Positions 1 to 64,000 of a stretch of 64,000 nucleotides of DNA are shown here, one piece after another; the first letter of the stretch is position 1; each line of letters starts with the position of its first letter. Below the pieces are notes generated by a model, which was given only the letters and a program-made list of their open reading frames with translations, did not search any database and was not told where the DNA came from. Source of the stretch: Alphaproteobacteria bacterium. GTDB lineage: Bacteria; Pseudomonadota; Alphaproteobacteria; SMXP01. A program made the position numbers and the translations under genes. The stretch is taken from assembly GCA_028285305.1 (NCBI GenBank), contig JANQPV010000014.1, forward strand, positions 124,001 to 188,000, read 5' to 3'.

Positions 1-631
1 GCACGATCACAAAAAGGGCAATCCAAAACCCAAGGCCCAGAGCAAACAAACTCCAGCTCAATTCTACGTAACCAAATTCAATTCCTGAAATCGGCGCCAG
101 AAGGCTTCCCGAAATCGGGATAAACCAGGCGGGACTGGTCGACTTAATCTCGAAGTTCCGGATGATCCAATATCGGATTTGGCGCAGCGCTAGAACCAGA
201 TGGAAGCTTGCGCCCGCGAGCCACAGGATCTCCGCAATTGTGGGGAAGATGGATGCGATACCGCCTGCAATCAGCATGGGTCCCATTGAAGCGGCTGGCA
301 AGAAGTTGGAGGCATCCGGGTCATCAAAGTCATCGCGGGTTGCTTGCGGATGAACAATGGATTTGCACAGGTATGTGCCGAGGATGGCGACATAAGCGAT
401 TGTACCCAATGCGACCAACCCGTACCCCAAAACCGATTGAAGAAAAGCGTTGGTTGAGTTGGCTTGCCAAGCCAGGCCGAGGCCAGTGAGGCCCAAAACG
501 ATTGTGAAAGCATTCGTTGGAAAAAGAGCCAGCCAATGGGTTTTGGCAGCGGGCGTTGCATCAACCGTTACCTCTTCAGTGGTAACCGTTTCCGCAACTT
601 TTGTGGCGCCTTCCGGAGCGGGTGCGTCCAT
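1..631 (-). CDS. TDT/SLAC1-family anion or C4-dicarboxylate channel (TehA-like), 3' end cut by window
   Basis: Reading the minus strand from an ATG at 631 gives an open frame of 210 codons that runs off the left edge of the window. The N-terminal ~30 residues are polar and acidic; then come hydrophobic segments at about 38-56, 64-88, 115-150, 172-190 and 195-210. The first membrane segment follows FPTNAFTIVLGLTGLGLAW and the fifth contains WFIPISGSLLAPISG, both of which resemble TehA/SLAC1 (voltage-dependent anion channel) proteins, an inner-membrane family of 10 helices moving anions or dicarboxylates. I identified it by memory of family motifs. Substrate is unknown. An in-frame stop lies about 80 bases upstream of the ATG; a strong AGGAGGAG lies ~60 bases upstream but does not face an obvious in-frame ATG, so a non-ATG upstream start (GTG in the GTG-TAC-GGT context) is possible. 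It is divergent from the ABC export cluster at 830. Confidence 0.7.
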   Translation of the reverse strand, partial: MDAPAPEGATKVAETVTTEEVTVDATPAAKTHWLALFPTNAFTIVLGLTGLGLAWQANSTNAFLQSVLGYGLVALGTIAYVAILGTYLCKSIVHPQATRDDFDDPDASNFLPAASMGPMLIAGGIASIFPTIAEILWLAGASFHLVLALRQIRYWIIRNFEIKSTSPAWFIPISGSLLAPISGIEFGYVELSWSLFALGLGFWIALFVIV

Positions 632-829
632 TGTACATTTCCATTGAATCAGTTTTCCACCGTACACAGCAAAACGGATCTCGAAAAGAGGGGGCTCCTC
701 CTGGTTGATTCAGAAACGGCCCAATTCTCTTGATTGTCGGCTTGGGATCAACTATGTGGAGCGGTGATTTTGGCTCCAGACCAACCCTTCCACTCAATTT
801 GACCCCATAGCGAGGCGCGCGCAGGGCAT

Positions 830-1858
830 ATGGCCGATACGCTGATTGATATTCAAAACCTGGTTAAGCGCTTTGATGATCACACAGTCGTTTCGGGTGT
901 CACTTTCTCAGTGGAAAAGGGCGAAGTTCTCGGCTTTCTTGGCCCAAATGGAGCGGGAAAATCCACGACCATGAAGATGATCACAGGTTTCTTGCCACCG
1001 ACGGAGGGCAAGATCGTTGTGTGTGGTCATGACGTGCGCGAGGATCCGCTTGATGCTCAGCGCGAGATCGGATACTTGCCGGAAGGGGCGCCGGCGTACT
1101 CCGATATGACCCCTATCCAGTTCTTGAAGTTCATTGCTGAGGTGCGCGGACTCAGCGGCGAGCAAAAGCGCAAAGCGGTTGATCAAGCAATCGAAAGATC
1201 GCAACTTCAGAATGTTCTTTTCCAACCCATTGAGACCTTGTCGAAGGGTTTTAAGCGCCGTGTCGGATTGGCCCAAGCGCTTCTGCATGATCCAGCGGTC
1301 TTGATCATGGATGAGCCGACCGATGGTCTCGACCCAAATCAAAAAACGGTCGTCCGCGACCTGATCTCAGAAATGGCGCAGGACAAAGCGATCATCATTT
1401 CTACCCACATTTTGGAAGAGGTCGACGCTGTTTGCTCCCGGGCGATCATTATCGATAAGGGAACGGTTGTGGCGGACGGCACGCCCGATGAACTTGTGCA
1501 AAAGTCCCGCTATCACAACTCGGTGCGCCTTATTCTCGCGTCGGAACATGCAGAGGATGCACGCCCCAAGCTGAGGGGCATTAAGGGGGTCGAGCAGCTT
1601 GACGAAACCCTGGAGGAAGAGGGCACCGTGCGATTTACCCTGGTGCCGAAAAATGGCGAACTGCTCGGCGACGATGTCGCCAAAATCCTTTCGGACCAAG
1701 CTTGGAAAGTTAAGGGGCTTTTCGTCGATCAAGGTCGCCTGGACGATGTTTTTCAAAGTGTGACCACCCCTGATGGGCAAGCCGACAAGGCTCCGGCATC
1801 CGACGCGCCCCGTGTTCCTTCGTCCGGCACAACAAGTGGCGCGCCTGCAGAGAGTTAA
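830..1858 (+). CDS. ABC transporter ATP-binding protein, GldA-like (ABC-2 type)
   Basis: 342-residue nucleotide-binding subunit of an ABC-2 type transporter. Visible motifs: Walker A GPNGAGKST at 38-46, signature LSKGF at 137-141, Walker B VLIMDEPTDGLDP at 157-169 and the switch histidine in STHIL (about 193). The Q-loop position reads GYLPE, as in GldA-like proteins. The C-terminal third is a regulatory extension; the last ~30 residues are a Pro/Ala/Ser-rich, probably disordered tail. The permease gene begins 3 bases after the stop and two more genes follow, so this is the first gene of a four-gene operon. The layout (ATPase, permease, GldG-like, DUF4340) recurs in proteobacteria; in Bacteroidetes GldA-F-G is tied to gliding, but here there is no sign of gliding genes and the substrate is unknown. 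Confidence 0.9.
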   Translation: MADTLIDIQNLVKRFDDHTVVSGVTFSVEKGEVLGFLGPNGAGKSTTMKMITGFLPPTEGKIVVCGHDVREDPLDAQREIGYLPEGAPAYSDMTPIQFLKFIAEVRGLSGEQKRKAVDQAIERSQLQNVLFQPIETLSKGFKRRVGLAQALLHDPAVLIMDEPTDGLDPNQKTVVRDLISEMAQDKAIIISTHILEEVDAVCSRAIIIDKGTVVADGTPDELVQKSRYHNSVRLILASEHAEDARPKLRGIKGVEQLDETLEEEGTVRFTLVPKNGELLGDDVAKILSDQAWKVKGLFVDQGRLDDVFQSVTTPDGQADKAPASDAPRVPSSGTTSGAPAES

Positions 1859-1861
1859 CCC

Positions 1862-2596
1862 ATGTCCCTTGCCTTGACGATCTTTCGACGCGAACTTGCC
1901 GGCTATTTTGCGACGCCGCTCGCGTTCGTCTTCATTGTGGTGTTCTTGTTTGCAACCGGCATCTTCACCTTTTACGTGGGCAATTTTTTCAGTGCAGGCC
2001 GGGCCGACCTGCAGGCCTTTTTCTTCTTTCATCCATGGCTTTACCTCTTTCTCATTCCCGCGATCTCAATGCGATTGTGGGCGGAAGAACGAAAGTCAGG
2101 AACTATTGAGCTTCTCCTTACGCTGCCGATACCCTTGTGGGCGGCGGTCTTTGGAAAGTTCCTTGCGGCCTGGGTGTTCGCGGGCATTGCCCTTGCGTTG
2201 ACATTTCCGATGTGGATTACGGTCAACTATCTCGGTGACCCCGACAATGGTGTGATCATTGGATCCTATCTGGGAAGCTTTCTGATGGCGGGCGGGTATC
2301 TGGCGATCGGGTCCGCCATGTCGGCGGCGACAAAAAATCAGGTGATTGCTTTTGTTGTAAGTGTCGTTGTGTGCTTCCTCTTTATGCTGAGCGGCTTGCC
2401 TTTGGTCTTGGAGTTCTTTTCCGGTTGGGCGCCTCAAGTCCTCGTGGATGTGATTGCTTCTTTTAGCTTCTTGTCGCACTTTGACTCCATCCAAAAAGGC
2501 GTCATCGATATTCGCGATTTGATTTTCTTTACATCGCTCATCGCTTTTTGGCTTTTGGTCAATTGGTTGCTCGTTGATGCGAATAGGGCCGGGTAA
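1862..2596 (+). CDS. ABC-2 type permease, GldF-like
   Basis: 244-residue integral membrane protein with about six hydrophobic segments. The N-terminal segment SLALTIFRRELAGYFATPLA is the short amphipathic entry typical of ABC-2 permeases that interact with the inner leaflet, and the conserved region around AISMRLWAEERKSGTIELLL is the cytoplasmic coupling stretch seen in GldF/NosY-type proteins. It starts 3 bases after the ATPase gene and is followed after 11 bases by the GldG-like gene, so translational coupling is likely. Role: membrane pore partner of the upstream ATPase. The substrate cannot be told from sequence. Confidence 0.88.
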   Translation: MSLALTIFRRELAGYFATPLAFVFIVVFLFATGIFTFYVGNFFSAGRADLQAFFFFHPWLYLFLIPAISMRLWAEERKSGTIELLLTLPIPLWAAVFGKFLAAWVFAGIALALTFPMWITVNYLGDPDNGVIIGSYLGSFLMAGGYLAIGSAMSAATKNQVIAFVVSVVVCFLFMLSGLPLVLEFFSGWAPQVLVDVIASFSFLSHFDSIQKGVIDIRDLIFFTSLIAFWLLVNWLLVDANRAG

Positions 2597-2607
2597 GGGG
2601 TTGGACG

Positions 2608-4578
2608 ATGTTAGACCTTAAACGATCTTCCGGGGTTGCCTTGGCCATCGTCCTTGGGCTGCTCTTATTGCTGTCGATCAACGTTATTTCAAATAACGTT
2701 CTTCGCACTTTGCGCTTCGATCTCACAGGCAACAAGCAATACACCCTCAACGAGGGGACCCTCAGTGTGTTGCGGAAGTTGGATGAGCCGGTTCGCTTGC
2801 AGTTTTTCTTCTCTGAGAATCTGGCGTCGTCCTTTCCGCAATACCGGGTCTACGGTCAGCGGGTGAGAGACTTGCTGACTGAGTATGAGTTGCGATCGGG
2901 CGGAAAACTTCAGCTCAAATTTGTTAATCCGGAGCCCTTTACAGAAGATGAGGACGATGCCGTCGCTCTTGGGATTACCGGTGTTTCAACAGAGACAGGC
3001 GACAAACTGTATTTCGGTCTGGCGGGTACGAATTCTATCGATGGTCGCGAAACAATTCCATTCTTCTCGATCGAACGAGAACCCTATCTGGAATTCGACC
3101 TCACGTCGCTCATCTACGAGTTAAGCCGAGGCGATAAGCCGGTGTTGGGGATACTGAGCACGATTCCGCTCGAGTTTGGTGTGGGTGGGCCCATGGCCGC
3201 GGCGCAGGGCCGGGCGCAACCCTATGTAATCTACGACCAACTCTTGACCGGTTTCGAAGTGGAAAATCTGGATCAGGATTTGACGGTCATTCCCGAAGGC
3301 ATTGAGACGCTGATGCTGGTGCATCCCACGGGGCTATCGTCTCAGACCTTGTATGCGATTGATCAATTCGTTCTGCGCGGCGGACACGCTCTGATCTTTG
3401 TTGATCCGCTCTCGGAGATGGTGCAGGCGCCTTCGCCGATGGGTATGCCCACCCCGTCGGGACCGCCCAATTTCTCCAGTCTTGATCCGCTCTTTGACAA
3501 TTGGGGCATCACCTACAGTTCGCAAGATGTGGTCGCAGATTTGGACCGAGCGCTGCGTGTTCAATCGGGAGCCGGAGGCGGACAGATTGTGGACTATATC
3601 GTCTGGTTGGGTATCCAAAATCAAGATCTGGATGCGCTCGATCTTGTGACGGCTGAACTCCAAGCCCTGCAATTGGGGTCGGTGGGGGCGCTGTTCAAGA
3701 AAGACGGTGCGGCAACAACATTTGCTCCTCTGATTATGTCATCGGCGAATTCGTCTCTGATTGACCGCTCCGACGTGGATATGGGATTCAACCCCAACGA
3801 CCTCATTCTAGATTTTCGTCCATCTCCGGATACGTACGTGATCGCCGCGCGAGTTTCCGGGTCTGCCACAACGGCCTACCCTGAAGGTCGGCCGGAGGAG
3901 GATGTCGTTTCTGAGGCTGATCCCGATGGCGACTCAGAAGCTGAGGATGCAAGTCCGGATGCGGAGGTTCCGCATTTGAGTGAGTCTCAAGGCCCCATCA
4001 ACGTGATTGTGGTTGCGGACACAGATATTCTCGATGATCGCTTCTGGATCAACATTCAAGACTTTTTGGGTCAGAGAATGCTGATTCCCACTGCCGACAA
4101 TGGGACGTTTGTGGTGAACGCTGTTGAGAATCTCATGGGATCGAGCGATCTCATTAGCCTGCGTAGCCGGGGGCGGGATTTTCGTCCGCTGACCGCCATC
4201 GAGAATCTTCGGCGTCAGGCCAATGCCCGATTTCTAGAACGCGAAAACCGTCTCCAACAAGAATTGGCGGCGACCGAGCAGAAGCTGACCGAACTGCAAA
4301 GCCAATCGGTCGAGGCCGAGCCGGGCGCCGAATTGAGCACGACGATCATTTCTGCCGAAGAAGAGCAGGAACTCGAGCGCTTTACGCAGAGATATGTTGA
4401 AATTCGCAAGGAGCTGCGCGAAGTGCAGCGAGACCTTCGACGTGATATCGAAGATCTCCAGAATGTCGTGAGATTTGCCAATATCGGCTTGATGCCGATC
4501 ATTATAGGCGTGTTTGCGATTGTTCTTGCCCTCTCTCGAAGGAACAATCGGCGGAAGGCGAGGAGGAGAGGAGCCTGA
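2608..4578 (+). CDS. GldG-family ABC transporter-associated protein
   Basis: 656-residue protein with a membrane segment near the N-terminus (about residues 10-30), a long extracytoplasmic region resembling the GldG/ABC-transporter auxiliary domain, and a second membrane segment at the extreme C-terminus (LMPIIIGVFAIVLAL) followed by a basic tail. Two inserts stand out: an acidic, probably disordered stretch at about 430-460 (EEDVVSEADPDGDSEAEDA) and a charged coiled-coil at about 530-620, just before the last membrane segment. The stop overlaps the next start (TGATG), and AGGAGGAGAGGAG just before gives the downstream gene a strong ribosome binding site. Likely an accessory subunit that sits on the ABC-2 transporter; molecular function is unknown. 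Confidence 0.85.
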   Translation: MLDLKRSSGVALAIVLGLLLLLSINVISNNVLRTLRFDLTGNKQYTLNEGTLSVLRKLDEPVRLQFFFSENLASSFPQYRVYGQRVRDLLTEYELRSGGKLQLKFVNPEPFTEDEDDAVALGITGVSTETGDKLYFGLAGTNSIDGRETIPFFSIEREPYLEFDLTSLIYELSRGDKPVLGILSTIPLEFGVGGPMAAAQGRAQPYVIYDQLLTGFEVENLDQDLTVIPEGIETLMLVHPTGLSSQTLYAIDQFVLRGGHALIFVDPLSEMVQAPSPMGMPTPSGPPNFSSLDPLFDNWGITYSSQDVVADLDRALRVQSGAGGGQIVDYIVWLGIQNQDLDALDLVTAELQALQLGSVGALFKKDGAATTFAPLIMSSANSSLIDRSDVDMGFNPNDLILDFRPSPDTYVIAARVSGSATTAYPEGRPEEDVVSEADPDGDSEAEDASPDAEVPHLSESQGPINVIVVADTDILDDRFWINIQDFLGQRMLIPTADNGTFVVNAVENLMGSSDLISLRSRGRDFRPLTAIENLRRQANARFLERENRLQQELAATEQKLTELQSQSVEAEPGAELSTTIISAEEEQELERFTQRYVEIRKELREVQRDLRRDIEDLQNVVRFANIGLMPIIIGVFAIVLALSRRNNRRKARRRGA

Positions 4579-6038
4579 TGTCTGAATTCAGTGCGCGATC
4601 TCAGCGCAATCTGTATATTCTCGCGGGACTGACGGCTGCTGCAGTTTTGACGGCTCTGTTGACCGTTTTTTCAAGTGATGAAGCTGTACAAACGGACTTC
4701 GTTCCCGTCCTGATGTTTCCCGAACTGGCAGACCAAGTGAACTCCGTTACGCGTATAGATATTGAGACGCCGTCGGATACATTTGACATCCGATTTGACC
4801 CTGATGCCGGGTGGACTTTGCCGTCGAAGAGAAATTTTCCGGCCGACGAAGGTGCGATCCGGCAACTCATTCTCGCGCTTGCAGATCTGAGGCTGATCGA
4901 GCCCAAAACGGCGCGGGCCGAGCTGCACCGGCAAATTGGCTTGGGAGACCCGGGTGCAGGTGGCAGCGGCGTGAAAGTCTCTGCTTTCGACAAGCGTGGG
5001 GCCGAGTTTGCGTCCGTTGTCGTGGGCGACCGCCATCGGGGAAGCAGTACGGCCGGTGTTTCGGTGATCTATGTTCGCAAACCTGATGAAGACCAAACCT
5101 GGTTAGCGCGCGGACGACTGACGGTTGAGCGAGACTCGTCCAGCTGGATCAAAACCGATTTGTTCGATATTGCTCGAAAGGACGTGTACGCCGTTCGTGT
5201 TACGTCTCGGGACGAGAAAAGCTATGTCCTCACTAGGAATTCGGAGGGCAGCGATGCGTTCTCCCTTGATGCCGTTCCCGAAGGCCGGCGTTCCAAACCG
5301 CCATATTCAATCAATTCCGTCGCCTATGCATTGCCCACATTGAGCATCGCCGATGTGGTCTCTGACGAAGCGTTTTCGTTCGAGCCTGAAACGACAACGA
5401 CGTACACGCTTTATAACGGTACACAGGTCACGCTTTCCCTCGGCACCAAAGACGAGAAGTATTATGCCTCGTTTGCAGCGCAAGAGGGCGAACCGATCCT
5501 TCCCCCACAAGAAGAAACGGGATCTGAAGAAGAGGTAACCGAAGAGCAAGCGGGTTCTGAGGAAGACGCGCCAGCTGAGGAAGCAGGGTCTGAAGAAGAA
5601 ACGCTATCTGAAGAAGAAGCGGGATCTGAACAGGAGGTGCCGTCGCAAGATGCCGAAGGCGAAGCAGCCCTGGATGAAAACGCCGAGGGGGAGAATATTG
5701 CGGCGGTAGATCCACAGGCTGGTCCTAAAACGGATGATGAAGCGGAGACTGTGGACACAGCGAGCGGGAGCTCTTCGGAGACAATCGAAAATGTGACAAG
5801 TGAAGACTCTGTGGTGGAAGAAGAAAGTGAATCTAGCGGAAACATCATAGAAAACCTTCTGGGAGCGGAGGAAACCGAAGAAGTGCAACTGACTTCCAAA
5901 GATCAAGCGAACGATTTGAACGAGCGATTGGCGGGGTGGGTGTTTGAGGTGCCGGAGTTCAAGTATCAGCAGCTCTCCCGGCCTCTGGAAGATCTGCTTG
6001 AGCCACTGGACGAGGAAGAAGAAGGCGCTTCGGAATAG
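4578..6038 (+). CDS. DUF4340-type membrane-anchored protein with acidic repeat insert
   Basis: 486-residue protein: N-terminal membrane anchor (about 12-32), then a beta-rich extracytoplasmic region recognisable as the DUF4340 type that accompanies GldG-like genes (GWTLPSKRNFPADEGAIRQL around residue 78). Residues ~305-434 are a highly acidic insert with imperfect AGSEEE/SEEEAGSE units, after which the sequence returns to an ordered-looking C-terminus (LNERLAGWVFEVPEFKYQQL) of the same family. The repeat shows in DNA as recurring ggttctgaagaagaa-like units between 5500 and 5640. Start overlaps the upstream stop by one base. Last gene of the export operon; function unknown, presumably part of the complex on the outer face of the inner membrane. 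Confidence 0.85.
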   Translation: MSEFSARSQRNLYILAGLTAAAVLTALLTVFSSDEAVQTDFVPVLMFPELADQVNSVTRIDIETPSDTFDIRFDPDAGWTLPSKRNFPADEGAIRQLILALADLRLIEPKTARAELHRQIGLGDPGAGGSGVKVSAFDKRGAEFASVVVGDRHRGSSTAGVSVIYVRKPDEDQTWLARGRLTVERDSSSWIKTDLFDIARKDVYAVRVTSRDEKSYVLTRNSEGSDAFSLDAVPEGRRSKPPYSINSVAYALPTLSIADVVSDEAFSFEPETTTTYTLYNGTQVTLSLGTKDEKYYASFAAQEGEPILPPQEETGSEEEVTEEQAGSEEDAPAEEAGSEEETLSEEEAGSEQEVPSQDAEGEAALDENAEGENIAAVDPQAGPKTDDEAETVDTASGSSSETIENVTSEDSVVEEESESSGNIIENLLGAEETEEVQLTSKDQANDLNERLAGWVFEVPEFKYQQLSRPLEDLLEPLDEEEEGASE

Positions 6039-6097
6039 GACTTGTGCAGAGCCAGCATATGCTTGCTTGTTGCGAGGTTCGAAAAGTACCAATTGGA

Positions 6098-6205
6098 CTA
6101 GAGGGTTTCCAGGTGAAGTGGAATCCGGTTCACCGTCAGGAAACGCGCAAAACAAGGAATCTGGAGCCGTTTTGTGTTTCCGTCAAAACCAAAACGGCTC
6201 TAGAG
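6098..6205. repeat. Compound palindromic intergenic element, also likely bidirectional terminator
   Basis: Between the convergent DUF4340 and beta-helix genes. The left half folds as GGTTTCC-AGGTGAA ... TTCACC-GTCA-GGAAAC (6104-6144). The right half is a perfect 11-bp stem GAGCCGTTTTG (6164-6174) with CAAAACGGCTC (6190-6200), loop 15 bases. The whole is bounded by CTAGAG at 6098 and CTCTAGAG near 6205. This architecture (CTAGAG ends, GGTTCACC core) resembles dispersed palindromic repeats of alphaproteobacterial intergenic regions, from memory. I did not see a second copy in this window. Its place between convergent genes fits transcription termination in both directions. Confidence 0.6.
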
Positions 6206-6226
6206 TGCGAGACTCAGACCTGTCAC

Positions 6227-7987
6227 CTAGAAATTTGTCACAAAGCCGCGGCCCGAATCGGCATTTCTGCGGCCCGCGTCATTCCAATCGCAGTACTTCT
6301 TTTTCGTCAGTTTCTGGACTTTCCGCTGGAGCCAGGGTTCCCCCTTATTGTCGTAGCGGAAATTGCGCGGCAGCTCTTCGTGGTGCGCATCTCTAGGCCA
6401 GCCTTCATGACCGAAAGGACCTCGGCCGCCACCGCTTAAGGCACCATTAGGATCGCGGTGCTTGGTGCCCAAGATCTCAAAGGATCGTCCAGTGTTGTCC
6501 ATGATGCAGTTGCCCCACACGGTGCCGATCTTGTTGATCATTTCCACGTAGACTTGATATCGCTCGTCGTCGTCGAAACCGAAACTGCCCGAGCGATCGA
6601 TGGCCCGCCAATCCAAGGCGGAAACCACCTGGATGCCGGCACCGTTGTTGCTGTTGATAAAGTTGCCCGTGATGATCGGCATATTGAGCGGCCACTTGGA
6701 AATAGACCTCAGCGAGGCTGCCGTGTACGGATCATTGGGATCACCCCAAATCGGCGTTGAGTGCTCACCGGTGGTCGTCAGAACAAAGCTGATTCCTTCG
6801 CCATTGTCGGTGATGTGATTGCCCGTATAGGACCCGCCGCCATCCAGATTTGTGACGCCGCTTTGCAGGTTTTGAGCGATGCGGTTGCGCGTGGCGAAGA
6901 CTTTTGCTCTCCCATCAACTTCAAGACCGATCAAGTTAGACCCGATATGATTGTCGAGGAGCAAATGGCTTCCAGCAATATAACCGGAGGCTGCAACGTC
7001 GGAGGCACTGCCCGAGCATGCGATCGGCGGGCGATAGGCCGCTTCGTATACGACATACGGCACCACAGAACACACATACCGGGTGTAGATCATACCGTGG
7101 CCTTGGGGGCTTCCTTGGTACTCATAGTAGCCAGTCAGGCGGACGCCGGTTTTGCCGCCTTCGATCAAGTTCCCATAAATTTGAGCCAGGCCGCTGCGCA
7201 CGATGACGGCATCATCGCCAATGCCGCGATAAGGATCCGCGCCGTTCGTCCGGCCGTTCGCGTCGACCCAACTATGCTCCATCACAAACAAAGGCGAGTT
7301 TACATCCACACACGGACGAATTCGTGGACCGCCCGCATGTTCCAGCTTCAGGCGGCGGATTCGAACGGTTCCGTTGCGCTTCTTGCCAAGGTCCACTCTG
7401 ACGCAAGGCCTTCCGCCGTCTTTGAACTTGACCACGGCTGCGGTGGCCGCGGCAACAGCGGCAGGCTTGTCCCCTCGCTTGTCGCGGCCGCTCTTGTTGT
7501 TTGCCGTAGCCAATTCGTCATAGCGGGCCGGACTTGCCGCCCGATGATCCTGGTTTCGAAGGAAATACTCTCTGTGTGTGCCATAATATGTTGCATCGGT
7601 AAACGGCGGGACCGTGCCCTCTATGGTCAGGGGCTTTTTGATCACCACCGGTCCCGTTTCCACATAATTGCCGGGGCGCACCGTGATGTGCCCACCCGGC
7701 CGGACCGCACGGACGGCGGATGCTATTTTGTTTGTGCACGTCTTTCCTTTGGGACAGGACACAACGATGGAGCTCGTGTACCCACCACCGCCGCCGCTTT
7801 TGGCAGTGCCGCCACCGGAGGAACCGTATACCGTGGAAGGCTGCAGTACGGTGACAGCGTCATCACAACAATTCGACCAGGCTGAGGTGGCAAACGCCGC
7901 CGTAAAGAGGATCCCCGCCGTGACGAGCGTCAGCGTCGTTCCAACTGACGCCGAAAACCCATTAAATACTTTTGCACGCTTCGTCAT
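6227..7987 (-). CDS. Secreted right-handed parallel beta-helix protein
   Basis: 586 residues from the ATG at 7987, chosen because AAGGGGAC lies just upstream of it; an ATG 30 bases further out overlaps the upstream gene. Signal peptide at about 1-38 (hydrophobic TLTLVTAGILFTAAFATSA). After a Gly/Ser-rich linker, PGGHITVRPGNYVETGPVVI is the start of a NosD/pectate-lyase-like beta-helix, followed by repeated turns with Asn and Gly ladders (ATRNRIAQNLQSGVTNLDGG, GNHITDNGEGISFV, TGNFINSNNGAGIQVV). Such folds bind or cleave polysaccharide, or serve as surface proteins; no catalytic residues can be assigned. Neighbour: starts 26 bases after the Sel1/peptidoglycan-binding gene, probably one operon. 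Function unknown. Confidence 0.82.
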   Translation of the reverse strand: MTKRAKVFNGFSASVGTTLTLVTAGILFTAAFATSAWSNCCDDAVTVLQPSTVYGSSGGGTAKSGGGGGYTSSIVVSCPKGKTCTNKIASAVRAVRPGGHITVRPGNYVETGPVVIKKPLTIEGTVPPFTDATYYGTHREYFLRNQDHRAASPARYDELATANNKSGRDKRGDKPAAVAAATAAVVKFKDGGRPCVRVDLGKKRNGTVRIRRLKLEHAGGPRIRPCVDVNSPLFVMEHSWVDANGRTNGADPYRGIGDDAVIVRSGLAQIYGNLIEGGKTGVRLTGYYEYQGSPQGHGMIYTRYVCSVVPYVVYEAAYRPPIACSGSASDVAASGYIAGSHLLLDNHIGSNLIGLEVDGRAKVFATRNRIAQNLQSGVTNLDGGGSYTGNHITDNGEGISFVLTTTGEHSTPIWGDPNDPYTAASLRSISKWPLNMPIITGNFINSNNGAGIQVVSALDWRAIDRSGSFGFDDDERYQVYVEMINKIGTVWGNCIMDNTGRSFEILGTKHRDPNGALSGGGRGPFGHEGWPRDAHHEELPRNFRYDNKGEPWLQRKVQKLTKKKYCDWNDAGRRNADSGRGFVTNF

Positions 7988-8013
7988 GGGACGTCCCCTT
8001 GGTATGGCCCGCA

Positions 8014-9393
8014 TCAATTACACCTCGATCGACCGACTAATTTTGCACATTCCTTGGCCACCAAACTGCGCTCCGGCTGTTGGTGGAAGAGATTCATTGC
8101 GGTTTTGAAGTGGATCGCGGCACGTTGATCATCGCTCTCCACACCTAAACTATCGCGGTACATGACCCCCAAATTCAAATGGGCGTAGGGATGGCGCTGG
8201 GCCGCCGCCCGCTCAAACCAGATGCGCGCGCGCCGGTAGTCTCGCGCGACGCCGTAGCCATGGAAATACATTGTGCCCAACGCCACTTGTGTGTTGGCAT
8301 GGCCGGAACTCGCCACCTTTTTGATCAAGCCGACAATTTGTTTCGGCGTAGGCGTTCCCGTCACCTTAGCTCCAATGGAAGCTTGATACTTGGTGATCGC
8401 CTGTTTCGTTTGCTCACCATACGCATTGTCAATTGTGCCTCGATAATGGCCCAAAAAGGCGAGCGCTTCTTGGATGGATGAAACGCGCAACTCTTCAATG
8501 CGGTTCAGCGCTGCGATATCCTCAATTTCGTCGGTGGACTGATCGGAATGGCTACTCGGATAGACTTCGAAAGGCGGCACCCACGTGTCGGCCCGGCGTT
8601 TGGCAGCCACCTTCAATTCCTGGAAGAACGATTCGTCACGACAGTTTATAGGATAAGGGAGCGTACTCGTTTCACTGCACCCCTCACCTCTCAAAACATT
8701 TGAGAGCGCCGCCGCGTAAGAGTCCATGGTTGTGCGGGCAATGGCATTGCCTTCGCGCTCCGCCAAGGTGAAGTACGCCAGGGAATCAACATGATTCTTA
8801 CGCAGAGCATTCATGCTCCCGGACGCTGTCGCTTGTTCGCAAAACAGCCAATAATGCGGATTTTGTCTGCTCGGGGCGACCGCGCTGCCGGTTGCTCCGC
8901 ACATCTGGTGGGCGGACGCGTCTTGGAAGATTTCGCCCAACCTGAAGAAGCCGTCGGCCCCTCTAGACGACAAAATGTAAACGATCCGATTGCCGGCATC
9001 TTCCTGCTCGGCCTTGGACATCGGGAAGTAGAGAGCGTCCAAGCGCTTTATGACGCGCTGCAGTGCGGCCGATTTTGTCTGGATCGCGGCATCAGTTCGT
9101 CCGAGGTCGGACGGATTGATCAGCGCCAGGTATAGCCAAACATAGGCCTCCACATGATCGCGAGGCACGACAGTACCATTGTCATATAACTCGCCTAACG
9201 TGACCTGGGACATAAAGTCGTCTTCGACCCACCCTGCGGAGCGCCAGTGTTCCACAGCTTCGGCGTACCGGCCGTCAAAGTACAGACGCTGGCCTTGGGC
9301 AAAATTGGCGTTCGCCGGAGCAGCCAACACCAAGAGAAAGACGAACCAGAAGGATATCCCCCATGTGCGCTGCGAAGAATATTGTTCTCGCAC
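8014..9393 (-). CDS. Secreted Sel1-repeat protein with peptidoglycan-binding-like domain
   Basis: 459 residues if started at the GTG at 9393, which has AGGCAGGGG a few bases upstream and places a clean signal peptide (FWFVFLLVLAAPANA) at the N-terminus; an ATG at 9513 in the same frame would add 40 residues with no signal-like character. Sel1-like units occur near the N-terminus (QGQRLYFDGRYAEAVEHWRS; QVTLGELYDNGTVVPRDHVE) and C-terminus (TQVALGTMYFHGYGVARDYR; AHLNLGVMYRDSLGVESDDQ). Between them, IQEALAFLGHYRGTIDNAYG followed by QTKQAITKYQ is a PG_binding_1-like motif. Such proteins act as periplasmic scaffolds at the cell wall. Probably cotranscribed with the beta-helix gene downstream; exact role unknown. 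Confidence 0.78.
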   Translation of the reverse strand: MREQYSSQRTWGISFWFVFLLVLAAPANANFAQGQRLYFDGRYAEAVEHWRSAGWVEDDFMSQVTLGELYDNGTVVPRDHVEAYVWLYLALINPSDLGRTDAAIQTKSAALQRVIKRLDALYFPMSKAEQEDAGNRIVYILSSRGADGFFRLGEIFQDASAHQMCGATGSAVAPSRQNPHYWLFCEQATASGSMNALRKNHVDSLAYFTLAEREGNAIARTTMDSYAAALSNVLRGEGCSETSTLPYPINCRDESFFQELKVAAKRRADTWVPPFEVYPSSHSDQSTDEIEDIAALNRIEELRVSSIQEALAFLGHYRGTIDNAYGEQTKQAITKYQASIGAKVTGTPTPKQIVGLIKKVASSGHANTQVALGTMYFHGYGVARDYRRARIWFERAAAQRHPYAHLNLGVMYRDSLGVESDDQRAAIHFKTAMNLFHQQPERSLVAKECAKLVGRSRCN

Positions 9394-9699
9394 TGAATTG
9401 CACCCCTGCCTACAACCCACTCGGCTCAGGTCCCAGCAAGACGCTTGTCCCATTGCCGTTCTTAACCATAATGGTTTCGATGTAGCGGTTTCATAAACCG
9501 CCACCCCACACATAATGCTGTGTAGTCTCGATTCCTATCCCAAGCTAGCACAAAAACTGTAGGTTGTTAATCCTGAGCGCTCGACACGTGACATGAGTGA
9601 TGTTACGTTTTAACAGCAGCCCATTGCCCGTTTCACGGGCTTTTCGCTCGACGGGGGCGCGCGTGCTGCAGAGATCCTGTGACGTAAAGGGGGCGTGCG
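9394..9699. other. Divergent intergenic region with three tight hairpins
   Basis: 306 bases between the Sel1 gene (minus) and the first CaCA antiporter (plus), so it must hold both promoters. Visible structure: AACCAT-A-ATGGTT at 9464-9476, the perfect 7-bp stem GCGGTTT-CAT-AAACCGC at 9485-9501, and GCCCGT-TTC-ACGGGC-TTTT at 9626-9644. The last lies in the presumed leader of the antiporter gene, 56 bases before its ATG, and has the shape of a short intrinsic terminator. No coding frame seen. Confidence 0.5.
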
Positions 9700-10947
9700 A
9701 TGGATCCAAGTGTAATCGCCGAGTTGGCGGACCCACAAGCGCAAGCAATTCGCGAGGCTTTGTGGTCCAATATCGTCGGATTGCCATTCGCTATAGCCAT
9801 CGCGATGCTCGTCGCGGGCACAATCCTCTTTATGTCGGGGCTTTCGCGGTTCGCAAGTGTGCCGTTTCTTGTCAGTGTTCTGGTCGTTACGCTCGGGACA
9901 ACGTTGCCGGAAATGATCCTTGTCGGTATCGCATCGCAAAATAATCTGTACGAGTCCGCCAACTTCTTTGAGTTGGTTGCTGGCTATAAAGCCAACATTC
10001 TGGCGTATGGAATCATAATAGGCAGTACGGCGATCAATCTCCTGTTCGTTATGCCAATTGCGCGATTTGCGCGATCTCTGGGAGGGAACAACTTCGTTGT
10101 CCGTTCAAGCGTGGTGTTTCGCGATGTTCTGTTTTTGATCGCCGCGACAATCATTCTTCTCGTCACTGCCTACACGCACGTAGATACTGTCGTTCCCGTC
10201 AATGTGGGGTGGCTGCTTATCGGCTTTTCGTTTGCTTACGTTGTAATATTGACGGCAACGGAGCGGCGCGGCACGAGCGGCGACTCCAATTATGGGCAGA
10301 CTTCTTCTACCGGCCCGAACATGCTGCTGATTTCGGCCGGTATTTTGATGGTAGGGATTGTCTCCTACTATCTTATTCAGAGTTTGGTGTTTCCGGCCAT
10401 CGATGGCTTGAGCTTGGAAATGCTCCAAAACGAAGATCTGGTGCGCGCCGAAATCTTTGGTCTTGGCTTCTTCATCGGATTCGTCGTGGCGATGCCGGAA
10501 TTGGTAAGCAGCATTTTCTATGCGCAAGATAAAAACTCGGGAACAGGCCTAACGACCGGCAATATCTTGACTGCGTGCATTCTGAATCTGTCCGTGGTTG
10601 CTGGACTGGGCATCATTATCGCAGATTTGTTTGGAGGCACGGACGTCAGAGGTGAAAAGATTGCGGTCTTCTTGGACTTTGATTTCCTGTTCCCGCACCT
10701 GTTCTTTATTTTGCTCGGCAGCATTTTGTTGTGGGTCTTTTTCCTCACAAGAGAGAAGAATGAGGCCGACCCGGAGCAATCGGGCGGTACTTTTTCCGTC
10801 GTGGAAGGTATGGTATTGATCGGATTGTTGCTGATCTATCTTTGTTACTTGATCGGCGCAGATTGGGCAGTCAGTTTGGTTCATGGAATCAGAGCCGCAA
10901 CAATATCGCTTTTGGATGTTGTTTTGGGGCTCTTTGGCCTTAACTAA
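9700..10947 (+). CDS. Sodium/calcium exchanger (CaCA) family antiporter
   Basis: 415-residue inner-membrane protein with about 10-11 hydrophobic segments in two homologous halves. Each half carries an alpha-repeat: VVTLGTTLPEMILVGIA with GSTAINLLFVMP in the first and GFVVAMPELVSSIF with GNILTACILNLSV in the second; the acidic residue in (L/M)PE is the cation-binding glutamate of the CaCA superfamily. The loop between halves (about 180-210) is hydrophilic. The sequence is divergent from the more canonical YrbG-like gene at 13415. It probably exports Ca2+ or another divalent cation in exchange for Na+ or H+. ATG at 9700 follows AAAGGGGGCG. The downstream secreted protein gene starts 54 bases after the stop. 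Confidence 0.82.
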   Translation: MDPSVIAELADPQAQAIREALWSNIVGLPFAIAIAMLVAGTILFMSGLSRFASVPFLVSVLVVTLGTTLPEMILVGIASQNNLYESANFFELVAGYKANILAYGIIIGSTAINLLFVMPIARFARSLGGNNFVVRSSVVFRDVLFLIAATIILLVTAYTHVDTVVPVNVGWLLIGFSFAYVVILTATERRGTSGDSNYGQTSSTGPNMLLISAGILMVGIVSYYLIQSLVFPAIDGLSLEMLQNEDLVRAEIFGLGFFIGFVVAMPELVSSIFYAQDKNSGTGLTTGNILTACILNLSVVAGLGIIIADLFGGTDVRGEKIAVFLDFDFLFPHLFFILLGSILLWVFFLTREKNEADPEQSGGTFSVVEGMVLIGLLLIYLCYLIGADWAVSLVHGIRAATISLLDVVLGLFGLN

Positions 10948-11001
10948 AAGGGCTATACTACCGGTGGGCTTGCGATTCGAACGAGCCTGCAATTCGGGTC
11001 G

Positions 11002-12564
11002 ATGGTGATGAGTGGCTTATACAGATTGAAAGAACGCTTACGGCGATCAGTCGTAGTGCTTGTGCTTGGTTGCTTTGCTGCCGCTGTGAGTTCACCGGCA
11101 GCAGCTAAGGACAATTCCGAGGGCGATGCCGAGTACTTCAAAAAAGTTTTTGCACAAAGCAATTCCGGTGAGGCAGCGGTAACCGAAGAACAAGACTCAG
11201 GTGCCCAAAACACGAACTCTGAAGACGTTGGAGCGAATTCGGGTGCGACTACACCCGGCGTGCAACAGGACGCCGCACCTACGCAAGTTGAGCCGGTTAA
11301 CGACGGCCGGGCGCTTGTGAAGAACGACAAGATTTTTGCAGATCCCAATAAAGATCAACATCCGGCAAAATGCAGTATACTGAGCGCCGATAGTTTTAGC
11401 TTTGCGGAACCCGTTGAAAATGCCGGCTGGCCCCTTATTCACGGTGTAGCTCTCGGGAACTCGCCAACTCAATTGATGGAACACCTTTCTCGGATGGTCC
11501 GAAAACTGCCGGCCGCGCGCGCCGAATTGCGTCAACGCTGCCCTTGGCTGGACGGACCGACGGCAGGCCGTTTGTTCCAAGCCGGCAAACAGTCTGCACG
11601 CGAATCTGACATTGTGCCGATTTTTCTGCGGACCGGCGACGGCGCAGGACCAACCATCCCCACGATCACGATTGAGTACACGCCGTGCACCCAGGTGATT
11701 GTTGATACGCGCGATTTCGTTCAGCAGGAATTAGACGCAGGCAGAATTCGAAAGGGCAGCGTTGAAGCAAAGGAAGACGAGAAGCTGTCAGAATACACTC
11801 CCAATAGCTTTGGAGAAGCTTGCATCGACCATATTTCTATCGAGAACTTTGTCCACGACCAATTCGCTGTGTATGCGCGGTACTATTTCCGGGAGTCCGC
11901 TCCAGGCAGCAAACCGAAGGGCAAGTCGTCAGGCAACGCGCAATGCCGCGCCTCGACCAACGGCTCTTATGGGGGCGCCGGGGGTCAAGAAGTTCACAAG
12001 ATCGAGTGGAAAACTCATTGGCCTGATTACGAAAAATGGCTCTATTTGGCCCGGAAGGACGTTGTCGGCTCCTTCAAGAAAGTTCTGGATGCGGGGAAAG
12101 CGCAGCGTGCGTCAGGTGTCTGGGCAGAGGGAAACACCAAAGTCAGATATAGATGGCTGGTGGACGAGAAGCAAAACGTCAGCCGGGGATCATTTAAGCA
12201 GATAACCGAATGGGCCGACTTCAAGAAGAGCTATTGCAAATGCGCCGCCGGCGACAAGAAGTGTTATTGTCGTGGTGATAGCGATATGCAGTTTGTGACC
12301 TTGGACGTGGGATATAATCCGACGGCGGAGGTCACCGTCTCCAAAGGACCCGAATACGAAGAGGCCTGGGAATATCTGCGGAACCGATTTGTGACTGAGA
12401 GAGTTTACAGTCAGCGTCGGGCTCGGTTTGACGACGCGCTCTTTCCTACCGGCGCTGCTTCCGCAAAATATGATCCGCAGGAAGACCCCAATTGCCGGCT
12501 CATGACACCGGTGGGGATTAAAAAAAAAGCAGTGAACGCAAAGTCTGCAAAGGAAACCAAATAG
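11002..12564 (+). CDS. Secreted protein of unknown function; probable N-terminal part of a split phosphatase protein
   Basis: 520 residues with a signal peptide (SVVVLVLGCFAAAVSSPAAA, cleavage near residue 36) and then a Ser/Glu/Thr-rich linker to about 110. I do not recognise the central region. A Cys cluster CKCAAGDKKCYC at about 411-422 looks like a metal or disulfide knot. ATG at 11002 or the in-frame ATG at 11008 could start it. Near the 3' end the frame crosses nine consecutive A's (12520-12528). In frame it continues only 11 codons to TAG; in the -1 frame it runs without a stop into the histidine phosphatase frame at 12615, which lacks a good start of its own. So this gene and the next may be one protein interrupted by a frameshift. 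Confidence 0.65.
   Translation: MVMSGLYRLKERLRRSVVVLVLGCFAAAVSSPAAAKDNSEGDAEYFKKVFAQSNSGEAAVTEEQDSGAQNTNSEDVGANSGATTPGVQQDAAPTQVEPVNDGRALVKNDKIFADPNKDQHPAKCSILSADSFSFAEPVENAGWPLIHGVALGNSPTQLMEHLSRMVRKLPAARAELRQRCPWLDGPTAGRLFQAGKQSARESDIVPIFLRTGDGAGPTIPTITIEYTPCTQVIVDTRDFVQQELDAGRIRKGSVEAKEDEKLSEYTPNSFGEACIDHISIENFVHDQFAVYARYYFRESAPGSKPKGKSSGNAQCRASTNGSYGGAGGQEVHKIEWKTHWPDYEKWLYLARKDVVGSFKKVLDAGKAQRASGVWAEGNTKVRYRWLVDEKQNVSRGSFKQITEWADFKKSYCKCAAGDKKCYCRGDSDMQFVTLDVGYNPTAEVTVSKGPEYEEAWEYLRNRFVTERVYSQRRARFDDALFPTGAASAKYDPQEDPNCRLMTPVGIKKKAVNAKSAKETK
12520..12528 (+). other. A9 homopolymer: possible slippage or frameshift site
   Basis: Nine A's in the codon series ATT-AAA-AAA-AAA-GCA near the end of the upstream frame. 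Slipping -1 here enters the frame read AGC-AGT-GAA-CGC, which is open through to the phosphatase motif at 12615 and its stop at 13151; the phosphatase frame has a TAA at 12519, immediately before the tract, and no ATG, GTG or TTG between the tract and 12615. Explanations: sequencing or assembly homopolymer error, a real inactivating mutation, or programmed transcriptional slippage. Confidence 0.6.
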
Positions 12565-12614
12565 CGGCTTGGCAGGCCTTACGGCAGACAGCCTCTGGAC
12601 GCAAAAGTGCCATC

Positions 12615-13151
12615 TTGTTGCTTCGGCACGGGGACGCGTTAAGCGTAAGCGATCCGGGCCTTATTCCTGCTCCCCTGTGCGATCAGCAAAACGCGACCAA
12701 TCCATTCGAGCGACACTGGATCTTGGCACCGGCAAATGGCAAAAACCCAAATGGAGTTGACGGAGCAAATCTAATAGCTCGTACTCTGAGTTCCGCCGAT
12801 CTTGGGGTAACCACACTCCTCTCAAGCGATGTGTGCCGGGCAAAGCAAACAGCGTCGGGCCTATCGGGTGAGGAGACGACGCCCTCTTTCACATCAGCCT
12901 TGGCCCCCGTGAAGGCCGGAGGATCGGCTAAGGAAAGCCACCAGCTTTTGGCAAGTACGCACAAATCCATGGAAGGCGGAACCCTTGTCGCCATCAGCCA
13001 TGCCGATCTGATGCCCAAGATCGCAAACGCGTTTGGCTACCAGCTTGAGCGCAAACTCGGCGCACATGACGGAGTGGTGTTCTCCTACGATACATCGAGT
13101 GCGGCATGGAGCTGTGCGGGCACCATTACCGATTGGTCGAAGCTGCGATAG
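12615..13151 (+). CDS. Histidine phosphatase (phosphoglycerate-mutase-like) domain, start uncertain
   Basis: 178 residues from a TTG at 12615. The frame begins inside the first beta-strand: the residues upstream without a start codon read SGRKSAI and then LLLRHGDA, the canonical RHG catalytic motif of histidine phosphatases. The second catalytic histidine is in VAISHADLMPKI (about residue 130), and LLSSDVCRAKQTA matches the conserved SxxxRAxQTA segment. Thus the domain is complete, but its natural N-terminus is not. There is only a weak ribosome binding site for the TTG. The open frame extends back to the A9 tract of the preceding gene; fusion to that secreted protein would make a periplasmic phosphatase. 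The substrate cannot be predicted. Confidence 0.65.
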   Translation: MLLRHGDALSVSDPGLIPAPLCDQQNATNPFERHWILAPANGKNPNGVDGANLIARTLSSADLGVTTLLSSDVCRAKQTASGLSGEETTPSFTSALAPVKAGGSAKESHQLLASTHKSMEGGTLVAISHADLMPKIANAFGYQLERKLGAHDGVVFSYDTSSAAWSCAGTITDWSKLR

Positions 13152-13414
13152 ACTTAGACGAGACCGCTTCCTGCGCACTCTTTAAGATCCTGTATTGTTG
13201 GCCGCCTTGGCTGCGCCGGCGAGGTTTCGCCCAGATTGTCCCCATCTGTTGCGGAGAGGATACAGGCGGGGCACAGTTGAGGTTGAAGGCCCGACTGAAC
13301 TGCGCCTTGTCCTTGCCATGTATGCTATCTTTCCGAGCCGATGGCCCGGCGGAGATGATGCCCGCAGAAGGCATCGTGTTGGGGTAAGCGAATTATTGGG
13401 GCCGGCTAAAGCTT

Positions 13415-14419
13415 ATGGGTTTTTTTGAACAAGATTGGGTCATCGCGCTTCAGCCCTTTGCGATCGGCTTTTTCCTGCTTCTCATCGGGGGAGAATTCCT
13501 CGTTCGCGGCGCGATCAGCATCGCCAACTATTTCTCGATCTCAAAGCTCTTTGTCGGCCTGCTGATCGTTTCAATCGGCACGTCCGCTCCTGAGTTCATT
13601 TTGGCGTTCGAGTCGATTAGACAATCGGCGTCGGATGTGGGTGTTGGTGTTGTTATTGGCAGTAGTCTGATCAATGTCTTGCTTTTGATGGGCCTGGCGG
13701 CCGTCCTCAGCCCCATCCTCATATCAGGCAATGCCATCATCAGAGACGGGGTCGCGCTCCTTCTCGCGGCGGGCGCACTGATTTGGAGCAGCTTGAATGA
13801 CGGCGACGTGTTGAGCGTCCGCGATGGCGGGTTTTTGCTGGGCGGCCTGGTGGTGTACGTCTATGTGTCATTTCTCATGGAACGCGGCGGAGACGGGGAT
13901 TTCAGCGGCGGCGGAGATGGCTCGCTTGTCAGCTTCATCCTGGGGCTCGTGTTCACCGGTCTGGGTGGTGCGGCCCTCTTTTTCGGGGCCGAGTATCTTA
14001 TCAATGCCTCAGTCGAAGTGGGGCGCGCTTGGTCTGGCGGCAGTAATGCGGTCCTCGGTCTGACCGTCCTTGCGTTCGGTACCGCCTTGCCCGAATTGGT
14101 CGCGATCACGGCCGCAGGCCTCAGGCGTCAAACCAACCTCATGGTCGGAACGTTGATGGGTGCGAGCATCATCAACATATTGGGTGTATTAGGCGGGGCG
14201 GCCGTTCTGACCCAGTTCTTCGGTCAAGCCGAAGCGATCAGTATTGCCGAAATCTTCCGCTACGATCTGTGGACCCTGTTCGCAGCTTCGGCCGTTCTAC
14301 TTCCGTTCATGACCACGGGTCAAACCGTGAGCCGATTGGAAGGCCTTGTTATGCTCCTGGCTTATGGCGCTTTCCTCTATTACGCGTTGGAGCGCCACCC
14401 CAGCTTGCCGGCGTTCTAG
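13415..14419 (+). CDS. YrbG-like sodium:calcium antiporter (CaCA family)
   Basis: 334 residues, the usual length for bacterial CaCA proteins, with 10 predicted membrane helices in two inverted halves. Alpha-repeat 1: GLLIVSIGTSAPEFILAF followed by VIGSSLINVLLLMG; alpha-repeat 2: GLTVLAFGTALPELVAI followed by LMGASIINILGVLGG. The GTSAPE and GTALPE motifs contain the glutamates that bind the cation. A Gly/Asp-rich loop (GGDGDFSGGGDG, about residue 155) joins the halves. Function: cation efflux at the inner membrane driven by Na+ or H+. It is the second CaCA gene here; the two flank the secreted phosphatase-like genes. Confidence 0.9.
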   Translation: MGFFEQDWVIALQPFAIGFFLLLIGGEFLVRGAISIANYFSISKLFVGLLIVSIGTSAPEFILAFESIRQSASDVGVGVVIGSSLINVLLLMGLAAVLSPILISGNAIIRDGVALLLAAGALIWSSLNDGDVLSVRDGGFLLGGLVVYVYVSFLMERGGDGDFSGGGDGSLVSFILGLVFTGLGGAALFFGAEYLINASVEVGRAWSGGSNAVLGLTVLAFGTALPELVAITAAGLRRQTNLMVGTLMGASIINILGVLGGAAVLTQFFGQAEAISIAEIFRYDLWTLFAASAVLLPFMTTGQTVSRLEGLVMLLAYGAFLYYALERHPSLPAF

Positions 14420-14425
14420 CTTACG

Positions 14426-14445
14426 ATTCCCTCACAAGGGAATTT
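14426..14445 (+). terminator. Hairpin after CaCA antiporter gene
   Basis: Perfect 7-bp stem ATTCCCT with AGGGAAT around a 4-base CACA loop, starting 7 bases after the antiporter stop and followed by TT only, so a weak intrinsic terminator at best. Confidence 0.45.
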
Positions 14446-14479
14446 AACGATTCTGTCACAACCCACAGAAGAATTCTTG

Positions 14480-14503
14480 GGGAGAGGCTCCGCAGGCTCT
14501 CCC
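14480..14503 (+). terminator. Second hairpin between CaCA gene and phoR
   Basis: GGGAGAG (14480-14486) pairs with CTCTCCC (14497-14503) around GCTCCGCAGG; followed by ATTTCGC. Could terminate read-through from the antiporter gene or lie in the phoR leader. Confidence 0.4.
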
Positions 14504-14619
14504 ATTTCGCTATTGTCTTTCATGGGAAAGGGGGCCGCGACTCAAAATGCGGTGTCCCTGCCTATCCGATTTGGATATATGTGACACGTGAAATTACGGG
14601 CAATGGGCCCGACCAAGAT

Positions 14620-16107
14620 ATGCAATTTGTGCGATCCAAAACCTCACTCTTAAGCCCTCCTGCCATCGTGACAGTGGTTGGCCTTGGCTTAGTCACAGTT
14701 TTGACGGCAACGAATTTCGTAACTCTCACGGGAGGTATTGTTCTCGCCGCGTTTTGCGCTGCCGCAGCCTATTGGCTCGTCTCCCAAGCTGAACCACGCC
14801 GCGAAACGAAGGACGCAGAGATACCCGCTCAATCCGGCGCAACTTCCGATCCAGAGACGTTTGAGGGACTGGCAAGCCTTGCAATCGAACAAATGCCGGA
14901 TCCGGTTATTCTCCTTACAGACAAAGCGCAGGTTATACGGGCCAACAAGGCAGCAGCGCCCTACGTGGGTGAAGGCATAACAGGACAGCATATTTCGTCG
15001 GTCGTGCGCACGCCCGCCGTTCTCGACGCGATCTCTTCAACCCAGCAGGATGGAAACGAGAGAAGCGTTGACTACTCGATTTTTGCGCCCATAGAGCGGC
15101 ATCTGCGAGTCATGGTCGTGCCCGTGCATCCTTCGACCGCGAAGAGCGATGAGAACGGGCAGCCGGTAGATTCGCTCCTTGTGACCTTCCGGGATCTGAC
15201 GGCTGAAAAACGGACAGAGCAAATGCGCGCCGATTTTGTGGCGAATGCATCCCATGAGCTAAGGACGCCGCTTTCTTCCCTAAGCGGATATATTGAAACC
15301 CTGCGGGGTGCTGCAAAGGAAGATGCGCCCGCGCGGGAAAAATTCTTGGGGATTATGCAGGAGCAAGCGGACAGGATGCGGCGTCTCATTGAGGATCTCT
15401 TATCCCTGAGCCGCATTGAAATGAACGAGCATGTAGCGCCTACGGATGAAATTCGCTTGGTCGACTTGGTGAGAAACAGCATAACCGCTCTTTCTCCCGT
15501 TATGCTCGCACAAAACGTCAGAATCGAGATGAGCTTCGAGACCCGGCCATTGACGGATAACGATCGGGCTTTCGCCGACGAAATCCTCGGAGACCGGGAC
15601 GAACTTATTCAAGTCTTCCAAAACTTGATCGATAACGCGATCAAGTATGGACGCGAGCAGGGCGCTATTCATATTGACATTGGGAACGGTGTCCCGGGCA
15701 CGCCAACCGGTCCACAACGCAGCGACTCCGATAGATCTAATGTTGTGGAACTGGGTAAAGGCCGGGCCTCAAGCTCGTCGGCGGTCATGTATGTCAGTAT
15801 TCGCGACGAGGGGGAAGGCATTCCCAAAGAACACATTCCTCGTTTGACGGAACGATTTTACCGGGTTGATTCGAAATCCAGCATCAAAAAGGGAAGTACC
15901 GGGTTGGGTTTGGCCATTGTCAAACATATCGTCAACCGCCACCGGGGTTGGCTGACGATCGACAGCCAATTGGGTGAAGGAAGCACGTTCACAGTTTATT
16001 TGCCAAGGCGCCGGGAGGCGGTCCTACCAGGCGAGGCCGAAACTTCTCCAAGACTCGTCGAACTTAACATCGATCCGGCAAAATCTGAGGCAGCGACCAA
16101 CGCATAA
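14620..16107 (+). CDS. phoR: Phosphate regulon sensor histidine kinase PhoR
   Basis: 495 residues from the ATG at 14620, which places two membrane segments (about 15-32 and 36-53) right at the N-terminus, as in PhoR. A PAS domain covers about 85-190 (EQMPDPVILLTDKAQVIRA). The H-box VANASHELRTPLSSL has phospho-accepting His212; the N-box DNAIKYG is near 338, and GEGIPKEHIPRLTERFYRVD and GSTGLGLAIVKH are the F/G boxes. A Ser/Asp-rich insert sits between N and G boxes. PhoR senses Pst activity through PhoU and phosphorylates PhoB. The in-frame ORF extends upstream without a stop, but that part overlaps the antiporter gene. Followed by pstCAB-phoU-phoB, the common alphaproteobacterial order. Confidence 0.92.
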   Translation: MQFVRSKTSLLSPPAIVTVVGLGLVTVLTATNFVTLTGGIVLAAFCAAAAYWLVSQAEPRRETKDAEIPAQSGATSDPETFEGLASLAIEQMPDPVILLTDKAQVIRANKAAAPYVGEGITGQHISSVVRTPAVLDAISSTQQDGNERSVDYSIFAPIERHLRVMVVPVHPSTAKSDENGQPVDSLLVTFRDLTAEKRTEQMRADFVANASHELRTPLSSLSGYIETLRGAAKEDAPAREKFLGIMQEQADRMRRLIEDLLSLSRIEMNEHVAPTDEIRLVDLVRNSITALSPVMLAQNVRIEMSFETRPLTDNDRAFADEILGDRDELIQVFQNLIDNAIKYGREQGAIHIDIGNGVPGTPTGPQRSDSDRSNVVELGKGRASSSSAVMYVSIRDEGEGIPKEHIPRLTERFYRVDSKSSIKKGSTGLGLAIVKHIVNRHRGWLTIDSQLGEGSTFTVYLPRRREAVLPGEAETSPRLVELNIDPAKSEAATNA

Positions 16108-16133
16108 ACAGCCGTTTTGCATGGCTTCTTCGG

Positions 16134-16151
16134 GCGTCACATAAGTGTCAA
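16134..16151 (+). promoter_or_regulatory. Candidate Pho box upstream of pstC
   Basis: GCGTCAC-ATAA-GTGTCAA: two GTCA cores (16136 and 16147) spaced exactly 11 bases, the periodicity of PhoB sites whose consensus is two CTGTCAT-like repeats separated by 4 bases. It lies ~90 bases upstream of the pstC ATG, in the phoR-pstC gap. Only the GTCA cores match well. Confidence 0.45.
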
Positions 16152-16237
16152 GAAACGTTCGTAAATCCTTTTCGACCTGGCCGCATCACTCCGTGACAGG
16201 CTTTAAGAAATCATAAAGTTCGATTGGGGAATTGAGT

Positions 16238-17614
16238 ATGACCGGGGCTTTGATCGTAACACTCGCCGTGCTTTCGGTCATCGGGTATTACATGGGCCGG
16301 TCGAAGTCGGTAGCGAGTGTCAGCGGAGAAGTGCATCAGCTGCACTCCAGGCCCGGATATTACGGTTTCTATGTCGCGATTTGGACGGCACTACCGGCTT
16401 TTCTCTTGTTTGTGGTTTGGCAAATCCTAGAGCCTCAAATCTTACGCGCCTTTGTAATGGGCAATGTCGGCCCCGCGGTCAGCGAGCTTCCGCCCGAACG
16501 GGTCGATTTGTTCTATCGGGATGTGGTTGCGATTGCCACCGAGGGTGTGCCGAGCCAAGTGACGCCGGACCACGAGGCGGCGGCGGATCACTATACGTCC
16601 CTCAAAAGTCTTGGTACGTGGTCCTTCGTTGCCTTCGTGATGAGTTTGAGCGTTTTCCTTTTTGCGTTTGCGTATCGCAAGGTTTCGCCGACCCTGCGCG
16701 CGCGCAATTGGGTCGAACGCGTGATCATGGGTCTGCTGATCGTCTGCTCGGTTATCGCGATTTTGACAACGGTCGGTATTATTCTCTCCCTGTTGTTCGA
16801 GTCCCTGCGCTTCTTCAACCGAATCCCCATCCAGGACTTTTTGTTCGGCTTGCAATGGAGCCCCCAGACAGCGCTTCGTGCAGAACAAGTGGGTGCATCG
16901 GGCGCCTTTGGAGCCGTCCCGCTTTTTGCCGGTACGTTCTTGATCACAATCATTGCCATGACGGTCGCGTTGCCTGTTGGGCTGATGTCCGCCGTCTACT
17001 TTTCGGAGTATGCCGGACCCGGCGTACGCGGATTTGTCAAGCCGATGCTCGAAATTTTGGCGGGCGTGCCGACTGTCGTGTACGGGTTTTTTGCTCTTTT
17101 GACGGTGGCTCCCTTTATTCGAGACACAGCCGACGCGCTGGGTGTTGCAACGCCGGCGCAGAGTGCGCTCGCCGCTGGCTCCGTTATGGGCATCATGCTG
17201 ATCCCCTTCATTTCTTCTTTGTCGGACGATGTGATCAATTCGGTTCCGCAATCGCTGCGCGATGGATCGTTTGCCATGGGCGCAACCAAATCCGAAACCA
17301 TCCGCAAAGTGGTTCTGCCCGCAGCGCTGCCGGGCATTGTTGGTGCGGTCTTGCTGGCTGTGAGCCGGGCCATCGGTGAAACGATGATCGTTGTCATGGC
17401 CGCCGGTCGTTCAGGAAATCTGACGTTCAATCCATTGGACAGCGTCACCACGATCACCGTACAAATCGTAGCCCTCCTGACAGGCGACCAAGAATTCGAC
17501 AGTGCCAAGACACTTTCTGCTTTCGCGCTTGGACTTACGCTGTTCTTCGTGACACTCGTTCTGAATGTCATCGCGCTTAACATTGTTCAGAAGTACCGGG
17601 AAAGATATGACTGA
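16238..17614 (+). CDS. pstC: Phosphate ABC transporter permease PstC
   Basis: 458 residues from the ATG at 16238 (GGGGA 8-10 bases before). The N-terminal ~200 residues form the extra membrane/periplasmic extension typical of alphaproteobacterial PstC, then comes the permease core. The EAA-like loop that docks on PstB is visible as VPQSLRDGSFAMGATKSETI followed by RKVVLPAALPGIVGAVLLAV. Forms the inner-membrane channel with PstA and imports phosphate with PstB and a binding protein. The stop overlaps the pstA start by 8 bases, so the two are translationally coupled. Confidence 0.95.
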   Translation: MTGALIVTLAVLSVIGYYMGRSKSVASVSGEVHQLHSRPGYYGFYVAIWTALPAFLLFVVWQILEPQILRAFVMGNVGPAVSELPPERVDLFYRDVVAIATEGVPSQVTPDHEAAADHYTSLKSLGTWSFVAFVMSLSVFLFAFAYRKVSPTLRARNWVERVIMGLLIVCSVIAILTTVGIILSLLFESLRFFNRIPIQDFLFGLQWSPQTALRAEQVGASGAFGAVPLFAGTFLITIIAMTVALPVGLMSAVYFSEYAGPGVRGFVKPMLEILAGVPTVVYGFFALLTVAPFIRDTADALGVATPAQSALAAGSVMGIMLIPFISSLSDDVINSVPQSLRDGSFAMGATKSETIRKVVLPAALPGIVGAVLLAVSRAIGETMIVVMAAGRSGNLTFNPLDSVTTITVQIVALLTGDQEFDSAKTLSAFALGLTLFFVTLVLNVIALNIVQKYRERYD

Positions 17615-18920
17615 TACGTCATCAGAAGCCATCGACAAGACGCGCGTTCACCAGTCTGAGGCCGCCGCCCGGCGCAGGAAAGCACGCGCGAATGCCGAAC
17701 GCCGCTTTCAGACCTATGGCGTCATTGCCGTTCTGATTGCGCTCGCCGCTCTTGGGATACTTATTTTCAGTATCGCCGGCGCTGGTGTCACTGCGTTTTG
17801 GCAACACTCCATCAAACTGGAAGTCCAGCTGGATGAGGCCCAAATTGATCCCGAGGGCACAAGAGATCTGGATACCCTCCGCCGGGCGCCCTACCGGACC
17901 ATTGTACGTGACTACATTAAAGGGATGTTTCCCGAAGTCACCGAGCGGCGGGATGTGCGCACACTGACCAAGCTTCTTTCAACCGGCGCGGTCACTGAGC
18001 TTCGCGAGTATGTTCTGGCGAACCCGGATCAGGTGGGCTCGAAAGTCGTGCTGCACGTTCCAGTCTCCGACGATATCGATATGCTACTTAAGGGGCAGAT
18101 CGATGCAAGCTTACCGGAGAGTGACCGGCGCGTTTCGGATCAGGAAATTGCCTGGGTTCGAGCTTTGCAAGACAAAGGTCTCATAGAGCGAGAATTCAAC
18201 CGACGGCTTTTTGTTAATTCGGACAGCCGGGAGCCTGAGCTCGCGGGTATCTGGGGGGCGGTCATCGGTTCGTTCTATACCATGGTCGTCACGCTGGCTC
18301 TTGCCTTTCCCATCGGAGTGATGGCTGCCATCTATCTGGAAGAATTCGCGCCGAAAAACCGTTTCACCGATTTCATCGAAGTGAACATTAATAACCTTGC
18401 TGCTGTCCCCTCCATTGTGTTTGGGTTGCTGGGATTGGCTGTATTCCTCAACACTTGGCAATTGCCCAGATCTGCACCCCTCGTGGGCGGCATGGTGCTT
18501 GCCCTGATGACCTTTCCCACCATTATCATTGCCTCGCGCGCCGCCCTCAAGGCTGTTCCTCCGTCAATCCGCGAAGGGGCCGTTGGCGTTGGCGCCTCGC
18601 CTCTTCAGACCGTGTTTCATCACGTTCTGCCCCTTGCGATGCCGGGCATACTGACCGGCACGATTATCGGCATGGCGCAAGCTCTCGGAGAAACGGCGCC
18701 GCTTCTGATGATTGGAATGGTGGCTTTCGTTGCCGACGTACCGCAAAGTATTACGGAGCCCGCAGCAGCGCTTCCGGTTCAGATTTACTTGTGGGCTGAC
18801 AGCCCGGAACGGGCCTTCGTAGAACGAACGTCTGCGGCCATCATTATTTTGCTGAGTTTCTTGATTGTAATGAATATTCTAGCGGTCTTGCTGCGTCAGC
18901 GGTTCGAACGCAGATGGTAA
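17607..18920 (+). CDS. pstA: Phosphate ABC transporter permease PstA
   Basis: 437 residues from the ATG at 17607, which overlaps the end of pstC. After a basic cytoplasmic N-terminus there is a membrane segment (about 30-52), then a long periplasmic-type extension (DUF3333-like, known from alphaproteobacterial PstA) to about 200, then the permease core with the docking loop [20 protein letters not shown]. Partner of PstC in the high-affinity phosphate channel. The pstB ATG follows after 16 bases. Confidence 0.95.
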
Positions 18921-18936
18921 ATTGAACGGGATAATT

Positions 18937-19764
18937 ATGGCGCTTGCAGAACAATTCGACTCGAGCAATGTCGATATCCCTCCTGGAAAAGGAGTGGCAA
19001 CATCGACCGAGGTGAAGATGGTTGCGGAGGGAGTCGACGTTTACTATGGCGACAAACAAGCCATCGACAATGTGTCGATGGAAATTCTTGACAAGTCCGT
19101 TACCGCGTTTATTGGCCCGTCCGGGTGCGGGAAATCGACGTTCTTGCGTTGCCTCAATCGGATGAATGATACCATCGATATCGCCAAAGTCACCGGGCGT
19201 ATTTATCTTGATGGGGAGGATATCAATAGCAGCGAGGTTGACCCTGTCCAAGTGCGTGCCCGCGTTGGGATGGTGTTTCAAAAGCCGAACCCCTTTCCCA
19301 AGAGCATTTATGAGAATGTGGCCTACGGTCCTCGTATCCACGGATTGGCGAGCACGCGCGAGGAACTCGATGACATTGTCAAAGGCAGTTTGGCGCGGGC
19401 GGGCCTGTTGGACGAGGTCGAAAGCCGCATGCATGAACCAGGTACGGGATTGTCTGGCGGTCAACAGCAGCGGCTTTGTATTGCGCGCTGCATCGCGTGC
19501 AATCCGGAAGTTATCCTTATGGATGAACCGACATCTGCCCTTGATCCGATTGCGTCTGCACGGATTGAGGAATTAATCGATGAATTGCGCGAAAACTATT
19601 GCATTATTATTGTCACACACAATATGCAGCAAGCCGCGCGGATTTCCCAGAAAACTGCGTTTTTCCACCTAGGCGTGCTCGTTGAGTACGAGAATACCGT
19701 TGATATTTTCAACAATCCGAGAGATGAACGCACCAAAGATTACATCTCCGGCCGTTTTGGCTAG
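18937..19764 (+). CDS. pstB: Phosphate ABC transporter ATP-binding protein PstB
   Basis: 275 residues from the ATG at 18937; a TTG 15 bases upstream is in frame but less likely. Walker [10 protein letters not shown] (about 55-63), PstB-specific [20 protein letters not shown], signature LSGGQQQRL, Walker [14 protein letters not shown] and switch His in VTHNMQQA. Hydrolyses ATP to drive phosphate import via PstCA and, with PhoU, reports transporter state to PhoR. Canonical in length and motifs. Confidence 0.97.
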
Positions 19765-19822
19765 AGAGCCGGTATGCCGCTCACAGGCCTTGGAAACCGA
19801 CGCTAACTGAACATAGTCTGCG

Positions 19823-20641
19823 ATGAGATCGACAAAGGACGAACTTGCTGATCTAAACCAGTATATCGCCCAGATGGGCGGGTTGGCTGAAGAACAACTC
19901 ACCAATGCCATTCATTCTATCGAACGGCGCGACATCTCCTTAGCGGAGCAAACGATACGCGACGACACGTTGATCGACCGCCTGGAACGGCGCATCGAAG
20001 CTCATGCTATTGCGATCGTCGAAAAGTTCGACCCCAAAGGAGACGATCTCAGGAACGTCATTTCAGCGATCAAGACGTCGACGGATCTGGAACGCATCGG
20101 CGACCTTTCGAAAAATATCGCAAAACGCTCGCTCGTCCTATCGAGCCAGTCGCCGATGCCCGTTACGCGAAATCTTGTGCGGATGGGTCTGCAAACACTT
20201 GGTCAACTGACAGAAGTGTTGAACGCGCATTCCGCGCGAGAGGCAGACCGGGCTTTGCTGGTGTGGAAGAAAGATGCCGAGCTCGACGAAATCTACAATT
20301 CACTGTTCCGGGAATTGGTCACCTATATGATGGAAGACCAAAGAACCATTAGTTTGGCCACGCACCTCTTGTTCATCGCCAAGAATTTTGAACGGATCGG
20401 CGATCACGCGACGAATGTGGCCGAGATTGTGTTCTATTTGGTGAATGGACATCATCTCGACGACAGACGGCCGAAGAATGACGTGACCAGCTTAACGGCC
20501 ATTAAGATCGGTAAGCCGGGAACTTCGCATACCCAAATCGCCGAAGACTATGAACCCGTCACAGATGACGATGACCGCCAAGACGAGGATTCCAGCGGAA
20601 GAGATCGTCCGTCAAAACTCAAAAGCACGAGTGAATCATGA
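19823..20641 (+). CDS. phoU: Phosphate transport/signalling regulator PhoU
   Basis: 272 residues: two PhoU three-helix bundles (about 10-110 and 115-215) with the metal-cluster motifs DLERIGDLSKNIAKR and NFERIGDHATNVAEI. The last ~55 residues are an acidic, Ser/Asp-rich tail (VTDDDDRQDEDSSGRDRPSK) beyond the usual PhoU length. PhoU couples PstB to PhoR to keep the Pho regulon off when phosphate is plentiful. The stop overlaps phoB by 4 bases (ATGA). Confidence 0.95.
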   Translation: MRSTKDELADLNQYIAQMGGLAEEQLTNAIHSIERRDISLAEQTIRDDTLIDRLERRIEAHAIAIVEKFDPKGDDLRNVISAIKTSTDLERIGDLSKNIAKRSLVLSSQSPMPVTRNLVRMGLQTLGQLTEVLNAHSAREADRALLVWKKDAELDEIYNSLFRELVTYMMEDQRTISLATHLLFIAKNFERIGDHATNVAEIVFYLVNGHHLDDRRPKNDVTSLTAIKIGKPGTSHTQIAEDYEPVTDDDDRQDEDSSGRDRPSKLKSTSES

Positions 20642-21339
20642 ACCACAATCCTGTCGTTCTTATCGTTGAAGATGAAGAAGCCATCATCACCCTGCTCGAA
20701 TACAATTACGAGAAAGAAGGATACACTGTCATTACGGCAAGAGACGGCGAGGAGGCGTGGCTGTGTATCCAAGAAACTATACCCGATCTGGTCGTCCTTG
20801 ATTGGGTTCTTCCCAAACTCTCTGGAATCGAATTGTGCAGGCGCCTCAGAGACCGGACCAAAACGCGCAATTTGCCGGTCATTATGCTGACCGCCCGAGG
20901 AGAAGAAGCAGACCGAATTCGCGGCTTGGATACCGGTGCTGATGATTACTTGACCAAGCCGTTCTCACTGTCTGAGTTGATGGCTCGGACTCGTGCCGTG
21001 CTGCGCCGAATTCGTCCAGCACTTGCCGAAGAAGTTGTCACGTACGGCGAACTCGTGATCGATCGATCTTGTCACCGGGTCAAGCGCGGCGAACTGGATG
21101 TTCATTTGGGGCCCACCGAATTTCGTCTTCTTGATCATCTCATTCAACATCCCGGCCGCGTGTTCAGCCGAGAACAGCTTCTGGATGCCGTTTGGGGCTC
21201 GGATGTTTATGTGGAAGAGCGAACGGTGGATGTACACATTGGCCGGCTCCGCAAAGCGCTTAACAAGACGCAAGGAAAAGATCCGATACGAACGGTGAGG
21301 TCCGCTGGTTACTCCCTGGATGAGAGCTTCGCTCGCTGA
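20638..21339 (+). CDS. phoB: Phosphate regulon response regulator PhoB
   Basis: 233 residues, OmpR/PhoB class. Receiver domain 1-125: acidic pocket EDEE near residue 11, phospho-acceptor Asp in VVLDWVLPKLSGIEL (about 54), conserved Lys in DYLTKPFSLSELMAR (about 105). Winged-helix DNA-binding domain from about 135: PTEFRLLDHLIQHPGRVFSR and YVEERTVDVHIGRLRKAL. Phosphorylated by PhoR; binds Pho boxes such as the candidate at 16134. Last gene of the operon, facing gcrA across 173 bases with no gene. Confidence 0.96.
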   Translation: MNHNPVVLIVEDEEAIITLLEYNYEKEGYTVITARDGEEAWLCIQETIPDLVVLDWVLPKLSGIELCRRLRDRTKTRNLPVIMLTARGEEADRIRGLDTGADDYLTKPFSLSELMARTRAVLRRIRPALAEEVVTYGELVIDRSCHRVKRGELDVHLGPTEFRLLDHLIQHPGRVFSREQLLDAVWGSDVYVEERTVDVHIGRLRKALNKTQGKDPIRTVRSAGYSLDESFAR

Positions 21340-21512
21340 TCATTTCCCGATGATGAGCAGTCCCCAGCCCTGCCGATCTTAAGCTACGACACCGCTTTGA
21401 CTGACATCGGCGTCGGCGACCGCGCCTTTTTCGCGAAATCCCCGTTCGCACCGAGAGGCGACCTGAGTAAGTTCAAGCCGCCCTCTTGCGAAGCTTTGCC
21501 TACTGGGCTCCC

Positions 21513-22043
21513 TTAACCGACAGCAGTTTTTTGCGCTGGGGTTTGTTCGGCTGGAGTTGCCTCGGCCTCTGTAGAATTGTCAGCACCGGCCGCCTTTTGC
21601 GCAACAGCTGGCTGTTTCGATCCGCCGTACCGCCTTGACGAGGGTTGGTACGCGACCTGAGCATGCGCCTCGCAATAGGGGCCATTTTCGCCCACTTTCC
21701 GACCGCAGAAATGAAAGCCGGGCGACGTGGGATCGCCATACGGCCACCGGCACATCGTATCGTTGAGCGTGGCCACCGTCACATGGCTGCCGTCGGGCAA
21801 AACGGCTGGTTCGACCGTCTCAGGAATGGTGATCAAAGGGATGGGAGAGCGCTTTCGCTTTCTCGAAACGCGTGGGCGATCCGATCGGATTGTCTTGGTA
21901 CGGCCGGACAAACCGAGCCGGTGAACCTTTCCAATGACCGCATTCCGTGTTACATCCCCCAACGCCCGTGCTATTTGACTCGCACTTAAGCCTTCTGACC
22001 AGAGCTTGGTCAGTTGCGCCACGCGCTCTTCTGTCCACGCCAT
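21513..22043 (-). CDS. gcrA: Cell cycle regulator GcrA
   Basis: 176 residues. Residues 1-45 (MAWTEERVAQLTKLWSEGLS, ASQIARALGDVTRNAVIGKV) are the GcrA helix-turn-helix; the C-terminal conserved block CRWPYGDPTSPGFHFCG with ENGPYCEAH holds the Cys/His residues of the sigma70-binding domain. The last ~35 residues are Ala/Gln/Thr-rich and probably disordered. GcrA is restricted to Alphaproteobacteria, where it binds sigma70 and activates promoters methylated at GANTC by CcrM; it is the best lineage marker in the window. Confidence 0.95.
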   Translation of the reverse strand: MAWTEERVAQLTKLWSEGLSASQIARALGDVTRNAVIGKVHRLGLSGRTKTIRSDRPRVSRKRKRSPIPLITIPETVEPAVLPDGSHVTVATLNDTMCRWPYGDPTSPGFHFCGRKVGENGPYCEAHAQVAYQPSSRRYGGSKQPAVAQKAAGADNSTEAEATPAEQTPAQKTAVG

Positions 22044-22418
22044 TTTTGATGACCTCTCAACTAATTTGTCCGCCGCATATCTGGTATTCGCTTCAATTGC
22101 CTCTAGAGAAGCATCTACCAGCCTGAGCCCGACTTTTTCACAGGCACAATATATCGTACTAAAATTACCATCTAATACAAGATGGCCGATTCGCCTTTTT
22201 GTGGAAAATATTCAGGCTGAGTCACCATATACGAGAACACGTGTGGATCTACCAAAAAATGGCTGTTTGCCGTGCACGTACGAGATGAATGTCATATGAT
22301 CTCCAAGGCCTCTTTGCCGGGCAGCACATGTCTGGTTCAATCTGAACAGTTTGGTGTTCGGGGCGATTTGCCTTTAGGAGGAAGCCTTGCGCATACTTGA
22401 CCTTGTTAGGACTGATTG
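22044..22418. other. Intergenic region between gcrA and ABC-2 permease
   Basis: 375 bases, AT-richer than its surroundings, holding the divergent promoters of gcrA and the permease. One GATTC (a GANTC methylation site) lies at 22188-22192. TTTAGGAGGAAGCC near 22375 is a good Shine-Dalgarno-like sequence but is not followed by a frame that I can support. No hairpin or gene stands out. Confidence 0.4.
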
Positions 22419-23252
22419 ATGAGTGTTCAAACCGAAAGCCCCCTAACTCAGCCAAAGACAGAGACGGTGTTTCGTCTTCAGTTGGCGGACTCAAATTGGA
22501 TGGGGTTGTGGACTCTCTATAAGAAAGAGATTTTCCGGTTTCTGAAGGTCGGCTTTCAGACGATCGCCGCTCCCGTTGTTTCATCCATACTGTTCCTGCT
22601 TATCTTTAAGCTTGCGCTGGGGTCGTTCCGCCCGGACATCAATGGTGTTCCGTTCTCTCAGTTCCTCGCGCCCGGGCTGGTTATGATGGCGATTCTAACG
22701 AATTCTTTTGCGAACACGTCCTCTTCCCTCCTGATGGCGAAGATAATGGGCAGCTCGGTCGATTTCCTCATGCCGCCCTTGTCATCCTTGGAGTTGACCG
22801 TCGGATTTATTGCCGGAGGCGTGACGCGCGGGATCATCGTCGCCGCGGCCACGGCACTCGCGATGATCCCCTTCGTCGAGATCTCCATCGCTCATTGGTG
22901 GGCGGTCTTGTTCTATGCGTTTGGCGCGTCCTACCTGATGTCCGGGATTGGCATTCTTACCGGAGTTTGGGCCGAAAAATTCGACCATGTTGCCGCTATC
23001 ACTAATTTCTTCATTATGCCTCTGGTCTTCCTTTCCGGCACGTTCTACTCGGTCAAAATGCTGGAGGGTGTCTTCTATCAGTTCAGTCAGCTCAATCCGA
23101 TCTTCTACTTGATCGATGGATTCCGCTATGGATTTACAGGCGTTGCGGATGGGAACCTAATGGCAGGCGTGCTCGTAATCAGCGGCCTTTGCGCGCTTAT
23201 CACCGTGTGGTGCTTTTATGTGTTCAAAACGGGCTATCGCTTGAAAGCTTGA
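22419..23252 (+). CDS. ABC-2 type transporter permease without adjacent ATPase
   Basis: 277 residues from the ATG at 22419 (a TTG lies directly before it). Six hydrophobic segments and the ABC-2 signature region: a cytoplasmic entry helix MGLWTLYKKEIFRFLKVG, APGLVMMAILTNSFANTSSS, and the family motif FLSGTFYSVKMLEGVFYQFSQLNPIFYLIDGFRYG split over about 205-240 (NodJ/YadH/DrrB-like). Such permeases export lipids, polysaccharides or drugs together with an ATPase. No ATP-binding gene is adjacent, so the partner must be encoded elsewhere. A terminator-like hairpin follows at 23308. Confidence 0.88.
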   Translation: MSVQTESPLTQPKTETVFRLQLADSNWMGLWTLYKKEIFRFLKVGFQTIAAPVVSSILFLLIFKLALGSFRPDINGVPFSQFLAPGLVMMAILTNSFANTSSSLLMAKIMGSSVDFLMPPLSSLELTVGFIAGGVTRGIIVAAATALAMIPFVEISIAHWWAVLFYAFGASYLMSGIGILTGVWAEKFDHVAAITNFFIMPLVFLSGTFYSVKMLEGVFYQFSQLNPIFYLIDGFRYGFTGVADGNLMAGVLVISGLCALITVWCFYVFKTGYRLKA

Positions 23253-23307
23253 GGCCACGCACAGGCAGTTGACGTGGACTGACCGGGCTGAAATAATAGG
23301 CGTTTAA

Positions 23308-23343
23308 GAGGTCGCCGAGATGATCTGAGGTGACCTCGTTTTT
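23308..23343 (+). terminator. Rho-independent terminator after ABC-2 permease
   Basis: GAGGTCGCC (23308-23316) pairs with GGTGACCTC (23329-23337), nine pairs including one G-T, around a 12-base loop, followed by GTTTTTG. It separates the permease from argD, whose ATG is 27 bases further on. Confidence 0.7.
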
Positions 23344-23369
23344 GTTTCTGAAATCTGGATTTGTGGGTC

Positions 23370-24569
23370 ATGAGTGCCATCATGCCGACATACGGGCGGA
23401 CGGATATCGAATTCGTCCGCGGCGAGGGCGTTTTCCTATACGCCGACGATGGGACACCGTTCCTGGACTTCGGATCGGGCATCGCGGTCAACGCGCTGGG
23501 CCACGCGCATCCGCGCCTTGTCGAGGCGCTCGCGTCCCAAGCGCAGCGGCTTTGGCATACGTCCAATCTCTACCGCATTCCCAACCAAGAAAAACTGGCC
23601 CAGCAATTGGTCGATCTGTCATTTGCGGACCTGGTCTTCTTTAATAATTCAGGGGCCGAAGCGGTTGAATGTTCCGTCAAAGTTGCGCGGAAGTTTCATC
23701 ATCATCATGGTTCCGAGCGCTATCGCATCATCACGTTCGAAGGCGCGTTTCATGGCCGCTCTCTCGCCATGATTTCCGCCGGCAAGCAGCCCAAGCACCT
23801 GGAGGGCTTCGGTCCGGAGGTGGATGGCTTCGACCAGGTGCCTTTCGGAGATAGAGACGCAACACGCGCCGCGATTGGAGATCTTACAGCGGGTATCTTG
23901 ATCGAACCTATTCAAGGTGAAGGCGGAATAAATGTTGTGCCGGATGGCTTCTTGGAGTTTTTGAGAGAGCTGTGCGACGAGATGGGTTTGCTGCTCATCT
24001 TAGACGAAGTCCAGTCAGGAATGGGCCGCACGGGAAAATTGTTTGCCTACCAATGGACAGACATCGAGCCGGATATTATGGCCCTCGCCAAGGGTCTCGG
24101 TGGTGGCTTCCCAGCTGGCGCCTGCCTCGCCACAAAAGATGCGGCCGCCGGTATGATTGCAGGCTCGCACGGTTCGACGTTTGGCGGCAATCCTCTGGCC
24201 ATGGCCGTTGGATCGGCGGTCTTGGATGTGATGAGTGAGGATGGCTTCCTGGAGCGCGTGCAGTTATCAGCTAACCGGCTGTCGCAAGGACTGGCAATGC
24301 TTAAGGACAGATTTCCCGAAGTCATTGACGACATCAAAGGCCGCGGTCTCATGGTAGGCCTAAAGTGTGTTTGTCCGAATACGGAGCTCATTTCAGCGGC
24401 TCTGGAAGAAAATCTGCTTACGGCTATTGCAGGGGACAACGTCGTGCGGCTCTTGCCGCCTTTGATTTCCGAAGAAGCCGACATCGTTGATGCACTTGGA
24501 CGCCTAGAGCGCGCGTGCGCCGCCGTGCGGGACGGGGCCAGGGCCGCCGAAGCAAGGCAGAGCTCATGA
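23370..24569 (+). CDS. argD: Acetylornithine aminotransferase (ArgD family)
   Basis: 399 residues from the ATG at 23370; an in-frame TTG at 23361 and ATG at 23382 are alternatives. Class III PLP aminotransferase: N-terminal [22 protein letters not shown]-phosphate region [39 protein letters not shown]-lysine in [17 protein letters not shown] (about 250) and [11 protein letters not shown]. Converts N-acetylglutamate semialdehyde to N-acetylornithine in arginine synthesis; ArgD enzymes often also serve lysine synthesis. The stop overlaps the argF start (ATGA), a standard alphaproteobacterial pair. Confidence 0.93.
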
Positions 24570-25495
24570 CGACGGCAAAACACTTCCTTGACCTGGATGT
24601 CGTGGATCCGGCGGAGTTGCGCAAAATCTTGGACGCGGCTCTTGCCCGCAAGCAGAAGCGATCAGGACTTCCTAAAGGCGCGCTGGATGCAGATAGTCCG
24701 CTCAAGGATCAGGTTCTTGCGATGCTGTTTGAGAAACCGTCCACCCGCACTCGGGTTTCGTTTGACGTTGGCATGCGTCAACTTGGCGGCGGAACGATTG
24801 TTTTGAACAGCGGCGACATGCAGCTGGGACGCGGCGAAACAATCGCGGATACGGCTCGCGTTTTGTCCCGATATGTGGACATTGTGATGTTGAGGGCAAA
24901 CTCACACGAAGCGCTCTCTGCGCTGGCCGACGCATCGGACATTCCGATTATCAATGGGCTGACGGATAAGAGCCACCCCTGTCAGATCATGGCCGACATT
25001 ATGACGTTTGAGGAACATAAAGGGAGCATCAAGGACCGTGCGGTGGCGTGGTTGGGCGATGGCAACAATGTTGCAACATCATGGATTCATGCCGCGGTCC
25101 AATTCGACTTTGAGCTGAGGCTTGCCTGCCCATTTAAACTGAGGCCGTCCGCTTCGCTTGTTTCATGGGCACAGGACAAGGGCGCGCGCGTTACCGTTAC
25201 GGAAGATGCTCGCCTCGCGGCTGATGGCGTAGATTGTATCGTTACAGATACATGGGTCTCCATGGGAGACACGAATGAGATTGAGCGGCGGCGGTTGCTG
25301 TCCCCCTATCAGGTGAACGCCGCGCTCATGTCTGCGGCATCTGCCGACGCGGTCTTTATGCACTGCCTGCCCGCACATCGCGGTGAGGAGGTTACAGACG
25401 ACGTCCTAGATGGTCCGAATTCCGTCGTGCTTGATGAAGCGGAAAACCGATTGCACGCACAAAAGGCGATCTTACTTTGGTGTTTGGGGCACTGA
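24566..25495 (+). CDS. argF: Ornithine carbamoyltransferase
   Basis: 309 residues from the ATG at 24566, which overlaps the end of argD; the same frame is open upstream but inside argD. Carbamoyl-phosphate site [17 protein letters not shown] (about 48-64), ornithine-binding [12 protein letters not shown] near 270, and [12 protein letters not shown] for the HPxQ motif. Makes citrulline from ornithine and carbamoyl phosphate in the cytoplasm. Length is normal for the family. Confidence 0.95.
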
Positions 25496-25502
25496 TCTCT
25501 CT

Positions 25503-26441
25503 TTGGCCTCACAATCTACCATCATAAAAGCTGACTTTGTCCAGCCGTTTCAAGTCGAAGGCACTCACGTGCGCGGGCAGCTTATTCGGCTTTCGGATAG
25601 TCTTGATGCGATCCTGACCCGACACAACTACCCGCAAAACGTTTCTGTCTTGCTCGCCCAAACGATCGGATTGAGTTCTTTGTTCGGCTCAAGACTGAAA
25701 TTCGACGGAAAAGTCAGTGTGCAGGCCCAGAGTGAGGGTGCTGTTCGTTTGCTGGTGGCGGACTGCGAACATGACGGCGCCGTGCGCGGCTTTGCCCAGT
25801 TTGACGAGACGCTTTGTACAAATGCGGACATCCAAAACGAGTCAGACCTTCTTGGACGAGGACATTTGGCCATTACCATTGACCCGGGCACAGCTAAAGA
25901 CCGATATCAAGGGATTGTGGAATTATCGGAAAGGGGCGTTATTGCCTCGACACTGAGCTACTTCTCCAAATCCGAGCAAACGCTTACGAATTTGAAGCTT
26001 TTTGCATCGGCCCCTTCGTCCTCGGCGTCGAGCTGGTCCTTGGGCGGCGTAATGATCCAAAAACTTCCGCCTCCTGAAGAGCGGCACCTAGAGCCCACAC
26101 ATCAGGCGCTCGATGACTGGGAAGCCGCGAGCGCACTATTGGACACGATGGGGGCCGACGAGTTACTCGATCCCCACGTGGATTCCCACGCATTGCTGTT
26201 CCGGCTTTATCATGAAATGGGCGTGCGTGTGTACGACCCTTCGCCGGTGCGCTTTGGATGTTCTTGTACACGAGAACGCATCGAAAATATTTTGCGCACG
26301 TTCAGTGCCGAAGATATCCAAGACATCGTTGAAGATGAAGGCCAGGTCCGCGCCAATTGCGAATTCTGCAATGAGACTTATTTGTTTTCCCTGACGGACT
26401 TGGACGTAATGGGCATCCGGCCGGATACATTGAACAATTAG
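25503..26441 (+). CDS. hslO: Redox-regulated chaperone Hsp33
   Basis: 312 residues if initiated at the TTG at 25503, 7 bases after argF; no ATG fits because the open frame further upstream lies inside argF. Hsp33 core with GTAKDRYQGIVELSERGVIA and YFSKSEQT. The C-terminal redox switch has four zinc-ligand cysteines: C253 and C255 (GCSCTRERI) and C286 and C289 (CEFCNETY). Oxidation releases zinc and activates holdase activity under oxidative stress. argF-hslO adjacency is common in Alphaproteobacteria. The TTG start is an inference. Confidence 0.92.
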   Translation: MASQSTIIKADFVQPFQVEGTHVRGQLIRLSDSLDAILTRHNYPQNVSVLLAQTIGLSSLFGSRLKFDGKVSVQAQSEGAVRLLVADCEHDGAVRGFAQFDETLCTNADIQNESDLLGRGHLAITIDPGTAKDRYQGIVELSERGVIASTLSYFSKSEQTLTNLKLFASAPSSSASSWSLGGVMIQKLPPPEERHLEPTHQALDDWEAASALLDTMGADELLDPHVDSHALLFRLYHEMGVRVYDPSPVRFGCSCTRERIENILRTFSAEDIQDIVEDEGQVRANCEFCNETYLFSLTDLDVMGIRPDTLNN

Positions 26442-26557
26442 GGGGCGCTGATTGGGTATTCGGACTTGGAGTCCTGGCAAACCTGCCACTTTCACCCCAT
26501 CTCTCCCGATTGTGTTCCACTTGTCGTCAACAGACCTTTATCAATTCTGGTCAGTCC

Positions 26558-27457
26558 ATGTCCGCACACTCGCTCTCCATATTGGGAACTTCGTCACAAC
26601 TGCCAACACGCGATCGCAATCACAGCGGCTTCTTTGTGCGCTGGCAGCAGCATGGCTTTTTGTTCGATCCGGGTGAAGGCACCCAGCAGCACATGCTCCG
26701 ATATGGCGTCAAGGCAAGCCAAATCACAAAGATCTTTATCAGTCATTTTCACGGCGATCATTGCCTGGGATTGCCGGGCGTCATCCAACGTTTGTCGAAC
26801 GACGGCGTCGCGCACGTCGTCGAGGTGTACTATCCAGCTTCCGGCGAAGCGTTCTTTCAACGATTGAGGTACGCGTCCCATTTCCATGATCGGACCAATC
26901 TGTGTCCCTGCCCTATTTCAGCGAACGGACCGGTTTGGCAATCGGAAAGGCTTGCGATCTACGCAGAACGCCTTGAGCACAATGTCGAGTGTTTTGGCTA
27001 TCGCGTTGAAGAAAAAGGCAAATTGTCCGTTGACGCCGAGAAAGCCCAGCGGGCCGGTCTGAGCGGTCCGCAAATAGGCGCGCTCAAACAATCAGGCTCC
27101 CTCTCCGTGGATGGGAAGGTCTTCAAGCTGAGAGACTTTTCCATCGAGAAACCAGGCACCGTATTCGCTTTTGTTCAAGACACCAGATCTTGTCCGGCGG
27201 CGCGCCGGCTTCTCGACAACGCACATCTTGCTGTCCTGGAAGCGACTTATCTGAACGCGCAAGACCGGCCTGACGAAACCGTTTCCCATATGACGATTGA
27301 AGAGGCCGCTCAATTGGCCTCTCAGGCCCGCGTGGTCGCACCTGTCTTTACGCATTTTTCTACGCGATACAATGACTTAGAGGCGTTCTCTCAAGTCGCG
27401 ACTGGTATTCATCCGTCCGCCCTGATCGCACGCGAAGGCGATGTACACGACTTTTAG
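26558..27457 (+). CDS. rnz: Ribonuclease Z
   Basis: 299 residues from the ATG at 26558; the frame is open for 48 bases upstream but the fold starts at LSILGTSSQLPTRDRNHSGF. Metallo-beta-lactamase fold: metal motif SHFHGDH at 62-68, further ligands in VQDTRSC, and the C-terminal FTHFSTRY. The Zn site has HFHGDH where many members have HLHGDH. Endonuclease that trims tRNA 3' trailers. Convergent with the downstream MDR reductase; the stops are 9 bases apart. Confidence 0.9.
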   Translation: MSAHSLSILGTSSQLPTRDRNHSGFFVRWQQHGFLFDPGEGTQQHMLRYGVKASQITKIFISHFHGDHCLGLPGVIQRLSNDGVAHVVEVYYPASGEAFFQRLRYASHFHDRTNLCPCPISANGPVWQSERLAIYAERLEHNVECFGYRVEEKGKLSVDAEKAQRAGLSGPQIGALKQSGSLSVDGKVFKLRDFSIEKPGTVFAFVQDTRSCPAARRLLDNAHLAVLEATYLNAQDRPDETVSHMTIEEAAQLASQARVVAPVFTHFSTRYNDLEAFSQVATGIHPSALIAREGDVHDF

Positions 27458-27465
27458 GGACCCTC

Positions 27466-28461
27466 CTAGTCCATCCGCAACAACTGCTTGCCAAAATTCT
27501 GGCCGGAGAACAACCGGTTGAGCGTCGCAGGGATATTGTCAAACCCTTCTTGGATATCCTCTTTGTACGTGATTTTTCCCTGCCGCATCCATTCGGCGAT
27601 TTCGGCTCGGGCTTGCGGAAACTCTTTGGCGTGGTCGGACACAAGGATGCCCATCATGTGGGCGCGCTTGAACACCAAGTTGAAGTAGTTTGCGGGGCCA
27701 GGCGGGGGTTTTTCCATCTCGTACCTGGAAATGGCGCCGCAAATGATCACGCGGGCATAGAGCGCAATTCTGGCAAGCGCTATGTCGAGCACGGGCCCAC
27801 CCACATTATCGAAGAAGATGTCGATGCCGTTTGGGCAATGCTCTTTGATCGCCTTTTTGACGTCATCGTTCTTGTAGTCGATCGCTGCGTCAAAGCCGAC
27901 TTCATTGACAATCCAGGCGCATTTCTCCGGTCCGCCCGCAACGCCCACCACATCGCAGCCCTTGATCTTGCCGATCTGACCGACCATGGATCCCACAGCT
28001 CCCGCGGCCCCGGTGACGACCAGCATGTCACCTTCTTTGGGTTTACCGTTGTGCAGGAGCCCAAAATACGCCGTCAATCCGGTCCCGCCCAAGGGGCCTA
28101 GATAGGCCGTGAGCAGATCATGGTTTTCGATGATTTCCACCTGGTCGCCGGGAAGCGTCGCATAGTCCTGCCATCCAAGAAGCCCCATAACCTTCGCCCC
28201 CACGGGCACGAACGCCGCTTTGCTCTCAACAACCTCTCCCACGCCGCTCGCGCGCATCACCTCGCCGAGGGCGGTGGCGTCGGCGTAGCCGATGTTTTCC
28301 ATCTGTCCTTTGAGGGAGGGATCAAAGCTCAAATACTCGACCTTTATCCGCACCTCTCCTTCGCCAAGCGGCGACAGCTCCACTTCATTCCGCAGGAAAT
28401 CATCGCTGCGCATGGCGCGTCCGCGCGGGTTGCCATTGATCAACCATTGCCTGTTTTGCAT
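27466..28461 (-). CDS. MDR-family NADP-dependent oxidoreductase (CurA/2-alkenal reductase-like)
   Basis: 331 residues of the zinc-free medium-chain reductase type close to E. coli CurA and leukotriene B4 12-hydroxydehydrogenases. NADP-binding VVTGAAGAVGSMVGQIGKIK near 150, the family-typical FDNVGGPVLDIAL, ICGAISRYE and a C-terminal FSGQNFGKQLL. Such enzymes reduce C=C bonds of enones with NADPH. It lies 142 bases downstream of ureG on the same strand; the gap contains no obvious terminator, so it could be a distal operon member, but a link to purine use is not supported by function. Confidence 0.88.
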   Translation of the reverse strand: MQNRQWLINGNPRGRAMRSDDFLRNEVELSPLGEGEVRIKVEYLSFDPSLKGQMENIGYADATALGEVMRASGVGEVVESKAAFVPVGAKVMGLLGWQDYATLPGDQVEIIENHDLLTAYLGPLGGTGLTAYFGLLHNGKPKEGDMLVVTGAAGAVGSMVGQIGKIKGCDVVGVAGGPEKCAWIVNEVGFDAAIDYKNDDVKKAIKEHCPNGIDIFFDNVGGPVLDIALARIALYARVIICGAISRYEMEKPPPGPANYFNLVFKRAHMMGILVSDHAKEFPQARAEIAEWMRQGKITYKEDIQEGFDNIPATLNRLFSGQNFGKQLLRMD

Positions 28462-28603
28462 TCCCCTCTCCCTTCGTTTCTTGCTTGAGGGGTATCATAC
28501 TTCCGACATGGGCGCGGCGCAAAGTATCCGGGATGACCGAGCTATTTGGGAAGCGCGAACGGTATCGGATGCCCGATTGCTTGCCGAAAACTGGCGCCTT
28601 CCG

Positions 28604-29242
28604 CTACAGGCCGCCTTGTTCAACAATGAACTCGGCGACGTTCGCAACGCCCTCTCCCTTCTTGAGGTTGGTGAAAGAGTAAGGCCGTTCGCCGCGCATG
28701 CGCTGAGTATCCGACTCCATAACTTCGAGCGAAGCCCCCACATGGGGCGCCAAGTCGGTCTTATTGATCACGAGCATGTCGGAACGCGTGATGCCCGGCC
28801 CGCCCTTGCGCGGAATTTTTTCCCCTTGGGCCACATCGATCACATAAATGGTGAGATCGGCGAGTTCCGGGCTGAACGTGGCCGCTAGGTTATCACCGCC
28901 CGACTCGATCAAGATGATATCCAGGTCCGGGAACTTCTTTTGCATCTCGGAGACGGCCGACAGATTGATCGAGGCGTCTTCTCTGATTGCCGTGTGCGGA
29001 CATCCACCCGTTTCCACGCCCATTATTCGTTCCTCCGGCAACGCTTCAGCGCGGGTCAAGATGAGCGCATCCTCTTTAGTGTAGATATCATTCGTGATCG
29101 CACAAATATCGAACTTGTCCCGAAATGTCTTACACAAACATTCCATGAGCGCTGTCTTGCCCGAACCGACAGGACCGCCTATGCCGACCCGCAGGGGTCC
29201 GTTGGGGGACGAAGCATTTTTTTGAAGATGTGAGTCTGTCAT
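28604..29242 (-). CDS. ureG: Urease accessory GTPase UreG
   Basis: 212 residues, SIMIBI-class GTPase. P-loop [13 protein letters not shown] (about 20-32), [17 protein letters not shown], the metal-binding CPH in [36 protein letters not shown] and the NKTDLA guanine motif. GTP hydrolysis drives Ni delivery from UreE to the UreD/F/apo-urease complex. The start overlaps the ureF stop by four bases (ATGA). Last gene of the urease block. Confidence 0.97.
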
Positions 29243-29922
29243 GATCGGAAAAGCCTTGTGTATTGGGTTTCATGGTACATGGAGCTCAAGTCAGCCATAA
29301 CGGTGCAGCCACCCAAATCATCGGTGGTCGATTCCAAAGCTTCCTCGATAACGCCGTCAAACATCGGCAAGAGATGCGCGAGGGCTCGTTGGCCGTCTGT
29401 TTGGCCGAGAGGAATGAGCCGCACGCCTGCGGACACGAGATTTGCGAACATGCCGTGAAGATACGCCGCGAGACCGTGCTTGAGCGGAATCTCGCGGTAA
29501 GCGGCCGCAAGGGCAACGGAAACGGGAAATGCCAAGGTTTGATCACTCTCCGGATAGATTGAACCCTTTTCAGCCACTTGCCAAACGTCTCGCGTTACTC
29601 TCCGGAAGGCTTCCCCCTGCCCCATCGTCTCCAGATGCCGTTCCGCCGACGGAGAAAATGCTGCGGCAAGCTCCGCAATCTTCTCCAATTCAACATCGTC
29701 CGATTGGCGGGCCGCTTCATAGCTCTCTACGAAGAAGATCGCGTCGTTTCGTCCGCTTCCAAACACCAGTATATCGTGAAGCCACTCCTGGAATGTCGTC
29801 AGATCGCGAACATCGCCTGTTTCGACCAACCATTCCAGACCGTGCGAATACGAAAAACCGCCGACGGGATAGTTCGGCGACAGCCACGTCATAAGTGTCG
29901 TCAGATCAGTGATCGTGGTCAT
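29239..29922 (-). CDS. ureF: Urease accessory protein UreF
   Basis: 227 residues, all-helical UreF family: [20 protein letters not shown] at about 13-32 is the signature N-terminal segment, and [18 protein letters not shown] lies near the C-terminus. UreF bridges UreD and UreG in the metallocentre assembly complex. It begins inside the end of ureE (17-base overlap), which implies coupled translation. Confidence 0.95.
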
Positions 29923-30397
29923 GATGGCTTACCGCCGAGGCATTGTGGGAGTGGCTGGACGCGGCGTGATTCCCGTAGGCCCCGCCTTCCGGATTGAAAG
30001 GCGCTGAGACTTCGCGCACTTTTGCTCCCAATTTCTCAGCCATTTCGGCCACAACGTGATCTTTCCGAATACGGAGCGATTTGCTTCCGATTTCAGTGGG
30101 CAGATGACGATTTCCCAAGTGCCAGGCGACTCTTGTCAGATGTCGATGATCCTCACACGTGAATTCGTGCAGTACTTCGGGGGCGGACTCCACGGCGATG
30201 ATTCTACCATCTTCGAGGACAAGCCCATCTCCACCTTTCAAATCGGGCACCCGGGGCAAGTCCAATAAGAAGCTCAGACCTTTTTCGGCTGTTAATTTCA
30301 TCCGGCGACGATGGCGGTCGGTGTAATCCAGCGCGACCCAGTCAACGGCTCTTTCCGACCAAGTACCGGCCTGAGCAACTCTGGTGGCTCTCAACAT
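29906..30397 (-). CDS. ureE: Urease nickel metallochaperone UreE
   Basis: 163 residues from the ATG at 30397; an ATG 18 bases upstream, directly after the ureC stop, is also possible. N-terminal peptide-binding domain with DYTDRHRRRMKLTAEKGLSF and C-terminal metal-binding domain with VAWHLGNRHLPTEI, whose histidines are the dimer-interface Ni site. The C-terminus ends in a short His-rich tail ([16 protein letters not shown], six His) that stores extra nickel in many UreE proteins. Confidence 0.94.
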   Translation of the reverse strand: MLRATRVAQAGTWSERAVDWVALDYTDRHRRRMKLTAEKGLSFLLDLPRVPDLKGGDGLVLEDGRIIAVESAPEVLHEFTCEDHRHLTRVAWHLGNRHLPTEIGSKSLRIRKDHVVAEMAEKLGAKVREVSAPFNPEGGAYGNHAASSHSHNASAVSHHDHDH

Positions 30398-30415
30398 CGG
30401 CGCCGCCCCCTTCAT

Positions 30416-32128
30416 TCAAAAAAGGAAATAACGCTGCGCCATCGGCAGAACCTCGGCCGGTTCGCAGATCAGCACTTGTCCGTCTGCACGCACTTCATAG
30501 GTTTCCGGATCAACCTCCATATGAGGTGTTGCGTTGTTGTGAATCATCGACGCCTTTGTCAGTCCGCCTCGTGTGTTCGAGACGGCGATGAGTTCTTTTT
30601 CCAGTCCCCGCTGTTCTGGCAACCCTGCCTCCAGCCCAGCTTGGGAGGTGAACGTGACACTCGAAACTTGAACGGACCTGCCATAGGCCCCGAACATGGG
30701 ACGGTAATGGACCGGCTGAGGTGTCGGTATCGAGGCGTTTGGATCCCCCATGGGGGCGGCGGCGATGGTCCCTCCGAGCAAGACCAACGCCGGCTTCACC
30801 CCAAAGAAAGCCGGATCCCATAGACACAGATCCGCCCGCTTGCCAACTTCGATCGAGCCCACGTGCTCCGCCAGCCCATGAGCAAGTGCAGCATTGATGG
30901 TATATTTCGCAATATATCTCTTTACCCGGAAGTTATCGTTGTCTCCGGTCTCTTCCGGCAGTCGCCCACGCTGCTTTTTCATTTTGTCGGCGGTTTGCCA
31001 TGTGCGGATGAGAACTTCGCCAACGCGGCCCATAGCCTGGCTGTCTGACGCGATAATGGAGAACGCACCCATATCGTGAAGAATATCTTCCGCCGCGATT
31101 GTCTCTTTTCTGATCCGGCTTTCGGCGAACGCCACATCTTCCGTTATTCTCGGATCCAGATGATGACAAACCATCAGCATATCCAGATGCTCATCAATTG
31201 TATTGACCGTATAGGGACGCGTGGGATTTGTTGATGAGGGCAGGACATTTGGGAGTCCGCACACTTTGATTATATCGGGCGCGTGTCCCCCTCCGGCGCC
31301 TTCGGTGTGGAATGCGTGAATGGTCCGATCTTTGAAGGCGGCAATTGTATTCTCGACAAATCCGCTCTCGTTCAATGTGTCCGTATGGATCATGACCTGG
31401 ATGTCATAATCATCAGCAACGGAAAGGCAACAATCGATGGCCGCCGGTGTCGTCCCCCAATCCTCATGCAGCTTAAGGGCGCACGCTCCGCCCTTGACTT
31501 GTTCGACCAGCGCTTCGGGTCTTGACGCATTGCCCTTGCCGGCAAACGCCAAGTTCATTGGAAACGCATCGGCCGATTGCAACATGCGCCCGATATGCCA
31601 TGGACCCGGTGTGCACGTGGTCGCATTCGTGCCCGTCGCTGGCCCTGTTCCACCGCCCAACATGGTGGTGACGCCGGACATGAGGGCTTCCTCGATCTGT
31701 TGTGGGCAAATGAAATGAATATGGACGTCCAGACCGCCGGCGGTCAAAATTTTGCCTTCACCAGCGATTGCTTCCGTGCCCGGACCGATCACGATATCCA
31801 CACCCGGTTGTGTGTCAGGGTTCCCCGCCTTGCCGATGCCGACAATGCGCCCGTCCTTCAAACCGACATCCGCTTTAACGATGCCCCAGTGGTCAATGAC
31901 GAGCGCATTGGTGATCACTGTATCGACGGCGCCCGCCGCCCGCGTCGTTTGGGACTGCCCCATTCCATCGCGGATCACCTTCCCGCCGCCGAACTTGACC
32001 TCTTCCCCGTACGTTGTGAAGTCCTTTTCGACTTCGACGAAGAGCTCCGTGTCGGCCAGCCTTACCCTATCCCCTACCGTGGGGCCAAACATGGCTGCGT
32101 AGTCGCGTCTTGAGATCTTTGTTGGCAT
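30416..32128 (-). CDS. ureC: Urease alpha subunit
   Basis: 570 residues, full length. Ni ligands: HIHF after GGLDV (H134/H136 equivalents), the carbamylated lysine in [13 protein letters not shown], His in [10 protein letters not shown] and [10 protein letters not shown], and Asp in [11 protein letters not shown]; mobile-flap residues [20 protein letters not shown]. Hydrolyses urea to ammonia and carbamate in the cytoplasm. Here urea would come from allantoate and ureidoglycolate made by the neighbouring alc and allA products. Confidence 0.98.
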
Positions 32129-32154
32129 GAGGTTCGGCTTTCGATGGACTGCCG

Positions 32155-32460
32155 CTAAAGCGGTCCCATGATCTTTTGTTGAAATCCGTATACGGTCCGA
32201 GACCCGGAAAGAGGAACCAATCTCACCTCACGCTCTTGGCCGGGTTCGAACCGTACGGCGGTTCCCGCCGCGATATCGAGACGGAGGCCTCTTGTCTTTT
32301 CTCTATCAAACGAGAGTGCATCGTTTACTTCGAAGAAATGGTAATGGGACCCCACCTGAACCGGACGATCACCGGTATTTCCAACGGTGAGCGTCGTGAC
32401 CGGACTGCCCGCATTCAACTCGATGTCGCCTTGGGGCGTGATAACTTCGCCTGGTTTCAT
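32155..32460 (-). CDS. ureB: Urease beta subunit
   Basis: 101 residues, single-domain beta subunit ([36 protein letters not shown]). Structural subunit that packs on UreC. Its ATG overlaps the stop of the upstream 77-residue membrane-protein gene by four bases, so the odd small gene is embedded in the translational chain of the urease operon. ureC starts 26 bases downstream. Confidence 0.96.
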
Positions 32461-32690
32461 TTCATTCTTCTCGGGCGCGGAGAGCGAACCTTCACAGCGC
32501 GCTTCCTGCGGGCATTCAAAGAAAGCGTTGTCACTGTGAGGCCAATCGCCGTTGCCGTCACGAACAACGCCATCGGGATTGCAACGCCATCACTCACATG
32601 CACATGGGCAGTTGAATCATAATGTGCGAAGGCTGCCGTTCCTATACTGATTAGACCGGCCGCGAGTGCAAATGTCACGAACTTGTTCAT
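32457..32690 (-). CDS. Small membrane protein between ureA and ureB
   Basis: 77 residues: N-terminal signal or membrane segment ([19 protein letters not shown]), a short exported loop with three histidines ([13 protein letters not shown]), a second hydrophobic segment ([20 protein letters not shown]) and a strongly basic tail ([19 protein letters not shown]). Predicted topology: one hairpin in the inner membrane with a His-containing periplasmic turn. ureB overlaps its stop. Rhizobial urease operons also carry small unassigned genes between ure genes, but I do not recognise a named family. A role in nickel or urea entry would fit location and histidines, but this is a guess. Confidence 0.75.
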
Positions 32691-32726
32691 ATTCTGTATT
32701 CTCCTTCAATAGGTCGGACTTGATCG

Positions 32727-33029
32727 CTAGCGTAGGGGATTGTGCACCGTGACGAGCTTTACGCCGTCCGGAAAGGTTGCCTCAACTTGCACATCATGGA
32801 TCATGTCGGGGATACCTTCCATAACTTGATCTTTTGACACGACATGAGCACCCGCCTCCATAAGGTCCGCTACCGAACGACCATCGCGGGCCCCCTCCAT
32901 TATGAAATCGGAAATCAGAGCTATGGCCTCAGGGTAGTTGAGCTTAACACCGCGCTCCAAGCGCCGCCGCGCTACTATTGCCGCCATCGCGATCATGAGC
33001 TTGTCTTTTTCTCTGGGGGTTAAGTTCAC
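32727..33029 (-). CDS. ureA: Urease gamma subunit
   Basis: 100 residues, canonical gamma subunit ([59 protein letters not shown]). It starts with GTG at 33029, preceded by GAGAGAGGTAACC. The third structural urease chain, forming (ABC)3 trimers with UreB and UreC. Confidence 0.97.
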
Positions 33030-33054
33030 ACGGTTACCTCTCTCATTCGTCTTC

Positions 33055-33873
33055 CTAAATCTGCCAAATGCGCGGCAGCTTTACCGCAAAGACCTCGCTG
33101 AGGCAGGCGCCAACCAATCGGCTGAGAGACAGTCCGGACTCCGCTAGCATTTTGATCACGACTATACCGTTCACGCAACTCCCCGACATGCTCTGGTTTG
33201 ACTGTGCGTTCACTAAAGCCAAGCGCTCTAAGATTTGCTCATTTTCTGAACATTGGGCGATGACAGTTGCGTACGCTTTAGACCCACGAAGCGTTCCAAC
33301 AGATTGAAATGTGCGGTCCAAATCCCCGCGGGCGAAAAACGTATCTGCAAAGACAAGTTTGCCGTCTCTGATGAGACGCATCTGATCTTTTAACATGCCG
33401 CTACGGACGATCTCCCCCATTCGAGTTCGGCCAAATATCATCGATTCAAGGGCAATGAAGGAGCTGTCCGCGGTACAACTAACTTCTGTGTACCGTCCAA
33501 GATTCGCCGAATTAAAGAAGATACCCGGCTGTGGCAACCACAACAAAGTGGCCTTCGAGGCGATGCTTAATCGTGTTTCGATCGACGTTCTGGGGCCAGA
33601 AGACCGGTAGAACTTCTCGAACGCTTGACTTGTAACGACCGCTTCTGCGCCATCTTCCAGCCGCACAGATTGGAGGAATTCATCCCCTCCCGTCAATCCA
33701 CCTGCCGTGTTGATCAACATCGCTTGCAGTTGCTCAGTGTCGCCACTCCTCGGAAATCGAACGCGACCAGCTCCTGATTGAAAGGCCTTCATCACTTGTG
33801 TTGTATCTGCCTCGGCGGAAAACCGAAGGTCGATTGAACCCTTGGTGCGCTGAGCGGCAAACGGGGCGTTCAC
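33055..33873 (-). CDS. ureD: Urease accessory protein UreD (UreH)
   Basis: 272 residues with family blocks [31 protein letters not shown] and [14 protein letters not shown]. UreD binds apo-urease and channels Ni to the active site with UreF and UreG. It starts at GTG 33873 overlapping the SDR stop (GTGA), so urease genes are translationally coupled to the purine genes upstream. Confidence 0.93.
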
Positions 33874-34856
33874 GAGTCGTCCACCGGGAATGGCTGTTCG
33901 CCCACAAACTTTTCTTGATGATAGCCCTTTGAACCAACCTGTTGGGCCAAGGTGCTCAAGAGCGGGAGGCCTTGTTCCACTCTTTCGAGCACAGCCCGAA
34001 AGTCATGTTGGGGTCGCCAACCCAGTTCTTCGCGTGCTTTGGCGTTGACATAAACCCGGTCAATAGAAGGGGTCATCGACCATCCACGCTCTTCATAAAG
34101 AGGACCGAACTCAGCATAACGCTGTACCACGATGGGTGCATTCTTCCTTAAACCTTCCACATCGTCTTTGCTAAACGGTGTCGTTGCACTGATGATATAC
34201 CGACCGAACCTGAGTTCTTCGGCTTTGTCCAGCGCGCATAAGTGAGCACTCACGGCATCTTCGATGTCGATCCGGCGATACAGAAACTCATTCGCTTTGG
34301 CATTGTCGTCCGCATAGGCTTGACGGGTTGCCTTACTGTCGTCCTGCTCCGGAAAGAATCTCGACGTCCGTAGGATCAAGCACTTTAGGCCCCGTTGGCG
34401 ACTATAAAGCTCACAGAGATTTTCCGCTGCGACCTTCGTCACCCCATAGATGTTTTTGGGCACGGGAACCACGTCTTCGGTGATCCATGCTGCCGGCTGG
34501 TCCGCATCCGGACTGAGTGCTCGCCCAAATGCGCTGGTCGTACTTGTAAAGACGAACGTTCCAACGTCCTGGCGGCTGGCTTCTTCCAGAAGATTCAGTG
34601 TGCCGGTCACGTTTACGTCTACAAAGTCTTGAGCGCTATGGGTTACCACATGGGGTTTGTGCAGAGTCGCACAATGAATGATCGCATCTACGCCACGAAC
34701 ACAGTCGGCAACGAACGATCTGTCTGTGATCGAGCCAACATCAGAAGTAAACTCCGAGGTCAGAATGTCCAGACTGCGAACACTGTGCGTGGATGAGATC
34801 GTGCGAACGATTGCCTCACCGAGATGGCCCGAGCTTCCCGTGACCAATATCTTCAT
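33870..34856 (-). CDS. NAD-dependent epimerase/dehydratase (extended SDR) of unknown substrate
   Basis: 328 residues. N-terminal Rossmann motif VTGSSGHLGEAIV (about 5-17), Asp-containing second strand, and catalytic YGVTK (YxxxK, about 147-151) after the Ser region TSTTSAFGRAL. This is the extended-SDR layout of nucleotide-sugar epimerases. Sits between allA and ureD with a GTGA overlap to ureD and 43 bases to allA, so it is cotranscribed with purine genes, although no step of allantoin or urea breakdown needs an epimerase. It might act on a ribose-derived or nucleotide-linked substrate; this is not determinable here. Confidence 0.82.
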   Translation of the reverse strand: MKILVTGSSGHLGEAIVRTISSTHSVRSLDILTSEFTSDVGSITDRSFVADCVRGVDAIIHCATLHKPHVVTHSAQDFVDVNVTGTLNLLEEASRQDVGTFVFTSTTSAFGRALSPDADQPAAWITEDVVPVPKNIYGVTKVAAENLCELYSRQRGLKCLILRTSRFFPEQDDSKATRQAYADDNAKANEFLYRRIDIEDAVSAHLCALDKAEELRFGRYIISATTPFSKDDVEGLRKNAPIVVQRYAEFGPLYEERGWSMTPSIDRVYVNAKAREELGWRPQHDFRAVLERVEQGLPLLSTLAQQVGSKGYHQEKFVGEQPFPVDDS

Positions 34857-34899
34857 CTCGCCTGGGCCCTCTTCTCACTCATTCGCCGCGCCTCAAGCC

Positions 34900-35421
34900 T
34901 TATACCGACGAAATCGCAAGCGGGGCGTCCAGCACCGCTTCGTCACAATTGTCACCCGGCCCCACCCGATCAATGACAACAAATTTCTGGCGCTCTCCCA
35001 GAACAAGCAGCGAATGATGCCAAACCCCAGGATTATAATGCACCCCTTGTTCGCCATTTGTGAGGAAGGCGCGGACGGAAGAAGCAGGTATTTCGTCCTT
35101 CGCATCGGAAACCACCACCAAGAATGGCGCACGAGAAAGAGGAATAAACGTTTGGGACCCCAAAGGATGGCGTTCGAGCGTGCGGACATGAAAGGGCAGC
35201 GTTATTGGAGACGCTTCAAACACGCTCACCGCCGGATGGCCTTGGCGATCCAACACCTGGACGTCGGCAAGAGCGTCAAACCGCTTTGCCCGACCGTCAT
35301 TAATCTGAGTGTGTGAGCGGCCTTCGGTTTCAATGACCGAACCGAACCCCAGGAACTGATCCTGTCGCAACGGCTCCACCTTCAATTCGTACACCAAGCC
35401 CCCTTCCCGCTTATTTTCCAT
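34900..35421 (-). CDS. allA: Ureidoglycolate lyase
   Basis: 173 residues from the ATG at 35421, overlapping the end of alc by 11 bases. AllA family: GFGSVIETEGRSHTQINDG, ADVQVLDRQG, LPFHVRTLERHPLGSQTFIP and GVHYNPGVWHHSLLVLG, where the histidines of the small cupin-like fold line the active site. Splits ureidoglycolate into glyoxylate and urea, the last step before urease. Confidence 0.93.
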   Translation of the reverse strand: MENKREGGLVYELKVEPLRQDQFLGFGSVIETEGRSHTQINDGRAKRFDALADVQVLDRQGHPAVSVFEASPITLPFHVRTLERHPLGSQTFIPLSRAPFLVVVSDAKDEIPASSVRAFLTNGEQGVHYNPGVWHHSLLVLGERQKFVVIDRVGPGDNCDEAVLDAPLAISSV

Positions 35422-36400
35422 AAACGTGGATCCGGCTAATGCCCCCATCGGGAAAAATGTTCAGCCGAATATGCGTAACAATCGGATGAGACTCAATCTC
35501 CCGACTGAAGGAATGCGCTGAATCCATTTGCAGTTTTTGTTCAGCAAGTATTGTCGGCCAAAATTGGGACTCATTCACGATAACGTTCGTATCCTCCTGC
35601 TGTAAAAACGCTGCTTGGACGGAGCACCGGTCCGGAAAGTTGCCTTTAAAGAAGCTTGTGTCCACAACCAGGCGTTCAACTTTTGAGGGGCGGCTCAATT
35701 GGATAATTGCCCAATCGTGGCCTGGCGTTCTTCGGCGGCGGGTCTCCCATCCGTCGCCCATATTGATTGCGGGTGGCGGCATGGTGATGTTGTGCATACT
35801 GCCGAAATGTTCATTGTTGCATGCCACCGCGCGCGCTCCGTTTAGCAGGCAGGCGAGGTCGTGCGCGCCGCTGGCGGAATCGAGATCCGGTTCCGGAGTA
35901 AAGATGCCGTGCAAACGCAGCCGGGCGATCCCGCCATCAGGAAAGATATTCAGCCTGACATGCGTGGCGGGCTCGTGATATTCAAGAATCTCAAAATAAT
36001 TCGATGAATTGGGCTCTAGTGGACTTTGAGGTATCAATCCTGTCCAGTCTTCCTCCTTAGGAAAATCAATACCCGGCGTGTGGCACGAATCAAGAGATGC
36101 GGCCAAAGGACTGTTGCCAGTAAAGTGCTTGGTACTGATGTCAACGCCGGCCAATGACACGGCGCCCCCGAGCTTTATGATGCAATGATCAAACCCAGGT
36201 TCGCGCCTGCGGCGGGTTTCCCAGCCGTCCATCCACTTACCATGGTCATCGTACTTTCCCGGAATAAATTGTGGATCGGAGGGGTCTATCAACCGCTCTT
36301 TCGGCGCGAAGAAGTCGTCCGTCGCATGAACTACTTTTGCGCCCAGACGCGGGGTTAAGACGTTCGCATATTTGACGACAAAGCTCGGCGTATTCTCCAT
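35411..36400 (-). CDS. alc: Allantoicase
   Basis: 329 residues from the ATG at 36400. Two homologous jelly-roll allantoicase repeats: both contain GWETRRRR (about 60 and 228) followed by an H/D-x-I-I motif (DHCIIKLGG; DWAIIQLSR) and both end with HVRLNIFPDGGIARLRLHG or HIRLNIFPDGGISRIHVYG. Hydrolyses allantoate to ureidoglycolate and urea. Begins 2 bases after uraD; overlaps allA. Confidence 0.95.
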   Translation of the reverse strand: MENTPSFVVKYANVLTPRLGAKVVHATDDFFAPKERLIDPSDPQFIPGKYDDHGKWMDGWETRRRREPGFDHCIIKLGGAVSLAGVDISTKHFTGNSPLAASLDSCHTPGIDFPKEEDWTGLIPQSPLEPNSSNYFEILEYHEPATHVRLNIFPDGGIARLRLHGIFTPEPDLDSASGAHDLACLLNGARAVACNNEHFGSMHNITMPPPAINMGDGWETRRRRTPGHDWAIIQLSRPSKVERLVVDTSFFKGNFPDRCSVQAAFLQQEDTNVIVNESQFWPTILAEQKLQMDSAHSFSREIESHPIVTHIRLNIFPDGGISRIHVYGK

Positions 36401-36402
36401 GA

Positions 36403-36918
36403 CTAGTTCCAACCGAGACGCTGCTCCAACTCGTTCAGCCGGAGACTTGCGATCTTGTGTATTTCCTGGATGGCGATTTCAAACTCCCTAGATGGCGTGT
36501 TTTTAATCCGCTCACGAAATTCTTCCAGAATCCTCGTCTTGTCTAATCCCTTAACCGCGATAACGAATGGGAAACCGAACTTTAGGTCATATTCCGTGTT
36601 CAGTGTCTGGAACTCCGCCCCCTCTTCCGGTGTGCAACTGTTCAGGCCCGCTCCCGCTTGTTCTTCAGTTGAGAATGTGGATAAGCTTTCGCCTAAGGAG
36701 ACGCGGACCGCCAGGTGTGGATGTGCACGAATCAAGCCGGTCTTTTCTTCCCGGCTGGCATCATCGACGATGTTTTTCATAACGCTCGAAATCTCGCCAA
36801 ACTCAAGCCCTACCTCGTTATCCAGTTTAGCCCACGCCCGCTCGGCGACCCACTGAGAGTCTTCGTATATGGCACCAAATGCGCTTACAAACTCTTCTGA
36901 GTTCTTCGGTAGCGGCAC
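36403..36918 (-). CDS. uraD: OHCU decarboxylase
   Basis: 171 residues, starting at GTG 36918 with AAAGGA in good position. Contains the OHCU decarboxylase blocks IRAHPHLAV (catalytic His), SLSTFSTEEQAGAGLNSCTP and NTEYDLKFGFPFVIAVKG. Converts 2-oxo-4-hydroxy-4-carboxy-5-ureidoimidazoline to (S)-allantoin. Partner enzyme UraH lies in the other operon at 52656, so the two halves of urate breakdown depend on co-regulation of both operons. Confidence 0.95.
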   Translation of the reverse strand: MPLPKNSEEFVSAFGAIYEDSQWVAERAWAKLDNEVGLEFGEISSVMKNIVDDASREEKTGLIRAHPHLAVRVSLGESLSTFSTEEQAGAGLNSCTPEEGAEFQTLNTEYDLKFGFPFVIAVKGLDKTRILEEFRERIKNTPSREFEIAIQEIHKIASLRLNELEQRLGWN

Positions 36919-36989
36919 CTTTTTTCCTTTCTCATCAGCACAATCTCTTTCGCAGGTCTATTCGAGAGAGTTGCTTTGAAGCTTCTTCT

Positions 36990-37901
36990 TCATGTTCGGC
37001 GAAATGGATGCACTGCCTGCCAGTGATGGGCAATTTCCGCTCGCGTACACAACCAAATATCAGGATACTGTTTGACATGCTCCAAGAAACGCTTGAGGCC
37101 CGCAGCACGCCCCGGTCTTCCTGCCAGCCGGCAATGCAGTCCGACGGACATCATTTTTGGTGAGGTATCGCCCTCCCTATACAGGAAGTCGAACGTATCC
37201 TTGAGGTAGGTAAAGAAATCATCCCCTTGCACAAACCCATGCATATTTACGAAGCGCATATCGTTGACATCGAGAGTATACGGAATAATCAAAAGAGGTT
37301 TTCCGTCGTAGCTTTCCCAATACGGCAGATCGTCGTTGTAATCGTCAGCACAGTAGAGAAAGCGACCGTCTTCCGCCACGAGACGTTTTGTATTTGGGCT
37401 GGTTCGGCCCGTGTACCACCCGATGGGAGTCTCTCCGAGGGCTGTGAAGATGTCCATCGCCTTACGTAGGTGATCGCGCTCCTCGTCTTCGCCAACATGC
37501 TGATAGTTTATCCACTTGTAGCCGTGCGAACAGATCTCGTGCCGTTCTTGTTTGAACACTTGAACCAGTTCCGGGTATCGTTCCAGCGCGCTAGCCACCG
37601 CGAAGATCGTAATGGGAACTTCATAATCTCGAAACAGAGCGAGAAGGCGCCACACCCCTGACCGGCTGCCATACTCATAGAGTGACTCCATGCTGTGATG
37701 CCGTGCCCCTTCGAATTGAACAGCATTTATGATTTCTGACAAGAATGTTTCGGAGCCAACGTCCCCGTGAAGGATGGATTGTTCGCCGCCCTCTTCATAG
37801 TTGAGCACAAATTGGACGGCGAGCTTGGCTCCGTTCGGCCATTTGGGGTCCGGCCACGCACCACGATACCCCTTTAGGTCTCGCGGATACTCCGCGTGCA
37901 T
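36990..37901 (-). CDS. puuE: Allantoinase PuuE (polysaccharide-deacetylase fold)
   Basis: 303 residues from the ATG at 37901; a GTG at 37922 would add seven residues. The N-terminal YPRDLKGYRGAWPDPKWPNG and EYGSRSGVWRLLALF identify the cofactor-independent PuuE type in the NodB-fold family, not the amidohydrolase allantoinase. EICSHGYKW, GWYTGRTSPNTKRLV and MMSVGLHCRLAGRPGRAAGL are further family motifs. Opens the allantoin ring to allantoate. Downstream of the P450 and upstream of uraD. Confidence 0.94.
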   Translation of the reverse strand: MHAEYPRDLKGYRGAWPDPKWPNGAKLAVQFVLNYEEGGEQSILHGDVGSETFLSEIINAVQFEGARHHSMESLYEYGSRSGVWRLLALFRDYEVPITIFAVASALERYPELVQVFKQERHEICSHGYKWINYQHVGEDEERDHLRKAMDIFTALGETPIGWYTGRTSPNTKRLVAEDGRFLYCADDYNDDLPYWESYDGKPLLIIPYTLDVNDMRFVNMHGFVQGDDFFTYLKDTFDFLYREGDTSPKMMSVGLHCRLAGRPGRAAGLKRFLEHVKQYPDIWLCTRAEIAHHWQAVHPFRRT

Positions 37902-37937
37902 CTTCTTGTTCTCTCTAGCCACTCTTCGCTTGTCTCT

Positions 37938-39197
37938 CTAGCATTCTAGCGGCAATTCCTTCAGTCCACGGAATACAATGCTGTCTCTATAGTCTGCTGT
38001 CGTGTCGGGCGAAACAAGGAAATCGGTATGTTCCAGCAAGACTTCCAACATCACCCTTAGGTCGAGCCGCGCCAAGTGCATTCCAAGGCACAGATGCTCT
38101 CCGATACCGAACGCCATATGATCGGCCGCGCCGCGCGTGATGTCAAAAGAGTTCGGATCTTTGAACACCATCTCGTCGCGATTTGCCGAGCCATACAGCA
38201 AACCAACTTTATCTCCTGCGCACAAATGCGTCCCGCTAATTTCTGTGTCGTGTCCGGCAAAACGATGGAAGAGCTGCAGGGGGGCGTCGAAGCGTAACAT
38301 TTCCTCAACTGCCGCCGAAACGGTCACTTGTCCCTCACTCAGCGCTGCAAACTGATCGGGATGATTTATCAACGCCCAAACGCCATTTCCCAATGCATTT
38401 ACAGTCGCTTCATGACCTGCATTCAGAAGAAAGATGCACATGGTGATGCACTCGTCCAAAGAGATCTGATCCTCGTCTTGGTTTGGGCCGACCTTGGCCG
38501 CGAGCCGCGAAATCAGATCATCCTTAGGCGCCTTCCGACGTGCGACCACATGTTCGGTCATCAGCTCAGAGAAAGATTTAGCAGCCGCCTCCGCATCGAC
38601 AAGCGCGCCTTCTTCGGTCTCAGGTTCGTACGCCTTGGTGATTTGATCAGCATACATCCTTAGACTATCTTGGTCCTGCACCGGAACGCCCAAGAGTTCG
38701 GCAATGACCGCAACGCTGACCGGCACAGCAAAATCGGATAACAGGTCCATCACACCTTGATGTGCAAGTGAAGACAGTCTCTTGGACGCTATGTCTCTTA
38801 TTCGTCCTTCCAAAGACTCAATGTTCTTGAGCTTCAAATCGGTGAAGACCGCTTGGCGTAGCCTCCGGTGTGTTCGTCCGTCCTTCTCTAGGAGGTTGCT
38901 TGCCACGTATCGTTCGAAGTACGGCATGTTCGGACGCGTTTCCGCCGGAGAACCCTGAAGCGTGAGTTTTGACCTAAGGGCCTCGGGCGCTTGCCTCACA
39001 AATTGCTCGCTAGACGCTATTTGTCGTATGTCCGCATGCCGCGAGGCCAAGTACATGTCCCATGGCGCATAGTAGTAAAGACCCGGCAATTGCCGGAGCG
39101 CTGCGTACGTTGGGTAAGGGTCTGCTCGAAACGCGGCAGAATGAGGCTGAAACACCTCCTCCGTGTACATGTCTTTTACTTTGTCTGACACGACCAT
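37938..39197 (-). CDS. Cytochrome P450
   Basis: 419 residues, soluble bacterial class. I-helix oxygen-binding LLNAGHEATVN (about 255; A-G-x-E-A-T), ExxR in EMLR, and heme-binding loop FGIGEHLCLGMHLAR with the axial Cys370. The heme loop has I instead of the usual aromatic/G pair (FGxGxHxC is otherwise intact). Between nupC (17 bases) and puuE (36 bases), same strand, so it looks like an operon member. No ferredoxin or reductase gene is near. The substrate is unknown; a methylated or alkylated purine is one guess supported only by context. Confidence 0.93.
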   Translation of the reverse strand: MVVSDKVKDMYTEEVFQPHSAAFRADPYPTYAALRQLPGLYYYAPWDMYLASRHADIRQIASSEQFVRQAPEALRSKLTLQGSPAETRPNMPYFERYVASNLLEKDGRTHRRLRQAVFTDLKLKNIESLEGRIRDIASKRLSSLAHQGVMDLLSDFAVPVSVAVIAELLGVPVQDQDSLRMYADQITKAYEPETEEGALVDAEAAAKSFSELMTEHVVARRKAPKDDLISRLAAKVGPNQDEDQISLDECITMCIFLLNAGHEATVNALGNGVWALINHPDQFAALSEGQVTVSAAVEEMLRFDAPLQLFHRFAGHDTEISGTHLCAGDKVGLLYGSANRDEMVFKDPNSFDITRGAADHMAFGIGEHLCLGMHLARLDLRVMLEVLLEHTDFLVSPDTTADYRDSIVFRGLKELPLEC

Positions 39198-39214
39198 TCT
39201 TTGTTACGCTTGTT

Positions 39215-40474
39215 CTACGCGAACGATAAAAAGAGACTGGCCAGCGCCGCGCTCATCAGATTCGCAAGGGTACCGGCGAGGACAACCTTCAAACCCAGGC
39301 GGGCGATATCGGGCTTTCGGCTTGGTGCCATGCTCCCCAGACCGCCAAGCAGGATGGCGAGCCCGCTCAAATTTGCAAACCCGCACAGTGCGAAGGTCAA
39401 GACCGCATTTGTCTTATCGCTTAATTGATCTGCAACCTGAGACAAATTCGCGTAGGCGATGAACTCATTGAGAATGACCTTTTGACCCAGATAATTGCCC
39501 GCGGTGACTGCCTCTTCCCATGGGATGCCGATGATGTAGCAGATTGGCGCAAAGAGATACCCAAAGATAAGCTCCAAGGAAAGCGAGGGGAATCCGACCA
39601 ATGCGCCGACGCCGCCCACAATTCCATTGAGCAAAGCGATGAGAGAGACGAAGGCCAGCAGCATGGCGCCGACGGTCACCGCAATAAGAAGACCCGCCGC
39701 GGCGCCGTTGGCCGCCGCCTCAATTACGTTCGCTGCCTTATCTTCCGTGATCGATGTGGGCGGCGCATTGGGGTCCGGCTCCAATGGCGCTTCCGTTTCA
39801 GGCACCAGAATCTTGGCCATGAGCAAACCGCCCGGGGCCGCCATAAACGCCGCAGGGATCAAGTAGTCCAAGCTGATGCCCAATCCGGCATATCCGATCA
39901 GAATGGCGCCGGTCACTGTCGCCAAACCGGTCGACATCACGGCAAAGAGTTGTGACCGCGTTAATTTGGGGATGTACGGACGAATTGTGAGGGGCGCTTC
40001 GACCATACCCACAAAAATTGCGGCGGCCGCATTTACGGACTCTATTTTTGATGCGCCGGAAATGATTTGTAAGAACCCGCCAATCCACCTGATGAAGAGG
40101 GGCATAATCCGCAAGTGGTAGAGAACAGCGACCAGAGAAGCGACAAAAACAATCAAAGGCAAAACGCGAAACGCGATTATAAAGTTCTTGGACGGATCGC
40201 CGAGATCTCCGAACAGAAAAATGATACCCTCGTCCGCATAGGTGATAATTTGATTGACGCCATTCGCCGTGACGGACAGGACCACTTCGCCAATCGGCGT
40301 CAGAATCACGAAGGCCGCGATACCCGCCTGGAGGGCAAGCAATGACACAACCGTTCGAATGTTTATAGCCGTCTTTTTTTCGGACAGGACGAAAGCGGCC
40401 AACAAAATGATGGCAACCCCCAAATAGCCGCTCTCGATCATCGATTCAAATTCACCTATTCCGAGAAGCTCCAT
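39215..40474 (-). CDS. nupC: Concentrative nucleoside transporter (CNT/NupC family)
   Basis: 419 residues from the ATG at 40474, 10 bases after the ALDH stop. Polytopic, with the CNT core FVGMVEAPLTIRPYIPKLTR (QAPL-type re-entrant loop; here VEAPL), STGLATVTGAILIGY, PEEAVTAGNYLG-like EEAVTAGNYLGQKVILNEF and a final ALCGFANLSGLAILLGGLG. H+ or Na+ symport of nucleosides across the inner membrane. It supplies the substrate for the nucleoside phosphorylase and deaminase genes nearby. Confidence 0.93.
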   Translation of the reverse strand: MELLGIGEFESMIESGYLGVAIILLAAFVLSEKKTAINIRTVVSLLALQAGIAAFVILTPIGEVVLSVTANGVNQIITYADEGIIFLFGDLGDPSKNFIIAFRVLPLIVFVASLVAVLYHLRIMPLFIRWIGGFLQIISGASKIESVNAAAAIFVGMVEAPLTIRPYIPKLTRSQLFAVMSTGLATVTGAILIGYAGLGISLDYLIPAAFMAAPGGLLMAKILVPETEAPLEPDPNAPPTSITEDKAANVIEAAANGAAAGLLIAVTVGAMLLAFVSLIALLNGIVGGVGALVGFPSLSLELIFGYLFAPICYIIGIPWEEAVTAGNYLGQKVILNEFIAYANLSQVADQLSDKTNAVLTFALCGFANLSGLAILLGGLGSMAPSRKPDIARLGLKVVLAGTLANLMSAALASLFLSFA

Positions 40475-40484
40475 ACCGCGCAGA

Positions 40485-42866
40485 TCAATCCCCAAACGGC
40501 AGCCAAATGGTCTTCACCTGGGTCGCACGTCTCAAGAACGTCTCCCCTTCCCCAGCGTTCGGCGACGCCCAATCTCTTGTTCTGCCGAGGTTAACCCAGG
40601 TTCGTTTCAAATTGCCAACCGAATTTTCTTGCACCATCTTGCTTCCGGCTGACGAGCCAAAGTACCACACGGCATCCACGTCATTATGCTCGGATAGTGT
40701 CTTCGCCAAACTGTCTCGGTCGCCGGTCAGCAGATTCAGCACGCCGGAGGGAACATCCGACGTTTCCCAGATTTGATAGAAATCGGTGGCGACCAGAGGG
40801 TATCGTTCAGACGGCACGATGACGCAGCGATTGCCCATCGCCAAAGCGGGCGCAAAAAGAGACACAAAAGACAAGAGCGGATGTTCGTCCGGACATAGGA
40901 TTCCTATCACTCCAACCGGTTCGTTTACAGACAAAACAGTGTTTCTTTGGGGTGGTGTGTGTGTGACCCCATCATGTTTGTCCGCCCAAGCGCCGTAGGT
41001 GAAGAGGCGTGACAATGATGCCTTCACTTCTTGTTGCGCGGCCTTCTTCGTTATGCCCGTCGAAGACTTGAGCCTATCCACAAACTCCGATTCCCGATAT
41101 CCGAGATTCTCCGCGAGGAAGTATAGAATCTGGGATCGATTGAACGCCGTGGCGGACGCCCATCCCGCCGCCTGTCGCGCCGCCTCGACTGCATTGCGCA
41201 CATCTTTGCGGTTGCTTTCACTCACGCGACCAATGACGCTACCGTTTGCGTCCGTAACATGTCTTGTACGTCCACCGTCAGGCCTCGACTGTTTTCCGCC
41301 AACGTAGTTTTTGGCCGTTCGGTCGATTTGATCAGAAAGAGAGCGGGAGGAGGCGGGACCGGAATTCGAGACGGCCTCAGGTGTTGCCGCCGACAGCCAT
41401 TCGTCTTTTGGTGCCATGTATTCGAGCATGCCCGCCTTTCCTCCTTCCCGTCCGAAACCGGACTCACGGTAGCCTCCAAACGCGCAGGCGGCGTCAAATG
41501 CATTGGCCGTATTGATCCAAACGACGCCGCACTGCAAACGCGATGCCACGTCGAGAGCCCGATTGGCGGTCTCCGACCATACGCTGGCCGCCAGGCCATA
41601 CCGCGTATTGTTCGCAAGCGTGACGGCCTCCGGAAGCGTACGGAACGTCATGACGCTCAAGACAGGGCCAAATATCTCCTCACACACGGCCTCGAAGCTC
41701 GGCGCGACGTCCAGCAATAGGGTGGGCGGGAAATAGTAACCGGACGTGGGCGCCGGATTATCAGGCTGCCAGACCGTGGCGCCTTCCGTCTGCGCACGGT
41801 TTACAAATGCGCGGATGCGCTCGATCTGCGCCTCGCTCACGATCGCGCCCATGTCCACGGACTTGTCCAGAGGATCGCCCAAGCGCAGTGTTTCGAGCCG
41901 GCGCTTAATCTTTGTGATGAACGCCTCGGCGACACTTTCCTCGACGAGCAGACGGGATCCGGCGCAACACACTTCCCCTTGATTGAACCAAATCGAGTCG
42001 ACCATGCCTTCCACGGCGCCGTCCAAATCCGCATCGTCAAAAACGATGAAGGGGGATTTTCCTCCGAGTTCGAGCGTCAGTGTTTTCTCGGAACCAGCTG
42101 TTTGCGTGCGGATATATTTTCCCACGCTGGTGGAGCCTGTAAACGCGATCTTTGCAATGTCTGGGTGATCGACAAGATGGCGTCCCGTTTCCCCATCGCC
42201 AGTCACGATATTGAAGACACCTTCCGGGAGCTGCGCCTCTTGGCACAACGTTGCAAAGTAGAGGGCCGTCAAACTGGTTTGTTCGGCGGGTTTTAGGACC
42301 ACCGTGTTGCCGGCCGCCAAAGCCGGTGCGATCTTCCAAGCGAGCATCAAAAACGGAAAGTTCCACGGGATAATCTGTCCAACGACGCCCAACGACTGAT
42401 AACGCGGGAATTCTTGGGCGACCAGGTGCGCCCATCCCGCATGATAATAGAAATGGCGCGCCGCAAGGGGGATATCCACATCCCTCGATTCCCGGATCGG
42501 CTTGCCGTTGTCCAGACTTTCAAGGACCGCTAAGAACCGGCTGCTCTTTTGAATTTGCCGGGCAAGGGCATAAAGGTATTTGGCTCTCTCGAAGGGTGCC
42601 AACGACGACCAGCTTTGGTGGGCGGCTTTTGCGGCTCCAACAGCTCCGTCCACATCTGTTTTTCCTGCCGCACTGAAGCGCGCAAGCCGTTCTCCGGTTG
42701 CGGGGTTGCCCGCGTCGATTGGATTGGACTCGCTGGCCTTGGTCCAAGTGCCGTTGATGAACAGCCCAATCGGATCGTCCTGTTTACCCAGCCAATCCCG
42801 GACAAAAGTGGCGTCCTCGGGAGCAGGACCGTAGGCCATTGTATCGAATATCTCGGCAACGCTCAT
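40485..42866 (-). CDS. ALDH16-type aldehyde dehydrogenase with degenerate second module
   Basis: 793 residues, much longer than a normal ALDH (~480). The first module is complete: GVVGQIIPWNFPFLMLAWK, general base Glu266 in LELGGKSP and nucleophile Cys300 in NQGEVCCAGSR, CEEIFGPVLSV. The second, from about residue 530, starts like an ALDH (AKNYVGGKQ, VEAARQAAGWA, GVIGILCPDEHPLLSFVSLF, GVLNLLTGD) but ends soon after the region where the Glu would sit and has no catalytic cysteine. This is the ALDH16 architecture known from some bacteria and animals. Next to deoC it most likely oxidises acetaldehyde released from deoxyribose 5-phosphate. Confidence 0.9.
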   Translation of the reverse strand: MSVAEIFDTMAYGPAPEDATFVRDWLGKQDDPIGLFINGTWTKASESNPIDAGNPATGERLARFSAAGKTDVDGAVGAAKAAHQSWSSLAPFERAKYLYALARQIQKSSRFLAVLESLDNGKPIRESRDVDIPLAARHFYYHAGWAHLVAQEFPRYQSLGVVGQIIPWNFPFLMLAWKIAPALAAGNTVVLKPAEQTSLTALYFATLCQEAQLPEGVFNIVTGDGETGRHLVDHPDIAKIAFTGSTSVGKYIRTQTAGSEKTLTLELGGKSPFIVFDDADLDGAVEGMVDSIWFNQGEVCCAGSRLLVEESVAEAFITKIKRRLETLRLGDPLDKSVDMGAIVSEAQIERIRAFVNRAQTEGATVWQPDNPAPTSGYYFPPTLLLDVAPSFEAVCEEIFGPVLSVMTFRTLPEAVTLANNTRYGLAASVWSETANRALDVASRLQCGVVWINTANAFDAACAFGGYRESGFGREGGKAGMLEYMAPKDEWLSAATPEAVSNSGPASSRSLSDQIDRTAKNYVGGKQSRPDGGRTRHVTDANGSVIGRVSESNRKDVRNAVEAARQAAGWASATAFNRSQILYFLAENLGYRESEFVDRLKSSTGITKKAAQQEVKASLSRLFTYGAWADKHDGVTHTPPQRNTVLSVNEPVGVIGILCPDEHPLLSFVSLFAPALAMGNRCVIVPSERYPLVATDFYQIWETSDVPSGVLNLLTGDRDSLAKTLSEHNDVDAVWYFGSSAGSKMVQENSVGNLKRTWVNLGRTRDWASPNAGEGETFLRRATQVKTIWLPFGD

Positions 42867-42889
42867 CGTGGCGGACGTCCTTCTTGTTC

Positions 42890-43894
42890 TTATCCTAGGG
42901 GGTGGCGGTTGGACGCGGAGTATTGTCCGGTCACAAAGTGTTCCAGTTGCCGTTCGATATCGCCAAGAAGACCGGAGGCACCAAAACGAAACAAGTGTGG
43001 ACTAAGCCACATATCGCCCAACTCTTCCTTGACAAGAATAAGGTAAGTCAACGCGTCTTTCGCATTGCGAATACCACCGGCCGGTTTGAACCCGACCTTA
43101 TGTCCCGTGCGTGTTTCGTAGTCGCGTATGGTTCGCATCATGACCAAACTGACGGGAAGTGTGGCATTGACGCTTTCCATGCCGGTCGATGTCTTCACGA
43201 AATCCGCCCCTGCCATCATGCAAGTCATCGACGCTTTGGCGACCTTTGTGTAGGATCCAATCTCGCCGGTTGCGAGGATCGTCTTGAGATGGGCCGAACC
43301 GCAGGCTTCTTTGAACGAACAGACTTCCTCATAGAGCGCTTGCCAGTCGCCTTTGAGGGCATGGCGGCGGGAGATGACGATATCGATTTCTTTTGCACCT
43401 GCCTCGACAGAGTGCTTGATCTCCTCCAGTCTCAAATTGAACGGTGAAAGACCTGCCGGAAAGCCTGTCGAGACCGCAGCAACCGGAACATCCGAGCCCT
43501 TCAGGGCCTCAACAGCTGCAGCAATCATTTCGTGGTAGACACACACAGCGCCCGTCGTGATCTGACGATCCGCCATGCCGAGGGCCTTTAGTAAGTCTAA
43601 TCGAACTGGATTGCGCGCTTTGGCACACAGCCGGCGCACACGTCCTTCGGTGTCGTCTCCAGCCAAAGTGGTCAAATCAATGCAAGTTATCGCCTTGAGC
43701 AGCCACGCCGCCTGCCATTCCTTTTTTAAGGATCTGCGGCCGGACAATGAAGCGATGCGCCGATCCGCAGCAGACCGATTCACTCGGATGGTCTCAATCA
43801 GCTTAGCATCGAAAGGAATACCGCGATTTGATCCCTGATCCAGGTAATGGACTTTTTCAGACGTTTCATTGGGCTCTTGGTGCATATGTTCCAT
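42890..43894 (-). CDS. deoC: Deoxyribose-phosphate aldolase
   Basis: 334 residues from the ATG at 43894; a longer in-frame ATG at 44026 would run into deoB. TIM-barrel DeoC with LLKAITCIDLTTLAGDDTEG, Schiff-base lysine in GADFVKTSTG, and KPAGGIRNAKDALTYL. The ~50 N-terminal residues exceed E. coli DeoC; this long form is common in proteobacteria and animals. Cleaves 2-deoxyribose 5-phosphate to glyceraldehyde 3-phosphate and acetaldehyde. 25 bases after deoB, 23 before the ALDH. Confidence 0.95.
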   Translation of the reverse strand: MEHMHQEPNETSEKVHYLDQGSNRGIPFDAKLIETIRVNRSAADRRIASLSGRRSLKKEWQAAWLLKAITCIDLTTLAGDDTEGRVRRLCAKARNPVRLDLLKALGMADRQITTGAVCVYHEMIAAAVEALKGSDVPVAAVSTGFPAGLSPFNLRLEEIKHSVEAGAKEIDIVISRRHALKGDWQALYEEVCSFKEACGSAHLKTILATGEIGSYTKVAKASMTCMMAGADFVKTSTGMESVNATLPVSLVMMRTIRDYETRTGHKVGFKPAGGIRNAKDALTYLILVKEELGDMWLSPHLFRFGASGLLGDIERQLEHFVTGQYSASNRHPLG

Positions 43895-43919
43895 GTTCGT
43901 CCGTCTACCGCTTTGCCCC

Positions 43920-45137
43920 CTAGAGAAAGGATGTCCCAATCGGCATAGGAGCCATGGACAGATGGCTGGCCATGGATTGCGCAATGTCGGCAAATGTATC
44001 CCGCCGGCCGATGTTTTGAGGTTCAATGCTTGGGCCCAAAGCTATCACTGGAACATACTCCCGGGTATGATCCGTACCGGGCCACGTCGGGTCGCAGCCA
44101 TGATCGGCCGTCAAGATCAAGAGGTCGTCTTTTCGCAGAGCATCCGACAATATGGGGACATAAGTATCGAACTCTTCGAGAGCGCTCGCATAACCGGCCA
44201 CGTCTCGCCGGTGCCCATACAGCGTATCAAAGTCCACGAAATTTGCGAAGATAATATCTGCCGGCGCATCGCCCCTAATCTCGCTCAGAAGAGCTTCGAA
44301 AATCGCCCGGTTTCCATGTGCTTTGACCGAACGGGTGGTTCCTTTGTGTGCGAATATATCCGACACTTTGCCGATCGCGACGACAGACCCTCCGCCTTCT
44401 GCACACTGTTCAAGGATGGTTGGTGCAGGAGGAGGTGTCGAATAATCGCGGCGATTGCCAGTCCGTTGAAATGATTGAGGCGACGATCCGATGAAGGGGC
44501 GCGCAATGACACGCCCTATGTTGTACTCGTCCACCAGGGTCCTGACGGTTAGGCAGAGTTCGTACAATCGGTCCAATCCAAAATACTCTTCATGCGCAGC
44601 AATCTGAAAGACGGAGTCGGCGGAGGTGTAAACAATCGGTTTCCCACTGCGTACATGTTCTTCCCCCAATTCCTCAATAATTGTCGTGCCCGAGGCGTGA
44701 CAATTTCCCAGGAACCCAGGCACGTCCGCATCCCGTTTAATTCGCTCCAAGAGCTCTGCCGGAAACGATTTCTCCCGGTCCGTGAAGTACCCCCAATGAA
44801 ACTCGACTGGAACGCCCGCCATCTCCCAGTGACCGCTGGGGGTATCTTTGCCGAAGCTGCGCTCCTGTGCGAATCCATACTTTGCGGTGAAAGGTTCGCC
44901 GCCCGTTTTGCCGTTCGAGATCCCTGCCGCTTGCTCCGCGGCCGCCAAAAACCCCAAACGCGCCAAATTGGGGACCGAAAGAGGCCCTTGTCTCAGATCC
45001 GCCCGGTCAGCGCGTCCATTCGCGCACCATTGCAAGATATGACCAAAGGTATTGGCCCCCTCGTCACCGAACGCCTTGGCATCAGGGCTTGCCCCTACCC
45101 CAAGCGAGTCCAATACCGCTACAATGGCCCGGGCCAT
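43920..45137 (-). CDS. deoB: Phosphopentomutase
   Basis: 405 residues, alkaline-phosphatase-superfamily mutase: metal-site AIVAVLDSLGVGASPDA at the N-terminus, GDEGANTFGHI, NFVDFDTLYGHRRDVAGYA and TADHGCDPTWPGTDHTREYV. Interconverts (deoxy)ribose 1- and 5-phosphate, taking the sugar released by the nucleoside phosphorylase. First gene of the long minus-strand array; its upstream region, shared with the GntR gene, carries TTGTTTACAA at 45240. Confidence 0.96.
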   Translation of the reverse strand: MARAIVAVLDSLGVGASPDAKAFGDEGANTFGHILQWCANGRADRADLRQGPLSVPNLARLGFLAAAEQAAGISNGKTGGEPFTAKYGFAQERSFGKDTPSGHWEMAGVPVEFHWGYFTDREKSFPAELLERIKRDADVPGFLGNCHASGTTIIEELGEEHVRSGKPIVYTSADSVFQIAAHEEYFGLDRLYELCLTVRTLVDEYNIGRVIARPFIGSSPQSFQRTGNRRDYSTPPPAPTILEQCAEGGGSVVAIGKVSDIFAHKGTTRSVKAHGNRAIFEALLSEIRGDAPADIIFANFVDFDTLYGHRRDVAGYASALEEFDTYVPILSDALRKDDLLILTADHGCDPTWPGTDHTREYVPVIALGPSIEPQNIGRRDTFADIAQSMASHLSMAPMPIGTSFL

Positions 45138-45239
45138 GTTTCGTTCTTCCTAAACCAGCTCTTACGGGTACTCAGGATTGAACCCTCCAGGCAGACGGAC
45201 ACCTGATCGCCCTTATACCCAACACAAAAACGAGAAAAA

Positions 45240-45249
45240 TTGTTTACAA
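45240..45249. promoter_or_regulatory. Candidate GntR/FCD operator (site 1)
   Basis: TTGTTTACAA, an inverted repeat with two central bases, in the divergent region between deoB (103 bases away) and the GntR gene (46 bases away). The same TTGT-N2-ACAA core is found at 53076 and 56925. On the deoB side, GGTATAAGG near 45213 resembles a -10 element. The regulator would control both its own gene and the deoB array. Confidence 0.5.
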
Positions 45250-45294
45250 ACTGACACGATATTGTAGGGATTAGAAGACTTCAACGACAAGAAA

Positions 45295-46083
45295 TTGCCA
45301 GAAACCTCTCACTTTGCTGCGATTGTTAGGTTTCGGCGACGGTTGGGGGCCAAGTTCTTGACAAAGCACTCAAGTAGGGAAAATGCGTCCCTTCCTGCGG
45401 ACCGTGATAGCGCCGAAGAAATCGTTTATGGGGAAATCATTCAAGCGATTCTTGAACAACGATTGGCGCCGGGGACCCGCCTGACGGAAGAAAGCCTCAG
45501 CGGCATTTTTGGTGTGAGCCGCTCGATCGTTCGGAAAACGCTTGCGCGCTTGTCGTACGAAAAGATTGTCGAGCTTCGTCCTCACCGCGGCGCGATTGTT
45601 GCCGAGCCCACGCTAGAGGAAGCGCGTATGGTCTTTGACGCCCGTATCGTCCTGGAAAACTCCATTGTGGGCTCGCTTCCGGCAGAGCTTCCCCGCCGGG
45701 CTCTCGCGGATTTGCGAGAGCTGGTCGAACAAGAAAATGAGCTCATCCAGGCGCGAAACCAATTCGGGTGGATTAGATTGTCGGGCGAGTTCCACGTTCA
45801 AATCGCGCAATTGTCCGGAAACCGACTTTTGGTGGGATTTCTCAATGAGCTCATCACCCAGACGTCCTTGGCGATCGCTCTTTACAGCCATGTTGGCTTA
45901 AATCCATGCAGCAACACGGAGCATATGGACATATGCGCCGCTTTGGAAAAACGCGACTTCCATAAAGCGGCCGAATTGATGAAATCACATTTGGAGGCGT
46001 GTAAAAACTCTCTCGCTAAGCGCGCCAACATCCAATCGGATGATTTGAAATCGGTATTCCGCACTCCTCTATCGAATTGCTAG
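45295..46083 (+). CDS. GntR-family transcriptional regulator, FCD type
   Basis: 262 residues from a TTG at 45295; a TTG at 45358 giving 241 residues is equally possible, since there is no ATG before the DNA-binding domain. Winged HTH at about 45-105: RLTEESLSGIFGVSRSIVRK followed by LSYEKIVELRPHRGAIVAEP. FCD effector domain afterwards with likely metal ligands in FDARIVLE (Asp) and SGEFHVQIA (His), and a third His in the last third. FCD regulators usually repress catabolic operons and are released by a small acid or intermediate. Divergent from deoB and upstream of the nucleoside phosphorylase gene, it is the obvious candidate for pathway control. Confidence 0.9.
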   Translation: MPETSHFAAIVRFRRRLGAKFLTKHSSRENASLPADRDSAEEIVYGEIIQAILEQRLAPGTRLTEESLSGIFGVSRSIVRKTLARLSYEKIVELRPHRGAIVAEPTLEEARMVFDARIVLENSIVGSLPAELPRRALADLRELVEQENELIQARNQFGWIRLSGEFHVQIAQLSGNRLLVGFLNELITQTSLAIALYSHVGLNPCSNTEHMDICAALEKRDFHKAAELMKSHLEACKNSLAKRANIQSDDLKSVFRTPLSNC

Positions 46084-46120
46084 TTCAAACTAACACCCCC
46101 TAAGAGACGGACACGAAGCC

Positions 46121-46987
46121 TTGAGTCAAAACGAAATTGAACAGAATGCCGCCGCTATTCGTCAGAAGTACTCAGATGCGTTTCCCAAAACCGCGCTTAT
46201 TTTGGGAAGTGGGCTAGGCGGGTTCGCCGATACACTGGAGGGAAGCACCATCATCTCTTACGAGGAGATACCCACGTTTCCGCAATCAACTGTTCAAGGG
46301 CACGCAGGAAGATTGGTGATTGGGAACGCCGGAGGCGTGACGATTGCTTGCATGCAGGGGAGAATGCATCTTTACGAAGGTTATGAAGCCCAGCGTCTTG
46401 GGATTTCCATTCGTACACTGTATTCTTTGGGAGTGGAGACCCTCATTATTACCAATGCTGCGGGTGGGATTAAACAGGGCCTCACGCCCGGTGGACTGAT
46501 GGTCATTACAGATCACATCAACTTCTCAGGGCACAACCCACTGATTGGCCCAAACGACGATTCGTTTGGCGTCCGATTTCCAGACATGACAAATGCCTAT
46601 GATCCCGGGCTTCGCGCGGAGCTTCATCAAGTCGCGAAGGAAAAATCTATCGACTTACAAGAAGGCGTCTACCTGCAACTGACCGGACCGAGCTTTGAAA
46701 CGCCCGCGGAAATAAGAATGCTCAAAACACTCGGCGCGGATGCTGTGGGTATGTCCACTGTGCCGGAATGTATCGTCGCCAGGCATTGCGGTATGAGGGT
46801 CGCCGGATTGTCCGTCATCACGAATCTGGCTGCCGGGATCGCCGACCACGAGATCACGCACGAGGATACGATGGAAAATGCGGACCGCGCCCTCGATAAC
46901 TTCAGTACGATGATGACGGAGTTCTTGCGGCGCATCAGTGCTCAACCGTCCAACGGCGCAAACCACAAAAATCCGCTTTCAGGTTAA
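46121..46987 (+). CDS. punA: Purine nucleoside phosphorylase (trimeric class)
   Basis: 288 residues, initiated at TTG 46121, 37 bases after the regulator. Phosphate-binding LILGSGLGGFAD and GHAGRLVIG, MQGRMHLYEGY, TNAAGGIKQGLTPGGLMVI, GPSFETPAEIRMLKTLGAD, and VITNLAAG with the Asn that reads 6-oxopurines. Phosphorolyses inosine/guanosine (and deoxy forms) to the base and (deoxy)ribose 1-phosphate, feeding xdhAB/guaD with base and deoB with sugar. Confidence 0.95.
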   Translation: MSQNEIEQNAAAIRQKYSDAFPKTALILGSGLGGFADTLEGSTIISYEEIPTFPQSTVQGHAGRLVIGNAGGVTIACMQGRMHLYEGYEAQRLGISIRTLYSLGVETLIITNAAGGIKQGLTPGGLMVITDHINFSGHNPLIGPNDDSFGVRFPDMTNAYDPGLRAELHQVAKEKSIDLQEGVYLQLTGPSFETPAEIRMLKTLGADAVGMSTVPECIVARHCGMRVAGLSVITNLAAGIADHEITHEDTMENADRALDNFSTMMTEFLRRISAQPSNGANHKNPLSG

Positions 46988-47080
46988 CGTCGTTCAACCC
47001 ACCGCCTTGGCTTGCCATAGACCGCGAAGCCATGTACCAAACTTGCCCTTTCCGGGATTGAATGCGAGTGATTGGGACTT

Positions 47081-47644
47081 ATGGAAAAAATCTTCATCGA
47101 TGCGAATTCTCTTTTAGAGTACTCCTTCCAGCTGGCTGAAATCATTTTGGAGGACGGGTTCCGCCCCGATTACATCGTTGGCATCTGGCGCGGCGGCACA
47201 CCAGTGGGAATTGCGGTGCAAGAGTATCTGGACTACCGCGGCATAGAAACGGACCATATCGCAATCAGAACGTCTTCTTATACCGGCATTGCCCAAAGAA
47301 GCTCCCGCGTTCGCGTTCATGGCCTGGGATACATTATCGATAATATCAGTTACGATGATAACCTGCTGATCTTAGACGATGTTTTTGACACAGGTCTCAG
47401 TATTGATGCCGTCTTACGGGAATTGAGAGAGAAGTGTCGCCGCAATACGCCGGAGACAATCAAAGTTGGGACGGTCTACTACAAGCCCGGCAAACGCAAA
47501 ACCGAGCGCGTTCCCGACTACTATGTTCATTCTACGGATGACTGGCTGGTCTTTCCGCACGAACTGCATGGACTAACGGTTAAAGAAATCCGAGAGGGTA
47601 AGCCTGACAGTATCGCCCGGCTCTTTCAAGACGATCCGACCTAA
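47081..47644 (+). CDS. Purine phosphoribosyltransferase-like protein
   Basis: 187 residues from the ATG at 47081; a TTG three codons upstream is in frame. Type I PRTase fold: PDYIVGIWRGGTPVGIAV contributes the early loop, and the PRPP motif LLILDDVFDTGLSI lies at about 97-110. Close in layout to proteins annotated as hypoxanthine (or xanthine/guanine) phosphoribosyltransferases; the C-terminal DDWLVFPHEL is the base-binding segment. Would salvage bases set free by PunA. It is 93 bases after punA, on the same strand, and convergent with puuD (stops 9 bases apart). Confidence 0.82.
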   Translation: MEKIFIDANSLLEYSFQLAEIILEDGFRPDYIVGIWRGGTPVGIAVQEYLDYRGIETDHIAIRTSSYTGIAQRSSRVRVHGLGYIIDNISYDDNLLILDDVFDTGLSIDAVLRELREKCRRNTPETIKVGTVYYKPGKRKTERVPDYYVHSTDDWLVFPHELHGLTVKEIREGKPDSIARLFQDDPT

Positions 47645-47653
47645 AGGAGAAGC

Positions 47654-48850
47654 TTAAGGCTCTTTGCCCAAATGTTGAATGATCCACGTCCCGAGCTTTT
47701 GACGCTCTTCGTCCGTGATGAGAATCTCCCCGCCCATCGGCATGACCCGCGTTACCACGGCCTGTTCATAAATTTTCGCCGCATGCTGCTTTATCAAGCG
47801 CTCACTTTCTAAGGACACCCCTCCGGGAATTGGCCCGTGATCGCGGTTGGCCGGATTAAACGCGTGGCAGGTGACGCAATGGGTCTGGACGATGCCGCGG
47901 GCCTCAACAAAGGAGATCTCTTCGTCAAGTGGGGCCAGTCTTTGCCGGGACTGCGATACGCCTGCAAACATCATCGTTCCCAAAAAGGCAGCGAAGCCGA
48001 GGACCAACAGGTGATACTCAACCTTGCCGATGTTTCGTCGATTGAGAAAATGCCTGAAATACCATCCCGACAGGCTAAGACCCGCCAGAATGACCCAGCC
48101 GAATTCGTTGCCGAATGTCATGGGGTAGTGGTTGCTGATCATGATAAACACGACCGGCAATGTCATGTAATTGTTGTGCAAGGAGCGTTGTTTGGCGGCT
48201 TTGCCCAGTGCAGGATCCGGCGTGTCACCGGCCTTTAGGGCCGCGACGACCTTGCGCTGATTGGGAATTATGACGAAGAATACATTCGCGGCCATCACGG
48301 TTCCCAATATTGCGCCAACGTGGATGAACGCTCCGCGTCCGGAAAAAACTGAACTCAGCCAGATCGCAACGCCCAGCATCACGATTGACCACATGACGCC
48401 AAAGATCTTGTTGTCGTTCCCCATGCCGGAACGGCACATTGCGTCGTAGATGAGCCAACTGCCTGCGAGAGCGCCTAAGCCGATACCGATCGCCTGCCAC
48501 TGTGACAGATCCGCTTTTGACTTATCGATCAGAAAGGCATCCGCGCCATAATAATACATGAGCGACAGCAGCAAAAACCCCGTAATCCACGTGAAGTATG
48601 CCTCCCATTTGAACCAGTGCAGGTCTTCCGGCAATTCGGGGGGCGCAACCATGTACTTTTGATTGTGATAGAATCCGCCGCCATGAACCGCCCACAATTC
48701 TCCGCTTACGCCCTCTTTTGCCGTGGCAGCGGCGCGCAGATTGTTGTCCAACCAGACGAAATAGAAGGACGTGCCGATCCATGAAATACCGACAAGGACA
48801 TGGACCCAACGCAATGCCAGGTTCAGCCATGAAACGAAATCTATGTCCAT
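47654..48850 (-). CDS. puuD: Urate hydroxylase PuuD (membrane protein with cytochrome c domain)
   Basis: 398 residues. N-terminal ~300 residues contain eight or nine membrane helices with family motifs LRWVHVLVGISWIGTSFYFV, GGGFYHNQKY and HNNYMTLPVVFIMISNHYP; the C-terminal ~75 residues are a cytochrome c domain with CVTCH at 325-329 and VMPMGG as likely Met ligand. Converts urate to 5-hydroxyisourate, passing electrons to the respiratory chain instead of making H2O2. Its ATG directly abuts the xdhB stop, so it is strongly coupled to xanthine oxidation. Confidence 0.95.
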   Translation of the reverse strand: MDIDFVSWLNLALRWVHVLVGISWIGTSFYFVWLDNNLRAAATAKEGVSGELWAVHGGGFYHNQKYMVAPPELPEDLHWFKWEAYFTWITGFLLLSLMYYYGADAFLIDKSKADLSQWQAIGIGLGALAGSWLIYDAMCRSGMGNDNKIFGVMWSIVMLGVAIWLSSVFSGRGAFIHVGAILGTVMAANVFFVIIPNQRKVVAALKAGDTPDPALGKAAKQRSLHNNYMTLPVVFIMISNHYPMTFGNEFGWVILAGLSLSGWYFRHFLNRRNIGKVEYHLLVLGFAAFLGTMMFAGVSQSRQRLAPLDEEISFVEARGIVQTHCVTCHAFNPANRDHGPIPGGVSLESERLIKQHAAKIYEQAVVTRVMPMGGEILITDEERQKLGTWIIQHLGKEP

Positions 48851-51187
48851 TCAAGATGCCTCCGCCGCAAGCGACCGCATTTCCTCGACGGCCATCAGTA
48901 CACGCTCGGGCGTTGCCGGCGCATCGAGCATGGGCATCTTACGGTGTGCCCCAACGCTCGCGACCGCATCGGTCAATGCGGAAAAGACTGAAATCGCGAG
49001 CATGAGCGGCGGCTCTCCCACGGCTTTTGAGCGATAGATCGTCTCTTCGGGATTCCTTCCCTTTGACCAAAGCGCCATGTTGAAAACCGCTGGACGATCA
49101 CTGCACACCGGAATCTTGTAGGTCGACGGGGCATGGGTCATCAATTCGCCGCGGTCGTCCCAATAGAGCTCTTCGGTTGTGAGCCACCCCATGCCCTGCA
49201 CGAATCCGCCCTCGATCTGACCCAAATCGATGGCCGGATTGAGCGATTTTCCAACATCGTGCAATATATCTGTGCGCAGAACACGGTGCTCGCCGGTTAA
49301 GGTATCAATGATGACTTCGGAGACGGCGGCCCCATATCCGAAATAGTAAAAAGGATGGCCGCTATGAGTGTCCCGGTCGTAGTGGATTTTGGGTGTACGG
49401 TAGAAACCGGTCGCCGAGAGTGACACGCGCTCGAAGTACGCCTCTTCCACGAGGCGTTCGAACGGGACCGCATTGTTTCCTATGAGGACTTGATTGTCAT
49501 TGAAGCTGATGAGATCGGCCGCGCAGTCATACTTTTCGGCCGCAAAGGCGATCAGTCTTGCCTTGAGTGTTGTGGCCGCATCTCGCGCCGCCATGCCATT
49601 CAGATCGGACCCTGCAGACGCGGCTGTCGGCGAACTGTTGGGAACTTTGTCGGTGGTGGTAGAAGAGATCTTGATTTTGTCGATGTCGATCTGAAATTCT
49701 TCGGCAACAACCTGCGCGACCTTGATAAACAGTCCCTGGCCCATTTCGGTGCCGCCGTGATTCAGATAAACGCTGCCATCTTTATACAAATGAATGAGGG
49801 CGCCTGCCTGATTGAGATGGCGAGCCGTAAAGGAAATACCGAACTTAACCGGCGTCAACGCTATTCCCTTCTTTGTGAATGCGTTCTCACTGTTGTAAGC
49901 CTTGATCTCGTCCCGCCGGTGAACATAATCCGACGAAGTCGTCAATTCCTGCACGATCTGACCAATTACATTTTCTTCGACCTTCTGGTGGTAGGGCGTC
50001 ACATCCCTCGGCGACTTCCCATAGAAATTTGCTCTGCGTACCTCAATGGGATCGAGCTCCAGATACATGGCGATCTCATCCATAATCCGTTCGATTACCA
50101 TCATACCCTGGGGCCCGCCAAAGCCCCGGAACGCCGTGTTGGAAACGGTGTTGGTTTTGAACCTGTGGGATGTGATGCGCACATCTGGGATATAGTACGC
50201 ATTGTCGGAATGGAACATCGCCCGATCATTGACCGCTAGAGACAGGTCGGCCGAGCACCCGCACCGGGACGAAAGCGTTATATCCGCGGCCATGAGACTT
50301 CCGCTCTCATCGAATGCTACGTCGTATGCCGCCTCAAAATCATGCCGCTTTCCAGTCATGATCATATCATCGTCTCTATCCAGACGAAAGCGGGCAGGAC
50401 GTTTTGCTTTCACGGCAACCAATGCAGCGGCCGCCGCCAGCAGGGCCGGCTGGGTCTCTTTTCCCCCAAACCCGCCGCCCATACGCCGGACTTCGACGGC
50501 AACCGCATGACTCGGGATGCTAAGCACACGGGCAATGATCTCTTGCACTTCGCTTGGATTTTGGGTCGAGGAATGGACCAGCACTCCGCCGTCCTCGTCA
50601 GGTATGGCGTGACACACCTGACCTTCCAAGTAGAAGTGATCTTGGCCGCCGATGCACAGCTTGCCCGCGAGGCGGTGGGAGGCGTGCTGTAAAGCCGCCG
50701 GCGCGTTTCCTCGCTCCATCACTTGTGGATCTTCAAGGACAGAGCCACGCTCGGATGCGCGCGCTATTGTCAATGCGGGCTCGCCGGACGCGTAAACAAT
50801 CTCTGCGCGCTGGGCGGCTTTAAGGGCAAGATCTCTTTCTCGCGCCGCAACAACGAATAGGCTTTGTCCCACAAAACTCAGTTCTTTATCCGCGAATAAC
50901 AGATCATCGCCAGCGATGGGGCTAACATCGTTCTTTCCCGGAATATCATCCGCGGTGAGTACCAGCTCTACACCGGGAGATGATCTAACCTGAGAGAGGT
51001 CCATGGATACAATCTTGCCGTTGGCGATCTCGCTCTTGCCGAAGGCCAAATGAAGCAGACCCCTCTCTTCCGGCATATCGTCGATGTAGATCGCCCCGCC
51101 GGAAACATGCTTAGCGGCGCTGTCGTGCGTGAGAGCTTGTCTTACCCCACCGCGTATTTTTGGGTTGGCGGAGCTATCCATGCGCAT
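48851..51187 (-). CDS. xdhB: Xanthine dehydrogenase molybdopterin-binding subunit
   Basis: 778 residues from the ATG at 51187, overlapping the xdhA stop by 14 bases; the ATG at 51181 is nearly equivalent, and a start at 51235 would lie inside xdhA. Moco-binding motifs: FYLEGQVCHAIPDEDGGVLV, RMGGGFGGKETQPALLAAA, AFRGFGGPQGMMVIERI, LNHGGTEMGQGLF, and the catalytic Glu in KAVGEPPLMLA. With XdhA oxidises hypoxanthine to xanthine and urate. No xdhC (Moco sulfuration/insertion) gene is present in the window. Confidence 0.97.
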   Translation of the reverse strand: MRMDSSANPKIRGGVRQALTHDSAAKHVSGGAIYIDDMPEERGLLHLAFGKSEIANGKIVSMDLSQVRSSPGVELVLTADDIPGKNDVSPIAGDDLLFADKELSFVGQSLFVVAARERDLALKAAQRAEIVYASGEPALTIARASERGSVLEDPQVMERGNAPAALQHASHRLAGKLCIGGQDHFYLEGQVCHAIPDEDGGVLVHSSTQNPSEVQEIIARVLSIPSHAVAVEVRRMGGGFGGKETQPALLAAAAALVAVKAKRPARFRLDRDDDMIMTGKRHDFEAAYDVAFDESGSLMAADITLSSRCGCSADLSLAVNDRAMFHSDNAYYIPDVRITSHRFKTNTVSNTAFRGFGGPQGMMVIERIMDEIAMYLELDPIEVRRANFYGKSPRDVTPYHQKVEENVIGQIVQELTTSSDYVHRRDEIKAYNSENAFTKKGIALTPVKFGISFTARHLNQAGALIHLYKDGSVYLNHGGTEMGQGLFIKVAQVVAEEFQIDIDKIKISSTTTDKVPNSSPTAASAGSDLNGMAARDAATTLKARLIAFAAEKYDCAADLISFNDNQVLIGNNAVPFERLVEEAYFERVSLSATGFYRTPKIHYDRDTHSGHPFYYFGYGAAVSEVIIDTLTGEHRVLRTDILHDVGKSLNPAIDLGQIEGGFVQGMGWLTTEELYWDDRGELMTHAPSTYKIPVCSDRPAVFNMALWSKGRNPEETIYRSKAVGEPPLMLAISVFSALTDAVASVGAHRKMPMLDAPATPERVLMAVEEMRSLAAEAS

Positions 51188-52640
51188 GGTCCCGTCCAAT
51201 GACGCCGAGAGCTTGGCTCTCGCCCGTCCACTCAAGATAGGCTTTATACAGACAGCTTTGAGTGGCTTTAAGCCGATATTCCGCGGATGCTCGCATGTCC
51301 GAAATTGGATCGAATTCGTTTCGCAGCGCTCGGCAAGCTGTCTCGATATCCAGGTCTGCGAGAGCTGCGCCCCTCAGTGCATGTTCGGTCGCAGGGGCCC
51401 GCTTGGGGATCGCCGCCAATCCTCCAACGCCGATGCGGATATCTGCAACTGTACCCTGCCGGATGGTTGCGCGGACGGCCAGGCATGCCGCGGAGATGTC
51501 TTGGTCAAACCTCTTTGATATCTTGTACACGGATATCTTGTCGGAAGCGCTTGGCTTGGGGATACGGATCCGCTCCAAGATTTCGCCCGGCCGGAGATCT
51601 TGCTCGCCGTATGCGATAAAGAAGTCCTCGATGGGTAGTTCTCTCGTGCCATTCTTTGAGCTGACGATCAATGTCGCCCCTAAAGCAATGAGCGCCGGCA
51701 TCGAGTCTCCGATCGGCGATCCATTCGCGATGTTTCCGCCCATCGTCCCTGAATTGCGGACCTGCACGGAGCCTAGTCTCCGCACCAACTCACCGAAGGA
51801 GGGATGCAGGGACTGGATCGCTGCGAATAGGTCTGTATACGTAACACCTGCGCCTATGGTCAGATCCCGTTTTGACTCGATGATCTGTTTGAGTTCGCGG
51901 ACACGTGTCACATCGATGATCGAATTCAGATCTTTAAGACGCTTCGTCACCCATAGACCGACATCCGTGCCACCCGCCAGGATTGTCGCCTTCGGTGACT
52001 TCTCTAAGAGGTCATGTAAATCGGTCAGCGTTTGAGGCGCGACATAATGGAAGGTTTGCTCCGTGTCGGCACTTTCGTGGGTGATGGTGAGAGGACGGTC
52101 CCTTTGAATGTCTTTCAGCGCGGCGCCGTTCGGCTCAGCATCGTTGGACGTGTAGGTCCCCATAGATTGGGCCGCAGCGATAATCGGACCATACCCCGTG
52201 CAACGACACAAATTTCCCGCTAAGGCATCATTGACCGTGTCGAGATCCGGCGTTCGGTCGTTCAGATATAATTCGTACAGCGCCATAACGATGCCGGGCG
52301 TGCAAAAGCCGCACTGAGAACCGTGTTTGTCCACCATTGCTTGCTGAACCGGGTGAAGCGACCCATCGCCTGCGCTCAGACTTTCAACCGTGACCAGCTC
52401 TTTTCCGTCGAGCGCAGGCAAAAACAGAATGCACGTGTTCACGGCCCTGTACTGGACGCGGCCGTTCCTCAGTTCACCAAGGACCATCGTGCACGCGCCG
52501 CAATCCCCTTCCCGGCATCCTTCTTTGGCTCCAGTGCGGCCGAGTGTTTGACGGACGTAATCCAGAACCGTCATCGTGGGATTAACGTCTTTAACCGTGT
52601 GGACATCTCCGCCGAGAAGAAACCTTATGGCATCGCTCAT
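51174..52640 (-). CDS. xdhA: Xanthine dehydrogenase iron-sulfur/FAD subunit
   Basis: 488 residues. N-terminal [2Fe-2S] domain with EGCREGDCGACTMVLGEL; second [2Fe-2S] domain with QCGFCTPGIVMALYEL and LCRCTGYGPII; FAD domain with ILAGGTDVGLWVTK (about 220) and NSGTMGGNIANGSPIGDS. Passes electrons from the Moco subunit to NAD+. 15 bases downstream of uraH, overlapping xdhB. Confidence 0.97.
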   Translation of the reverse strand: MSDAIRFLLGGDVHTVKDVNPTMTVLDYVRQTLGRTGAKEGCREGDCGACTMVLGELRNGRVQYRAVNTCILFLPALDGKELVTVESLSAGDGSLHPVQQAMVDKHGSQCGFCTPGIVMALYELYLNDRTPDLDTVNDALAGNLCRCTGYGPIIAAAQSMGTYTSNDAEPNGAALKDIQRDRPLTITHESADTEQTFHYVAPQTLTDLHDLLEKSPKATILAGGTDVGLWVTKRLKDLNSIIDVTRVRELKQIIESKRDLTIGAGVTYTDLFAAIQSLHPSFGELVRRLGSVQVRNSGTMGGNIANGSPIGDSMPALIALGATLIVSSKNGTRELPIEDFFIAYGEQDLRPGEILERIRIPKPSASDKISVYKISKRFDQDISAACLAVRATIRQGTVADIRIGVGGLAAIPKRAPATEHALRGAALADLDIETACRALRNEFDPISDMRASAEYRLKATQSCLYKAYLEWTGESQALGVIGRDHAHG

Positions 52641-52655
52641 CCGGTCACCTCTTCT

Positions 52656-53012
52656 CTAACTGCCCCGATATGTCGAATATCCGTACGGGGAAACGAGCAA
52701 AGGCACATGGTAATGAGAGGCCGTATCGTGAACGCCGAAGCGTAAGCTCACGACATCCAAAAAAGGCGGTTCCGGTAGTTTCAAGCCTAGGCCTCGGAAG
52801 TAATCGGCAACACTATATTCAAGCTGGTACTCGCCCGTCTCGAAGGCGGCCCCCTCCAAAAGGGGTTGATCCGTGCGTCCCTGAGCGTTGGTTGACGTTT
52901 CTGCTAGCTTTTGGATGTCTCCGGTGCCCAACCTGCGATAGAGGCGAACAACCATTCCCTCCGCAGGCAAACCATTGGAGGTATCCAATACATGGGTCGT
53001 CAATCGAGACAT
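52656..53012 (-). CDS. uraH: 5-hydroxyisourate hydrolase (transthyretin-like)
   Basis: 118 residues, complete. N-terminal LTTHVLDTSNGLPAEGMVV (catalytic His), GRTDQPLL (Arg) and the C-terminal YHVPLLVSPYGYSTYRGS, the YRGS hallmark of HIU hydrolases. Hydrolyses 5-hydroxyisourate from PuuD to OHCU, the substrate of UraD. First gene of uraH-xdhA-xdhB-puuD; a perfect palindrome of the TTGT-N2-ACAA type lies 61 bases upstream. Confidence 0.97.
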   Translation of the reverse strand: MSRLTTHVLDTSNGLPAEGMVVRLYRRLGTGDIQKLAETSTNAQGRTDQPLLEGAAFETGEYQLEYSVADYFRGLGLKLPEPPFLDVVSLRFGVHDTASHYHVPLLVSPYGYSTYRGS

Positions 53013-53072
53013 GTGTCTTTCGCATTTCGTTATGCTTCGGGAACTATTTCATCCGAATTCGGGAAAAGCAAT

Positions 53073-53088
53073 AAATTGTGCACAATTT
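53073..53088. promoter_or_regulatory. Candidate GntR/FCD operator (site 2), perfect 16-bp palindrome
   Basis: AAATTGTGCACAATTT is its own reverse complement; the core TTGTGCACAA (53076-53085) matches the sites at 45240 and 56925. It lies 61-76 bases upstream of the uraH ATG. On the minus strand GGTACAATC (53102-53110) just upstream resembles a -10 element, which would put the palindrome at the start of the transcript, as expected for repression. Confidence 0.6.
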
Positions 53089-53094
53089 GACGGG

Positions 53095-53118
53095 TTGATT
53101 GTACCAATGTTCAATCAA
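53095..53118. promoter_or_regulatory. Second inverted repeat upstream of uraH
   Basis: TTGATTG-N10-CAATCAA, perfect 7-bp arms, located directly upstream of the 16-bp palindrome and spanning the TACAAT-like -10. It could bind a second regulator (arm spacing is close to two helical turns). No protein is assigned. Confidence 0.4.
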
Positions 53119-53185
53119 TGAACAGCCCAGGATTTGAACGCTGAGCGACGAACCCGCAGAGTGCCGGTGACGGATCGCAGTTGTC

Positions 53186-54253
53186 TCAGACCGCGATCTT
53201 CTCCCACGCCGCGACATCCCGGCGCAGTTTGTCTTTGAGTTTTGGCTCGCAAAAGGCCGCTTCGATGGCGTTTTTCGTGAATTGAATCATTTGGGCCGGT
53301 GCCAGGCTGTGAGCTCTTGCAACTCTGTCGTATTCGACATCGATTTGTGTATCGAAGAAGGGCGGGTCGTCCGTACTCACCGTAACATTCAATCCCTCTT
53401 CGAGATAGTGGGCGACGGGATGGGCTTCGATGGACGGGAAGAGCCCCAACGCGACATTCGAACTGGGACAATTTTCCAAAGTGATGCCCTCCCCCCGAAT
53501 GCGAGGGATGAGATCCGGTTCTTCGATGGCGCGAACGCCGTGGCCCAAACGTGAAATGGGCAAGGCATCCAGTGTGGCCCGGATTGAGTTGGGACCGATC
53601 TCGCCGGAATGAGCCGTCAGACCCAGGCCCGCTCCGCGGGCAACCTCAAAGGCCGGGCGAAACTCTCGCGGGTCCCGGTACGTTTCATCCCCCGCGATTC
53701 CAAGACCGGTTACCAGGGGATGTGGATTGGTTTCAGTTTTTAGGGCAGTATCGAACGCTCCTTCCACGCCCCAATGGCGGACCACGGTCAGGATGAACCG
53801 GGCATCGACATCATGGGTCTTTTTGGACTCGGCGACGGCGCTTTCCAAGCAATTCAGAAACCCGTGATAAGACAATCCGCGCTGTTCCACGTGTGCGGAC
53901 GATATGCCGAGTTCGACATATTTCAGGCCCACCTCCGCAGAACGCGTGAGGTAATCAACGGTGATGTCGAAATAGTCCTCTTCGGTGCGCACGAGTTCTG
54001 CCACGGCGTCATAGACGTCCATGAACTCCATAAAGTCGGCAAACTTATACCTGCCCTCGTCATCCAACAAACGATCGATACGTTCCCCATGACGCTCCGC
54101 CAGCTTTTGCGCCAAGGCGGGGCGAACGGATCCTTCGATGTGACAGTGGAGTTCGACAAGCGGCATCTGGAGTTTGGGCTTCCCCCCGCCATCCTTTTTG
54201 TCTCCTGAGTTCCGACGGAACAAGGATTGAAAAAGAGAGCCTGACTTTGCCAT
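53186..54253 (-). CDS. add: Adenosine deaminase
   Basis: 355 residues; the first ~30 are a basic, Gly-rich extension before the barrel. Zn ligands H36 and H38 in VELHCHIEGSVRP; GLTAHSGEIG with the catalytic Glu region, RLGHGVRAIE and STDDPPFF with the Asp ligand. Amidohydrolase-family deamination of (deoxy)adenosine to (deoxy)inosine, feeding PunA. Upstream is the TonB receptor gene, separated by two hairpins; downstream, 173 bases with the uraH promoter region. Confidence 0.93.
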   Translation of the reverse strand: MAKSGSLFQSLFRRNSGDKKDGGGKPKLQMPLVELHCHIEGSVRPALAQKLAERHGERIDRLLDDEGRYKFADFMEFMDVYDAVAELVRTEEDYFDITVDYLTRSAEVGLKYVELGISSAHVEQRGLSYHGFLNCLESAVAESKKTHDVDARFILTVVRHWGVEGAFDTALKTETNPHPLVTGLGIAGDETYRDPREFRPAFEVARGAGLGLTAHSGEIGPNSIRATLDALPISRLGHGVRAIEEPDLIPRIRGEGITLENCPSSNVALGLFPSIEAHPVAHYLEEGLNVTVSTDDPPFFDTQIDVEYDRVARAHSLAPAQMIQFTKNAIEAAFCEPKLKDKLRRDVAAWEKIAV

Positions 54254-54295
54254 TTTCGGGACCCTCCTTAGCGTCCCAACGATTGGTTAAAATGA

Positions 54296-54326
54296 AGGGG
54301 TCCGGAAAACCGAACCCCTTTTGATC
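54296..54326. terminator. Bidirectional terminator-like hairpin between receptor and add
   Basis: AAGGGGTCCGG (54296-54306) pairs with CCGAACCCCTT (54311-54321) with one mismatch position, around AAAA. Followed by TTTG on the plus strand and, read on the minus strand, by TCATTTTAA. On the minus strand it sits between the TonB receptor gene and add. Confidence 0.65.
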
Positions 54327-54349
54327 TCCGCACGGAGAGGGCTATGACC

Positions 54350-54374
54350 CTTGCCCAGAGGAAAAAGGGCAAGG
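54350..54374 (-). terminator. Hairpin directly after TonB receptor gene
   Basis: CCTTGCCC (54350-54357) and GGGCAAGG (54367-54374), perfect 8-bp stem around AGAGAAAAA, 15 bases beyond the receptor stop. No T-run follows; it may protect the 3' end or work with the next hairpin. Confidence 0.5.
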
Positions 54375-54389
54375 ATAGGATGTCCTAAA

Positions 54390-56777
54390 CTAGAATTGGC
54401 CTTTCAATTCAATTCCCCAGGTGGGAGGCTCGTTAATGAAGCCAACCAGATTGTTGAAGTCGATACCACCTGTCAGAGAAAGGTCGTTCGTGATGTTTCG
54501 TCCGAACGCCGCGACTTCGTACTGGCCTTCGTTCCAGGCATAGCCTGCGCGAAGACCGCCCTCTAACAAGAAGCCATCGTTGAACTCTGCGGAGTCATAA
54601 AGGAAGAAACTCACTTTGGTTCTTAACGCCCAATCCGTGTACATAAAGAACTCGCTGGACCCACCTCTCACCGGAATGCCGTAGCGCGCCGTCCAGTTTG
54701 CAATCCATCTTGGCGCCTGCGGGAGGCGGTTGCCGTCAAGAATTGCGTTACCGTTTACGTCGAGCGGATCCAAGACCGTGCAAGGCGTGATCGGCGCTCC
54801 GCAAGGAGCAGTGGTCAGATTCGGATCATCGATCTCGGTGAAGTTATAGCTGGTTCCCATGGTAAGGAACAAATTCTCAAGAGGAGCGACCTCAGCTTCC
54901 AACTCGAAGCCGTACCCTTTTGTTTCGTCAGCATTGATCAGCGTGTTGAAGTTACCGGCGCCACCAACGGCCGTCAGTTGCTGATCGTTAATCTTGTAAT
55001 AGAAACCTGTCATATTGAGACGGGCGCGATTACCAAACAAGTCCGCCTTGAAACCAGCTTCATAAGACATGATTGTTTCGGTGTCGCCCACACTAATGGA
55101 CGCGTTGACCAAGTCCTGGGAGTCGGGAATTCCATCGGCATTTAGGTCCGCCGCAAAGAAACCGATCCGTCCCTGGATGCTGGGCGCGCGGAAACCTTTG
55201 GCGACACGAGTAAATAAGAGCACATCTTCAGTGGCTTCGTACGAGAGGCTTGCATCCCACGATATGACCTCATCGTCTGTCTCTACAGGAGCAGGCGTGA
55301 TCGGGCCGCCAAACTCCAAGAACGCAGGCCTTGTATCTATAGGCCGGGACGCCTCAAAATCCTTCGTTTCATCCGTATACCGAACGCCGCCGCGCAGATT
55401 GAGCTGTTCGGTTAGATCGATATCTACCGAGGCAAACACTGCCCACGAGTTCGTCTTTTGATTCTGGAAGGCTTCAGCGACGGGATCTTCGACACCGGCT
55501 TGAATGGCTGTGTCTCCAAAATCGAAAGTCTCGATGTCGACGTTCTCATAGAAGTAGAAGAACCCTACTTGAGCATCAACTCGGCCCCACTCGTTGGACG
55601 AGAGCCGAAGCTCTTGGGTAAATTGATCCAGGTGCGGAATATTGTCCTGGGTGTCCGCTCGGAAGGGGATAATCCCCGGACCACCGACGGCAGGAGGCGT
55701 TGCCTCAAATCCGTCGCCGAACAAATCGCCGATACCGCCGTCGATGTCGCCGCGAGTGAAGATTTCAACGTTCTCGTAGCCTGAAATTGAGGTTAGCGTG
55801 ACGGAGCCGAAGTCATACTCCAAATTGGCGATACCGCCGAATTCGTTGACTTCCTGAAAGTTGGGGCTGTCCTGATAGACTTCGTCCCGCTCAAAGTCGG
55901 CGAGCGTACCGCCTGTAAATCCAGGATTGGTCTGATTTACCTGGTAACTATCAACGATCCCATCATCACTTCCGTCCGCAATGTTGGCTCGGAACACCCG
56001 CGCTGTACCGCGGAGACGTCTTGCGTGGACATTGAACAGGCCGGAAAATTTGTCATTCGGTTCGAACAGCAATTGAAGCCGAGCTGCGAATTCATCGAAC
56101 CCTTCTAAGGCATCTTCTTCTTCAAATCCCACCGCTACGTTATCGACCCAGTCGTCCCTGCGTTGGAACAGTACGGATGCCCGGCCGGATGTAACATCGT
56201 TCAAGGGACCGCCGACAGCGCCCTCTACATTGATTGCGTTAAACCTTCCGTACCCAACCTTACCGTAGCCGCTGAACTCTTGGCTGGGCTTGACCGAATC
56301 GAACTTCACGATACCGGCCGGCGTGTTCCGTCCAAAGAGCGTGCCTTGAGGGCCCCGAAGAACTTCGACGCGCTCCAAATCGAAAAGCGGGAAGCCCTTG
56401 AGAATTGGGTTCTCGAGGATGACGTCATCGTAGACCAAGGAAACGGGCTGGGATGAGTTCAGGTCGAAATCGGTGTTGCCGAGTCCTCTAATATAGAATC
56501 TTGGAAACGCTCTGCCGAAGGACGATTCGATTTGCAAACTAGGAATGCGTGCGGACAAAAAACGGATATCTAATCCGCCTGACGCTAAAACGTCCAACTT
56601 TTCGCCGCTTACCGTTGCAACGGAAACCGGGATATCTTGAACGTTCTCCGCCCGTTTCGTCGCCGTTACGACAATTTCATCAATCTGTGCGAAGGAGACG
56701 CCAACGGACCCCGCCAGAAGCGCTGCGGTTGCGGTTGACGCCACCGCAAACTTTCGAAACCTTTTACCTATCACCAT
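54390..56777 (-). CDS. TonB-dependent outer-membrane receptor, predicted purine-related substrate
   Basis: 795 residues. Signal peptide cleaved near SFA-Q (about residue 30), directly followed by a TonB-box-like IDEIVVTATKRAENVQDIPV and the plug domain (to ~165: RVEVLRGPQGTLFGRNTPAG). The rest is a 22-strand-type barrel with YEAGFKADLFGNRARLNMTG and RYGIPVRGGSSEFF, ending in the C-terminal Phe (GIELKGQF) needed for BAM assembly. Takes up a bulky ligand using TonB energy. The ligand is not shown by sequence, but the gene lies inside the purine locus and carries the same TTGT-N2-ACAA operator as the purine operons, so nucleosides, nucleotides or poorly soluble purines are reasonable candidates. 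Confidence 0.92.
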   Translation of the reverse strand: MVIGKRFRKFAVASTATAALLAGSVGVSFAQIDEIVVTATKRAENVQDIPVSVATVSGEKLDVLASGGLDIRFLSARIPSLQIESSFGRAFPRFYIRGLGNTDFDLNSSQPVSLVYDDVILENPILKGFPLFDLERVEVLRGPQGTLFGRNTPAGIVKFDSVKPSQEFSGYGKVGYGRFNAINVEGAVGGPLNDVTSGRASVLFQRRDDWVDNVAVGFEEEDALEGFDEFAARLQLLFEPNDKFSGLFNVHARRLRGTARVFRANIADGSDDGIVDSYQVNQTNPGFTGGTLADFERDEVYQDSPNFQEVNEFGGIANLEYDFGSVTLTSISGYENVEIFTRGDIDGGIGDLFGDGFEATPPAVGGPGIIPFRADTQDNIPHLDQFTQELRLSSNEWGRVDAQVGFFYFYENVDIETFDFGDTAIQAGVEDPVAEAFQNQKTNSWAVFASVDIDLTEQLNLRGGVRYTDETKDFEASRPIDTRPAFLEFGGPITPAPVETDDEVISWDASLSYEATEDVLLFTRVAKGFRAPSIQGRIGFFAADLNADGIPDSQDLVNASISVGDTETIMSYEAGFKADLFGNRARLNMTGFYYKINDQQLTAVGGAGNFNTLINADETKGYGFELEAEVAPLENLFLTMGTSYNFTEIDDPNLTTAPCGAPITPCTVLDPLDVNGNAILDGNRLPQAPRWIANWTARYGIPVRGGSSEFFMYTDWALRTKVSFFLYDSAEFNDGFLLEGGLRAGYAWNEGQYEVAAFGRNITNDLSLTGGIDFNNLVGFINEPPTWGIELKGQF

Positions 56778-57229
56778 TTTCCCCTTTTTCTTTCAATCGG
56801 CTTCCGGTCTTGCCCACCTTGCCGATCACCAACGTTATGGCTTTTGCCGCACCTCGCCAAAGATGCTGACACCATTTGTTTCATGGTTAACGCTCAGATC
56901 AATACTGACGCCGCCCCAATTGGATTGTCAACAATCCGGCTTCCACACCGTCAACAATTAGATTTTGCCGTGCAACCACGATCAACGACTGGAGGATAAA
57001 AGTGAACGCGTCTGTCTGTTGAGCATCTTTTGATATGCATTCTGAGAAAAACTGCCAAAAATTTCACCAGAACCAGCTCCCAAGACACTCCATCTCAACC
57101 GATTTCGTCAATTGGAAAGCTCCATCAATGAGAGAAATCCGCTCCCTCAGTGGGTAACAACCGGCGAAGTGTTGCAGTTGCCACACACTTTTTGGCCGTT
57201 GGATTGCGCGTCTTTGCCACTTGTTCGCG
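56778..57229. other. Intergenic region upstream of TonB receptor gene
   Basis: 452 bases between the receptor start and the VOC gene stop. It holds the operator-like palindrome at 56922 and a CGTCAACAATTAG half-site-like repeat near 56948. On the minus strand the palindrome contains TTGACA, a consensus -35. The part from 57000 to 57229 shows no gene or clear structure. Confidence 0.5.
56922..56937. promoter_or_regulatory. Candidate GntR/FCD operator (site 3) overlapping a -35
   Basis: GGATTGTCAACAATCC: 7-bp arms GGATTGT and ACAATCC with two central bases; core TTGTCAACAA at 56925-56934. 145 bases upstream of the TonB receptor ATG. Read on the minus strand it includes TTGACA, so bound protein would cover the presumed -35. 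Same core as 45240 and 53076. Confidence 0.55.
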
Positions 57230-57625
57230 CTAGTTCGAGTATTGGATCAGATCCCACTTGTTGCCGAATTCATCTTCAAAAACGACGACTTTGCCGTAGG
57301 CCTCCTGTCTCGGCTCCTCCAAGAAGTGGACGCCGCTCGCCAGAAATGCGACATAGTCCCGGTCAAAGTCATCCGTCTGCAGAAAGAGTCCAACGCGATC
57401 CCCGGTTTGGCTACCAATGCGATCCTTTTGGATTTGCGTCATTGCCTTAGCCAAGAGAATCTTGGTTTCAGCATCTGTTGAGGGCGACACGACCACCCAG
57501 CGCTTGTCTTCGCTCAAAGGCGTGTCTTCCACCAAAGTGAAGCCGAGTGTGCTGACAAAATATGAAATCGCGCTGTCGTAGTCCGGCACGACCAATGTTA
57601 CCAAAGAGAGGGCACGGCTTACCAT
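57230..57625 (-). CDS. VOC/glyoxalase-fold protein
   Basis: 131 residues from the ATG at 57625, overlapping the SDR stop by seven bases. One vicinal-oxygen-chelate module pair: LVTLVVPDYDSAISYFVSTLG and GVHFLEEPRQEAYGKVVVFE, ending DEFGNKWDLIQ, a typical VOC pattern with Glu as likely metal ligand. Substrate unknown. Coupled to the SDR upstream. Confidence 0.8.
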   Translation of the reverse strand: MVSRALSLVTLVVPDYDSAISYFVSTLGFTLVEDTPLSEDKRWVVVSPSTDAETKILLAKAMTQIQKDRIGSQTGDRVGLFLQTDDFDRDYVAFLASGVHFLEEPRQEAYGKVVVFEDEFGNKWDLIQYSN

Positions 57626-58398
57626 CGGCTTTGCGCGGACATGCCCCCGTCGACCACCAGATTCGATCCGGTGATCCACTCCGCCGCATCGCTCAAGAGG
57701 AAGAGTACGGCATTTGCGATATCACTCGGTTTTCCCAGTCTCGTCAAAGGTGCCTTCTCCTTCCAACGGGTCACACCCTCGGGCCATTGGTTCTCTAGTC
57801 CCTCCCGGTGGATCAGGCCAGGCGATACCGCGTTTACACGAATGTCATGCTCTCCTAACTCAAGCGCCGCCGCCCGTGTGAGCATTAGTAGTCCTGCTTT
57901 GCTCGATGCATAATGACTGTGCCCGACAGCGGGATCCATGCCCTCAATCGAGGCTATATTCACAATCGATCCCGTAATTTTCCTCCGTATCCACCTCTTT
58001 GAAATCTCTTGAATGATCAGATGGCATGCCGTCAGATTTGCAGAAAGAACATCGTGCCATTCCTTTTGCGGCAATTCGGCGTAAGCGGATATTGGTTGGA
58101 GCGCTGCATTGTTCACGACCATAGTGGGAAACTCGCCCGCATCTTCTAGAGCGTCGAACATTGCAGCTATCGCACCGGTTTCGGTCAGGTCTGCTTGATA
58201 AAGACGCGTCTTTGCACCAATAGAGGTCGCCGCACTCACCGCCGTTTCCGCACGTTGGGAGTCCGAGCGATAATGCACAATGACATTTGCTTTTGCGCGC
58301 GCCAGATCAGCGGCAATCCCTTTGCCGATGCCGCCACTTGCACCTGTCACAAGCGCCCAACGATCCTTCAAACCAAAGTGAGTTGTTTCAAATCCCAT
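57619..58398 (-). CDS. Short-chain dehydrogenase/reductase
   Basis: 259 residues from the ATG at 58398, which has GAGAGG upstream. Classical SDR: cofactor motif TGASGGIGKGI (about 18-28), NNAAL, catalytic Ser in IVNIASIEG, YASSK (YxxxK, about 165), and C-terminal ITGSNLVVDGG. The Arg after the second strand (HYRSDSQ) suggests NADP(H). Divergent from the cupin gene; forms an operon with the VOC gene. Substrate unknown. Confidence 0.88.
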   Translation of the reverse strand: MGFETTHFGLKDRWALVTGASGGIGKGIAADLARAKANVIVHYRSDSQRAETAVSAATSIGAKTRLYQADLTETGAIAAMFDALEDAGEFPTMVVNNAALQPISAYAELPQKEWHDVLSANLTACHLIIQEISKRWIRRKITGSIVNIASIEGMDPAVGHSHYASSKAGLLMLTRAAALELGEHDIRVNAVSPGLIHREGLENQWPEGVTRWKEKAPLTRLGKPSDIANAVLFLLSDAAEWITGSNLVVDGGMSAQSRW

Positions 58399-58445
58399 AG
58401 AGGAACCTCTCATTTATTGCGCCAAAGTGTGATTGGCCCACATAT

Positions 58446-58457
58446 TGACGACCGTCA
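58446..58457. promoter_or_regulatory. Short palindrome in SDR/cupin divergent region
   Basis: TGACG-AC-CGTCA, 5-bp arms, in the 141-base gap between the divergently transcribed SDR and cupin genes. May be an operator; too short to be sure. Confidence 0.3.
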
Positions 58458-58539
58458 GGTAATTGCGGAAAGTACGTGTCGGTCCAATTCGATCCGATAT
58501 CTGATCCTTACGTCCGATAGACAGGCAAACGTCACGCGC

Positions 58540-58896
58540 ATGATCTTCAAAAACCCTAACACACAAGAGTATTGGTTCGAAGAAGGCCTTTTTGTCAAAG
58601 AGCTGATGAACAGTCCGGAAAATGACCGTGTTTCCGTCGCTCGTTGCCGCTTGCCCGCCGGCAAGCAGACCAGGTGGCACTCCCTTACCGTCACGGAATG
58701 GTACCTAATCCTTGAGGGTCAGGGGCGCTTGGAACTTGGGAGCGCTCCGCCGATTCAAGTGTCTGCAGATGATTGCGTCGAGATTGCCCCTGGGGAATCC
58801 CAACGCATCAAAAACATCGGAGACACTGATTTGATCTTCCAATCGGTCTGCATGCCAAGATTTACGCCTCAGAGCTTTTCCTTGCTGGAAACCTAA
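58540..58896 (+). CDS. Single-domain cupin protein
   Basis: 118 residues from the ATG at 58540; the frame is open further upstream but overlaps the SDR gene on the other strand. Cupin motif 1 is TRWHSLTVTEWYLILEGQG (His and Glu present, second His of HxH missing) and motif 2 is DDCVEIAPGESQRIKN, with Gln where many cupins have His. So metal binding is probably weak or altered; this pattern recurs in a group of small cupins ending VCMPRFTP. Followed after 14 bases by the amidohydrolase gene. Function unknown. Confidence 0.8.
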   Translation: MIFKNPNTQEYWFEEGLFVKELMNSPENDRVSVARCRLPAGKQTRWHSLTVTEWYLILEGQGRLELGSAPPIQVSADDCVEIAPGESQRIKNIGDTDLIFQSVCMPRFTPQSFSLLET

Positions 58897-58910
58897 CCAC
58901 AAGACGAACT

Positions 58911-60275
58911 ATGAATTCTTTCCTCTTACAGAGCCTCACCGTGTTCTTGCTCACCGTTGTATGGGGCGGCTTGGAAGCCGCCTCTTCTGCCGAACCTGCG
59001 TCTCTCCTGGTTAAGAACGCGCTTGTCGTCACGATGAATCCCAATAGGAACATTATCGAAGACGGTGTTGTCGTCATACGTCAGAACAAAATCATTGCGG
59101 TTGGGGATGCGAATATTTCCGGTCAGTACACACCTGATGAAACGATCGATGCCGAAGGCGACATTTTGATCCCTGGCATGATCAATCTCCATAATCATGT
59201 ACCCATGGTCGCATTTCGCGGTTTGGCCGAAGACGGCTATACGGTCGGCGAGCGGTTGTTCAATTTTTTCTTTCCGCTCGAGAAAGCGCTTCTCGACAGA
59301 GAGCTTATCTTCGTATCCGCCCGTCACGCGGTGATGGAGATGGCCTTGGGGGGCGTACTTGGCGAAACCGTGATTGGCTTTCCCGTCGTTGATGCGCCGG
59401 AGCCCTATGGCGGGCTGGCCTATGCGGAGAAATTTATTCAAGAGTATCTGAACGACGATCTCATTACACCGGCCGTCGCACCGCACGCCCCTTATACCGT
59501 GTCGCCGCAAAAGCTCCTGGAGGCAAAAGCGCTTGCGGACAAGTACGATGTTCCGATTCTTATGCATATGAGTGAATTCGAGGATGAGCGCCAGCGTACG
59601 CGAGAGGAGTTCGGTGAGATTCCGGCGGACGTGACGATTATTCAGTATCTGGACCGTATTGGCTTTTTGAGCGACCGCCTTTTGGGCGCTCACGTCGTGT
59701 ATACGGATCAAACCGATGTCGCCCTCTTAAAGGACAGGGGCGTTGGCGTCGCGCACAATCCCAAAGCCAATACCAAAGATATGTCGGGCCTCGCGGCAGG
59801 CTGGGAAATCTATAAGTCTGAGGCAGCTATCGGATTGGGTACGGATGGGCCTATGAGTTCCAATCAGATGGATATCTTGTCCGTTATGCAATATGGCGCC
59901 AGAGTTGCACGCATCCGCCAAGGTACGGGCAAACCCTTTAAACCCGTTGAGCTCGTTGAAATGGCGACTTTGGGCGGCGCGCGCGCTCTCGATATGGAAG
60001 ACGAAATCGGATCGATCGAGGTTGGCAAGCTCGCCGACTTGGTCTTGATCGACACCAAAGCCGCCAACATGCAGCCGAACTATGACGTGTACGCCACTCT
60101 CGTTTACGCGGCCTATCCCACGAATGTAAAAACAACGATCGTCAATGGACAGATCATTGTCAAGGATCGCGAAATTCTGACATTTGACGTGTCCGCCCAT
60201 CAAGAACGATGGGCCAAAATCCAAGACCGGGTTTCGACATTTGCGGAGACGCTGACAGCCAGCGACTCCGAATGA
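58911..60275 (+). CDS. Exported amidohydrolase (MTA/SAH deaminase-like) with apparent internal deletion
   Basis: 454 residues with a signal peptide (about 1-27, ending EAASSA), so likely periplasmic. Amidohydrolase ligands: HNH at 94-96, His219 in LMHMSEF, His in GAHVVY and Asp in LGTDGPMSS. Closest to 5-methylthioadenosine/S-adenosylhomocysteine deaminases. Around residue 149 the text goes VMEMALGGV directly to LGETVIGFP; relatives have about 25 more residues here, including the strand GxTTxxDMY. The reading frame is intact, so it is an in-frame deletion that removes a barrel strand and helix. The protein may be inactive or altered. A link to adenosine-like compounds suits the locus. Confidence 0.82.
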   Translation: MNSFLLQSLTVFLLTVVWGGLEAASSAEPASLLVKNALVVTMNPNRNIIEDGVVVIRQNKIIAVGDANISGQYTPDETIDAEGDILIPGMINLHNHVPMVAFRGLAEDGYTVGERLFNFFFPLEKALLDRELIFVSARHAVMEMALGGVLGETVIGFPVVDAPEPYGGLAYAEKFIQEYLNDDLITPAVAPHAPYTVSPQKLLEAKALADKYDVPILMHMSEFEDERQRTREEFGEIPADVTIIQYLDRIGFLSDRLLGAHVVYTDQTDVALLKDRGVGVAHNPKANTKDMSGLAAGWEIYKSEAAIGLGTDGPMSSNQMDILSVMQYGARVARIRQGTGKPFKPVELVEMATLGGARALDMEDEIGSIEVGKLADLVLIDTKAANMQPNYDVYATLVYAAYPTNVKTTIVNGQIIVKDREILTFDVSAHQERWAKIQDRVSTFAETLTASDSE

Positions 60276-60292
60276 GTCCGATCCGACAAGCG

Positions 60293-61648
60293 CTAGCGGA
60301 CCTGTCGCCCTTGAACCCAGACCGCGGTAACGTTGTCGGGTGCCGCCCCGTAGATGATCTTTTGAAGGATGTCTTCTGGGCCGTCCAAAGAGGGCCAGCC
60401 GACAATATTCGAGTGTGCTGACTTGATGTCGACAATGAAGGCGTCAAAACAATAGCCCGGCTCAAATCGACCCGCCTTCAAATCCAAAGCGGCCGCGCCC
60501 CCCGCCGTCGCCATCCAAAACGCCTCGCGAAAATCAATCCGGGCGCCCGAGGAACCTCGCATTGCACCGTCCAATGATGGGTCGACCCCCTCCTCCAAAG
60601 CCCGTGAACTGGTGACCGCGACGGCGATATTGTTCAAGAGGCTTGGACTGGGTCCGCCGGCAATGTCCGTCCCTAAACCAACATTTACGCCCTCGTCTAG
60701 GGCCATACGGGCCGGAAACACAGCATTTGAAAAATAGTAGTTTGAGAGCGGACAATGAGCGACGCTCGCATGCCGTTTCCTCATCAACGCCATATCCCCC
60801 TTGTCTGCCAATGTGCAATGGGCAAGAATCGTCTTGTCCGTCAGCAGACCAAAGGCATCCAGACTAGCTGTGTCCCTTTTCCCATGTCGATCCAGGACAT
60901 ATTGATGTTGCCAGTCGCTTTCTGAACAATGGGTTTGTACGTGGCACCCGAACTCCTGCGCAATGGCACTCAGCCCCCGCAGCATATCGTCAGTACAGCT
61001 GGGAATGAAGCGCGGCGTCACTACCGGATGGATCAGGTCGCCACCTCTCTGATTTAGGGACCGCACATAATCGATGAATGCTCTTGTTTCCTCGAGGCTC
61101 TTTTGCGTACCGGCGTCGCGATAAAATTCTGGACACTGATCCGGATTGTCCATCGCAACTTTGCCAACATAGGCGCGCTGTCCCAAATCAAGGCAGATGT
61201 CCGCGAGCAGTTGCGTCGCCTCTAGATGAATGGTGCCGAAATAGACCGCAGTCGTGGTGCCATTTGCCAACAGAGTTGAAACCAAGGACCGATAACTCGT
61301 TTCTGCGAATTGGAGATCTGCATACTTTGCTTCGAGGGGAAACGTGTGCTTTTGAAGCCATTGTTCAAGCGGCAAGTGCAACGCCTTGCCCAGTTGCGGC
61401 CATTGGGGGGCGTGGATATGAAGATCGATCATTCCGGGCAGTAAGTATTGTCCATCTTCAAGCTCCAGGAAACCCTTTTGTTCGCGTGCCGAAGCCAGCC
61501 TATCCGTATACGCCTTATCTTCCGGAGTAAGAACGTCTGCAATAGAGCCAGAGGGAGACGCCTCTATCAGCGCGTCTTCTAAGATTTCGATCCGTCCGCA
61601 TTCGGCAGCGTGGATCAGCGTGCCTAAAATCGAAGATACTTTCCGCAT
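60293..61648 (-). CDS. guaD: Guanine deaminase
   Basis: 451 residues, amidohydrolase family. Zn ligands in GMIDLHIHAPQWPQLGKAL (HIH) followed by LEQWLQKHTFPLE, a GuaD hallmark; THCSESDWQHQYV; LAHCTLAD; and GLGTDIAGGPSPSLL with the Asp. Converts guanine to xanthine for XdhAB. Convergent with the amidohydrolase gene (17 bases) and divergent from the LLM gene. Confidence 0.95.
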   Translation of the reverse strand: MRKVSSILGTLIHAAECGRIEILEDALIEASPSGSIADVLTPEDKAYTDRLASAREQKGFLELEDGQYLLPGMIDLHIHAPQWPQLGKALHLPLEQWLQKHTFPLEAKYADLQFAETSYRSLVSTLLANGTTTAVYFGTIHLEATQLLADICLDLGQRAYVGKVAMDNPDQCPEFYRDAGTQKSLEETRAFIDYVRSLNQRGGDLIHPVVTPRFIPSCTDDMLRGLSAIAQEFGCHVQTHCSESDWQHQYVLDRHGKRDTASLDAFGLLTDKTILAHCTLADKGDMALMRKRHASVAHCPLSNYYFSNAVFPARMALDEGVNVGLGTDIAGGPSPSLLNNIAVAVTSSRALEEGVDPSLDGAMRGSSGARIDFREAFWMATAGGAAALDLKAGRFEPGYCFDAFIVDIKSAHSNIVGWPSLDGPEDILQKIIYGAAPDNVTAVWVQGRQVR

Positions 61649-61702
61649 TCGGTCACTCTACTTGGGGAGGTCTCCCTTCGCCAAATAAATTGAGGTGATA
61701 TC

Positions 61703-61723
61703 CCACGTTTTCGCCCAACGTGG
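61703..61723. promoter_or_regulatory. Inverted repeat between guaD and LLM genes
   Basis: CCACGTT-N7-AACGTGG, perfect 7-bp arms, in the 136-base divergent promoter region 55 bases upstream of guaD and 62 upstream of the LLM gene. It differs from the TTGT-N2-ACAA motif, so a different regulator is implied. Confidence 0.45.
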
Positions 61724-61784
61724 TTTGCAGCCGCGCAAAAATATACCAAGATTGACGCTGTGATCATCGGATGGAGGACTAAGA

Positions 61785-62816
61785 ATGTTTCCAGAGCTTG
61801 GGTTCTACACGCTGGCTGGTGCGCCGAAGTCGCCCCGCGACCTTATCGGCGAGGTGCAAATGGCCGAGGACTTAGGGTTAGGTGCCGTGTTCATTTCAGA
61901 ACGCTTCGACAAAAAGGAAGCAGCCACCATTAGTGGGGCGGCAGGTGCGGTTTCCAAGACCATGCGAATCATTACAGCGGCGACGAACCACAATACCCGG
62001 CACCCGATGGTGACGGCGTCTTTCGCCACAACCATGCACTTTCTGACGGGCGGTAGATTTACCCTAGGGATCGGCCGGGGGGTCCCCCTTTTGCAGGATG
62101 CGCTTGGCATTCCGCGGATCAAGACGGCGGAAATGGAAGATTTCGCTCTGGTTATGCGCCGGCTCTGGCGCGGGGAAACGATTATGGGTCACAAGGGGCC
62201 CATGGGTGAGTATCCATTTCTGAGAATCGATCCAAGCTATGATGAAGATATTCCCCTTGGACTGGTGGCGTTTGGCCCCAACTCTCTGGCGCTCGGGGGG
62301 CGCGTGTTCGATGATATCATTCTGCACACGTTCTTTACGGACGAGACCACGGAGAAAAGTGTGCGTATCGTCAAGCAGGCCGCCGAGCAGGCAGGGCGAG
62401 ACCCGGGCCAAGTAAGAGTTTGGTCTTGCTTTGCGACAATCGGTGATCATATTCCGGAACCTCTCAGACTCAAGAAGTCGGTCGGCCGCCTTGCCACCTA
62501 TCTGCAAGCATACGGGGATTTAATGGTGCGCACGAATGATTGGGACCCTTCGGTTTTGGAACGCTTCAGGGCAGACCCAATGGTGAGCAGCTTCCCCGGT
62601 GCCATCGACGGGACGCAAACCACCACCGAGCAGTTTGAACATATCGCTACTCTGATCCCCGAAGAATGGTTGGCTCCGTCTGCGACTGGATCTCCCGAGC
62701 AATGTATTGCGGCCGTGAAGAACCAAATGGCGCTTGGCTGCGACGGTGTTATCTTACACGGCGCAACGCCATCAGAGTTGGAACCCATCATCGCAGCCTA
62801 TCGTTCCGTGTCGTGA
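61785..62816 (+). CDS. Luciferase-like (LLM) flavin/F420-dependent oxidoreductase
   Basis: 343 residues with a strong GGAGG before the ATG. Bacterial-luciferase-like TIM barrel: LGFYTLAGAPKSPRDLIGEV, AEDLGLGAVFISERF, ITAATNHNTRHPMVTAS, LTGGRFTLGIGRGVP, and a C-terminal SPEQCIAAVKNQMALGCDGV. Resembles the group annotated as probable F420-dependent oxidoreductases of the MSMEG_2249 type, from memory; FMN is the alternative cofactor. Substrate unknown. Divergent from guaD. Confidence 0.85.
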   Translation: MFPELGFYTLAGAPKSPRDLIGEVQMAEDLGLGAVFISERFDKKEAATISGAAGAVSKTMRIITAATNHNTRHPMVTASFATTMHFLTGGRFTLGIGRGVPLLQDALGIPRIKTAEMEDFALVMRRLWRGETIMGHKGPMGEYPFLRIDPSYDEDIPLGLVAFGPNSLALGGRVFDDIILHTFFTDETTEKSVRIVKQAAEQAGRDPGQVRVWSCFATIGDHIPEPLRLKKSVGRLATYLQAYGDLMVRTNDWDPSVLERFRADPMVSSFPGAIDGTQTTTEQFEHIATLIPEEWLAPSATGSPEQCIAAVKNQMALGCDGVILHGATPSELEPIIAAYRSVS

Positions 62817-63568
62817 TCAGATGGATGCACACTATGCCGGCGAGAAGGACGCCGGGTACCCTGAAAAACAGCATTTACCCATCCTTCGCACGCGACGAGC
62901 AAGGTTACAGCGGACTTGTTGGTGGTTCGGGCAGTCCAGTTTCGGTCCCGAGATATTGCGGTCTTCTCGTGCAAAGACGGGGACGCTAGACGCATTTTGG
63001 GGGGGCCGATTAAGACGATTCTGTCGAGTTGCGCAGCACTGCGTCTCGTTTGAGTGGGTCCCCAGAACCCCAACGAGGGTATTGTCCGTGACTTGTGTGA
63101 AGGATCAGGAGGCTGTCTGGAAGTCCTGAGAGGATGTAGGCCCTCACGAATGGGCGATATGAGAGCCTCACGCGGATTATGAATACAGAATAACCGCTTG
63201 CTATTCTGGCAGCCTACAAATCTCGCTGTTTCAATCGCTCGCTTTCGCATGTCGAATCCAAAATGTGGTCAATTGTAGGCAATTTGCTTCGCAATCGGGG
63301 CCGGTTGCCAAGATTTGGCTACGGGCGAGCGGTGATGCCTTGCTGCGCTAACTCAGTAGAAGTCAAAATCAACTGAAATGCACCGACCAGGACGTCCTAA
63401 AGCACTCCAGAGTGTTCTGCCATATCCTGGCCGCAACTGTATGCGAATGAGGGCGTAAGCGGCGGAGTTTCGCCAATTTCGAAGTTGACAATCATCGCAA
63501 TATATCTTCCGCTAGTGGAGTGATTGCGAGAAAGTCCTCGATGTCAGCATTAAGGGAGAACTGAATTT
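62817..63568. other. Long region without a convincing gene
   Basis: 752 bases. Open frames exist on both strands (for instance 62798-63250 minus) but overlap, have Arg/Pro/Ser-rich translations and no recognisable motifs. Visible small structures: CAGAATA-N9-TATTCTG at 63186-63208, CACTC-CA-GAGTG near 63402, a G7 run at 62999, and TGTAGGC/GCCTACA repeats near 63135, 63213 and 63275. The 3' part must carry the promoter of the gene at 63569; TTGACA occurs near 63485 but without a good -10. Confidence 0.4.
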
Positions 63569-64000
63569 ATGCACCGTTTAGGCGTCATTGGAATTGTATT
63601 GTGTTCGTTGGCCGTGTCGGTAAACGGAAGTGGGGTGTTGGCGCAAGACGCTAACTTTGGAACAAACGAAAACGCGGGAGCGAACGAAGCGCAAAGCGCC
63701 GTATTGACTGCCCAAAGCGCGATCTCAGAAGCCGAGAAGGCCATTTCTGAAGCTAAAACCGCGGTAAGTGCGCTCGCAGCAACGCAGACTGAGGTCGAAA
63801 GTTCCTCCAAAGCTGGTGAAGACGGCGAGTTGACGCCTGCGCAGCATATATCCGCAGCTGCAGAGGATATCTCAGAAGCAACGAAAATAATACAGGCGGC
63901 ATCGGAGAGCATTTCTCAGGCATCCGAAACGCTGTCGACGGACCCGGCGTCTGGCGAAGGCAGTCAGACCACAGCCGCACTGGAGTCCGATCCGCAGCCA
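63569..64000 (+). CDS. Exported Ala/Glu/Ser-rich protein, 3' end beyond window
   Basis: The first 144 codons of a gene starting at ATG 63569, preceded by AAGGGAGAA. Signal peptide about 1-25 (GVIGIVLCSLAVSVNGSGVL, cleavage likely at LA-QD). The mature part is low in aromatics and rich in Ala, Ser and Glu with heptad-like spacing (TAQSAISEAEKAISEAKTAV), which suggests a periplasmic coiled coil. No family recognised. Confidence 0.75.
   Translation, partial: MHRLGVIGIVLCSLAVSVNGSGVLAQDANFGTNENAGANEAQSAVLTAQSAISEAEKAISEAKTAVSALAATQTEVESSSKAGEDGELTPAQHISAAAEDISEATKIIQAASESISQASETLSTDPASGEGSQTTAALESDPQP

Follow-up and report, generated by a model that had tools for sequence, protein, structure and literature searches.

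Does a run of nine adenines (A9) near the end of an open reading frame (ORF) for a presumably exported protein mark the point at which a single gene has been broken into two frames? The question arises in a 5.4-Mb draft assembly (77 contigs, 95% complete), within a 64-kb stretch of DNA (contig positions 124001-188000) that was analysed as a whole and is called the window here. A first-pass annotation had proposed that the tract splits one secreted phosphatase gene, by error, mutation or programmed slippage. The features of the locus are collected in the table.

Features of the A9 locus (window coordinates)
Feature	Position	Strand	Basis or remarks
Upstream ORF, 520 aa	11002-12564	+	Start ATG 11002; alternative ATG 11008
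Shine-Dalgarno (SD)-like CCGGTGGGG ahead of the tract	12507-12517	+	-6.7 kcal/mol (5% quantile of the background, -7.2); weak
A9 tract	12520-12528	+	Codons 507-509 (AAA AAA AAA) of the upstream ORF
Interval open in both frames	12522-12564 (43 nt)	+	Translations of both frames
-1 frame, histidine-phosphatase-like, SixA/branch 1-like	12522-13151	+	Motifs, weak profile matches, hhalign
Candidate stem-loop	12543-12588	+	6-bp GTCTGC/GCAGAC base and inner pairs; weak
Rival start ATA with SD-like AAGGA	AAGGA 12550-12554, 6-nt spacer, ATA 12561-12563	+	Duplex -4.9 kcal/mol
TTG, first ATG/GTG/TTG of the -1 frame	12615-12617	+	MLLRHG; no Shine-Dalgarno

The geometry of the two frames was found to be as the first-pass annotation had described it. 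The nine A's lie exactly at the position it gave, and they are the sole homopolymer of nine within the window. Since dinucleotide shuffles of the window carry 1.64 such runs on average, the run by itself is not improbable. Beyond it the 0 frame continues for the predicted 11 codons, KKKAVNAKSAKETK, which could be a natural C-terminus, and then meets TAG at 12562-12564. The -1 frame has its last stop (TAA) at 12519-12521 and meets no further one until 13149-13151, so that a shift in the -1 direction does read without a stop into the phosphatase frame. As both frames are open together only in the 43-nt interval, the frame change is confined to it, and the A9 tract is located at its beginning. 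The computed -1 fusion product has 716 aa, close to the 720 or so residues that had been expected.

Both halves carry the character of coding sequence in their own frames. For the coding scores, 584 long ORFs from the same genome served to train a 3-periodic Markov model. The body of the upstream ORF scores +39 in its own frame compared with -201 and -144 in the others, and the -1 frame across it contains 24 stops in 500 codons. With the same model, the downstream region scores +8.8 in the -1 frame compared with -69 and -46 elsewhere; the other two forward frames over the phosphatase region contain 8 and 5 stops. The downstream frame is thus genuine coding sequence. In the junction itself (12529-12614), the codon signal of the 0-frame tail (+1.1) and of the -1 frame (-0.1) is too weak to favour either.

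The N-terminus of the upstream ORF, MVMSGLYRLKERLRRSVVVLVLGCFAAAVSSPAAA followed by KD, resembles a Sec signal peptide when judged by eye, and the upstream or fused product is on this ground likely to be exported or periplasmic. No Pfam match was obtained for the ORF, and NCBIfam gave one chance match far under its cut-off. Judged by these profile searches, the sequence past the signal peptide is an orphan, of no known family.

In the -1 frame, the catalytic motifs of a histidine phosphatase are found in the expected order and intact across 209 codons: RHG at 12624, the Arg of SSDVCRAKQTA at 12837 and the His of ISHAD at 12999. These correspond to the RHG, second catalytic Arg and second catalytic His of branch 1 (PF00300), and the order is that of SixA/branch-1 phosphatases (PF00300, TIGR00249). 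The profile matches are weak: PF00300 is matched at E 0.0045 and 17.1 bits, under the curated cut-off of 21.7, and TIGR00249 (SixA) at E 3.7e-4 and 20.4 bits, under the NCBIfam cut-off of 74.5. A full-length hhalign match (probability 85%) was obtained against a profile in which Escherichia coli Ais is combined with 19 phosphatases encoded by related genomes, and BLASTP against E. coli Ais alone gave no significant alignment. AlphaFold models made without an alignment (pLDDT 39 and 32) were uninformative. On its motifs and profile matches, the downstream frame is histidine-phosphatase-like, of the SixA/branch 1 type, a description that stops short of membership in any named subfamily, SixA included; the intact motifs suggest phosphatase activity of this domain. 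Like exported Ais/PmrG, the frame has residues ahead of the first strand. Unlike the SixA/branch-1 proteins, it falls under the family cut-offs and is joined or adjacent to a 500-aa orphan region that is probably exported.

Could the phosphatase frame be translated from a start of its own? The first ATG, GTG or TTG is indeed no earlier than TTG 12615, and it lies inside the first beta-strand, as had been claimed. Initiation there would truncate this strand and yield MLLRHG, with two residues between the initiator Met and the catalytic Arg of RHG, i.e. a start at distance 3. The comparison set was made up of 38 ORFs of the histidine-phosphatase type, drawn from related genomes and from E. coli, with starts taken at five or more residues from RHG. 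In 38 of 38 the start is at least six residues ahead of the catalytic Arg, seven being the commonest distance. By this comparison, the phosphatase frame is without a credible ATG, GTG or TTG of its own.

A non-canonical start, which the first reading had overlooked, is provided by ATA 12561. This codon overlaps the stop of the upstream ORF as ATAG, is well spaced from AAGGA and stands 20 residues ahead of RHG, which leaves room for the first strand. The phosphatase may then be a separate gene of an operon, translated by termination-reinitiation at this ATA (or, less likely, at TTG 12615, where the first strand is cut and no SD is found), and the A9 tract a bystander. ATA is a permitted rare start in translation table 11, but it is very seldom used and initiates inefficiently. 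The AAGGA duplex falls between the 5% and 25% background quantiles, i.e. within ordinary background.

The place of the tract is rare in this genome. In 1.51 Mb, the longest A/T runs are of nine bases, and there are four of them. In ~1.55 Mb, 351 pairs of ORFs on the same strand have frames that are both open over a common stretch (200 nt or less); a run of at least nine falls within this overlap in a single pair, the one described here, and a run of at least seven in two. In 42 of the pairs, the first start in the downstream frame lies over 30 nt beyond the stop of the upstream ORF; the A9 pair is the only one of these with a run of at least seven. From the genome-wide density of runs, we estimate that ~0.05 such cases would be expected by chance over all pairs and <0.01 over the start-less pairs. 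Because the tract is the sole case among the 351 pairs at nine or more and among the 42 start-less pairs at seven or more, it is probably connected with the frame change. Reinitiation leaves this coincidence unexplained, and we consider a separate, reinitiated gene, the main competing reading, unlikely. All four of the nine-base runs in 1.5 Mb are A9 on the coding strand, the others being at L108:13800, L111:14499 and L084:4435. The organism tolerates A9 within a probably essential gene (lpxB, one of three intact conserved genes that carry the run).

The same survey bears on the quality of the assembly. Homopolymers are the commonest site of errors in tract length, singleton frame transitions are frequently errors (PMC3711429) and the downstream half is without decay; the gene may therefore be intact in the organism and the tract misread in sequencing or assembly. 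Against this, each of the remaining three A9/T9 runs falls within a gene of full length that matches a known family (lpxB, a dnaJ-like gene and a prim-pol primase gene). With these three included, some 20 A/T runs of 8-9 apart from the present one are found within long, uninterrupted ORFs; of ten tested against Pfam, nine matched known families (for runs of eight, six of the seven tested). The run-length distribution in the genome declines smoothly, and no other start-less junction in ~1.55 Mb has a run of seven or more. Since the other A9/T9 runs sit in intact genes, such runs do not seem to be a general weakness of the assembly, and an assembly-wide homopolymer error was largely rejected; a wrongly determined length of the A9 tract alone we regard as rather unlikely.

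Slippage at nine A's with nucleotide addition is established in bacteria (PMC1088944, PMC5009743, PMC5574713), and the first-pass annotation was right to name such homopolymers as known slippage sites. Selection acts against 9A runs in many genomes, and broken ORFs are restored by slippage at them (Baranov et al. 2005, PMC1088944). Insertions in E. coli transcription occur in A/T runs with an exponential rise with run length (PMC5574713), and in vivo slippage at runs of nine is reported to be efficient (PMC5009743). Ribosome sliding in vitro gave a truncated product with only three AAA lysine codons (PMC4363877). At the present locus, a run of nine lies in the frame overlap, and slippage there would lead to a longer product. 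The heptamer A AAA AAA, in the 0 frame at 12522-12528, conforms to the dnaX-type pattern X XXY YYZ.

The A9 tract may have been retained by selection for a set ratio of short and long exported proteins, through RNA polymerase slippage or through a -1 ribosomal shift at A AAA AAA aided by the SD-like element and the stem, in the manner of Thermus dnaX, Shigella mxiE or Citrobacter tssM. Recoding is known to occur at A9 and at A AAA AAA (PMC1088944, PMC3711429), and both halves look maintained. The SD-like CCGGTGGGG is a possible stimulator of -1 shifting, albeit a weak one. The stem-loop has a folding energy of -16.4 kcal/mol and z -1.95 with the window chosen, but z -0.13 across 12532-12612, so that the signal is lost in the wider window. 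Stimulators of the dnaX type consist of a stable structure ~5-9 nt downstream and an upstream SD. The stem begins 14 nt past the tract, too distant for a typical stimulator, and together the heptamer, the SD-like element and the stem make no convincing dnaX-type signal. Moreover, three ordinary, unbroken genes of the same genome contain A9, hence the tract alone is no mark of recoding. Programmed slippage is therefore improbable. That a selected A9 switch sets the share of an exported orphan protein bearing a C-terminal histidine phosphatase domain is very improbable.

Relatives of the two halves were sought widely. For neither half was a relative found in 60 related genomes, in the whole order (5 genomes), in 398 genomes of the phylum, on plasmids, or in two 8-mer scans of 85,000 GTDB species, and the phosphatase frame had none in 385 class genomes or viral contigs. 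Homologues of the two halves, fused or separate, were thus absent from the collections searched. Weak matches in three genomes (G037, G038 and G415) were set aside as chance-like, because they were weak and covered little length, and two carried internal stops.

With a probability of about one half, then, the locus represents a single gene that encodes an exported protein of ~716 residues and whose frame was broken at A9 by slipped-strand replication. This reading is favoured because each half has coding character in its own frame, the phosphatase lacks a usable start and an A9 tract falls in the required 43 nt. It is weakened by the failure to find a homologue, the neutral codon signal at the junction and the availability of ATA with AAGGA, and also by Pfam and SixA scores under their cut-offs and by the low pLDDT of the models. 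According to the authors of GeneTack, gene overlaps should account for about one third of orphan frame transitions, which speaks for reinitiation, and errors or indels for the rest (PMC3711429); our probabilities were moved from this prior because the phosphatase frame lacks a credible start and the A9 coincides with the frame change. The first-pass proposal thus stands as far as the split is concerned, with a coding downstream frame bearing histidine-phosphatase motifs, no credible ATG, GTG or TTG and a rare A9 inside a short frame-change interval; among the causes it offered, a general homopolymer error is argued against and programming is improbable.

Under the single-gene reading, 11002-12519 and 12522-13151 would be two halves of a gene whose full protein comprises a signal peptide, a low-complexity stretch, the orphan domain and a C-terminal histidine-phosphatase-like domain. 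A change in the length of A9 by slipped-strand replication, recent or reversible, would have broken the frame. As sequenced, most translation would stop 11 codons past the tract and give the 520-aa protein without the phosphatase. Some full-length protein would be expected as a minority product, since slippage joins the frames, either by RNA polymerase inserting an A or by a -1 step of the ribosome on AAA AAA AAA. Phase variation at A9 is possible.

This arrangement has parallels in known systems. In the genes with 9A/9T slippage described as 'pseudo pseudogenes' (PMC1088944), an ORF is likewise broken at a run of nine A's and slippage restores the longer frame; those genes were backed by homologues with a continuous frame, ORFans being set aside, whereas no such homologue was found here. 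Citrobacter rodentium tssM1 (PMC4256274) likewise has poly-A shortly before a stop and a C-terminal domain in another frame that is reached via added A's. It differs in having 11 A's, intact relatives, and RNA and protein measurements. Thermus thermophilus dnaX and Shigella mxiE share the tract length and the type of event considered here, and in both slippage has been experimentally shown to occur and to be functional. The templated A9 of dnaX gives the long product, whereas the templated A9 here would give the short one, as in mxiE.

If the locus is one gene, automated annotation would record an orphan protein cut short and would overlook an exported phosphatase or give it a wrong start. Should slippage be in use, the locus would join the small number of chromosomal, non-mobile genes known to make two products from a 9A run, and a selected switch, if real, would be a chromosomal, non-mobile and non-virulence instance of programmed transcriptional slippage. 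At present the case amounts to a small point of annotation and a candidate for slippage, A9 slippage itself being well documented in bacteria.

The locus has a Na/Ca exchanger and PhoR/Pst phosphate genes as neighbours. The block 9700-13151 consists of three successive genes without close relatives in the class, namely a Na/Ca-exchanger-type protein, the orphan, putatively exported protein and the phosphatase frame; it is flanked by a Sel1-repeat gene on one side and the exchanger/PhoR/Pst group on the other. The sole related genome with a matching neighbourhood, G002 of the same family, has a beta-helix gene, the Sel1 gene, the exchanger and PhoR in the same order and lacks the block. For the exchanger at 9700-10947, examined as a route to synteny, no relative was found at E 1e-15 among 308 class genomes. 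Scans for promoters and terminators gave results no better than shuffles. Elsewhere in the assembly, a C10 run at L121:14252 lies between a PBP4-like D-Ala-D-Ala carboxypeptidase gene (ORF 12449-14014, minus strand) and the ORF 14455-14937; this intergenic run is possibly a promoter-region tract of variable length.
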